The notes under the pieces were generated by a model, which was not told the origin of the DNA, made no database searches, and worked only from the letters and a program-made list of their open reading frames with translations. 37,436 nt of DNA. Origin: Desulfurococcaceae archaeon. Lineage in GTDB: Archaea > Thermoproteota > Thermoprotei_A > Sulfolobales > Ignisphaeraceae. How positions within the stretch are numbered: the first letter of the stretch is position 1; each line of letters opens with the position of its first letter. The stretch is taken from assembly GCA_020832925.1 (NCBI GenBank), contig JAJHRF010000013.1, positions 1 to 37,436 of the forward strand, given 5' to 3'. A program made the position numbers and the translations under genes. Shown here one piece after another: positions 1-37,436 of the stretch.

Positions 1-879
1 CCTAACGGAGCAGGTAAAACAACTACTATCCATATAATAGCTACTCTGTTAAAACCTACGAAAGGTAGTGTTCTAGTTGCTGGTTACGATGTTGTTAAAG
101 AAGCTGATAAAGTGAGGAAGAAGATAGGTATAGTTTTCCAGGATCCTAGCCTCGATAACCAGTTGACAGGTTATGATAATATGTATATACATGGAAAACT
201 CTACGGTTTGAAAGGGAGAGAACTACAAGAGAAGATAATGAAGTTGCTAGACCTTGTCGAATTGAAAGAGTTTGCGTACAAGAAGGTTATGTACTATAGC
301 GGTGGTATGAAGAGACGTTTAGAGATAGCAAGAAGTTTACTTCACGAACCTGAGATACTTATACTAGATGAACCTACTATCGGTTTAGATCCCCAGTCTA
401 GAGCTAGGATATGGGACTATATAAAGTATCTAAAGAAAGAGTTCAGTATGACCATCCTCATGACCACCCACTACATGGACGAAGCAGAAGAGCTTGCTGA
501 TAGGATCGCCATAATGGATAAAGGGAAAATCTTGGCTATGGGTACAGCTGACCAACTCAAATCTATGCTAGGACAAGACGTAGTATATATAACCGTAAAC
601 AACTTGAATAACAATAATAACGATATCTGTAACATGTTTAACTTCGCTAAAATTTGTAAAGTTCTTGATGGTAATAGATTGGAGCTAGTTGTTGATAACG
701 CTACTAAAGCTCTACCCGAGATCTTTCATATAGCTGAATTGAAAGGATTAAGAATAGTTGAGATAAGCTACAGAAGACCAACACTAAACGAGGTGTTCTT
801 ACATCTGACCGGGCGCGAGTTAAGGGATTCACTTGAATTGCAACCTACTCCACCGATGAGGGGGGTGAGGTTCAGGTGA
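1..879 (+). CDS. ABC exporter ATP-binding protein, DrrA type (5' partial)
   Basis: This is the nucleotide-binding subunit of an ABC-2 type exporter, acting on the cytoplasmic face of the membrane. The frame is open from base 1 and enters in the middle of Walker A (PNGAGKTT), so the true start lies upstream of the window. The Met at 112 is internal. Visible motifs are the Q-loop in VFQDPSLDNQLTG, the signature YSGGMKRR, Walker B LILDEPTIGLD and the switch histidine in TTHYMDEAEELADR. The DPSLD and YSGGMKRRLE wording is typical of the daunorubicin-resistance DrrA group. A C-terminal extension of roughly 90 residues follows, as in that family. The stop overlaps the permease GTG start by 4 nt (GTGA), so the two genes are translationally coupled. 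The substrate cannot be told from sequence. Confidence 0.93.
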   Translation, partial: PNGAGKTTTIHIIATLLKPTKGSVLVAGYDVVKEADKVRKKIGIVFQDPSLDNQLTGYDNMYIHGKLYGLKGRELQEKIMKLLDLVELKEFAYKKVMYYSGGMKRRLEIARSLLHEPEILILDEPTIGLDPQSRARIWDYIKYLKKEFSMTILMTTHYMDEAEELADRIAIMDKGKILAMGTADQLKSMLGQDVVYITVNNLNNNNNDICNMFNFAKICKVLDGNRLELVVDNATKALPEIFHIAELKGLRIVEISYRRPTLNEVFLHLTGRELRDSLELQPTPPMRGVRFR

Positions 880-1736
880 ACTCGTTTAATGCCTTCACAG
901 CTATGATGTATAGACAGTTGAAGAGATGGTGGAACGCTAGATCTAGAGTAATTATGACTATACTCAACCCGTTGATATGGATGATTTTCCTAGGGCTTGG
1001 CTGGGGAAGCATATTCAGTCCACAGAACATTCCATCGATACCAGGGGTTCCGAACGTACCAGACGTTGTTTCAATGATGAGAACAGCTATAGATAACTAC
1101 TTTAAACAAATCTTCGGTGGTGTAGGCTATGTAGCTTTCATGATAACAGGTGTAGTCGTTATGACGGCGTTTATGGGTAGCTTTATCTCTGGTATAAGTG
1201 TTATATGGGATAAACAGTTCGGATTCTTAAAAGAAACTCTTGTAGCTCCAGCACCGAGGAGTATTGTAATACTTGGTAGAATTGTTGGAGATAGTATCGT
1301 AACGACAATCCAATCTCTAGTAATAGTGATGTTAAGCATTGTATTAACAAACGAAATTAACTTCATTAATATCCCTCTAGCACTAGGCTACATATTCATA
1401 ATGTCTCTCGGATTCACATCTCTAGGAACAGCAATATCGTTAAAATTCAGTAGCATGGAGGGGTTCCAAATGGTTGTGAACCTCATAACAATGCCTCTCG
1501 TATTCATGAGCGGCGTATTCTACCCTGTAACAACTATGCCTGATTGGATGAAGTGGATAGCTAAATTCAATCCACTAACATACTCTGTCCACGCTACAAG
1601 ATACTGGCTTGCAAACGCTGATGTTGGATTTGAGTATATGAATCCTCTAACAGATCTAGCTATACTAACAGTTTTCACCATCGTAATGATTATCGAGGCT
1701 ATGAATATCTTCGAAAAAACAACTCTTGAAGATTAA
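876..1736 (+). CDS. ABC-2 type exporter permease, DrrB type
   Basis: This is the membrane subunit paired with the preceding ATPase. It has 286 residues, usual for ABC-2 permeases. A GTG start overlaps the ATPase stop. About six hydrophobic segments are visible: after the N-terminal RQLKRWWNARS patch, around VAFMITGVVVMTAFMGSF, the SIVTTIQSLVIVMLSIVL stretch, the LALGYIFIMSLGFTSLGTA stretch, the MPLVFMSGVFYPVTTMP hairpin and the C-terminal LAILTVFTIVMIIEAM helix. The sequence SGVFYPVTTMPDWMKWIAKFNPLTY is the conserved last loop of DrrB/ABC2 membrane proteins. A P-rich extracytoplasmic stretch lies at residues 45-65. The cargo is unknown. Transcription presumably starts upstream of the window. 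Confidence 0.92.
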   Translation: MNSFNAFTAMMYRQLKRWWNARSRVIMTILNPLIWMIFLGLGWGSIFSPQNIPSIPGVPNVPDVVSMMRTAIDNYFKQIFGGVGYVAFMITGVVVMTAFMGSFISGISVIWDKQFGFLKETLVAPAPRSIVILGRIVGDSIVTTIQSLVIVMLSIVLTNEINFINIPLALGYIFIMSLGFTSLGTAISLKFSSMEGFQMVVNLITMPLVFMSGVFYPVTTMPDWMKWIAKFNPLTYSVHATRYWLANADVGFEYMNPLTDLAILTVFTIVMIIEAMNIFEKTTLED

Positions 1737-1775
1737 CAACACATTATTTTAATTTAAAACCCTTAGCTACACAGG

Positions 1776-2048
1776 TTATGGTACAATATAGAAATCTTCG
1801 TATCCTTTAACAACGCTATTCTCAATAACTATATCCCATATCTCGTAATCTTTCAAACTCTTGATAACTTCGAGAAAAATATTGACGTTCTGATCATCTC
1901 CTTCAACATGTATTTCAACCGAACCATCAGGTAGATTCCTGACATAACCATGAACTTTGTAAAGATCTGCAAAATGCTTAACTCTAGCCCTAAACCCTAC
2001 CCCTTGAACATCGCCGTAAATCCTGACTTTATAAGCTTTAATCACCAT
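1776..2048 (-). CDS. acyP: Acylphosphatase
   Basis: This small enzyme hydrolyses acyl phosphates and is about 90 residues long, as usual for the family. The signature VQGVGFRARVKHFAD carries the catalytic arginine, and GYVRNLPDGSVEIHVEG carries the catalytic asparagine. The frame opens further upstream (2096), but those 16 extra residues are outside the domain. A GGGGG ribosome site sits just before the ATG at 2048, and a GTG one codon later (2045) has even better spacing, so either is possible. It stands alone and is convergent with the ABC exporter genes. The cellular substrate is not known for archaeal members. Confidence 0.93.
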   Translation of the reverse strand: MVIKAYKVRIYGDVQGVGFRARVKHFADLYKVHGYVRNLPDGSVEIHVEGDDQNVNIFLEVIKSLKDYEIWDIVIENSVVKGYEDFYIVP

Positions 2049-2101
2049 AAACCCCCGTATTTGAGATCTATGTAAGCAGACTAAATATGTTACCACGTTA
2101 T

Positions 2102-2620
2102 CTATCTAAGTATACCTAAAGCTTTATTAACAATACTTACCAATTCCTCTAATCTCTGCATCAACATGGTCTTGTCTCTAATCTCTGAAACTGTTATATT
2201 TATACATAGCATAGGTTCTACATGTATTTGCTCTACCACCTTCTTTAAAATAGTATTGCAGTTTATTTTTAGTTGGCTAACTATAAGAATGACAAATCTA
2301 CCAAACATACTACCATACTTTTTCAATAGTTCTTGGATAGGGGACGACAATCTGTTGAACCAGATAGGCGAAGCCACTATAACCATATCGTACTTCTCAT
2401 TAAGGAGATCTCTAGGTTCCAACAATATATTTGTACCCTTCTTGATGAGTGTATCGATTATAAGTCTAGGGTTTAGGTGTAGAGGTGGGGAATACTCTTT
2501 TAAAGGTTTAACCTTGTAAACATTAACTTCTATACCGCGAGATTTCAAGTATTCGCTAGACATCTTCACAAGATTCTCTGTATTACCTGTTCTACTATAA
2601 TAAACGATAGCTAACTTCAT
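2102..2620 (-). CDS. Flavodoxin-like / NAD(P)H-dependent flavoprotein
   Basis: This is a flavodoxin-fold protein of about 172 residues. The N-terminal beta strand and phosphate loop MKLAIVYYSRTGNTENLV is the FMN phosphate-binding signature T/S-x-T-G-N-T. The segment VIVASPIWFNRLSSPIQELL is the typical second FMN loop (here PIWFNRLSSP). The C-terminal part has additional alpha/beta elements. An ATG at 2632 would add MGFS, but the GGGG block inside that extension lies 6 nt before the ATG at 2620 and fits a ribosome site, so I place the start there. It lies immediately upstream of acyP on the same strand. The redox partner is unknown. Confidence 0.82.
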   Translation of the reverse strand: MKLAIVYYSRTGNTENLVKMSSEYLKSRGIEVNVYKVKPLKEYSPPLHLNPRLIIDTLIKKGTNILLEPRDLLNEKYDMVIVASPIWFNRLSSPIQELLKKYGSMFGRFVILIVSQLKINCNTILKKVVEQIHVEPMLCINITVSEIRDKTMLMQRLEELVSIVNKALGILR

Positions 2621-2746
2621 AGAGAACCCCATTACTTAACGGCTACTGCCCTGAGATAAAAACTCTATCGATTCACTATAGAGATAGCTGGTATGATTGT
2701 CGAACTCCCTAGCATTCTATAGCTTGAAAATGAGGGAAAGGTAGTG

Positions 2747-2757
2747 AAAATATATTA
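2747..2757 (+). promoter_or_regulatory. TATA box of the DtxR-family gene
   Basis: AAAATATATTA is preceded by a purine-rich BRE-like stretch. A transcript from it would begin near 2778-2783, downstream of the first possible GTG (2765). This argues for a leaderless start at GTG 2783 or ATG 2792. Confidence 0.5.
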
Positions 2758-2791
2758 AGAAATTGTGACACTATATATAGATGTGTTAACG

Positions 2792-3457
2792 ATGCATAAG
2801 AGAACTAGTTCAACTGCTGATGCTGGTAGAGTAGAGGATTACTTAACAACGATATACAGATTGGAGGAAGCATTAGGTATAGCACGAACAACCGATATTT
2901 CTAGAGAGCTTGGGGTTACCCCTGCAACTGCTTCAAAAGTTATAAAGAAGCTAGAAGAGAAAAACCTTGTTAAAAGAGTTAAGTATAAATACGTAACCTT
3001 GACTGATGATGGGAGGAAACTAGCTGAACAGATTATTAGAAGGCATAGAATTTCCGAGGTATTTCTAGTCAAAATACTGGGTTTTAACGATATTGAAGCT
3101 CATATGTATGCTCACTACCTAGAACACCTACCTGATGTAATAATAGAGAGAGCTTTTGAAGTAATTGGTAAACCGAGTATGTGTCCTCATGGAAACCCTA
3201 TACCTGGTGTTGAAAGATATAAAGAAGAATTAGAGAACCTAAGCACAGCTGATATTCATCGAAAATGTGTTATACAGAGAATTGCTGGAGAATTCGTCAA
3301 TATCCTTACATATCTGCATAGCTTAGGTATAAGAATAGGTAGTAGCATTACTATAACGAGGAGAGACCAAAGATACGTTCTCGTAGAACTTGAAAACGGT
3401 TCCAGTATCGAGTTGCCTATATATATAGCTAGGTATGTATACGTGAAATGCTTCTAG
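2792..3457 (+). CDS. DtxR/MntR-family metal-dependent transcriptional regulator
   Basis: This is a metal-sensing repressor. The N-terminal winged helix (VEDYLTTIYRLEEALG, then TDISRELGVTPATASKVIKKLEEKNLV) is the DtxR HTH. The dimerisation domain holds the metal-site signature MCPHGNPIPG and upstream metal-binding candidates in HAHYLEHL-like sequence (HMYAHYLEHLPD). A C-terminal SH3/FeoA-like domain follows (RIGSSITITRRDQRYVLVELENG). The frame allows a GTG at 2765, but the TATA box position suggests the ATG at 2792 or the GTG at 2783. No transport gene is adjacent, so the regulon cannot be read from context. Iron or manganese are the usual co-repressors in the family. Confidence 0.88.
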   Translation: MHKRTSSTADAGRVEDYLTTIYRLEEALGIARTTDISRELGVTPATASKVIKKLEEKNLVKRVKYKYVTLTDDGRKLAEQIIRRHRISEVFLVKILGFNDIEAHMYAHYLEHLPDVIIERAFEVIGKPSMCPHGNPIPGVERYKEELENLSTADIHRKCVIQRIAGEFVNILTYLHSLGIRIGSSITITRRDQRYVLVELENGSSIELPIYIARYVYVKCF

Positions 3458-4142
3458 ATATTCTGAGTCGACCTCCCCTACCCTGAAGAGTGAGTGTTTC
3501 CTGGGATGGTTTATTGATTCTTCCTCATATACTTAGATTTACATCTGTAAACCTCATTACCTTAGAAATACTTAGATATGGCTGTATCTAGTAAACAGAT
3601 ACTTTCAGTCATATCAGTAGATACACTTTAAAAACACAGAGACCTACTTAGTGGAAAACATGTACTTAATCATCAACATTAGTTAAATGGTATTGTAGTT
3701 AGAGAACAGAAATTTTTCTCTATTCAAACATTGGATGGATATACAAAAGAGTTACAGAGACTTATGAATATACTGAAAACTATTTCTAGAAAAATAGATT
3801 GGGTCTTTACCTACTTATGCCGGTTTTCGAGATCTTTTGAAGTATGTATTTCGGACCTTTAATACCGTGGAAAGCTCAATGTATCCACTATCTCTTCATC
3901 AAGAAGATTTATGCTGTGGAGGTAAAGCGCTAGAGCGTGTTTTTAAGGAAGGCTGTTGAGGAAACTGAAAGAGTTTCTCGATCGAAATCTGATATCATAT
4001 ACGTTAGGGTAGGGTTGGGGACCTGGGATCGGATTCAAGTACCGTAATACACGTAGAGCTAATTTATGCGAAACTTAGATGAAGTTCTTCGATATAGATA
4101 TACTCTATTAGTATCTCAGATTCTCACTACTGATTGTTTACA
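3458..4142. other. Long non-coding stretch, possibly with a gene relic
   Basis: No intact gene is seen in this 685-nt gap. Plus-strand frames around 3712-3860 (…LDGYTKELQRLMNILKT…) and 3930-4010 (…KAVEETERVSRSKSD…) look protein-like but are broken by stops and frame changes. They match no family I can name and could be remnants of a transposase or another gene. No RNA gene was recognised. Confidence 0.35.
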
Positions 4143-6563
4143 TTATCTCTTTGCGTAATCGAATAAGGATTTTCCACCTTTAGCAGCTCCTTTGAGTTGA
4201 GCTTCTGTTACACCGAAGTATCCTAGTATTCTTAAGACTGCTGGAATTATTTGGTGTTCTACGTAGTAATCGAAATCTATATCTTTGACGTTTACAGCTA
4301 TGTATGGTTTCGCTCTTTCAGATATCTTACCACTACCTTTGACTATAACGTACCCTACTTTATCCCCTACATCTACTTTGTAGCCCATCTTTATCAATTC
4401 TTTCGCTGCTACTACATGAGGTTGAGATGCTTCATATTCTGATAGAGGTTTCGTTATCGTTTTCCATATAACGAAGGGCTCTATAGGTACATCACCGGCG
4501 CCTATCTTCTTCCTCAGCTCCTCCAACTCTTTTCTAACAAATTCAACAGCTTTCCTGTAATCCATAGTCTTGAGAACTATCTCCGCTACTTTCTCTTGAA
4601 GTTCTTTCGCTATCTCAGCCCAATCACCTCTAACAGCTTCGAAACCAACTACATCTATATGCTCATCAACTGTAAGACCTATGTACCTCTTCTTCGCTTC
4701 TGTAAAGAATACTTTTTGATATAGTTTATCTATCTTAACATCGAATCCAAGCTCCTTCTCTACCAACTCTATGAATTTCTCAACAATCTCTTTATCGTAT
4801 TTAACAAAAACAGAATCTGTATCTCCATAGATCATATCGAGCCCAAGTTTTTTCGCTATATCCATAGCCTTCTTAATGAGTTCGCGTCCGTAAGCAGCAA
4901 CAGCTTCAGCACATTCTCTACAATACCATCGCGCACCTGTCCAGCCCATGTATCCGTAGCAAGCGTTCGCCAAGACTTTTAAAGCTCTTTGCCTTGCATC
5001 AAGCATTCTATATTCGTAGGAATCTACACTATACTTCTTCATCTGCTCTCTAACATCTTTACGTGTTTTAATTAGAGTTTCGAGAGCCATTTTGAAGAAC
5101 GAGCTCGGCTGTTTAAGGAATTTATACCCTACTTCTGGCGCTTCGTAACATCCATGAATACCGCATAGAGATTCATCTTCTACGAAGGTATCGGGACCTA
5201 TGTTATATTTAATCATTATACTCGGATACATAGACGAGAAATCTATTACAGCTATGTTCTCGTGAACACCTTTCTTAGGTTCTAGAACTATAGCCCCTCT
5301 ATAAGGTTCGTAAGGATGCTCAGCTCTGTTAGGCACTAACTCCCCTACTTTGTACGCTATCCTCATAAGATGCCACTCAAGCCTAAACCCTACGCTAGCT
5401 GCCCCTACTTGGTCTGGGGGTATACCTGTTACACTCGATAACTGTATTATGAAAGGAAGGAATTTCTCTGCTATACCGAAGGTCGATACAACGTCGTCGC
5501 GTGCATAAGCTAGCAGTATCTTTCTCTTCTCCTCATCATCCCAGTACTTATAGATTTCGTACCACGGTACATTAACTCTCTCGCTCTTCTTCATGACGCC
5601 TAGGTAATCTGCGACTTCGTCTAAACTTTTTACCTTAATCTCTGCTATCTCTTCAGCTAGATCATACAAATCTATGTTTACTCTACCAGGAATAGAGACA
5701 TGTCCATGGACACTCTTCGTCGGTTCTACACCTAGACGTCTAGATACATCCAGCTTTATTCCTAAACGTCTACACCTCTCGAGGAGGTAAGGCCAATCGA
5801 AATTGTTAGAGTTGTAGCCTACAATAATATCTGGGTCGTATTTCTGGACATAGCTTACAAATTCTCTCAATAGAATCCTGTCGTCTTTATCTCTAGCTGT
5901 TAACTGTACAATCTCTTTCTCTGAATTCATTAAAGAAATTACTATTACCGGATCTCTATCAGGTCTAGGTGCACCACGAGGATTGTACACCTCTATATCC
6001 ATAGCTAAGATCTTAAGCTTAGGTATATCCAACCTCTCTAGACGGTTAAGAACCTCTACAACCTCATACTCAGCTTGAACTCTAAAACCAGGTGTAATAT
6101 TTTTCTCGATTACTTTAAAACTGTGCCATGTACATGGATATATATCGTGATCTACAAGGTACCTCATAGAGAACCTGATATCTGCTTCAACAACATCTCT
6201 AACCCCTGGTATCTTTGTAACCTCTTTCCTGTACTCACGAACGTACTCTGGTATAACAGTCACAATCTTAAGAGCATCGACAGGTTTCCCCGCGAATTTC
6301 TTCTTAACATATTCAACAGATGTTATAGGTGATTTAGGGGTAGATAGAGACACTATTTGCTTACGTACAAGCTCTAGTTTATCTTGTTGAGAATAACCTT
6401 CATCTATAACTGCGTAGAAATATGGTCTGAATCTCCTGTCTCTCAGAACTACCCTGCGCCCTTCTTCATCTATCCCCCATATAATTATACAAGGCTCTAA
6501 ACCCGCTATTTCGTACGAAACATCGAGAATAAAGACGCTGATCTCATGATACGAAGTGCCCAA
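4143..6563 (-). CDS. polB: Family B DNA polymerase with proofreading exonuclease
   Basis: This is a replicative or repair DNA polymerase of 806 residues. The 3'-5' exonuclease site is complete: Exo I D189/E191 in LAMDIEVYN, Exo II GYNSNNFDWPYL near 249-260 and Exo III Y353-D357 (YARDD). The polymerase motifs are also intact: motif A D441 (DFSSMYPSI), motif B K529 (RALKVLANACYG), motif C D581/D583 (YGDTDS) and KKRYIG. The C-terminal GKSLFDYAKR resembles a PCNA-interacting peptide. The start is TTG, supported by GGTG 7 nt upstream. All catalytic residues are present, so it is an active B1- or B3-type paralog rather than the inactivated B2 type. The exact paralog needs a tree. It is monocistronic with no obvious partner. 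Confidence 0.97.
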   Translation of the reverse strand: MGTSYHEISVFILDVSYEIAGLEPCIIIWGIDEEGRRVVLRDRRFRPYFYAVIDEGYSQQDKLELVRKQIVSLSTPKSPITSVEYVKKKFAGKPVDALKIVTVIPEYVREYRKEVTKIPGVRDVVEADIRFSMRYLVDHDIYPCTWHSFKVIEKNITPGFRVQAEYEVVEVLNRLERLDIPKLKILAMDIEVYNPRGAPRPDRDPVIVISLMNSEKEIVQLTARDKDDRILLREFVSYVQKYDPDIIVGYNSNNFDWPYLLERCRRLGIKLDVSRRLGVEPTKSVHGHVSIPGRVNIDLYDLAEEIAEIKVKSLDEVADYLGVMKKSERVNVPWYEIYKYWDDEEKRKILLAYARDDVVSTFGIAEKFLPFIIQLSSVTGIPPDQVGAASVGFRLEWHLMRIAYKVGELVPNRAEHPYEPYRGAIVLEPKKGVHENIAVIDFSSMYPSIMIKYNIGPDTFVEDESLCGIHGCYEAPEVGYKFLKQPSSFFKMALETLIKTRKDVREQMKKYSVDSYEYRMLDARQRALKVLANACYGYMGWTGARWYCRECAEAVAAYGRELIKKAMDIAKKLGLDMIYGDTDSVFVKYDKEIVEKFIELVEKELGFDVKIDKLYQKVFFTEAKKRYIGLTVDEHIDVVGFEAVRGDWAEIAKELQEKVAEIVLKTMDYRKAVEFVRKELEELRKKIGAGDVPIEPFVIWKTITKPLSEYEASQPHVVAAKELIKMGYKVDVGDKVGYVIVKGSGKISERAKPYIAVNVKDIDFDYYVEHQIIPAVLRILGYFGVTEAQLKGAAKGGKSLFDYAKR

Positions 6564-6728
6564 AGATCTACACCTACTAAGATAGTTTAACGTTAAGCAG
6601 ATTAATATCCTACGCTACTCCTTAAGCATCGTATTGTAGATAGAGCTGCTAAAAATACTTCGAGAAAGCCTTCTACTTTAGATCTGTCTATATCTGCATA
6701 TCCAATATCAGTGTCGATATAGAGAAGT

Positions 6729-6998
6729 CTACAATAATCCATAATCGTTCAACAACTCTACAATCTTCTTCAGCTCTTCGTATAGTTCAACACCTTTATG
6801 CGTTATACCTACGGTTTTAGTTTTACCTGTAGAAACTATTTTCACCAAGCCTTTTTCGTTCATCTCTTTAAGGATGTTCATAAGCCTATCGTAAGGCATA
6901 TTGACAAGAGTTGCAAGTTTTGTTGGGTTAATCTCGCCTAGCATGAGTATTCTAAGGATATCGTATATTATCTGAAGTTTTGTCCTCTTCCTAGTCAT
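6729..6998 (-). CDS. Winged-helix DNA-binding protein (HTH_45/Sso10a-like)
   Basis: This 89-residue protein is a single winged helix: basic N-terminus MTRKRTKLQIIYDILRI, recognition region NPTKLATLVNMPYDRLMNILKEMNEKGLV, wing VSTGKTKTVGITHKG and a C-terminal helix ELYEELKKIVELLNDYG that could dimerise as a coiled coil. This layout resembles the Sso10a/HTH_45 proteins of crenarchaea. The ATG overlaps the stop of the upstream membrane protein gene by 4 nt (ATGA). It is the last gene of a three-gene unit and may regulate that operon or act as a chromatin-type binder. Its target is unknown. Confidence 0.75.
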   Translation of the reverse strand: MTRKRTKLQIIYDILRILMLGEINPTKLATLVNMPYDRLMNILKEMNEKGLVKIVSTGKTKTVGITHKGVELYEELKKIVELLNDYGLL

Positions 6999-7555
6999 AA
7001 CTTAAATACCTTAACAGAGCTGTAGATAGCTAAAGCTACTGCTGAAAGACTTCGGATAAGCTCTGCTACAAGGAGTATTATCGGCGTTGTCTCGCCTCCT
7101 ACAATCACTGACAACACTCTAAGGTAGTAACTACTCGACAACATGATCAACAACATCTTGATGTATCCAGAAGCTCGTATCGCTATATAGATTGAGAGAC
7201 TTCCTGCAACTACGTCAGGAGCTATGAGGAAGACTATGTAGGGTGTGAAAGTATACAGTTTCTCTGAACAACTTCTCTGCACAATCATCAAAATAAACGC
7301 AGCCATAGCTAAAGATGATGTTGCAACGTAGAGAGAAGCTGAAACTCTGACATCGTTAAATACAATAGATAATGCTGCACAGAGCTGACTTACCGATAAT
7401 AGTAGGAACGATGTCGATGAGAGAAGCAGATCTTGAACCCTGAATTTTCTATACGTTGATAACAGTCTTAAGGCTACGTATAGAAACGATAGAAACCCTG
7501 TAACCTCTATAGCCATCAATGGGATATTCATAATGAAAACCTTTGCTTTACTCAA
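6995..7555 (-). CDS. Multi-pass membrane protein of unknown function
   Basis: The protein has 186 residues and about six hydrophobic segments, beginning with IPLMAIEVTGFLSFLYVALRL, then DLLLSSTSFLLLSVSQL, SLAMAAFILMIVQRS, a segment near YIVFLIAPDVVAGSLSIYI, one near MLLIMLSSSYYL and a C-terminal ILLVAELIRSLSAVALAIY. I recognise no family. The start is TTG, overlapping the upstream stop by 4 nt (TTGA). Its own stop overlaps the winged-helix start, so all three genes are translationally coupled. The arrangement suggests a membrane unit with its own DNA-binding protein, but its function cannot be given. Confidence 0.7.
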   Translation of the reverse strand: MSKAKVFIMNIPLMAIEVTGFLSFLYVALRLLSTYRKFRVQDLLLSSTSFLLLSVSQLCAALSIVFNDVRVSASLYVATSSLAMAAFILMIVQRSCSEKLYTFTPYIVFLIAPDVVAGSLSIYIAIRASGYIKMLLIMLSSSYYLRVLSVIVGGETTPIILLVAELIRSLSAVALAIYSSVKVFKL

Positions 7556-8025
7556 CGCTTTCTCAAATATATACAGCTTGTGTTCCCTAACTTTATATCT
7601 AGCGGTACAAAAATCAAACCCTTAGGTGTTCTAAAAGTTAAGCCCATAACCACTACTTCTCTCCCATCCATAAACTTCGCTAAAGCTTCTCTAAATAGAA
7701 TAAACGATTTATTGTTAGTACATCTATACCAAGGTAAGAATACAACATGTATACGATGACCTTCGCTCGTCGTAATAATGTTGAGATCTCCTCCATAAAC
7801 ATGAAAAACCCCTCTATACCTAAAATCTCTTCCAATAGACGATGCATACCCGATCACTCCTGGAACAAATCTTGGAATAGGATACGGTGGTTTTATGTAG
7901 ACATCCTCTACGATCTGCTCCACAACTTCTTCTTCTACAGGATAAGTTAAATAAAACGCTATAGGGATAGCTACACATACAATCACTACGAGGATCGCTA
8001 TAAAGATCAACAATCTCCTTGACAT
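7552..8025 (-). CDS. Membrane-anchored extracytoplasmic protein with an OB-like domain
   Basis: The protein has 157 residues. One N-terminal transmembrane helix follows MSRR (LLIFIAILVVIVCVAIPIAF), then an acidic linker (EEEVVEQIVEDV), a proline-rich linker and a beta-rich domain (residues about 65-155). The strand pattern ending in GREVVVMGLTFRTPKGLIFV resembles an OB fold. This is inference from pattern only. Two cysteines (in RCTN and NTSCIY) could form a disulfide outside the cell. GGTGA lies 6 nt before the ATG. It is the first gene of the three-gene operon ending at 6729. Its function is unknown. Confidence 0.65.
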   Translation of the reverse strand: MSRRLLIFIAILVVIVCVAIPIAFYLTYPVEEEVVEQIVEDVYIKPPYPIPRFVPGVIGYASSIGRDFRYRGVFHVYGGDLNIITTSEGHRIHVVFLPWYRCTNNKSFILFREALAKFMDGREVVVMGLTFRTPKGLIFVPLDIKLGNTSCIYLRKR

Positions 8026-8113
8026 CCTAGCTCACCTCATTACCTCTAAATTACTACGTGTTAACTCTGTAATAAGTGTAAGGCTTTGTTATAACTATTC
8101 CCGAATTTCTAAC

Positions 8114-8826
8114 CTATAGCAAAGAGGATCTTACTCGCTTCAGACGTTTGTAAACACTAATTATCTTCCCATCCCCCAAAGCATATACTCTACTACACTC
8201 TCTTGCTACAAGAATACCGTGAGTAGCTATGATAAACGCTTGATTTAATTCTATGTTTAGCTTTCTCGCCAAATCCATGAGCTTCTCGTTATTCTCGACA
8301 TCTAAAGCTCCCACAGGTTCATCCATAAGCACAACCGCTGGATTATTAGCTAATACTCAAACAATTGTTATTCTTTGCCGTTCTCCACCACTAAGTGTAT
8401 TAATAGTTCTATGAACTAGGTGCTGAATCCCAATGAATTGAAGTAACTTCAATGCTCCTTCTCTCCTCTCCTTCCTCCTTACGAACTCCGAGCAGATACA
8501 TTGGAAGTTCTACGTTCTCGAACACTGCTAGCAATAGTATCAAATTATAGAATTGAAATGCATAGCCTTTTTCTTCAATCTGAACTCCGTAATCTCTTTA
8601 TCACTAAGCTCCATTATATCTACATTATCGCCAACTACTTTCCCTGTACCCGGTCTATCTAACCCTCTATGATGTTAAACAGAGTTGTTTTACACGATCC
8701 CGATGGACCTACAATACAAATTACATCACCGCGGTTGATATCCAAATCTATACTCCTAAGTGCTTGAACATAGTGACGACCATACTTATAAACTAAGACT
8801 AGCCACGATATCTCTAGACATACCTC
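8114..8826 (-). pseudogene. Decayed MacB/LolD-type ABC transporter ATPase
   Basis: Pieces of one ATPase can be read in order on the minus strand but in different frames. They are YKYGRHYVQALRSIDLDI and Walker A GPSGSCKTT (positions about 8705-8685), LDRPGTGKVVGDNVDIME, the Q-loop region KGYAFQFYNL, FENVELPMYLLGV, the signature LSGGERQRITIV, then LANNPAVVLMDEPVGALD and the H-loop IIATHG. Damage includes a frameshift after NIIEG near 8672, further frame changes near 8560 and 8460, an in-frame TGA at 8357-8359, and Walker A G to C (TGT at 8692-8694). The surviving 3' frame (8114-8332) alone cannot bind ATP. It follows the broken permease directly, so a whole operon has decayed. Confidence 0.9.
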
Positions 8827-9936
8827 AACAGGTCTTAATCTATATGCTCTATAAGCTGGGTAAACACCCGCGATAACGCTTACAGCTATACCTAACACTA
8901 GCGCTAGCTTTACGTGAAACAGTGTTATAACTGATGTAAGATTGGTTATAGGTATTACAAAGCTTCTCCTAGGAAAACCTAAAAACCTTGTAGAAGTGCT
9001 AAACCTTAGTATCAACGATATTACTACATACGATAGAGCGATCCCTATAACTATACCCGTACATCCTCCAATACCATCCATTATTACGGATTCTAACAAG
9101 AGGAGCTTGATTACGGAACTGTTCTTAGCACCTATAACCTTCATTATCCCTATCTCTCTCGCCCTCCAAACAACATCTATAGTCATAGTGTTTATAACCT
9201 CGAAAAACTACCGTAACAGCTACGAGACCTATTGATGTGAAGAAATATGTTATAATGTTAACAGTTTCTGTAACCATCTGAACTATTGATGAAGGTACGA
9301 ATAGCGATATTCCCGAAACAGAGTTAGATACCTGTTGAGCTACCTCCTGTACATGGAAAGGATCTACACATTTTACTGGTGTCTGCGATACTTTATCTGT
9401 TAAACCTGTTAGATTTTGAGCCATATCTAGTGGTGTGTAGACAATATACACGGTGAATCTATTAGTAACTCTAAAGATATCTATAACAATAACAATTAAA
9501 TCAGAACTGCTATTGCTGTAGGTAATGGTTATCGTATCGGAATCGATGACATAGTGCTGTATACCTCGAAATCTAGGTATTGCAATGATTGAAATTCTGT
9601 TCTCTGGAAACCTCTCTGACCTAGAGGTATCTCTGGGCTTAAACCTGGAGCAAAAAACTCTACTACCATTATAAACAATTATATCTGTTCCTGATATCCT
9701 TCAAATCATCTCTAAAGATCTCTGGATTGGATTCCTGAAGCAGTGATTATTAACAGAGAAAACATTAACCTAACTCCAAGAACTATACCGCAAATCGTTA
9801 AAATTGATCTAAGCTTTCTCTTACTTATGTTTCTGAAAACTATCGTCAGCGTGTTCAAGGTGAAACCCGTGAAAGTATAGAGATGTGGTATATTTATAAG
9901 GTTTATCCACGTAAGTAGTATAGCTAAACAATACAT
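8827..9936 (-). pseudogene. Decayed FtsX/MacB-type ABC transporter permease
   Basis: The N-terminal part (9936-9712) reads NTLTIVFRNISKRKLRSI…, the classic MacB/FtsX start with its first TM. After frame changes near 9700 the extracytoplasmic domain resumes as SGTDIIVYNGSRVF and runs to about 9200 (…PLDMAQNLTGLTDKV…, then TETVNIITYFFTSIG). Another shift near 9200 leads into NTMTIDVVWRAREIGIMKVIGA and the last TM pair, ending YPAYRAYRLRPVEV. All parts of an ordinary MacB-like permease are present in order but spread over three frames, so it is a recent pseudogene. The intact operon 12272-14918 encodes a distantly similar system. Confidence 0.88.
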
Positions 9937-9984
9937 TGTCGTAGCCTTACTTGTAATTGATAAACATTTACTCGATGTTTATTG

Positions 9985-9994
9985 AAAATATATA
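9985..9994 (+). promoter_or_regulatory. TATA box of the glycosyltransferase gene
   Basis: AAAATATATA is centred about 30 nt before the GTG at 10020. A transcript would begin near 10015, giving a leaderless or nearly leaderless mRNA. Confidence 0.5.
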
Positions 9995-10019
9995 ACGTAG
10001 TCTTGTATTACGAGTAGAT

Positions 10020-11114
10020 GTGGCGTACACTATGTTAGGGTTATCGATTGTTTTACCTACGTTTAATGAAAGAGATAATATTGGTGTTCTGTTTAACGAG
10101 ATTAGATCCAAAGTTAAGGTAGATAGTTACGAGATTCTAGTAGTAGATGATAATAGCCCTGACGGTACATGGGTTGAAGCTCTAGAATACATAGATGAAT
10201 CCGATGTAGTTGTTAGAAGGATTAATATGAAAGGACTTTCGTCTGCTATCATCGACGGCATGCTTTTTTCGTTAGGGAGGTATGTAGTTGTTATGGATGC
10301 TGATTTACAGCATCCACCTGAAGTTATAAACACTATGTTTGAAAAGCTTAGGGAAGATGATTACGATGTAGTTATAGGTTCTAGGTATGTTCCTGGAGGT
10401 GGTGTAGAAGGGTGGAGTAGAACTAGGTTAGTAATATCTAAAGGTGCAACACTTATAGCTAAGCTTCTTCTCCCATATGCAAGAAAGGTCTCTGATCCTA
10501 TGTCCGGTTTCTTCATGGTTAAGAAGGATCTTATAGTGATGAATAGAGGTAGACTCAATCCGCTAGGTTTTAAAATACTTCTAGAGATTTTGGAGAGATG
10601 TGGACCTAGTAAAGTAGTTGAAGTTCCTTACACCTTCAGATCTAGACTCTACGGCAAAAGCAAGCTTAAGACTAGTACAATACTGGAATTCGTTATACAT
10701 GTACTAAAGCTCTCTAGATGGCGACCATTCAAATTCGTTATCGTAGGTTTAAGTGGTGTTATAGTTAATCTAGGTACTTTGTGGCTCATATCTACGCTAT
10801 ACCCACTCTTTACCAATACACTATTCGTAATTGGTAGCGCTATAGCTATAGAGATCAGCATATTATGGAACTTTATACTGCACGAGATCTGGACTTTTAG
10901 CGATAGAAGAGTGGGAAGTTTTGTGAAACGATTAGCTATGTTCCATCTAGCTGTATCACCAGGAGTTGTAGCTCAATATCTTGTAGCTGTACTAACTAGG
11001 TATGGACTATACCTCAATCCATTAATAGCTCAACTAATAGGCATAGCCGTAGGGTTCCCCGTGAATTACGTAATAAGCGAACTCGGTGTTTGGAAAACAT
11101 ATTCAAGGACATAA
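10020..11114 (+). CDS. Polyprenyl-phosphate hexosyltransferase (DPM1-like GT2) fused to a GtrA domain
   Basis: This probably transfers a sugar (mannose or glucose) from a nucleotide sugar to dolichyl phosphate at the membrane, feeding glycan or glycolipid assembly. Residues 1-235 are a GT-A fold: LPTFNERDNI, VVDDNSPDGTW, the metal-binding DADLQHPPE, GSRYVPGGGVEGWSRTR and DPMSGFF, all typical of dolichol-phosphate mannosyltransferase. Residues 235-360 carry four TM segments of the GtrA type (FKFVIVGLSGVIVNLGTLWL, ending NYVISELGVWK). GT2-GtrA fusions are common in archaea. The start is GTG at 10020 or ATG at 10032, and the TATA position allows either. It is divergent from the decayed permease and convergent with the nucleotidyltransferase gene. 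Confidence 0.9.
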   Translation: MAYTMLGLSIVLPTFNERDNIGVLFNEIRSKVKVDSYEILVVDDNSPDGTWVEALEYIDESDVVVRRINMKGLSSAIIDGMLFSLGRYVVVMDADLQHPPEVINTMFEKLREDDYDVVIGSRYVPGGGVEGWSRTRLVISKGATLIAKLLLPYARKVSDPMSGFFMVKKDLIVMNRGRLNPLGFKILLEILERCGPSKVVEVPYTFRSRLYGKSKLKTSTILEFVIHVLKLSRWRPFKFVIVGLSGVIVNLGTLWLISTLYPLFTNTLFVIGSAIAIEISILWNFILHEIWTFSDRRVGSFVKRLAMFHLAVSPGVVAQYLVAVLTRYGLYLNPLIAQLIGIAVGFPVNYVISELGVWKTYSRT

Positions 11115-11147
11115 AAACTTGGCAAGAAACTGTTATGATGATGTATG

Positions 11148-11861
11148 CTAACTATGTTTAGCAATACATAGATCTGGGTAGAGAGTTCTCAATCTCTCTG
11201 AAGCTTCTTCGAGATCTTTTATCGTGTCTATAGACTTCCAGTAAACATCTTTGTATACATACCCTTTGAGGAGCCTTTTACTGGCAAGTAGAGGGAAAGC
11301 TGTTCTCTCAATATCTCCTTTCTCCGGTAGATACTCAAAGATCGTAGGTTTCATAACGTAGACCCCAGCGTTTATTGTATACTCAATAGTTGGTTTTTCA
11401 ACAAACTCCACAATGTATTCGCCATCTAGTTTAACTATCCCGTAAGGACTCCTCATATAGACCAAAGCTATAGCTACAACAGAATTATCTTTCTTAATCA
11501 TCTGGACCATCTCTAAGGGGTTGAGATTTGTAATTATATCTCCATTCACAACTATAAATACATCCTCATTCTTTAAAATATGCTCAGCATTCTTAATAGC
11601 GCCACCGGTACCCAGAGGCTCATCCTCAACAACATAACTTATGTTTACCCCAAACTTCTTACCACTACCGAAATACTCTATAACTTTCTCTTTCGCGTAA
11701 CCAAGGAGAAACACAACCTCTGTTATACCTAAGCTCTTCAGCCACAGAATTTGCCACTCTGCTAAAGGTCTTCCACAAACTTCAACCATAGGCTTAGGCC
11801 TATCCTCAGTTAGAGGTCGAAGCCTTTTACCATAGCCACCAGCGAGAATAACAGCCTTCAT
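11148..11861 (-). CDS. Sugar-phosphate nucleotidyltransferase (GDP-mannose/UDP-glucose pyrophosphorylase-like)
   Basis: This makes a nucleotide-activated sugar from a sugar 1-phosphate and an NTP. The N-terminal signature is MKAVILAGGYGKRLRPLTED, followed by RPKPMVEVCGRPL, with the glycine-rich loop and basic residues that hold the NTP phosphates. EDEPLGTGGAI is the base and sugar pocket, VVNGDI the metal-binding aspartate and FVEKP the second substrate lysine. It is 237 residues long with no left-handed beta-helix domain, so it is a short form. The ATG at 11861 has GGTGG 5 nt upstream; the earlier ATG at 11873 would add only MVVE before the conserved start. The base and sugar specificity is uncertain (mannose-1-P guanylyltransferase is a fair guess). 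It may supply the neighbouring glycosyltransferase. Confidence 0.9.
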   Translation of the reverse strand: MKAVILAGGYGKRLRPLTEDRPKPMVEVCGRPLAEWQILWLKSLGITEVVFLLGYAKEKVIEYFGSGKKFGVNISYVVEDEPLGTGGAIKNAEHILKNEDVFIVVNGDIITNLNPLEMVQMIKKDNSVVAIALVYMRSPYGIVKLDGEYIVEFVEKPTIEYTINAGVYVMKPTIFEYLPEKGDIERTAFPLLASKRLLKGYVYKDVYWKSIDTIKDLEEASERLRTLYPDLCIAKHS

Positions 11862-11972
11862 TTCAACCACCATATAAATTTTATAAGCTTAGGAAATATT
11901 TGTTTTAATTCTGGATGAGCGATCGTCGGGTTGTCTGAGTAGATGATGATTTCACGGACCAGGTGATGTTCT

Positions 11973-12248
11973 TTGGAGAAGAAATGTGTTATATGTGGGA
12001 AACCTATTGAAGATGAAACACAGATGGTTAAATGTACTGTTTGTGGAGCTGTTATGCATAAGTCGTGTTCATCTGATGAAGCTTTACTTGATGCTGAAGA
12101 AAATAACCTCTGCCCTTACGATGCTATGCTAGCCGCTCTCGATTGGTTTGATGCAGTTGTATCAACATATGCAACTACGTTAACTAGCGAGCAGAAGAAC
12201 GACATCGTTGCAAGACTTAAATCGTATATAGGTTTACTGGAAGGTTGA
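11973..12248 (+). CDS. Small RING-like zinc-binding protein
   Basis: The 91-residue protein has paired metal ligands in a RING/PHD-like spacing: C5-x2-C8, C21-x2-C24, H29-x2-C32 and C47-P-Y-D50. A helical C-terminus follows (MLAALDWFDAVVSTYATT…). The start is TTG, with AGGTGAT ending 5 nt before it. Archaeal RING-like proteins are mostly uncharacterised. Some are proposed to act with ubiquitin-like systems, but no such gene lies nearby here. It is convergent with the ABC operon. Confidence 0.75.
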   Translation: MEKKCVICGKPIEDETQMVKCTVCGAVMHKSCSSDEALLDAEENNLCPYDAMLAALDWFDAVVSTYATTLTSEQKNDIVARLKSYIGLLEG

Positions 12249-12271
12249 GGATGAAGATACTTGTTGAAACA

Positions 12272-12955
12272 TCATGAAGCTTCCTTCAGCACCCCATCAT
12301 ACATTAAGTACTTTCTATGCGCATACTCAAGAACTCTAGGATCGTGAGATACGATAACAATCGATGTTTCGAAATCCTTACTTATCCTCAAAATCATCTC
12401 CAGAACTTTCTTAGCGTTCTCCCAGTCAAGATTTGCTGTAGGTTCGTCAGCTAGTAAAAGCGATGGCGTAACAGCTAAAGCTCGTGCTATAGCAACTCTC
12501 TGCTTTTCACCTCCACTCAGATGCTTAACTTTAACGTTCTCTCTACCCAGTAAACCCATGTATTCAAGTAGTCCATGTATCCTGCTCCTCCTTTCCTCAC
12601 CCCCGAGGCCCACGATCATTAACGGGATCTCTATGTTTTCGTAAACTGTTAAATCGTCGATAAGCCCGTAATCTTGCGGAATATAGCTAACAACATTAGT
12701 TCTTAAAGATGCTAACCCATCATCATCTAGAAGTGTTAAGTTATAGCCGTCAACAATCACCTCGCCTTGATCTGGTCTCTCAAGACCTGCTAAAATCTTT
12801 AACAAAGTTGTTTTACCAGCTCCGCTAGGTCCATGAATACATACTATCTCTCCTCTATATACATGGAGATTCACATTCTTTAATACAGCTATCATCCTTC
12901 CACTGATAGAGTAGTACTTCCACACATTTCTGACAATAGCTACAATCCTTCTCAT
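12272..12955 (-). CDS. ABC transporter ATP-binding protein, LolD/MacB type
   Basis: This ATPase of 227 residues has all motifs intact: Walker A GPSGAGKTT, Q-loop SYIPQDYGL, signature LSGGEKQR, Walker B LLLADEPTANLD and H-loop VSHDPRVLEYA. The KQRVAIARAL and DEPTANLD wording places it in the LolD/FtsE/MacB group that works with FtsX-type permeases. The ATG overlaps the upstream stop by one base (TAATG). It is the last gene of the five-gene operon starting at 17071, and its membrane partners are presumably the two gene products just upstream. It probably powers a mechanotransmission or export process rather than classical import. Confidence 0.94.
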   Translation of the reverse strand: MRRIVAIVRNVWKYYSISGRMIAVLKNVNLHVYRGEIVCIHGPSGAGKTTLLKILAGLERPDQGEVIVDGYNLTLLDDDGLASLRTNVVSYIPQDYGLIDDLTVYENIEIPLMIVGLGGEERRSRIHGLLEYMGLLGRENVKVKHLSGGEKQRVAIARALAVTPSLLLADEPTANLDWENAKKVLEMILRISKDFETSIVIVSHDPRVLEYAHRKYLMYDGVLKEAS

Positions 12956-13365
12956 TACTTAAACACCTTGTATATCGGATACGCTGAGTATAGTGTAAAC
13001 AGTACAAAGATTATATCCGTTACAATTGCTACGAGATATAGATTGAGATAACTAAAACAGATAGTGTAAACTAGAGCTAAAGGGATAATCCTTACCGAGA
13101 TGTAGGTCCTTATACAGAAGAAAATTGATCTTTTCCTCATACCTGAAAGTATTAATACTGATAAGTATTGATGTAGAGTCTTTTTATCGGATAGAATTGA
13201 TGTTACTATAGCGAGAAGTGAAAGTACTACCATGTTTATGTATACTATTGACAATGGTGAGAAGATTATGTACATCGATGAAGCTAAAGCATACAGACAT
13301 ACATAAACCATACCTCTACCAGATACTGAGAGTTTTACTGATTTTAGCGCTAACTCTCTATACAA
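12955..13365 (-). CDS. Small multi-TM protein, probable second half of a split ABC permease
   Basis: The protein has about 136 residues with three to four TM segments (MVYVCLYALASSMYIIF, YINMVVLSLLAIVTSIL, then two in the C-terminal half) and a short basic loop LSGMRKRS. Reading the frame from its first ATG (13449) would overlap the upstream gene by 100 nt. A strong GGAGGG ribosome site at 13374-13379 lies 8 nt before a TTG at 13365, cutting the overlap to 16 nt, so I place the start there. It has no family I recognise, but its place between a large FtsX-like protein and the ATPase suggests it contributes the missing TMs of the permease. A frameshifted single permease is the alternative. Confidence 0.65.
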   Translation of the reverse strand: MYRELALKSVKLSVSGRGMVYVCLYALASSMYIIFSPLSIVYINMVVLSLLAIVTSILSDKKTLHQYLSVLILSGMRKRSIFFCIRTYISVRIIPLALVYTICFSYLNLYLVAIVTDIIFVLFTLYSAYPIYKVFK

Positions 13366-14918
13366 ATGAGAAGCCCTCCAGATATCTTTGACAGAACTAG
13401 TCTCTGAATTGAGGATAGAAACAGAGGTGATAGATCTTCTAAACTCCATACATCTACAACTATGTTGTATCTCGTATTACTATCAACTCTATCTATGTAT
13501 ATCTCGACAGAGGCTATTGTTGAAAGAGCTTTCTTGTATATAAGCTCTATACGGATCACGTTAAACCTTTCTTCTCTTACCCCTTCAATCTCTGTAATCG
13601 TAAAGAAGTCATCTCTTAACAACATATCTTTAATACAATTGATTAACGTATCTAAGGGGGCAGAGGTGTCTATGATATAGGTGTAACTCCCTATAGTCTC
13701 TGCATATTCAGACTTAATAATACCTCTAATTCTATTGGATGTTAGTATAGCTAAACCTACAAACGATACAAAGTAGTTCAGCAACGCTATACCGTTAACA
13801 TATCCTAGACATGATGCAATAACTAGCGGTAGTGATGCCATTGAGAATGTTATTATTAATCCTAAGATAACAGCCGATTTAAAGAAATTCTTTGGGATGC
13901 CCAGTATATAGAGATCTCTATACATATCTAGCATTTTTTCAACAAATCCTCCACTAACAGCGTATATAATGATCATAGATATGGCAAAAGATAGAGTTAG
14001 ACCTAGTAAAGTTCTTGATGTCGGTACAAAACTTCTACTTATAACGAGAGCTTTTTCTCCTGAGTTAACAACGATATAATCGAAAACCTCTAAAACTTTA
14101 TCTATATTTGCTTGAATATCTTCAACATGATCAAAACCTATCACCAATGTCTGCACATCTGATCCTTGAAGATGTAACATATCTAATATGTTATTCAACA
14201 TTGGTATCACTAATATTTTCGAGGGATCCTCTATTCTTAAACTTAAACCTCCTATAACCCCTATACTATGAACAAAGTATATCCCTGGAGCTAGCTCTAT
14301 ATCTACCAATTTTGATAAATCTACTCTAACTAGACTAAGGGATGTTTTAAAAATATTAAAAACATGTTCCTCATTCAAAGAACTGCTAACATCTACTACA
14401 GTATAGTTCCCTGATACATATGTACAGATCCTGTTTATCTCCTTCATTAACGTTGAATTACCTATACAGCTTTTTGGTAAACTACATTTAATTGCTAATA
14501 TATAGTAAGAAGTATTACCTAAGTTAAACTCTTTAAATATCTGATACACTATGATGTAGTGATACAGCTTAGGAATAACTTCAGAAGGTACAAAATCTTT
14601 GCTAACCATTAGCAATCTATACTCTGGTTGAAACTCAAGGTACTGCGATGAATATGAAAACGTTGCTGCATAGGCTACTGTCAGCGATAGTATATACATG
14701 GTTAGAAGGATCAGCATTATCTCGGTCGACAGAAAAGCTTTTGTTACGATATTCTTAAGAAGTTTAGATGCTGGTGAAATTAGTTTAAATTCGCTAATCA
14801 TGTCTTCCTCGATAAATCCTCTATACCTAGATAAGATGTATATCACAATACCTACGAAAAGCAATATTATAGGTAGTAAGATTCTGAGTACAGCTATAAT
14901 CATTGCCATTATATTCAC
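13350..14918 (-). CDS. Large membrane protein, FtsX/MacB-like ABC permease component
   Basis: The protein has 522 residues. TM helices lie near residues 5-27 and 57-80, an extracytoplasmic domain spans about 85-300, and three TMs follow at about 305-400 (LLGLTLSFAISMIIIYAVSG, then SAVILGLIITFSMASLPLVI and a third). A soluble domain of about 120 residues ends the protein. The order resembles a MacB-type permease with an added N-terminal TM pair and cytoplasmic tail, but similarity is low and the assignment rests partly on the co-encoded LolD-type ATPase. The GTG start overlaps the OPT-like gene stop (GTGA). Its role is not known. Confidence 0.65.
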   Translation of the reverse strand: MNIMAMIIAVLRILLPIILLFVGIVIYILSRYRGFIEEDMISEFKLISPASKLLKNIVTKAFLSTEIMLILLTMYILSLTVAYAATFSYSSQYLEFQPEYRLLMVSKDFVPSEVIPKLYHYIIVYQIFKEFNLGNTSYYILAIKCSLPKSCIGNSTLMKEINRICTYVSGNYTVVDVSSSLNEEHVFNIFKTSLSLVRVDLSKLVDIELAPGIYFVHSIGVIGGLSLRIEDPSKILVIPMLNNILDMLHLQGSDVQTLVIGFDHVEDIQANIDKVLEVFDYIVVNSGEKALVISRSFVPTSRTLLGLTLSFAISMIIIYAVSGGFVEKMLDMYRDLYILGIPKNFFKSAVILGLIITFSMASLPLVIASCLGYVNGIALLNYFVSFVGLAILTSNRIRGIIKSEYAETIGSYTYIIDTSAPLDTLINCIKDMLLRDDFFTITEIEGVREERFNVIRIELIYKKALSTIASVEIYIDRVDSNTRYNIVVDVWSLEDLSPLFLSSIQRLVLSKISGGLLICIES

Positions 14919-16615
14919 GCTCCGATAGCTGTTAAGAATGTTTCACATATTACAGCTAAGATGCAGCCTACCATAAACATTGTAGAGTATATAATGGTTT
15001 TCTCATGTACTTCTACACCAAGTTCGATAAGAAGTCTTTTAATTATACATATAGCTAAAGCTGATATACCGATATCTGGTGGTAAAGTCATTCCTACAAC
15101 AAATGAGAATAACGGTAGATGTTTGCGAAGACCGATAATTATGAGGATTAAACCTATGAATAATCCTATCGATATTGGTGCCAGGGATGCTGATCCAAGT
15201 TTACCACTATATATAGTGGACATCCACATGATTGTAGGAATCCATCTCGTTAAAGGCATTTGAGGAGAATTAAAACCATAAACATGGAGAAGTACGTTTC
15301 CATATATAAATGTTGCTAAACTACCTACTAGCATTCCGAAACCGAAGTAAGCGAGAGCTTTTACCGAACTGCATTTCAGTAATCTTGAAAATCTGAGCAA
15401 GTTCATAGCGGATCCCCCGACAACTTGAGGCATAGGGATACCTGTATAGGGGTCGAGAATTGCATATGTTAGAACATCTCTAGCTCCGGAGAAGTAGAGG
15501 TATAGAGTTATGAGGGGTAGTAAGGCTTGCGAACCTATACCTGCTTCTCCAACAGTTCTAAGGTTTACAATGATTAAGAGGATGTGCAGGAATACTGCTG
15601 GAAACAGATAAAGTAGAAATGATCTGTAATTAGAGGTTGTGGCTCCTACATAGCCTAGCATTAATAGAAGGGTTACTGCAAGAACTAGTACATTCCTCTC
15701 CATTTTGAGCTTAAATATCATAGATAAACTCGTAGTTAAAACCTTGACGTATACTATCAGGTATACAACTAGCAACAGTATAACTACTCCTACTAATATC
15801 CCAACGATAATTGTTGAGTAGCTTATAAGAGCCTCTTCGAAGTTTACAGCTGGTGGAACCTTTATTTTAAATAAGGATACTGATAAAGGTACAAGGACTA
15901 GATACGTAATTAAAGAACCTGATGACATCATTTTCAAAGGTTCTAGTGGAAGTATGAATAAGAGCCCTATTATAATAGGCCAAAAGGTTAAAGCCAGTGT
16001 TGCACCTGGGATGAAACTTGATAGCAAAGGTGTTAAATCTGATTGAAGAGGATTGCGCATAGCAATCATTTGAAGAGCGAACCCTAGCATGAACATTATC
16101 GCATAGTGCTTTAAACCTATAACCACCTTGCTAAACACCTTTGTCAATATTGCTGAAGCAAATCCTACTGGATACCTAAGCCTTTCTCTCTCGATGAAAT
16201 GCTCTCTAAAAACAAACGCTATCAAAGCTCCACTAAATGATATAAGTGCAAGTGAGACATATATTGGTAAAGCATTATAATCTGGAAAAATACCTGAGAA
16301 CAGGTTTAGAGGTACAGATGCTGATAATCCATAAGCTCTCAATCTGCTTGATAAATAGCTGAGGAAGCCAAACGTTATGTACATTCCAGATGTCAACGTT
16401 GTAGTAATTGTTACTCCAAAAGCTAAAGCTGTAGCTATCACGATATCCTCATCGCTGTACTCTACCTTGAAAAATCTAAATACTATCAACACTAGGAGGG
16501 GTATTACAATTAGCGATACTTCAGCTGTTGTATACCCCGATAACGCATATGTATAGCTATCGATAAAACCTACTACTAATCCTACTGCTAATCCAACCAA
16601 GAAACTTTTTCTCAT
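14915..16615 (-). CDS. OPT-superfamily-like oligopeptide/metal-chelate transporter
   Basis: The protein has 566 residues and about 14 hydrophobic segments. Features resembling the OPT family are the N-terminal G-rich helix with a polar break (VGLVVGFIDSYTYALSGYTT), ERERLRYPVGFASA after the third region (OPT proteins have a similar E-x-LPFP-x-G-x-A stretch), and the end FVVGMTLPPDIGISALAI, comparable to the family's GIGMYLPPSI motif. The assignment is from remembered motifs and is moderate. OPT members carry peptides or metal chelates inward by proton coupling. Here it is coupled by a 4-nt overlap to an ABC permease, an unusual pairing. It is preceded by the small zinc protein gene. Confidence 0.6.
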   Translation of the reverse strand: MRKSFLVGLAVGLVVGFIDSYTYALSGYTTAEVSLIVIPLLVLIVFRFFKVEYSDEDIVIATALAFGVTITTTLTSGMYITFGFLSYLSSRLRAYGLSASVPLNLFSGIFPDYNALPIYVSLALISFSGALIAFVFREHFIERERLRYPVGFASAILTKVFSKVVIGLKHYAIMFMLGFALQMIAMRNPLQSDLTPLLSSFIPGATLALTFWPIIIGLLFILPLEPLKMMSSGSLITYLVLVPLSVSLFKIKVPPAVNFEEALISYSTIIVGILVGVVILLLVVYLIVYVKVLTTSLSMIFKLKMERNVLVLAVTLLLMLGYVGATTSNYRSFLLYLFPAVFLHILLIIVNLRTVGEAGIGSQALLPLITLYLYFSGARDVLTYAILDPYTGIPMPQVVGGSAMNLLRFSRLLKCSSVKALAYFGFGMLVGSLATFIYGNVLLHVYGFNSPQMPLTRWIPTIMWMSTIYSGKLGSASLAPISIGLFIGLILIIIGLRKHLPLFSFVVGMTLPPDIGISALAICIIKRLLIELGVEVHEKTIIYSTMFMVGCILAVICETFLTAIGA

Positions 16616-16642
16616 CTATACCACTACAATTATAACTAAGCT

Positions 16643-17071
16643 CTACTCTCCGCCTTCTCTACGTTCAGATTTCTTTATCTGTTCTTCACCTTGTATAAGT
16701 GGGCGTTTTAAAATATGTTTTATTCTCTCAATTCTTTCAAGAGCATCAAGCCAGTATACTATATCTCTAGCATCTTCATATGTAGACCCCTCCTTATCAA
16801 TCTTCCTAATATACATACCTAAGATTTTAGCTATCCTTTTCTCTAACTCGGTTAAAGCACCTAAAACACCAGCTTCAGCTATCTCTTCCTCAGTTTTAAC
16901 AACCATAACCCTTCCATGTATTGGGCATACAATTTCACCACTTCTTAACTTAAGTAAGGGCGATTTACAGATAGGACATACTTCTGACAAAAGTGTAGCT
17001 CCACTTCGCATCAACTCAACAGCTTTTTTCAACACTAACTCCCTAGTTTCCTTATCTATCTCTTCATCCAT
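16643..17071 (-). CDS. UPF0148 (Sjogren's/scleroderma autoantigen 1-like) zinc protein
   Basis: The 142-residue protein begins with a helix (DKETRELVLKKAVELMRSGATLL). A zinc ribbon follows, EVCPICKSPLLKLRSGEIVCPIHG, with ligands C-P-I-C and C-P-I-H. This is the diagnostic core of the archaeal UPF0148 family and of human ZNRD2. The C-terminal half is charged and helical, ending in a KKSERREGGE tail. No function is established in archaea. It begins the minus-strand operon containing the OPT-like and ABC genes, separated by only about 27 nt from the next gene. Confidence 0.88.
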   Translation of the reverse strand: MDEEIDKETRELVLKKAVELMRSGATLLSEVCPICKSPLLKLRSGEIVCPIHGRVMVVKTEEEIAEAGVLGALTELEKRIAKILGMYIRKIDKEGSTYEDARDIVYWLDALERIERIKHILKRPLIQGEEQIKKSERREGGE

Positions 17072-17204
17072 ACTATCACCATTAAATACCTTACTCTACA
17101 CAAATTATGTATCTTAATAAGCTATATATTAATTTAACGTCAGCAAAACTACTAATATACTCTATAAACTGAAACTATGAAAACCATAGATATGTTTACG
17201 AAAC

Positions 17205-17217
17205 AAAAAATATATAG
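17205..17217 (+). promoter_or_regulatory. TATA box of tRNA-Tyr
   Basis: AAAAAATATATAG lies about 32-44 nt upstream of the tRNA 5' end. It predicts a start near 17238 and a leader of about 10 nt. Confidence 0.65.
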
Positions 17218-17248
17218 CCTAGCAGTAATAATGAAATACATAGTGTAA

Positions 17249-17339
17249 CCCGCCGTAGCTCAGCGGCAGAGCGCCCGGCTGTAGTGAGGCGGGCGTGGAC
17301 ACCGGGTGGTCGGGGGTTCAAGTCCCCCCGGCGGGACCA
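17249..17339 (+). tRNA. tRNA-Tyr (GTA) with a 16-nt intron
   Basis: The acceptor CCCGCCG (17249-17255) pairs fully with CGGCGGG (17329-17335). The D stem is GCTC/GAGC, the anticodon stem CCCGG/CCGGG and the T arm GGGGG-TTCAAGT-CCCCC. The discriminator is A and CCA is encoded. The loop between the anticodon stems is 23 nt. Removing 17285-17300 leaves CTGTAGA with anticodon GTA. The intron sits after position 37, the canonical site. CUGU can pair with GUGG, leaving three-nt bulges AGU and ACA, which is the bulge-helix-bulge cut by the archaeal splicing endonuclease. The C1-G72 pair is the archaeal tyrosine identity element. Confidence 0.97.
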
Positions 17340-17350
17340 CAACCACGTCT

Positions 17351-17370
17351 CCGGATTTTCCGGTATTTTT
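17351..17370 (+). terminator. Possible terminator of tRNA-Tyr
   Basis: A small CCGG-ATTTT-CCGG hairpin (17351-17363) is followed by a run of five T (17366-17370), 12 nt after the tRNA CCA end. Confidence 0.4.
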
Positions 17371-17478
17371 ACTTACGACACAGAAAGATTGTTACAATGA
17401 ATTTAAAATCTTTGGCTTAAGCTAGATAAATACACGAATCTAGCTCTAAATACTGGTTACTGCTGCTCTGTAGATGCT

Positions 17479-17537
17479 GGTAAATGATGAAGGAGGTGAA
17501 CCAGGATCTGTGACTGAAGATCAACCGGCTGATATCC
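17479..17537 (+). ncRNA. Box C/D sRNA candidate with guides to both ends of 16S rRNA
   Basis: Box C ATGATGA lies at 17484-17490 and box D CTGA at 17529-17532, 38 nt apart as in archaeal C/D sRNAs. A C'-like GTGACTGA (17510-17517) and a degenerate D' (CTGT, 17508) lie between. The D guide GATCAACCGG (17519-17528) is exactly complementary to CCGGTTGATC, the conserved 5' end of archaeal 16S rRNA. The N+5 rule would point to the first U of GGUUGAUC. The first guide AGGAGGTGAACCAG (17491-17504) is complementary to the 16S 3' end CUGGAUCACCUCCU except for one A-A mismatch. A weak TATA-like TCTAAATACT lies at 17445-17454. The weak D'/C' pair is the main doubt. Confidence 0.55.
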
Positions 17538-17757
17538 ATACCTTACATTTTGTCAGTCCATGGAAATCTCATCATGTATTCAGCTCCTGCCGATTTCATC
17601 ACAACAACTCCTCAAACATAGTTAAAATCGTGAAGAGTATATATTTTGTTACGATATATCGTGTTAAGTAAGCTCTGCTTAATAATACAATACAAAGTAT
17701 AAAAATAATTATTAATACAATGTTTGAATAATTTGCTCATCATATATCTTAGTTGCG

Positions 17758-18246
17758 TTACATAATCGTAGCTGTTATTGAGGATGCAGAAAATGTTCCA
17801 TCTACATATCTAGCTATAACAACGATATTGATTTTCTGACCGATAGCTATAATCTTACTTTTTACCTCTATAACTATAGGTATTTCTTGCCCTGGGGCTA
17901 GCGGGTTTATAGATAGATCGAGATATAAGTTATTTCTATCGATAGAGGCTTTTAATGGTGTTAATATACGTGAGATGTTTACATCTACATTGAGTATCGA
18001 TATATTTACTCCGTTTATCGCTTTAGTACCGAGGTTTCTTAGCGACATAGATACTATAACTGTCTGATCATCAACAGCATTAGCGGATATTATTGTTAAG
18101 CCTAGTTTCTGTTGTTGAGCTGTTGAACTAAGGAAGTTCGGCATAAACATGTACAGCATTACCCCGATCGCTATCGTGATTGCTACTCCTATTGTTATAG
18201 CTAATAACTCACTTACACCTTTTCTAAATAATGTATACCTATACAT
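17758..18246 (-). CDS. Archaeal type IV pilin-like protein
   Basis: The 162-residue protein has a class III signal peptide. A short basic leader MYRYTLFRKG precedes VSELLAITIGVAITIAIGVM, so prepilin peptidase cleavage is expected between G10 and V11. The following hydrophobic helix forms the filament core. The rest is a beta-rich, threonine/serine- and asparagine-rich head of about 110 residues, exposed outside and likely N-glycosylated (NIS, NLS-type sites). The SELLAITIGVAI N-terminus is that of the archaeal pilin_N (DUF1628) group. It lies 41 nt after the TadC-like gene in the same direction, so it is probably a filament subunit or minor pilin assembled by that platform. The assembly ATPase is not in the window. 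Confidence 0.85.
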   Translation of the reverse strand: MYRYTLFRKGVSELLAITIGVAITIAIGVMLYMFMPNFLSSTAQQQKLGLTIISANAVDDQTVIVSMSLRNLGTKAINGVNISILNVDVNISRILTPLKASIDRNNLYLDLSINPLAPGQEIPIVIEVKSKIIAIGQKINIVVIARYVDGTFSASSITATIM

Positions 18247-18287
18247 CTAACCCCTTAAATCAGTTAAACATTTAAAAAAGGTATTCA

Positions 18288-20042
18288 TTATAGTATGTGT
18301 ATAAACAACGTAGTTATAGCTATCGCTAATAACAAAGATATACTCCTTATCTCTATTATGGGTAACCCGTTACGTAAAGTACTTGAAGTAAGAGCGTAAC
18401 TTAACGCTGATATATAGGATACAGTATACAAGATTTCGATATTTATCGAAGGATTCGTTATGGGAACGAGAAAACTTAGTGATGCGTATATAGGTGTCAA
18501 CGATTTCCAAATCCATGTTAACACAAATATGTTAACAAAAGCAAAGATATCGAAAAATCTAGACATTTTCACCACATTGCTATGTAGTGCTCTTATCCTC
18601 GTTACATATTCGTAGAGTATCCGAAATACCTCTGGACTCCCCCCACCACACTCGTGTACAAGACCTAGCGTAAATAATGTAAATCTAAAGAGAAAACTAT
18701 GCGAAGGTATTTTTGTAGCTATAAGTGTTAAAGGAATACCCTGGTGTAACATTGATATTGCAGATCTTAATTTCTTAACTGTTAGTCTATTAATAGCTGT
18801 TGATGTAGATATAAACTCGAGAGCTTTCACAATATCTAAACCACTTTGCTTTAACTCTGCTATTATCTTAATAACCTCTACACTATCTTTCTCCAATATA
18901 TCTATCTCTCTCATTAAACCTCTATTGATATATACGAGGATTAGTGATGCAAACCAGCCTAAGACTATCGAATGAGGTCCTAGAAATCTGTATAGAGATA
19001 TAGATGTTGTTACTAAGGCTATTGTAGGTATGACTAGCAATCTTGTTATAGGTACAGAATTCAAATTCTTTGGCCTAGTTATGTACATAGACAGTATGAG
19101 TATAGGCGTAGCTAAGATTATCAAGGATAGCACAGCATAAATATTTATGGTATAGATAGCTATTGATACCAGAGGTATTACAACATATAGTGCTAACATC
19201 AGCTGCCCGAAAACCGCTGCAATTCTTTCACTGTACAGCTTCATCGAGAACTCCGTAGCCATCAACAATTCATCCAGCTTGGTCAATAACCACGAAGATA
19301 TATTTCCTCCTCCCTTTAAACGGCTAGCATAACCTGATAATATATCAGATAGTCTAGCATTAGGAGTAATCTTAGCCCTTTCTGTGATAGCTACTGTATA
19401 GGATTTGCTATAGAGTTTAGAATCTCTATCAATTATTAGTAGTTCTCTTGTTATCGATGGAAGGATATCTGTATACCTCAACCTTTCTATAAGTAACCTG
19501 ATATTGCTCCCAATGTTTTCAACAACTATTAGTAACACTAAGAACCATGGCAACTCCATATCAATTCTTTTACAATGATTGTAGACGCTGTATAAAGGTC
19601 TTATTAAAAGTGCTAGGTATAGAGCTAAAGGTATTAAGGATACGAGAGAGAAGATATATATCTTCAGAGCAACACTTATAATTATGAAGAGAAAAGCTGT
19701 GGACAGGGTTAGGGGTAGGATTTTCGATATCTTATCCATAAAGTTTACAGATTCTAATGCTAGACTCTTAATAACATAGAATCTGTACACACTACGTACA
19801 TCGTTAAGGAAATCCGCGATACGTAACGATATAGCGGGTATAGAGACAACACTTAATATATAAGATATGTATACACATATTTTGAACGGAGAAGTTAGCA
19901 AATCAGGTACCGAATTTATAGCTATAGAGTCTATATTCATAGCAATTACGATCGTTTCAATAACAACAGTAACTAGAGTTGATATGAGCGCGGCTAAAAA
20001 ATCGCGTCTAGATATCTTCTCCATACTGTTTCTTCTAACCAT
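18288..20042 (-). CDS. TadC/FlaJ-like pilus assembly membrane protein
   Basis: This is the polytopic platform protein of an archaeal type IV pilus-like machine, about 584 residues with nine or so TM segments. It has the two-fold arrangement of T2SSF domains. The cytoplasmic halves include LSDILSGYASRLKGGGNISSWLLTKLDELL, with the conserved GG(N)ISSW type sequence, and in the second half SGLDIVKALEFIST with a downstream GGGSPEVFRILYEY. The GTG at 20051 is earlier, but GGGTG lies 6 nt before the ATG at 20042, so the start is set there. Archaeal systems pair this protein with a GspE/FlaI-type ATPase, which is absent nearby. Confidence 0.82.
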   Translation of the reverse strand: MVRRNSMEKISRRDFLAALISTLVTVVIETIVIAMNIDSIAINSVPDLLTSPFKICVYISYILSVVSIPAISLRIADFLNDVRSVYRFYVIKSLALESVNFMDKISKILPLTLSTAFLFIIISVALKIYIFSLVSLIPLALYLALLIRPLYSVYNHCKRIDMELPWFLVLLIVVENIGSNIRLLIERLRYTDILPSITRELLIIDRDSKLYSKSYTVAITERAKITPNARLSDILSGYASRLKGGGNISSWLLTKLDELLMATEFSMKLYSERIAAVFGQLMLALYVVIPLVSIAIYTINIYAVLSLIILATPILILSMYITRPKNLNSVPITRLLVIPTIALVTTSISLYRFLGPHSIVLGWFASLILVYINRGLMREIDILEKDSVEVIKIIAELKQSGLDIVKALEFISTSTAINRLTVKKLRSAISMLHQGIPLTLIATKIPSHSFLFRFTLFTLGLVHECGGGSPEVFRILYEYVTRIRALHSNVVKMSRFFDIFAFVNIFVLTWIWKSLTPIYASLSFLVPITNPSINIEILYTVSYISALSYALTSSTLRNGLPIIEIRSISLLLAIAITTLFIHIL

Positions 20043-20175
20043 TAGTAACACCCTAAATAACTTACGCCTAATATAAGGTTAAAGCCTAGGTCGCGATAAT
20101 AGCTAAGAGAACTATACAGCTACGTGATCCACCCTTTGATGAGCTAATGAAACGCGATTTACATGGGATGAGGCG

Positions 20176-20886
20176 ATGGATAACTCAACGGCTCTCTGTG
20201 CATGGAATAGAGATAGAGTTCTTAAGCTCTTAGATATCCTCTTGAATAGATATACTATTGATTTAAGCGAATTTGTTGTAGGGCATATATCTACTATAGA
20301 GAAGCCTAGTTACTTCGAAATCCTCGTTGCCATAATTCTTAGCCAGAATACCAGCGATAGAAATGCTATAAAAGCTTTTAAGAATTTAAAGAATTCGTTA
20401 GGATTGATAACGCCTGAGAAAATAATTAAACTACCTGATGATTATTTAGCTAGCTTAATTAAGGTGGCAGGACTAACGTATAGAAGGGTTAGGATATTGA
20501 AAGCTTTAGCTACAAAAGTGTTAGAGACCCCTGACATCTTCTCAAAGATAGAAAATGCTGAACCAGAACATGCAAGAACATTACTTCTGAGTTTACCCGG
20601 GGTGGGGTCTAAAACAGCCGACGTTTTTCTCTTGATGGTGTTAAATAAGCCAACCTTTCCCATAGATACACATATTGACAGAGTGACGCGAAGACTTGGC
20701 TTAGCATCGCCTGAAGATGATTACGAAGATATAAGGGTTAAGATGATGAATCTGCTGGAAAATGATGTTAATAAACTACGATATATGCATCTCCTCCTAA
20801 TTGTTCATGGAAGAAACGTCTGTAAAGCCCGGAACCCGTCATGTTCTCAATGTGTCTTAGTTGATATGTGTTGCAGAAGATTGTAA
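20176..20886 (+). CDS. nth: Endonuclease III (DNA glycosylase/AP lyase)
   Basis: This base-excision repair enzyme of 236 residues removes oxidised pyrimidines and cuts at AP sites. The helix-hairpin-helix LSLPGVGSKTADVFL carries the catalytic lysine, and PIDTHIDRVTRRLG carries the catalytic aspartate, the HhH-GPD core. The 4Fe-4S cluster loop at the C-terminus is CKARNPSCSQCVLVDMC (C-x6-C-x2-C-x5-C). The N-terminal QNTSDRNAIKAF segment is the other conserved part. The ATG follows GATGAGGCG. The gene is monocistronic. Its TAA stop lies at the edge of a C/D sRNA candidate on the opposite strand. Confidence 0.97.
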   Translation: MDNSTALCAWNRDRVLKLLDILLNRYTIDLSEFVVGHISTIEKPSYFEILVAIILSQNTSDRNAIKAFKNLKNSLGLITPEKIIKLPDDYLASLIKVAGLTYRRVRILKALATKVLETPDIFSKIENAEPEHARTLLLSLPGVGSKTADVFLLMVLNKPTFPIDTHIDRVTRRLGLASPEDDYEDIRVKMMNLLENDVNKLRYMHLLLIVHGRNVCKARNPSCSQCVLVDMCCRRL

Positions 20887-20947
20887 ATAATCAGAAGCAC
20901 CGGGAACATCATGATTCAGCGCTCAGCTATCTCATCACTAATATTTA
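20884..20947 (-). ncRNA. Box C/D sRNA candidate
   Basis: On the minus strand the order is: terminal-stem strand TAAATA, box C GTGATGA (20938-20932), a 12-nt guide GATAGCTGAGCG, D' CTGA (20919-20916), a 3-nt spacer, C' ATGATGT (20912-20906), an 11-nt guide TCCCGGTGCTT, box D CTGA (20894-20891), then TATTTA pairing with the 5' TAAATA. Box spacing is canonical. A TATA box (20964-20972) predicts a start near 20943. Targets by complementarity would be CGCTCAGCTATC and AAGCACCGGGA, which I cannot place in rRNA or tRNA from memory. Confidence 0.78.
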
Positions 20948-20963
20948 TGTACATATCTAGCCC

Positions 20964-20972
20964 CTATATATG
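20964..20972 (-). promoter_or_regulatory. TATA box of the C/D sRNA at 20884-20947
   Basis: ACATATATAG on the minus strand is centred about 25 nt before the predicted sRNA 5' end. Confidence 0.5.
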
Positions 20973-20990
20973 TACGTATTAACCTCAACA

Positions 20991-21544
20991 CTACAGTATG
21001 TATATCCTACAGCATTCACTTCCATATAGAACCTCTATAACTTGAAAAGGTTCAAGCCACTCTACACTATAATCTAGAGAAATTATCGTTGTTCCAAGAC
21101 TTAGTTCTTTAAGCATCTCAACCTTCAACCTGTTTAGAGTATTCGTTGTTAAATACGTACACAATTGTTGCCCGCGATACATCGACCTTAAATATATCCT
21201 TATTTATGAAGAGAATTCTGTCAATCAAGTTCAACTGTTGTACATTTCTGTACACCAGCTTTATCATATCTTCATCAATTTCTATACGAAGAGCTTTTGC
21301 ACCACGTTTCGCTGCTTCAATCACTACCCTCCCCTCCATAACCGAGATCCACAACAATACCTTCAGGATCCACAGCGATTAAGTCTAACACTAACTTCAC
21401 AATATTCATGGACATGGGAACTCACGATGCTTCCACATATCCCTAGACAACCCCCAGTTTATCCCAGAACGCAGCCGTATTAATCAAATCATCAAATATT
21501 CTTTCGACATCTTCTCCTAGCAACATTCTATACCTACCTAACAT
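20991..21544 (-). pseudogene. Decayed SAM-dependent methyltransferase
   Basis: Translation pieces line up as one small class I methyltransferase. The N-terminus MLGRYRMLLGEDVERIF runs to …FWDKLGVV, then in-frame TAG (21443-21445) and TGA (21422-21424), then NIVKLVLDLIAVDPEGIVVDLGYG (motif I). A frameshift near 21330 leads to EGRVVIEAAKRGAKALRIEIDEDM (motif II acidic end). After INKDIFKVDVSRATIVYVF a one-base shift near 21138 leads to EMLKELSLGTTIISL and the C-terminus at 20991. The domain order of crenarchaeal PrmA/Dot1-like small methyltransferases is complete. Two stops and two frame changes make it non-functional. Confidence 0.85.
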
Positions 21545-21703
21545 CAACTGAACTTACACTACACACCTTGCAACAGCTTTTACTAATTTTTATGGTGTTT
21601 ATACATGGTATATAACTCTAAATTACAGATGAACCCCATTGTTATACTGATAACTATGGTTATAGCTGTACACCGTAGATAATCATGAAAACATATTCCT
21701 TAA

Positions 21704-21762
21704 GAGATCAGTGGGTGCCGACAACATCATATTTTCAGTGCGAGCTACTTAACATCATCCAA
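21704..21762 (-). ncRNA. Box C/D sRNA candidate
   Basis: On the minus strand: box C ATGATGT (21758-21752), a 13-nt guide, D' CTGA (21738-21735), a 4-nt spacer, C' ATGATGT (21730-21724), a 12-nt guide TGTCGGCACCCA, box D CTGA (21711-21708). Both D boxes are exact, and both C boxes share the same final-base change. Spacing is canonical. A TATA box at 21783-21791 predicts a start near 21762. No clear terminal stem is seen. The complements of the guides are TGCGAGCTACTT and TGGGTGCCGACA; I cannot assign the targets. Confidence 0.7.
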
Positions 21763-21782
21763 TTAGTTTCGTATAAATTCAA

Positions 21783-21791
21783 CTTTATAAG
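21783..21791 (-). promoter_or_regulatory. TATA box of the C/D sRNA at 21704-21762
   Basis: CTTATAAAG on the minus strand lies about 25 nt before the expected 5' end. Confidence 0.45.
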
Positions 21792-21902
21792 AGCTTATAA
21801 ATATTTGAAACTATTAAACAGAATCTACATGATAATTTAGCCGTATTAAGTATCTACTGAGAGACAGTACTGTACAAAGTGTAGGAGGTCAGTATTGTAT
21901 AG

Positions 21903-22190
21903 GTAGTATGTAGTGATAGATGTGGTAAGTATTTCGGTAAAAACATTGGGTTAATAATTAAAGAAGGTTTACTCGATCTTGAGTACAGGAGTTACGATTC
22001 TGTAGGATTTGCTGTTCTTAGCAATGGTAAGATCGTTATGAGGAAGAATAAAGGCAAGATACTAGGTATTGAGAAGAAGTTGGAATTCAATGAAATTGAA
22101 AATTGTGTAGCTATCAGCGATGAAGCTATTCATCATGTCATCGGTAACCTACCCTTTCATCATCTGCACATTATTACACTATTTGGATAG
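21903..22190 (+). pseudogene. GlmS glutaminase-domain fragment
   Basis: An open frame without a usable start reads IIKEGLLDLEYRSYDSVGFA, then VLSNGKIVMRKNKGKI and LEFNEIENC. This closely follows the N-terminal Ntn-hydrolase domain of glucosamine-6-phosphate synthase (L-x-x-LEYRGYDSxGIAV, then VRKxKGKI). The expected MCGI start with its catalytic cysteine is gone: a good GGAGG site at 21883 is followed only by stop-filled frames. The sequence ends at TAG 22188 before the GHTRWATHG motif, and the isomerase domains are missing. The 3' end overlaps the end of the convergent glycosidase-like gene by 12 nt. It is a remnant of a lost or relocated copy. Confidence 0.82.
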
Positions 22191-23147
22191 GTATCTATAC
22201 CAAGTCTTTAAAGCTTTCCACCCAGGTTTTTTAGAGAAATCTCTTCGTAGAATACCCCAGCCACACCAGCCAAACCCATGAAAAGGTTCGCATACGACAG
22301 GATCTTCATCCCATAGCATATACCATACTATGAAATTTATAGGGACATTGTTAGCTAGTACACTAAGAAAATGTAATATATTCTCTATGAATTCCTTCTG
22401 CCTCTTCTCCCGATTCAGAACAGTCTTCCCAAAAATTCTTAACTCTGATGCAAAACCTATTTCAGTTATAGCTAAGTGCTTATCTAACGATTTGTATAAA
22501 TCTACGAAAAGATGAAAGATCTTCTGATAGTTATAACCTACGAATCTCCACGTATTAGGATAATGATCTATACCTACAATATCGATACATTCCTTCAACA
22601 GCTTCTCTACATTTTTAATATAGTTCCTCCATCGAGGAACATCGATATTAATGTTCAGTATCTTAATGCTCTTACTAAAACCTTCGTTTACTCCTCTACA
22701 TAACGACTCTATAAAGTTATACCTTACTTTTCTTGGTATAGATGATAAAGGGTGATTCAATTCGTTACCTAATTGAAAAATATATACATATGGACTTAAG
22801 GTCTTAGCAACTATGTATGAATATTCATACACTAATTCAGAGAATTTACTGCTTTGGATTAGCTTATCTACATATCTTTTAGTAGTAATACCTGATCCAA
22901 GTATTGCCAAAGGTATCAACCCCTTCTCAACCATGTGAACAACCACACTTCTATACCATGTTAAACTACGTTTTCGTATAGAACCATCTTCGCCTAGAAC
23001 TTCACCCCACCAGATATCGAATCTAACAATTTTAGCGTGTAAGTTGAGAACTTCATCAATTAATTGACGTACAAGTTCAAATTTCATTGACATATTGATG
23101 TGTATAGAGATCCCAGGAAGAGGTTTAGTATTTCCTAAACTATTCAT
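22179..23147 (-). CDS. Clan GH-A-like glycoside hydrolase (TIM barrel)
   Basis: The protein of about 322 residues has alternating alpha/beta segments of a TIM barrel. The candidate acid/base is in IFQLGNELNHP (N-E at the end of strand 4) and the candidate nucleophile in LAITEIGFAS (strand 7), the spacing and wording of clan GH-A glycosidases (families such as GH5, GH39, GH53). Other support is VRFDIWWGEV near residue 45, VGIDHYPNTW before the nucleophile and WYMLWDEDP near the C-terminus. No signal peptide is evident, so it is probably cytoplasmic. A TTG at 23153 is also possible, but the ATG at 23147 has GGG just upstream. The substrate is unknown. Confidence 0.72.
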   Translation of the reverse strand: MNSLGNTKPLPGISIHINMSMKFELVRQLIDEVLNLHAKIVRFDIWWGEVLGEDGSIRKRSLTWYRSVVVHMVEKGLIPLAILGSGITTKRYVDKLIQSSKFSELVYEYSYIVAKTLSPYVYIFQLGNELNHPLSSIPRKVRYNFIESLCRGVNEGFSKSIKILNINIDVPRWRNYIKNVEKLLKECIDIVGIDHYPNTWRFVGYNYQKIFHLFVDLYKSLDKHLAITEIGFASELRIFGKTVLNREKRQKEFIENILHFLSVLANNVPINFIVWYMLWDEDPVVCEPFHGFGWCGWGILRRDFSKKPGWKALKTWYRYLSK

Positions 23148-23224
23148 TCCCAACCCATTAGATTAAGCTAGAGTAAATCTAATATAATTTTTCTCCCTAT
23201 AGTTTTCACAAGAAACAGGCTTGA

Positions 23225-23285
23225 GTATATGATGAGGTCGTGGCCGTAGATGAAGTGAATGATTTAAGGGCTATACGCTGATTTC
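23225..23285 (+). ncRNA. Weaker box C/D sRNA candidate
   Basis: Box C ATGATGA lies at 23229-23235 and box D CTGA at 23278-23281. Between them are a D'-like ATGA (23250-23253) and a C'-like GTGAATGA (23255-23262). A TATA-like CCCTATAGTT at 23196-23203 predicts a start near 23225. The inner boxes are degenerate and the guides are 14-15 nt, so confidence is limited. Confidence 0.4.
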
Positions 23286-23324
23286 AGTTCTACTCTTTTA
23301 ACTATAACATATTATTACAACGAT

Positions 23325-23873
23325 TTATCGTAATCTTGATATCAGGTATATAACTCCATCAGACGCTTTTACAGCATCTATACATACCGAAGTTTTGTAG
23401 CATAGAGCTACAATTGCTGATATTAAGGCGTCCCGTAGATCTTTCCTACCTATCTTAGATGCATGAGGACCTAGCGAAACGTTAACAGCTTTACATAAAT
23501 CGAGAACATTATCAAATCCGGAATTCTTCAAAGCACTTCTAGGATGCGTCTCGATAACAGTTATATTCATGGACGTTAACTTTCTATACAGTCTCCACGC
23601 CCTCAAGGTTAGGATTTTCATGTAACTAAAAGTAGGTGGAAAAACTCTGAAACCTCTCCTAATAGCCTCCCTATCTACATCTCTAAATCTAGGATACTCA
23701 GCTATAGGCGCATCAATAGCTACAACTTCTACAGCAAACTTTTTTATGTATTCTATGATTTCGTAATCATTATATAGACACGTAAGTTCTTCAACAACTC
23801 TTTGATCATTTATAACGGCAAAACCACTGCATCTACTATCATAGGCAGCTAAATCTACACCCCCCACAACCAT
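23325..23873 (-). CDS. DUF429 family protein (RNase H-like fold)
   Basis: The 182-residue protein has the DUF429 hallmarks. The first strand GGVDLAAYDSRCSGFAVI carries an acidic residue, as in the RNase H fold. AVEVVAIDAPIA holds the second acidic residue, then RDVDREAIRRGFRVFPPTFSYMKIL, ITVIETHPRSALK, and the C-terminal IGRKDLRDALISAIVALCY with the last aspartate. The family is widespread and predicted to be a nuclease, but I know of no established role. The gene stands alone between the glycosidase-like gene and tRNA-Thr. A TATA-like element just upstream suggests a very short leader. Confidence 0.85.
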   Translation of the reverse strand: MVVGGVDLAAYDSRCSGFAVINDQRVVEELTCLYNDYEIIEYIKKFAVEVVAIDAPIAEYPRFRDVDREAIRRGFRVFPPTFSYMKILTLRAWRLYRKLTSMNITVIETHPRSALKNSGFDNVLDLCKAVNVSLGPHASKIGRKDLRDALISAIVALCYKTSVCIDAVKASDGVIYLISRLR

Positions 23874-24045
23874 GCCAAGGAACCTTATAACATTCGATAA
23901 TATGGGAAATGCATCACCACATCAGCACACGATTTTCCACATCTAGGTAATACTTGTGTAAAGCTTATTATCACTTATAAACCCTGAGTATCGATAATCT
24001 CAAACCGTTAGATATGATAACAATGAAAATTCAAATTTAATTACT

Positions 24046-24122
24046 TGGAGCCGCGGCCGGGATTTGAACCCGGGACTTCCGCCTTACCAGGGCGGCGCTC
24101 TACCAGGCTGAGCTACCGCGGC
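24046..24122 (-). tRNA. tRNA-Thr (GGT)
   Basis: Read on the minus strand: acceptor GCCGCGG/CCGCGGC, D stem GCTC/GAGC, anticodon stem CCGCC/GGCGG with loop CTGGTAA (anticodon GGT), T arm CCGGG-TTCAAAT-CCCGG, discriminator T and encoded CCA. There is no intron. The length is 77 nt. Confidence 0.97.
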
Positions 24123-24148
24123 ATCTTTCTCTCTAAGCATTGCTTGTG

Positions 24149-25015
24149 TTAGACGTTAAATAGTTTTCGCTTCATACTATACGACGTTACGGTATCGATT
24201 ATCTCTTTTAGTAGTTCTATCGATGTAAGAGGTTTTAGTTTGATTTTGTTGATGTTTTCTATGCATTCTTTTTCTATTGGATGAAGAGATTTAGCTGGTA
24301 TGATCAGTGTGTATAGTGCTGGGGGATAGTTCTTACCCAGTATTTCTCTAGCACTTTCTACTTCTACGGAGCTATCCTCTGACCCCAGCGCTTTTAAAAT
24401 GATGATCTTGTCGTCATAGTCTACCACGTTGTATCCATAGCTTCTCTGGATGTTGAAAAGTATTTCAAGAGCTTCCCTAGGTGTCATAAAATAGTTCAAT
24501 TCAAGGTCTATCTCTAGTAGAGCTAGTGTATGTAGATCTCGATCTCTATTAGATTTTACTACGTGAAGAGGGTATTCATATACTATGCCATTCTTAGGCT
24601 TAACTATTGTAACCATTTTCCCGAAACGATAAGCTTGTAAACAGCTAAGGGTTACTGCAACGTTTAGTATAGATGAAGCTGGGAAAACTTCGACATTTAT
24701 ACCTCTTCTTAGCGCTTCTACAACTATAGCACTATGAGTTGTAGCTATTAGAGGATCGCCAGCTACAGCTATACATATATCACTATGTTTAGCCTCTTCA
24801 ACAATATTCTTAATAGAGTCTCCCTCCAAATCGTATCTCCCAGCTTTCTTAACTTCCATACCTCTTCTTTCGAGGATCTCTGCAAGCAACTCTATCGATG
24901 GATACCAATAACTTGTATAGATATCTAGAAACACTTTACTACATGTAAGTAACCTTAACACCCCTCCAAGAGGTACGAAATCTATGGATAGACCTAGCCC
25001 TACAATTCTTATCAC
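24149..25015 (-). CDS. dphB: Diphthine synthase
   Basis: This SAM-dependent methyltransferase of diphthamide synthesis modifies the conserved histidine of elongation factor 2. The tetrapyrrole methylase-type fold is visible: start MIRIVGLGL, then SKVFLDIYTSYWYPS, IAVAGDPLIATTHSAIVVEA and VEVFPASSILNVAVT, near-diagnostic of DphB. The later GKMVTIVKPKNG and LALLEIDLELNYFMTPREALEIL are also characteristic. It is 288 residues, slightly longer than the usual 260-270. The GTG start overlaps the stop of the HD hydrolase gene by 4 nt (GTGA), so the two are translated together. Confidence 0.96.
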   Translation of the reverse strand: MIRIVGLGLSIDFVPLGGVLRLLTCSKVFLDIYTSYWYPSIELLAEILERRGMEVKKAGRYDLEGDSIKNIVEEAKHSDICIAVAGDPLIATTHSAIVVEALRRGINVEVFPASSILNVAVTLSCLQAYRFGKMVTIVKPKNGIVYEYPLHVVKSNRDRDLHTLALLEIDLELNYFMTPREALEILFNIQRSYGYNVVDYDDKIIILKALGSEDSSVEVESAREILGKNYPPALYTLIIPAKSLHPIEKECIENINKIKLKPLTSIELLKEIIDTVTSYSMKRKLFNV

Positions 25016-26310
25016 TGTATTAATCCCCTAAGCTTAAGCTCTTCTACCACTCTACTCCATTTACTGCTTAACACATAGAGTCTTCTTACATGGTATCTCC
25101 TCGGGATATACCTTACGATACTACCGTTGTATTCTGTTATAGGTATAGATCTTTTACCTGCTAGTATTACTCTCGGTACTACGTGTATATCCTCATCTAA
25201 AATCTTTATATCGTCAACAAAAGTAGCCATTTGATGTTCTTCAACTACATGTTTAACAATAGAGGCCACGTTCTGTATATACTCTACATCTTTATCTTCT
25301 TCAACATTTAGCGATCTGTTACTGAAGTTAGATATATCTATAACGACTTTATATCCACGTCTTTTAAAGAATGCTTCGATAAGTTCTCTAAGTTCTTTCG
25401 AAACTCTTCCAGATCTGTAGACATTCATCATAAAACCTAGGAGCCAGTCATCGTTCCAGTAAACTATATCCCCATTTCTTACAGCTTTCCTTATATCTTG
25501 TATAGATCTGAAGAGAAGTAGTTCGTCTGGATAGTATTCATGTAGAAGTTCGTAGATTTTCCTAAGTATAAGTTCGTATCCTACGAGGGTCTTGTGATAG
25601 TATACTGCTTTGTACATATGCATCCTAGCTAAATAGAAATTGTCTACAGCATCTATACCTTTGTCTAGTACAGCTATATTTCCATCACCATCGACAACAA
25701 GCGTTGTTATAAGCCTTTGAAGATCTATTGTTCCGTAAGAAACACCTGTATGTAATGCATCCCTTATTAAGTAGTCCATCCTATCTATATCAACATCACT
25801 AGAGAGGAGCTGGTTATATAGAGGTTCTTTATACCGTCCTTCAAGAATCGCTACCACTTCTTTATAATCGAAACCATGTTTAGATAGCACCTCCCTAATT
25901 TCTGAGCTCTCCTCTATTATGACCCTGGATATATCTTCATGACCCAATCCCAATCTATATTTATAGAACGGCTCGATAGCATGGCTGAACGGTGTATGCC
26001 CGATATCATGGAGAAGCGCGGCTAATCTTATTAACTGTATATCATTGAGTTCGTATATGTATCCATACCTATAGAATTTTGACGAAACAATACCTGCTAT
26101 ATGCATCGCCCCTATACTATGGCTAAACCTTGTATGTGTAGCTCCTGGATATACATACCAAGCAGTTGCCAATTGCTTTACATATCTTAATCTTTGGAAG
26201 ACAGGGGTATTCACGATTTCTAGTTCTATATCTGATAACTCGATATATCCGTGGACTTCATCGTATATACGTTTAGCTACATTCTTCACTCCGCTCTCTG
26301 TGATAACCAC
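25012..26310 (-). CDS. HD-domain phosphohydrolase (SAMHD1/YdhJ-like)
   Basis: This is a metal-dependent phosphohydrolase of about 432 residues. The HD motif is clear: VFQRLRYVKQLATAWYVYPGATHTRFSHSIG provides the first histidine, LIRLAALLHDIGHTPFSHAIEPF provides the HD pair, and DIDRMDYLIRDALHTGV provides the last aspartate. This layout is that of the dNTP triphosphohydrolase/SAMHD1-like HD family. The substrate (dNTPs or other nucleotides) is not decided by sequence. A TTG at 26322 lacks a ribosome site; the GTG at 26310 has GGGGA 5 nt upstream and I use it. A TATA-like AAAAAATATTAC (minus strand, 26334-26345) precedes it. Confidence 0.92.
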   Translation of the reverse strand: MVITESGVKNVAKRIYDEVHGYIELSDIELEIVNTPVFQRLRYVKQLATAWYVYPGATHTRFSHSIGAMHIAGIVSSKFYRYGYIYELNDIQLIRLAALLHDIGHTPFSHAIEPFYKYRLGLGHEDISRVIIEESSEIREVLSKHGFDYKEVVAILEGRYKEPLYNQLLSSDVDIDRMDYLIRDALHTGVSYGTIDLQRLITTLVVDGDGNIAVLDKGIDAVDNFYLARMHMYKAVYYHKTLVGYELILRKIYELLHEYYPDELLLFRSIQDIRKAVRNGDIVYWNDDWLLGFMMNVYRSGRVSKELRELIEAFFKRRGYKVVIDISNFSNRSLNVEEDKDVEYIQNVASIVKHVVEEHQMATFVDDIKILDEDIHVVPRVILAGKRSIPITEYNGSIVRYIPRRYHVRRLYVLSSKWSRVVEELKLRGLIQ

Positions 26311-26362
26311 AAAAGTCCCCAATAGATTCTAGAGTAATATTTTTTCTGGCTACTCTTGATCT

Positions 26363-26875
26363 TTATAGTAGAGCGCAAATATTCTTATCTACTAAAAATC
26401 TCTGTGTTTTAACAGCAAGATCTAAAGGTATACCTTTCTTACGTTTTAAAAGCTCTTCAAGAGGATTACTCGGTTTAGGATAAATCTCTGTACATAACAT
26501 CATCAGACTAGCTAAAACCTCTAGAGATCTGATATCAAGTTCTCCTACATATTCTTTGTAATCGTTTAAGAAATCTAAAGTTTTCTCTACACATCTCTCA
26601 GTATCTTTATCTAGTCCTTTCTCTACTCCTTGATCCCCGCTACTCTCTTCACTAAGAATATCTGCAATAACACTATAGTAATTCTGAAGAGTTCTAGAAT
26701 AAGGACCTAATGAATACCATCCAAATTTTAAACCTAAATCACAACCAATTTTCTGTACCACATAACCCACTTTCTGGATAACGAATCTGAACTCAAATCC
26801 CTCAACATCTACTTTATCAAGACCTAAATTTTTTATAGTCTTCGCTATTATTAAAGCTAGTTCTTTATTCAACAT
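26363..26875 (-). CDS. YwgA-like uncharacterised protein
   Basis: The 170-residue protein is mainly helical. FRFVIQKVGYVVQKIGCDLGLKFGWYSLGPYSRTLQ resembles YwgA/Panacea-type domains, where an LQK…Y segment is followed by a Y-GPYS turn. The remainder holds an acidic, glutamate-rich linker near residues 73-95 and helices ending in RKKGIPLDLAVKTQRFLVDK. YwgA itself is of unknown function, and Panacea domains act as antitoxins; no toxin partner is seen adjacent. The ATG has no clear ribosome site. A TATA-like AAATTATAATTATG about 20 nt upstream suggests a leaderless mRNA. It lies 53 nt before the HD gene in the same direction. Confidence 0.5.
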   Translation of the reverse strand: MLNKELALIIAKTIKNLGLDKVDVEGFEFRFVIQKVGYVVQKIGCDLGLKFGWYSLGPYSRTLQNYYSVIADILSEESSGDQGVEKGLDKDTERCVEKTLDFLNDYKEYVGELDIRSLEVLASLMMLCTEIYPKPSNPLEELLKRKKGIPLDLAVKTQRFLVDKNICALL

Positions 26876-27256
26876 CTGTTTCCAGCCACAATCATAATTA
26901 TAATTTCCTAGATATTTTAGAACGGAGACAAGTGAAACTGCTGATGAAGACTAGCCTATAGCAATATAAGCTCTGCAAAGTATGTTATGTTCAACTCTAT
27001 ATATCAATTGATAGTAATTACTGATCTTCAGAAAATATGGAAAATATGTGTTAATTACTCATAGAAACTTAATATCCCTATAAACGTAACTATTATTTAG
27101 ATGATTAAGATCTCCGATACTGATATTGTGATGAAGCCCCGCAGTAATGACAACGAAGAAGCGATGATCTGCTCCACAGATTTAATTAACAACAAAACTT
27201 ATATTGCTACAATAAGTATTAAAGTATTAGGAGATCGATAGAACTATTTAAAACGT
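26876..27256. other. Intergenic stretch before tRNA-Ala
   Basis: It carries no gene frame. It contains a very tentative C/D-like pattern (GTGATGA at 27128-27134, ATGA at 27147-27150, GCGATGA at 27161-27167) but no proper box D. A TATA-like AAGTATTAAAG near 27212-27222 probably serves the tRNA. Confidence 0.4.
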
Positions 27257-27333
<77 letters not shown>

Positions 27334-27444
27334 ATTTCCCATAAGTATTCCCTGCCTACTATCCCTATATATGTTAGCAAACATGTTTAAAACACTATTC
27401 AATTCAAAAATAGAGTCTCTTAAAACGTTTTAAGTACCACCGTA

Positions 27445-28062
27445 TCAAATCTTAGGCTTGATCACCTTTACCAGTATAAGGTTTAAACAGTCGTTGACAA
27501 CTTCATCAATGCTTCTAGATGCATCAATCGGTATCATTAATCCTTGGTATACTAGCGATTCATATATTTCTAGCACTTTCTTAAGTCTATTAATATCTTC
27601 AAAATATTTCCATTTCGATTCTTTTCTTTTCATTCTTTCAAGAGCTATTTCGAGAGGAACTCTCAAGTATATTACTAGATCCGCTTCAACAGCATATCTA
27701 TTCACAATTTTGATCCAATCTATATCAGCTCCTTTAGCTCCTTGATACGCTATAGACGAGTAAACATATCTATCGGTGATAACTATAACCCCTTTCTTAA
27801 GTAAAGGCTCTATAACTTTCTTCACATGGAATAACCTATCGAGAGCCATGGCCAAAGCCTCTATCTCGGGCTCTACTTCGCCAAACTCTTCTATGTATTT
27901 TTTCAGAGCTCCTGAGAACGGTGATGAGAAGGGTTCGTAGGTGTACTCCGCTTCAAAACCTAGTTCACGTAGTTTCTCCACCAGTATCTTAGCAGTAGTA
28001 GTTTTGCCTGCACCATCTATACCTTCTATAGCTATCAATGAACCTTTTCTAGAACTATACAT
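27445..28062 (-). CDS. tmk: Thymidylate kinase
   Basis: This phosphorylates dTMP to dTDP. Of 205 residues, SLIAIEGIDGAGKTTTAKIL is the P-loop of the family, YEPFSSPF is the substrate loop, VIVITDRYVYSSIAYQGAKG is the DRY/H motif and VIYLRVPLEIALERMKRKE is the lid. An ATG at 28062 has a GGTGGG ribosome site 5 nt upstream. The start overlaps the end of the phosphomevalonate dehydratase small-subunit gene by 28 nt, so it is the last gene of that transcription unit. The overlap suggests coupling of translation only, because the pathways are unrelated. Confidence 0.96.
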   Translation of the reverse strand: MYSSRKGSLIAIEGIDGAGKTTTAKILVEKLRELGFEAEYTYEPFSSPFSGALKKYIEEFGEVEPEIEALAMALDRLFHVKKVIEPLLKKGVIVITDRYVYSSIAYQGAKGADIDWIKIVNRYAVEADLVIYLRVPLEIALERMKRKESKWKYFEDINRLKKVLEIYESLVYQGLMIPIDASRSIDEVVNDCLNLILVKVIKPKI

Positions 28063-28454
28063 ACCTTCCCACCTTTAGGAACTATCCTGACTTTATCCCC
28101 TGACTCCATCTGCTTCAATACCTTATCCGGTATCCCATATATTATAGGTATCCCACATAATGCTGCTCCTGCAACTACTACAGGGTCTAGTTCCGAACAT
28201 AAAATCGCTTTAGGTGTTAACCCTCTTCTGCATAGTGAATACATGACATAGGTACCAACAGTACTCCCTCTAAACCTCTCCACAACTAAAATTTTCCCAG
28301 CTATACTACATCCTACACAACCACTGTCAACAGATACTACCACCCCTCTATCTTTATCTACATCACCTAGAAAAGATAATGTTGAAACCTTGACAACCTC
28401 TCCTTCAACAACCTCCACAACATCTTCCTGATCTACACAATATTCGTTAGACAC
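28035..28454 (-). CDS. Phosphomevalonate dehydratase small subunit (AcnX swivel domain)
   Basis: This is the small (swivelling) subunit of the AcnX-type enzyme that dehydrates mevalonate 5-phosphate to trans-anhydromevalonate 5-phosphate in the archaeal mevalonate pathway. Key segments are VVKVSTLSFLGDVDKDRG, KILVVERFRGSTVGTYVMY (a serine-glycine loop characteristic of the AcnX swivel domain), PKAILCSELDPVVVAGAALCGIP and KVRIVPKGGKVC. An upstream frame extends to 28556 but covers the large-subunit 3' end. A GTG at 28454 has GGTG 7 nt upstream and overlaps the large-subunit stop by only 22 nt, so it is the likely start. The length (139 residues) is normal. Confidence 0.9.
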   Translation of the reverse strand: MSNEYCVDQEDVVEVVEGEVVKVSTLSFLGDVDKDRGVVVSVDSGCVGCSIAGKILVVERFRGSTVGTYVMYSLCRRGLTPKAILCSELDPVVVAGAALCGIPIIYGIPDKVLKQMESGDKVRIVPKGGKVCIVLEKVH

Positions 28455-29602
28455 GCTTGAACACCTGAAATCCGCGGTAAATAGTGGAAAGCTTTGCCAT
28501 GAGGTGTAGAGATAATCCCTATTCCTGTTGTTCTGAGATCCGACACTATAGGGCATACTCCTGGTAAATAGATTATCTCAATACCTCGCACCTCCTTCGG
28601 TAGATAGAACTTCTGCATGTTTTCAACCTCAGATATAGGTACAGCTATGTATATTCTTTCTATACCATAGCTTCTAAGTTTCGGCTCTACCTCTGATAAC
28701 AACTCCTTAATTTCTTCAGCATCAACATGTGGACATCCTAGAAGTAAACTACCTGCACATCTAGATTCAATAAGGTCTCTTACCTCACGATAATCAATAG
28801 ATATTCTATCTAACGACTTCACATCCGCTTTCCCAGCTTCTGGCGATATATTCTCTATTAATGCCAGTGATAAACTTGATGTTGAAGCAATAGAAGAAAG
28901 CATAGATTTCAAAGCTACGTTTAAGAGATTGCTACGGATTTTTAACTTCATCTTTATGTAGGGGATGCCTCTCGTTATCCTTCCTATGTAGAGACCTAGA
29001 GCTGAAGCTAAAGCTACTGAGTCTACAGGGAATCCAACCTCTATAACCTCTGTTGGAGATCTTTCTTCATCTAAATGCATTCCAGAGAAACATGTTCTAC
29101 CTGTTATCGCTGCCATAAGAGCTGTTATACCTCCTTCTCTATTCGTTCTAGCACCTAAAATAGAGTTAGCATATATAACAGCACTTGATTCTGCCCATGC
29201 AAGGTGTTCTCCAAGCTTCGGCATTCTTAATTTGTAAGGTGTACATGTGAAGCTTCTACCATCTATCCCCATAGTTACTAGGAGTTCTAATATCCTCAAT
29301 TGCTTAACAACGATCTCATTGCTATACCTTGCTTTGAACTCTTCAACTATGGCTATAGAAGCTGGGTTAGCTGTTGTGTATACACACACCTTAGCATTCT
29401 TATTAACGATATCTTCAAGTAGTTGGAGCCCTTCTTCGCCTATGTTAAAATACGAAATACCTGAAACATGTGCATGTGTTATCTCTATCAGTCTAACCCC
29501 TTTGAGAGCTTTACACACCTTAACTATTACACTCATAGCTAGTTGAACAGCTTCGCCGAACTCTCCTTGCAATGCTTTTTCTTCCCACTTAGTTAAGTAC
29601 AT
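28433..29602 (-). CDS. Phosphomevalonate dehydratase large subunit (AcnX, DUF521)
   Basis: This is the catalytic large subunit, 389 residues, partner of the small subunit encoded next. AcnX hallmarks are EEKALQGEFGEAVQLAM at the start, ITHAHVSGISYFNIGEEGL, the SAVIYANSILGARTNREGG loop and GRTCFSGMHLDEERSP. LLLGCPHVDAEEI follows later, then PEVRGIEIIYLPGVCPIV-like text near the end. Cysteines in these loops are candidates for the iron-sulfur cluster. GAGGTAAGGT lies 8 nt before the ATG at 29602. It follows the UbiD-like decarboxylase gene by 6 nt, so the two successive pathway steps are encoded together. AcnX proteins in bacteria use other substrates; the gene context here supports the mevalonate role. 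Confidence 0.93.
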   Translation of the reverse strand: MYLTKWEEKALQGEFGEAVQLAMSVIVKVCKALKGVRLIEITHAHVSGISYFNIGEEGLQLLEDIVNKNAKVCVYTTANPASIAIVEEFKARYSNEIVVKQLRILELLVTMGIDGRSFTCTPYKLRMPKLGEHLAWAESSAVIYANSILGARTNREGGITALMAAITGRTCFSGMHLDEERSPTEVIEVGFPVDSVALASALGLYIGRITRGIPYIKMKLKIRSNLLNVALKSMLSSIASTSSLSLALIENISPEAGKADVKSLDRISIDYREVRDLIESRCAGSLLLGCPHVDAEEIKELLSEVEPKLRSYGIERIYIAVPISEVENMQKFYLPKEVRGIEIIYLPGVCPIVSDLRTTGIGIISTPHGKAFHYLPRISGVQACLTNIV

Positions 29603-29608
29603 AAAGCT

Positions 29609-30895
29609 TTACCTTACCTCTACATAGCTATACCTAGACCTATCTTCTGAAAGAGGTATTGTCAGATCAAACCCTACTTTATCGCAAACACCTGTAGGCG
29701 AGCTCGGATCCAATGTTGAGCATCTCGCTTTCTCTACCAAGATTAAGCTATCTCTACCTCTAAATCTTGTAGCTAAAGCCCATAACAACCTAGACTCAGA
29801 ATCTATATCTACATCGGGATCGAGGACCATCACCATTTTTAAACTAGGATGAGCTGCAAAAGAGGCTAGCACAGCATTCTTTGCATCTGCATCATGTGTT
29901 TTCTCGATAGCTACTGCTGCTACTAACCATGAACCTGAGGATTCTAAAAGCCTAACTTTATGAACTTTGGGAACTACTCGCGAGACGTAGTCCCAGATTA
30001 AAGCTTCTCTATAGAAACTCTGTAGTAGTTTATGCTCTTTACCAGCAGGTAGTATAACATTGAAGTACTCATCGTAATTAACATACATAGCGTCTATCTT
30101 TATCAAAGGTTCGTTTCTTACACTATCGTACAAATGTAGAAGGTCAACGAAAGGTCCTTCAGGTACTGTGATATCTGTTATCCTACCTTCGAGAACTAGT
30201 GCTGCATCTGAAGGTACAGGTAAACTGTATCTCGGAGTATACGTTATCGTAAAATGCTTAAACAGCTGGGGTACTAACTCTAACTCAAAAACTCCGAAAG
30301 GAGGAGATATCGCTGCACATAGCAAAGTGGCAGGATGGGATCCTACTACGATAGCTACCGGAACTTCCCGAATACCCTTCCTCATATAGTTATCGTATAT
30401 ATACCTAAGATTCCTTGGAACTATTCTAGCAACAACAGAATCTTTTGATACAATCATTGTTCTATGAATAGAAGCATTACAAACATTATCTAGGCAAGCG
30501 ATGTATATTGATGATGAAAGGTATCTCCCACCATCACGAGGATAGAACTTTATGAAAGGAACTTTCTCAAGATCTATCTCCGTTAATACCTCGTACTTTT
30601 CCTCAAAACTGATTTCTCTAGGTTTGACCGGTGTTAGAGATAACACTTTTCTGTACGCATCTATATCGGTTTCTACTCCAAGTACATGCCTGTACAACCT
30701 TTTCCTAGAGTTAAGTACATTACCAACACATAGGTAGGGACTGTCAACAACTCTGAATAGAACCATTTTCATATTGTTATCAGCTTCAGCTAGATAATGA
30801 GTAGGTTCTAGATCTCTTCCTAAAACCTTATTTGTTATATCTATCACTTCTTCGTGAAGAAGTTCAACGAAGCGTTTTAAACTCATATACATCAC
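29609..30895 (-). CDS. Anhydromevalonate phosphate decarboxylase (UbiD family)
   Basis: This decarboxylates trans-anhydromevalonate 5-phosphate to isopentenyl phosphate using prenylated FMN. The 428 residues show UbiD-family features: FIKFYPRDGGRYLSSSIYIA near the start, SKDSVVARIVPR, AIVVGSHPATLLCAAISPP, ITVPEGPFVDLLHLYD with the catalytic E-G-P-F region, and MVMVLDPDVDIDSESRLLWALATR. The family's prFMN-making partner UbiX is not in the window. Several in-frame starts (GTG 30895, ATG 30892, ATG 30886) lie within nine bases; the ATG at 30886 fits best with GTGAT 5 nt upstream. It follows the Clp1-like kinase gene with no gap. Confidence 0.93.
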   Translation of the reverse strand: MMYMSLKRFVELLHEEVIDITNKVLGRDLEPTHYLAEADNNMKMVLFRVVDSPYLCVGNVLNSRKRLYRHVLGVETDIDAYRKVLSLTPVKPREISFEEKYEVLTEIDLEKVPFIKFYPRDGGRYLSSSIYIACLDNVCNASIHRTMIVSKDSVVARIVPRNLRYIYDNYMRKGIREVPVAIVVGSHPATLLCAAISPPFGVFELELVPQLFKHFTITYTPRYSLPVPSDAALVLEGRITDITVPEGPFVDLLHLYDSVRNEPLIKIDAMYVNYDEYFNVILPAGKEHKLLQSFYREALIWDYVSRVVPKVHKVRLLESSGSWLVAAVAIEKTHDADAKNAVLASFAAHPSLKMVMVLDPDVDIDSESRLLWALATRFRGRDSLILVEKARCSTLDPSSPTGVCDKVGFDLTIPLSEDRSRYSYVEVR

Positions 30896-32203
30896 TTATA
30901 TTACACACCTAGGATACCTAATACTGTCGTTCCATTGCTCATCTAGCTTAACCCTACCTATAACTATACCGCCTATTTCACCTGAGTACGATGTGTATAT
31001 ACATATTTTCTTTGCGTTAAAATCTACCTCATCAATTATAGCTACACCTACTTCATTAAGATTTTTATCGAGTACTGCCGATATAACTCCTTTAGCGTAC
31101 GAAGGTCTTAACACTATCAACTTACGTTCAAGCCTTTCAACGATATCCTTAGGTATTTGAGCTTCATCAGGGATAACTATAACTTCTACGTCGAGGTATC
31201 TCGATGAAGAGATTATTTTAGTGTTCAGAGTTTTCTCCAACTCTACTATTTCGTTAGGTGATAGTGGAACTCCGCCAAAGATACATGAACCTGCTATGCT
31301 GATGTTATTCATATCTATACACATCTTCTTCATATCGCTAAACCACTTCTTGTAATTAATTCTCCTAAGCTCACGCCTATCCTCTCTACTCCTCTCCCTA
31401 ACAACTTTAGGTCTAGGTAAACAGTAGACATTTACAGAAGATCTTCTGAACATTGTTTTAAAAGCTGAGCAAAATTCTTCTCCAAGTACAACAACAGATG
31501 ATGGTGCTATTGCCTTAATTAAAGCATACTTGTACTCCATGGAGTTCAGATCCCCAAGCCATCCATCGGTATTCACAATTACAAAATCTCTTCCTAAAGC
31601 TCTTGCTTTGTTAACTAGCTCTACAACCCCTGCAACTATCCTCGCCATGGCGAATGCCGAGGAAGGTGAAAGAAAACCTATGAACTTTATGTAATCCCCT
31701 TTCTCTTCCCTTAGCCAGAGTACCTTCCTATCTAAGCACTTCATACCTATAAATGTTGGTGGAGCTAAATCTCCTTGACCTACATCGGCATCAATAACAC
31801 AGGGATTACGACCTAACTCTAAAGCTATGTTTGATAATAGTGTCGAGAAAGAGGTTTTACCGCTTTCAATAGATCCTACAACAACTACAACTTTATCATT
31901 GGTAGCTATGGTCTTGGCCGTGGACTCCCATTCAGATATAACTTCTTCGCCAGGAGCAGGTTTCTCGATACTACCTCCTTCCCCTAGCGATGCGCTGAAT
32001 ACTGTGTTTTCCAATGCAACAAGGCAATAACTTCTATACTTATTAATAACAATTGATTCTCCTTTACAAACATTGATACCTAAGATTCTTATACACCCCT
32101 CAAGAATCTGTATCTTGGCAGGACCCATTATTCTTACAAAAGCTCCCTTCTCAATTTCCACCCTACTTTGTAACAACTGCTGTATTTGTAAACCTGAAGA
32201 CAT
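30896..32203 (-). CDS. Clp1/NOL9-type polynucleotide 5'-kinase
   Basis: This phosphorylates 5'-OH RNA or DNA ends. Of 435 residues, the N-terminal beta domain (residues 1-90) precedes the P-loop VVVVGSIESGKTSFSTLL (G110-T117). The next signature is CVIDADVGQGDLAPPTFIG, typical of Clp1/Grc3 proteins, with the lid and base-contact parts further on (VIVNTDGWLG, then the C-terminal beta domain). The archaeal enzymes of this class prefer GTP in some species. GGTG and AGG lie just upstream of the ATG. The RNA kinase could act on tRNA or rRNA splicing products, consistent with the intron-containing tRNA in this window, but no direct link is shown. Confidence 0.92.
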   Translation of the reverse strand: MSSGLQIQQLLQSRVEIEKGAFVRIMGPAKIQILEGCIRILGINVCKGESIVINKYRSYCLVALENTVFSASLGEGGSIEKPAPGEEVISEWESTAKTIATNDKVVVVVGSIESGKTSFSTLLSNIALELGRNPCVIDADVGQGDLAPPTFIGMKCLDRKVLWLREEKGDYIKFIGFLSPSSAFAMARIVAGVVELVNKARALGRDFVIVNTDGWLGDLNSMEYKYALIKAIAPSSVVVLGEEFCSAFKTMFRRSSVNVYCLPRPKVVRERSREDRRELRRINYKKWFSDMKKMCIDMNNISIAGSCIFGGVPLSPNEIVELEKTLNTKIISSSRYLDVEVIVIPDEAQIPKDIVERLERKLIVLRPSYAKGVISAVLDKNLNEVGVAIIDEVDFNAKKICIYTSYSGEIGGIVIGRVKLDEQWNDSIRYPRCVI

Positions 32204-32257
32204 TGAACCTACACCTAGAGCTTTACCACTCTACCTATCAAGATTAGGGCGAAGATC

Positions 32258-32917
32258 TTAACTTATAGATACTTTTCCTTCCCTATAGAGAGCTATATTA
32301 ATGGCAGCTATTTCGTCATCTGATAACTTAACGTTCTCCACTAAATATCTATTCCTAGAACTTCTGTCTTCGGGAATAAATTCTATTGATGCCACATCCT
32401 TAAATGCCTCAACAACTTGGTCAATGAAGGAGTCTTCAAGATTATCTGAAATACCTACCCTTACGGTTTTCAAATCTGCTTCCACATTATATACAAAGAA
32501 CTTTATGTCCTTGAGTGCTTCCTCAACTACTTTATACTTGTTAGTGTAAACTATATCATCGTTAACAACGATAGCTACCCCAACGTTCTTCCCATAATCA
32601 ATACCTACAACCATATTCTTCAACGGGTTGACAATTAATGCTCTCGTATACACAATAGCTGTTGCAACACTTTTATCAAATCCATTAGTATCAATGTTCA
32701 GAATATAACCATCTAGATCTATATCGTTATCTACAAGATATCTGTACCCCTCCGAATCTAGTAAAATAACTCCTTGAATACGTCTTATATACGTATCAAC
32801 CCCCCGAACACCCACCTTAAACCTCATCAATATTTCTAACGCTTTCACTAACTTACGAGGATCTTCTATTACAAGAAATAACTCTCTTACTTGTCTTAAC
32901 ACCCTTATCACTATCAC
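32258..32917 (-). CDS. RNase H-fold protein of unknown function
   Basis: The protein has 219 residues. The N-terminal 90 residues are alpha/beta with no clear family. The second half starts with a typical first strand of the RNase H fold, NMVVGIDYGKNVGVAIVVND, with an invariant-looking aspartate. It continues VRVGISDNLED, IEFIPEDRSSRN and a C-terminal LSDDEIAAINIALYRE, with acidic residues in the places used by RuvC/YqgF-like nucleases. This is inference from pattern. It lies 54 nt upstream of the Clp1-like kinase gene in the same direction, so a nucleic-acid role is plausible. Confidence 0.6.
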   Translation of the reverse strand: MIVIRVLRQVRELFLVIEDPRKLVKALEILMRFKVGVRGVDTYIRRIQGVILLDSEGYRYLVDNDIDLDGYILNIDTNGFDKSVATAIVYTRALIVNPLKNMVVGIDYGKNVGVAIVVNDDIVYTNKYKVVEEALKDIKFFVYNVEADLKTVRVGISDNLEDSFIDQVVEAFKDVASIEFIPEDRSSRNRYLVENVKLSDDEIAAINIALYREGKVSIS

Positions 32918-32999
32918 CTAGCTCAACCACTCTCTAAATATGAAACACGATTTTTTATGTTCAATAACGTATCCTTTTTAACGGTAAATATATTTTTAT

Positions 33000-33075
33000 C
33001 GTATTCAGGAAGTTTATCGAGCCTATCATCACTTCTCAGTTCCCGGATTCCTCTTCATCTAGGTATACTAAGTAC
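33000..33075 (-). ncRNA. Box C/D sRNA candidate
   Basis: On the minus strand: box C TAGATGA (33061-33055, imperfect), guide, D' CTGA (33039-33036), a 3-nt spacer, C' GTGATGA (33032-33026), guide, box D CTGA (33008-33005). GTAT upstream of box C pairs with ATAC just after box D. A TATA-like CTTAAAAAG near 33095-33105 would start a transcript near 33075. The guides are long (15 and 17 nt) and box C is weak, so this is tentative. Confidence 0.42.
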
Positions 33076-33148
33076 TTAAAACAAAATGATAACTTTTTAA
33101 GTTTTTCTTTAAAATTGCTTTAGAGATATTATTTATATGGTGAGGTAG

Positions 33149-33724
33149 ATGATAACGAGATTAAGAAGAGCGGTATCTAGATACTTTGAAGCTTTAGGGG
33201 TAAAGCTCTATAGATTAGGTATAACACCGAATACTGTAACATTTGCAGGTCTTTTCTTTTCTATGCTATGCCCAATTGCTGTACTTTTTAAAGAACCTGT
33301 TATTGCAGTACTATTAATGGTAATTTCGTCGTTTGCCGATGCTATAGATGGTGCTTTAGCAAGAGTATCAGGGTTTGTATCTAGGTTTGGGTCTGTAGTA
33401 GATTCTTTTAGTGATAGAGTTTCAGAGTTTATGTTCCTCTATTCACTGTTTTTACTTGGAATAAGAGCAGATTTAATATTGATAGCATTGTTGGTATCCT
33501 TCTTGATAAGCTATCTGAGAGCTTTAGGAGAAAAACAAGGGTTATATGTCGAAGGTATAGGGTTATTAGAACGTGGTGAAAGACTTATACTGATATTCAT
33601 AGCATTTCTAGGTGTGGTTATGAACTTCAATATCGTTACATATGCTACTCTAATTCTCTTAATTGTGCTAGGCCTTATTACAGTTATACAAAGGCTTATA
33701 TACCTAGAAAAAAAGTTAAGATAA
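33149..33724 (+). CDS. CDP-alcohol phosphatidyltransferase (archaetidylinositol phosphate synthase-like)
   Basis: This membrane enzyme joins a CDP-activated archaeal lipid and a polar alcohol phosphate. The complete signature is DAIDGALARVSGFVSRFGSVVDSFSDR, i.e. D-x2-DG-x2-AR-x8-G-x3-D-x3-D, with all aspartates of the metal site. Five to six TM segments surround it (NTVTFAGLFFSMLCPIAVLF, PVIAVLLMVISSF, FLYSLFLLGI, LLVSFLISYLRAL, LIFIAFLGVVM, YATLILLIVLGLITVI). It has 191 residues, a usual length. GGTGAGG precedes the ATG by 3 nt, and a TATA-like CTTTAAAATT (33108-33117) fits a start near 33138. Its stop overlaps the convergent S26e gene by 9 nt. The inositol specificity is inferred from size and family only. 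Confidence 0.88.
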   Translation: MITRLRRAVSRYFEALGVKLYRLGITPNTVTFAGLFFSMLCPIAVLFKEPVIAVLLMVISSFADAIDGALARVSGFVSRFGSVVDSFSDRVSEFMFLYSLFLLGIRADLILIALLVSFLISYLRALGEKQGLYVEGIGLLERGERLILIFIAFLGVVMNFNIVTYATLILLIVLGLITVIQRLIYLEKKLR

Positions 33725-34012
33725 CTTCTGCAGAGGTATTCTATGCTTTCTTTCATCTTCTGCTCTAACCTTTATAATACCATAGAATATAGCGCAATTG
33801 ATACAGTAACATTTTGTTACTGGGTAACGCATAATTATAGCTCCTTTCTTCTCAAGTTCTTGTGCAAGCTGCGGATCTACAGGTGAGTACATTCTTGTAA
33901 CACAGATTGCTTTATCTTCTGGAATTAGAGCTCCACAGTTATCGCAGTGAACTCTGGATACAGATCCTTTATCCCCTTTTCTACGACCTCTATTTTCTCT
34001 CTTCTTAGGCAT
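33716..34012 (-). CDS. rps26e: Small subunit ribosomal protein S26e
   Basis: This archaeal/eukaryotic ribosomal protein of the 30S platform binds near the 3' end of 16S rRNA and the mRNA exit path. The basic N-terminus (MPKKRENRGRRKGDKGSV) and the zinc site (VHCDNCGALIPEDKAICV then KCYCINCAIF) are typical, as is the tail RAEDERKHRIPLQK. It is 98 residues. GAGGT lies 9-10 nt before the ATG. The 3' end overlaps the convergent lipid enzyme gene. Confidence 0.95.
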   Translation of the reverse strand: MPKKRENRGRRKGDKGSVSRVHCDNCGALIPEDKAICVTRMYSPVDPQLAQELEKKGAIIMRYPVTKCYCINCAIFYGIIKVRAEDERKHRIPLQKLS

Positions 34013-34077
34013 TACATATAAACCTCTTTAAGCTAGCTAGTCAGTATCCAGAGTTCTGATTCTAGGTATATATGTGT

Positions 34078-35550
34078 TTAATACTTTTTTGCTATAGCCA
34101 TGAATTTACTAGCCTCTCTACCACAGAACCCACAGCTCTTGCCCGATAACTGCTGAACTCCTAAGATTTTCTGCGATATTGGTAAGAGTTCCCCTAGAGC
34201 ATCAATCCCCTCTACACTCTCAATCTTCATTTTAACACAGTGTTCATAACCACACCAAGGAACTAGAGCTATATTGCCTTTCTTTACATGTTCACAAGCT
34301 TCTTCAAAGTTTTCAACTACTACTATATGCTCTTTAAACCATTTCCAAACTTTTTCAGTTAAGTTATTGTATATCTCTTCAAGTGTTTTGCCTACCTCAT
34401 CTACTAGCGAATCTATCTGAATAACTTTTCGTGTCAAGGTATCTCTCCTAAACATTGTTACAGAGTTACTCGTATATTCTCTATAACCTACCTCAATTCT
34501 TATTGGAACACCCTTAAGCTCCCACTCGAAGAACTTCTCAGAAGGTTTTAGATCCTCACGTACATCGAGATGAACTCTATACCCTTTCTTGATCAAGGTA
34601 TCTGCTACGTTCTTGCTATACTCTACAACTTTTTGATGTTTTTCACGTTCTGGATGTTGAATAGGTATAACAACTATCTGGTACGGAGCTATGATCGGTG
34701 AGAGGATAAGCCCTTTTTCATCGCTATGAAAAGCGATTATAGATGCTATAACCCTCTCCGAGATCCCATAACTTGTCTGCCATGCGTAATCTATGTATTC
34801 ATCTCTTCGCTGGAACTTGACATCGAAAACTTTTGTAAATGTTTGCCCAAGATTATGAACAGTTCCTATCTGTACAGCTTTTCCATCAGGGTAGAGAGTA
34901 TCGAAAGCTATGGTGTATAAAGCTCCTGCAAACTTATCCCACTGAGGTCTTCTCGATATTATGTAGGGTATACCTAGTGTGTCAAAGAATCTCCTATAGA
35001 TATCTATAGCTTCGATAACCTGTCTTTCCGCATCTTCAAAATCCTCGTGAACTGTGTGCGCTTCTTTAAATGTTGTCACCTCTCTCACTCTAATCATAGG
35101 TCTAGTCATCTTTGTTTCATATCGGAAGATGCTTACTATCTGGTAGTACTTTTTAGGTAGTTGACGATAGCTTTTAATCCAGAAACTCTCCATAAAGCTT
35201 ATCGATGTTTCGCTTGTAGGTCTTAGAACAAGTTTCACATCCAGCTCCTCCCTTCCTCCATGCGTCACCCACAAAACTTCCCCTTCGAAACCCCTAACAT
35301 GTTCGCTCTCTTTCCTAAATATCGTCTCGGGTATCAGTATAGGCATGAGTATTTCTTCATGTCCTGTAGAATCTAGAAGCCTTCTAATCAACTCAATCAC
35401 ATAATACCTTATTTTAAACCCATATGGAAGCCATATACCCATTCCTTTTACAGGGTATCTTCCATAATCATAGATCTCCGCTTCAGCTATTATCCAATCA
35501 AACCATTCACTAAAGTTTTCATATTTATTTAAATTCCTATTTACAGACAT
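34078..35550 (-). CDS. proS: Prolyl-tRNA synthetase, archaeal/eukaryotic type
   Basis: This class II synthetase charges tRNA-Pro. Of 490 residues, [23 protein letters not shown] contains motif 1, [17 protein letters not shown] the proline/ATP pocket, [26 protein letters not shown] motif 2 and a later R-containing segment motif 3. The anticodon-binding domain and C-terminal zinc-type domain ([13 protein letters not shown]…[19 protein letters not shown]) show the archaeal type, and the terminal tyrosine is characteristic. The ATG lies about where the TATA box would start the transcript, so the mRNA is probably leaderless. Confidence 0.97.
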
Positions 35551-35565
35551 GGTAAAGATGCCTAC

Positions 35566-35580
35566 CTATATGTATATATA
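35566..35580 (-). promoter_or_regulatory. TATA box of proS
   Basis: CTATATATACATAT on the minus strand is centred about 25 nt before the ATG at 35550. This fits a leaderless mRNA. Confidence 0.5.
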
Positions 35581-35614
35581 GAAATCCGAGGAACAGAGTT
35601 AAAAGCATTGATAT

Positions 35615-36433
35615 TCATGTAGTTATTCTTGAAATCTTTCTAGCGAACATTATGTAACCTGTATGCCCTACCATAAAATTAGCAGGTCTTATAGACTCTT
35701 TACCCAACCTTATCTCTCTCAATAGCAATTCGTAACATCTTATATCAATAAAACCTCCATGCTCTGTTAATACATTGAATAGTTTCTCTACCTGGTTCAT
35801 CGAAGGTACAAAGAAAACTACTGGTGCTGAAGGTTTTAAAGCTTCGTAAAGTGCGCCAAGAACATTCCACGGGTCGCCGATATCGACTACGGCTGCATCT
35901 ATATCACGCTCATCCACACCTTGACGAGCATCCTTCAGTTTTATTGTTACGTAATCGAGTAACCCTAGCTCTGAAAGATTCTTTTTAGCAATATCGATAA
36001 AATCCTCCCTAATTTCGTAACCGTATACATGACCTGTTGGCTTTACAATACTTGCTAATGTAATTGTTGTACTCCCAGTACCAACACCTATCTCCAATAC
36101 TCTTGAACCTGGTGCCACACCTAAAAGCATGATTATGAACCCTTGATCTTTAGGGTATATAATTTGTGTTGCTCTTTTCAACCCCCTTTCTAGGTAATCT
36201 ATTAGAAGAGGTCTCATTATATATACATCGAAATTAGCACTAGTCTTAACCTTAGATCCGTAAATTAGACCTACTAATCTGTCGAGCTCGATTTTGCCTT
36301 TATCGCACGAAAATACTTTACCTTTCTCAACTCTAATAATCCATCGACGTTTCTTATCAAAGTATAGAAGAACTTTATCTCCGAAATTCACAACAGAGTC
36401 CTCAACATTACCCGAACTCAGACCTGATGTCAT
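35615..36433 (-). CDS. trmI: tRNA (adenine-57/58-N1)-methyltransferase TrmI
   Basis: This methylates adenine in the T loop of tRNA (A58, in archaea often also A57), stabilising tRNA at high temperature. Of 272 residues, an N-terminal beta domain (residues 1-75) precedes a Rossmann SAM domain: RATQIIYPKDQGFIIMLLG, motif I VLEIGVGTGSTTITLA, YGYEIREDF, motif IV AAVVDIGDPWNVL and the VVFFVPSMNQVEKLF helix. GGTGA precedes the ATG at 36433 by a few bases. The protein works as a tetramer in known relatives. Confidence 0.95.
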   Translation of the reverse strand: MTSGLSSGNVEDSVVNFGDKVLLYFDKKRRWIIRVEKGKVFSCDKGKIELDRLVGLIYGSKVKTSANFDVYIMRPLLIDYLERGLKRATQIIYPKDQGFIIMLLGVAPGSRVLEIGVGTGSTTITLASIVKPTGHVYGYEIREDFIDIAKKNLSELGLLDYVTIKLKDARQGVDERDIDAAVVDIGDPWNVLGALYEALKPSAPVVFFVPSMNQVEKLFNVLTEHGGFIDIRCYELLLREIRLGKESIRPANFMVGHTGYIMFARKISRITT

Positions 36434-36772
36434 TCTTCACCTATCACCAATACCAGCCTTCATCATCGCCATCTCTCGAAATCTATATTTAGATCTAGAG
36501 TTTTTAGAGTTAATAGAGTTAAAGTTCTAATTTTTTATCGTCTATAACACGTCTAAACAATGATAAATTAACAATGAGAATAAGAATAGAGAACCTGTTT
36601 CGTGGTTGATGTTTAAGAGTTAGATCTATAATCTTTGACCATGTTTATTATTGTTGATGCCGAGAAACAGCATTGCCTCAACAAACTGGTTTAGCAACTC
36701 CCGAGGGCTCGACCAGGCAGTAAAGTTTATTAGGGTCTTTTGGGGTTGTTTGTTATCGGTTAGGGTCTAGAT
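36434..36772. other. Intergenic stretch including the left end of the IS607-type element
   Basis: Nothing coding is seen. The part close to 36773 carries two direct copies of TTAGGGTCT (see repeat). The exact left border of the element cannot be fixed because IS607 elements lack terminal inverted repeats. Confidence 0.5.
36730..36768. repeat. Direct repeat TTAGGGTCT, two copies
   Basis: The copies lie at 36730-36738 and 36760-36768, exactly 30 bp apart (about three helical turns), just before the tnpA start. This phasing suits binding sites for the MerR-like head of the transposase or a subterminal repeat. The function is inferred. Confidence 0.5.
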
Positions 36773-37420
36773 ATGGGTAGTGAGTCTGAGAGGTTGTTGA
36801 AACCTAGTGAGTTCTGCAGGATTGTTGGTATTAGTTATCGTACTTTTAAGAGATGGGTTTCTGAGAGTAGGATAAGAGTTGTTAGAACACCAACAGGTAG
36901 GATTAGAGTTCCCTACAGCGAGGTTACGAAGATTCTTGGTGGTAAACCTGGTGGAGGTGAGGTTAGAGCTGTTATCTATGCACGTGTTAGCTCTTCTGAT
37001 CAGAGGAGTGATTTAGAGAGACAGGTAGAGTACTTGACACAGTATTGTTCCTCTAAAGGATATAGAGTTGTAGATATACTAAGCGATATAGCAAGCGGTT
37101 TGAAGACTGATAGAAGAGGCTTGCTAAAGCTCTTTGACTACGTTGTTAATAGGCAGGTAGATGTGGTCGTGGTAACATATAGGGATAGATTGACGAGGTT
37201 TGGCTTCGAATACCTAGAACACTTCTTCAACAAGTATGGTGTTAGAATCGAAGTTGTATTTGGGGAAGAACCCAGAGACGCTTACCAAGAGCTAGTAGAG
37301 GACTTAATAGAGATTGTGACTTCCTTCGCTGAGAAGCTCTATGGGATGAGGAGCCATAAGAAGAAAAAGCTTGTCGAGGGATTCAGAAAACTACTAAAAG
37401 AGGTCGAAGAGAGTGAGTGA
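36773..37420 (+). CDS. tnpA: IS607-family transposase TnpA (serine recombinase)
   Basis: The 215-residue protein has the IS607 TnpA layout. A MerR-like winged helix (LLKPSEFCRIVGISYRTFKRWVSESRI, then RTPTGRIRVPYSEV) is followed by a serine-recombinase catalytic domain: AVIYARVSSSDQRSDLERQVEYL with the catalytic serine in RVSSSDQ, YRVVDILSDIASGLKTDRRGL, VVVTYRDRLTRFGFEY, and a terminal coiled-coil helix with GMRSHKKKKLVEGFRK. The length is typical and all motifs are intact, so it may still be active. The ATG follows a TAGGGTCT repeat at close range. The tnpB start overlaps its 3' end. Confidence 0.95.
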   Translation: MGSESERLLKPSEFCRIVGISYRTFKRWVSESRIRVVRTPTGRIRVPYSEVTKILGGKPGGGEVRAVIYARVSSSDQRSDLERQVEYLTQYCSSKGYRVVDILSDIASGLKTDRRGLLKLFDYVVNRQVDVVVVTYRDRLTRFGFEYLEHFFNKYGVRIEVVFGEEPRDAYQELVEDLIEIVTSFAEKLYGMRSHKKKKLVEGFRKLLKEVEESE

Positions 37421-37436
37421 AGTTACTAGAACAGTT
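37413..37436 (+). CDS. tnpB: TnpB RNA-guided nuclease, first eight codons
   Basis: A GTG at 37413, 8 nt inside the end of tnpA, opens VSEVTRTV. This resembles the usual TnpB N-terminus (…VTRTV…) and stays open to the window edge. A GTG at 37417 (VKLLEQ) is an alternative. The assignment relies on the IS607 gene order and eight residues only. Confidence 0.5.

Follow-up and report, generated by a model that had tools for sequence, protein, structure and literature searches.

C/D box guide RNAs are numerous in hyperthermophiles, and many of them have no assigned target. The target rules and gene context of the archaeal guides have been described (PMC7994747, PMC4644070), and C/D sRNPs are reported to act on intron-containing pre-tRNAs (PMC7668247). 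In Pyrococcus (sR50) and in Haloferax volcanii, the intron of pre-tRNA-Trp encodes a C/D guide for Cm34 and Um39 (PMC7994747, PMC11408192). In S. acidocaldarius, tRNA-Gln is reported to be targeted in both its D-loop and its anticodon loop, and Am38 has been reported in some P. furiosus tRNAs (Wolff 2020, PMC7668247). The locus described here resembles the pre-tRNA-Trp system, as the latter is described in those papers, in that a C/D guide would act on an intron-containing pre-tRNA at anticodon-arm sites; however, the guide there is the intron itself, whereas here a separate gene appears to read the intron junction of another tRNA. As in the S. acidocaldarius case, one tRNA would be marked in the D-loop and the anticodon loop, here by prediction, but the predicted target is tRNA-Phe rather than tRNA-Gln, and the accessible part of that report mentions no intron-junction guide. 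In the accessible text of PMC7668247, PMC7994747, PMC4644070, PMC11408192, and PMC6313347, and in text searches of the literature, we found no account of a separately encoded guide that bridges a tRNA splice junction. The box architecture is shared with archaeal C/D sRNA families such as Rfam sR33, whose guides are different.

The DNA analyzed here, referred to as the window, is a stretch of 37,436 nucleotides from a Desulfurococcaceae archaeon. A stand-alone C/D box sRNA gene of the archaeal type, presumably expressed, occupies 20938-20891 of the minus strand. Our main reading, to which we assign a probability of about 0.72, is that this sRNA is a methylation guide: its D guide would recognize pre-tRNA-Phe(GAA) at the 3' splice junction, with A38 as the modified nucleotide, and its D' guide would most likely recognize the D-arm of tRNA-Phe. 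The relevant features are as follows.

17249-17339, plus strand: intron-containing tRNA-Tyr(GUA); ARAGORN fails on its anticodon
20176-20886, plus strand: nth-like HhH-GPD/endonuclease III gene of 236 aa, with HhH-GPD and EndIII iron-sulfur motifs; convergent neighbor of the sRNA
20965-20970, minus strand: TATA-like putative promoter element TATATA, read from the sequence
20942-20947, minus strand: possible terminal stem, 5' half TAAATA, read by eye
20932-20938, minus strand: C box GTGATGA, from the box scan; conserved in the first 7 homologues
20920-20931, minus strand: D' guide GATAGCTGAGCG, 12 nt; pairs with GCUCAGCU of the tRNA-Phe D-arm (nt 10-17) or with CGCUCGGCUG of 16S rRNA
20916-20919, minus strand: D' box CTGA, from the box scan and homologue alignment
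20906-20912, minus strand: C' box ATGATGT, from the box scan and homologue alignment
20895-20905, minus strand: D guide TCCCGGTGCTT, 11 nt; pairs with pre-tRNA-Phe at AGGC|ACCGGG, its 3' intron-exon junction
20891-20894, minus strand: D box CTGA, from the box scan and homologue alignment
20884-20889, minus strand: possible terminal stem, 3' half TATTTA, read by eye; 3 nt lie over the nth stop codon

The four boxes, the 12- and 11-nt guides, and the 3-nt D'-C' spacer that had been proposed by a sequence-only reading of this DNA were confirmed, in the order GTGATGA-12 nt-CTGA-ATC-ATGATGT-11 nt-CTGA. The order and span (about 50 to 60 nt) expected for boxes C (RUGAUGA), D', C', and D (CUGA) of archaeal C/D box sRNAs are thus seen here, as are the expected guides of about 10 to 12 nt beside D' and D and a short spacer, ATC, between D' and C'. 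A strict four-box pattern occurred twice in the window (both strands) compared with 0 times in 300 dinucleotide shuffles, and a looser pattern occurred 4 times compared with a shuffle mean of 0.003. The four-box architecture is therefore far above chance. Rfam yielded no family at the gathering score over 20891-20938. The halves of the proposed TAAATA/TATTTA terminal stem can form 6 bp with an asymmetric inner loop when paired by eye, but the stem is absent from the predicted minimum-energy fold and is not conserved among relatives. TATATA is present at 20970-20965, at a distance of about 18 to 23 nt from the predicted 5' end and not the 25 nt given before. Both the architecture of the sRNA and its location at a gene end are ordinary.

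The sRNA is kept in all 11 genus genomes and in two others of the family (G011 and G015). Loss of the boxes in close relatives had been named as a finding that would speak against the gene; the boxes are present in 11/11 genus genomes. A 91-nt query gave matches in 7 of 41 genomes, the genome of origin being one of the 7, and an alignment of these first 7 homologues contained 34 invariant columns, all within the boxes and guide cores, with no conservation in the flanks, including the terminal stem. The boxes and guides are hence conserved in relatives while the flanks change. A sequence model built from G000, G001, G002, G003, G010, G011, and G015 was run against 118 relatives and matched 47 of them at an E value of ≤0.1, mostly weakly; at ≤7.1e-8, it matched all 11 genus genomes, G011, G015, G059, and G082. 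Since the model was built from 7 genomes, G004 to G009, G059 (which has no clean D box), and G082 are new finds. A pattern spanning the C box, the core of the D' guide, and the D' box was present in 16 of 214 genomes of the order and its reversed control in 0 of 214. The core, AGCTGAGC, was fixed in 7/7 of the first homologues; its presence in all 16 pattern matches is a requirement of the pattern itself. G059, G032, and G099 contain the D' core and were not counted as full members because they have no clean C'/D half, and the D'-C' spacers of G007 and G008 are longer. With a slightly stricter pattern, 35 contigs of a GTDB-based collection matched, 10 of which, all archaeal, had all four boxes; the other 25 had no second half, were mostly bacterial, and were set aside as probable chance matches. 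It is of note that in G082 (L133/G082:C7), a genome of another family, the sRNA-nth locus is nearly identical to that of G005, pointing to bin contamination or transfer.

Of the 44 tRNA matches in the genome of origin, 30 loci, together with 12 additional stretches, were searched in precursor form. Among these pre-tRNAs and the rRNAs of relatives, pre-tRNA-Phe(GAA) was the top match of the D guide, with a score of 9.3 of 10. The match is AGGC|ACCGGG, with the bar marking the 3' splice site called by ARAGORN, and in the predicted fold the anticodon stem continues into intron sequence, where three nucleotides, GCA, bulge out as expected. A tRNA-Phe was found in G000, G001, G002, G003, G007, G008, G009, and G010 and also in G082; it was sought and not found in the sRNA-bearing genomes G004, G005, G006, G011, and G015, and the pairing therefore covers 8 of the 13 genus and family guides. 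In all 8 genus genomes with a tRNA-Phe, guide position 5, the position relevant to the N+5 rule, pairs with A38. Position 4 is Watson-Crick paired with the junction in 8/8 genomes and reaches this by three different pairs: G-C in G000 and G010; A-U in G001, G002, G003, and G009; and U-A in G007 and G008. Position 3 forms a Watson-Crick pair in five genomes, G-U in one (G002), and a mismatch in two (G007 and G008), and position 1 pairs only in G000. Contiguous pairs number 10 in G000; 9 in G001, G003, G009, and G010; 8 in G002; and 7 in G007 and G008.

When the guides were reassigned among the 8 genomes, an equal or better total was reached in 48 of 40,320 permutations, a P value of about 0.001 that is uncorrected though several candidate sites had been examined earlier and that rests on a crude additive score, not on energies. 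Without G003 and G008, 6 of 720 permutations were as good. G082, where a G005-type sRNA stands beside a nonmatching tRNA-Phe, was left out as a probable contaminant because its sRNA and nth are close to those of G005 and its own tRNA-Phe does not fit. An nth tree covering nine genomes places G002 and G009 beside G000 and places G001 and G003 beside G010, with low support inside the latter group; since G000 and G010 are separated in this tree, the G-C state at position 4 was not inherited as a single block. Substitutions in the D guide appear to track those at the 3' intron-exon junction in pre-tRNA-Phe, and that one guide seems to follow a tRNA intron junction would be the unusual feature of this locus.

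As for the D' guide, its core AGCTGAGC is complementary to GCUCAGCU, nt 10 to 17 of tRNA-Phe, through 8 Watson-Crick pairs in 8/8 genomes; in the genome of origin, this octamer is also found in tRNA-Asn, tRNA-Arg(UCU), and tRNA-Ala(CGC). We consider the D-arm of tRNA-Phe (nt 10 to 17, N+5 at C13) to be the most likely target of the D' guide, without certainty, and 16S C736 to be an alternative or second site. It is conceivable, although rather doubtful, that the sRNA is a mixed guide, with the D guide acting on pre-tRNA-Phe and the D' guide acting on 16S C736. In a simple 10-nt test, the 16S site has the best D' score (8.6, compared with 7.3 for tRNA-Phe), and 7 of the 13 guides from the genus and family have G, the complement of the 16S C, at D' position 1; however, the remaining 6 have T or C there, and the 16S pairing needs a conserved G-U at position 6, where the invariant U of the guide faces A14 in the tRNA and G in 16S rRNA.

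A conventional double guide for rRNA, with D' directed to 16S C736 or 23S C2246 and D directed to 23S rRNA near E. coli position 2231, is unlikely. As 16S and 23S rRNAs of the genome of origin were not found in its genome bin, the rRNA tests were done on sequences of relatives, in which the best fits of the D' guide are 16S C736 and 23S C2246 (E. coli numbering; 4 and 8 genomes, respectively). Pairing at the 16S site amounts to 9 to 10 bp, two of them G-U, and the site does not vary among the aligned sequences; according to the accessible text of PMC7994747, archaeal guides assigned to rRNA outnumber those assigned to tRNA. With full-length guides, the best 23S columns are 2246 for D' and 2231 for D, and the latter site was attractive because it lies 15 bases from the former. 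However, permuted D' guides reach an equal best rRNA score in 40 of 1,000 trials, which is marginal, and the invariant U of the D' guide (position 6) is opposite G in both 16S and 23S rRNAs but opposite A14 in the tRNA. Moreover, the D guide has no stable best rRNA site, its optimum shifting from 23S 2231 with 11 nt to 23S 1854 with 10 nt, and permuted D guides match the top score fixed for comparison in 68 of 1,000 trials. Site 2231 was dropped, since 38,880 of 40,320 permutations (8 genomes) did at least as well there as the true pairings, and permuted guides did equally well at 23S 1854 and at the 16S sites. G053, whose D guide has a different sequence, gave no convincing rRNA site for it. 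The matching of the guides to rRNA and tRNA genes that had been recommended earlier thus bore fruit in pre-tRNA-Phe but not, for the D guide, in rRNA. Separately, the 16S gene of G008 (L025 8877-10571) is about 190 bases longer than those of its relatives, with an insertion near E. coli position 687 that is probably an rRNA intron.

That the intron-containing tRNA-Tyr of the window (17249-17339) is the target, or a second target, of the D guide seems improbable. Its anticodon stem, CCCGG/CCGGG, is identical, and good matches exist in G001, G002, and G006, those in G002 and G006 taking in the following U44 as well. However, tRNA-Tyr and tRNA-Phe differ at position 4 in G007, G008, and G009, and there the guide follows Phe in 3/3 genomes and is mismatched to Tyr. 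Overall, there is no covariation with tRNA-Tyr, since 24,126 of 100,000 permutations across 10 genomes were as good as the true assignment. The D guide of G004 and G005, CCCGGATTGT, is mismatched to A38 in the tRNA-Tyr of these genomes and matches none of the targets found.

The sequence-only reading had described the sRNA as antisense to the end of nth and had suggested a collision with the nth mRNA. The two genes are indeed convergent in 9 of 11 genus genomes, but because the nth stop codon TAA lies at 20884-20886, the overlap is limited to the last 3 nt of the outer stem. Across genomes, the stop codon begins 40 to 68 bases past the C box core and overlaps the D guide or the D box in just three of them (G003, G009, and G010). 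Beyond the 3 nt over the stop codon in the window, no extended complementarity of the sRNA to the nth coding sequence was present. A search of genome contigs with the nth protein found no relative. An antisense regulator of nth is highly improbable, for although the genes are mostly convergent and the sRNA reaches the stop codon in three genomes, it is kept in four (G007, G008, G011, and G015) with no nth within 3 kb, its conserved bases are the boxes and guides, and at most a few nucleotides overlap the coding sequence. Nothing supports an effect on nth, and the importance proposed for this gene is weak.

Returning to the tRNA-Phe reading, the D guide would pair with the last nucleotides of the intron, with the bulge of the bulge-helix-bulge motif, and with nt 39 to 43 on the 3' strand of the anticodon stem, and the N+5 rule would place a 2'-O-methyl group on A38, the first nucleotide past the intron. 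The D' guide would pair with the D-arm of tRNA-Phe, directing modification to C13, or else, or in addition, with 16S rRNA at C736. Since intron sequence lies opposite guide positions 1 to 4, the modification would have to precede splicing. From the observed gene, its conservation, its complementarity, and its covariation with the junction, we infer assembly with L7Ae, Nop5, and fibrillarin, as well as expression, methylation, and the order of methylation relative to splicing. More speculatively, a trans-acting C/D sRNP might sense the intron: it would bind the 3' bulge and the D-arm jointly, methylate A38 (and C13), and keep the 3' splice site closed up to its own release, which would put methylation ahead of splicing and let guide and intron coevolve as a pair. 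If the tRNA-Phe reading is true, targets of orphan guides may be found among unspliced precursors instead of mature RNAs, with guide-intron covariation as a computational test; the sRNA would also be a candidate source of methylation at tRNA position 38, and a cultured species of the genus could be used to test in which order methylation and tRNA splicing occur.

The window contains further features. The other match to the strict four-box pattern, at 17553-17602 on the minus strand, is a candidate C/D sRNA with the guides AATCGGCAGGAG and AGATTTCCATGGA; its D guide scores 8.0 of 10 with the 23S rRNA of G002. Another candidate, at 21708-21758 on the minus strand and about 0.8 kb from the main sRNA, has a D guide with full complementarity over 10 nt to the 23S rRNA of G004, and an Rfam sR33 C/D sRNA is found at 33003-33062 (minus strand), just over the gathering score. 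Lastly, a class I methyltransferase gene at 20997-21336 (minus strand) is split into two frames that meet near 21124-21176; its homologue in G002 is a single frame of 155 aa, and the split may be a real frameshift or a sequencing error.
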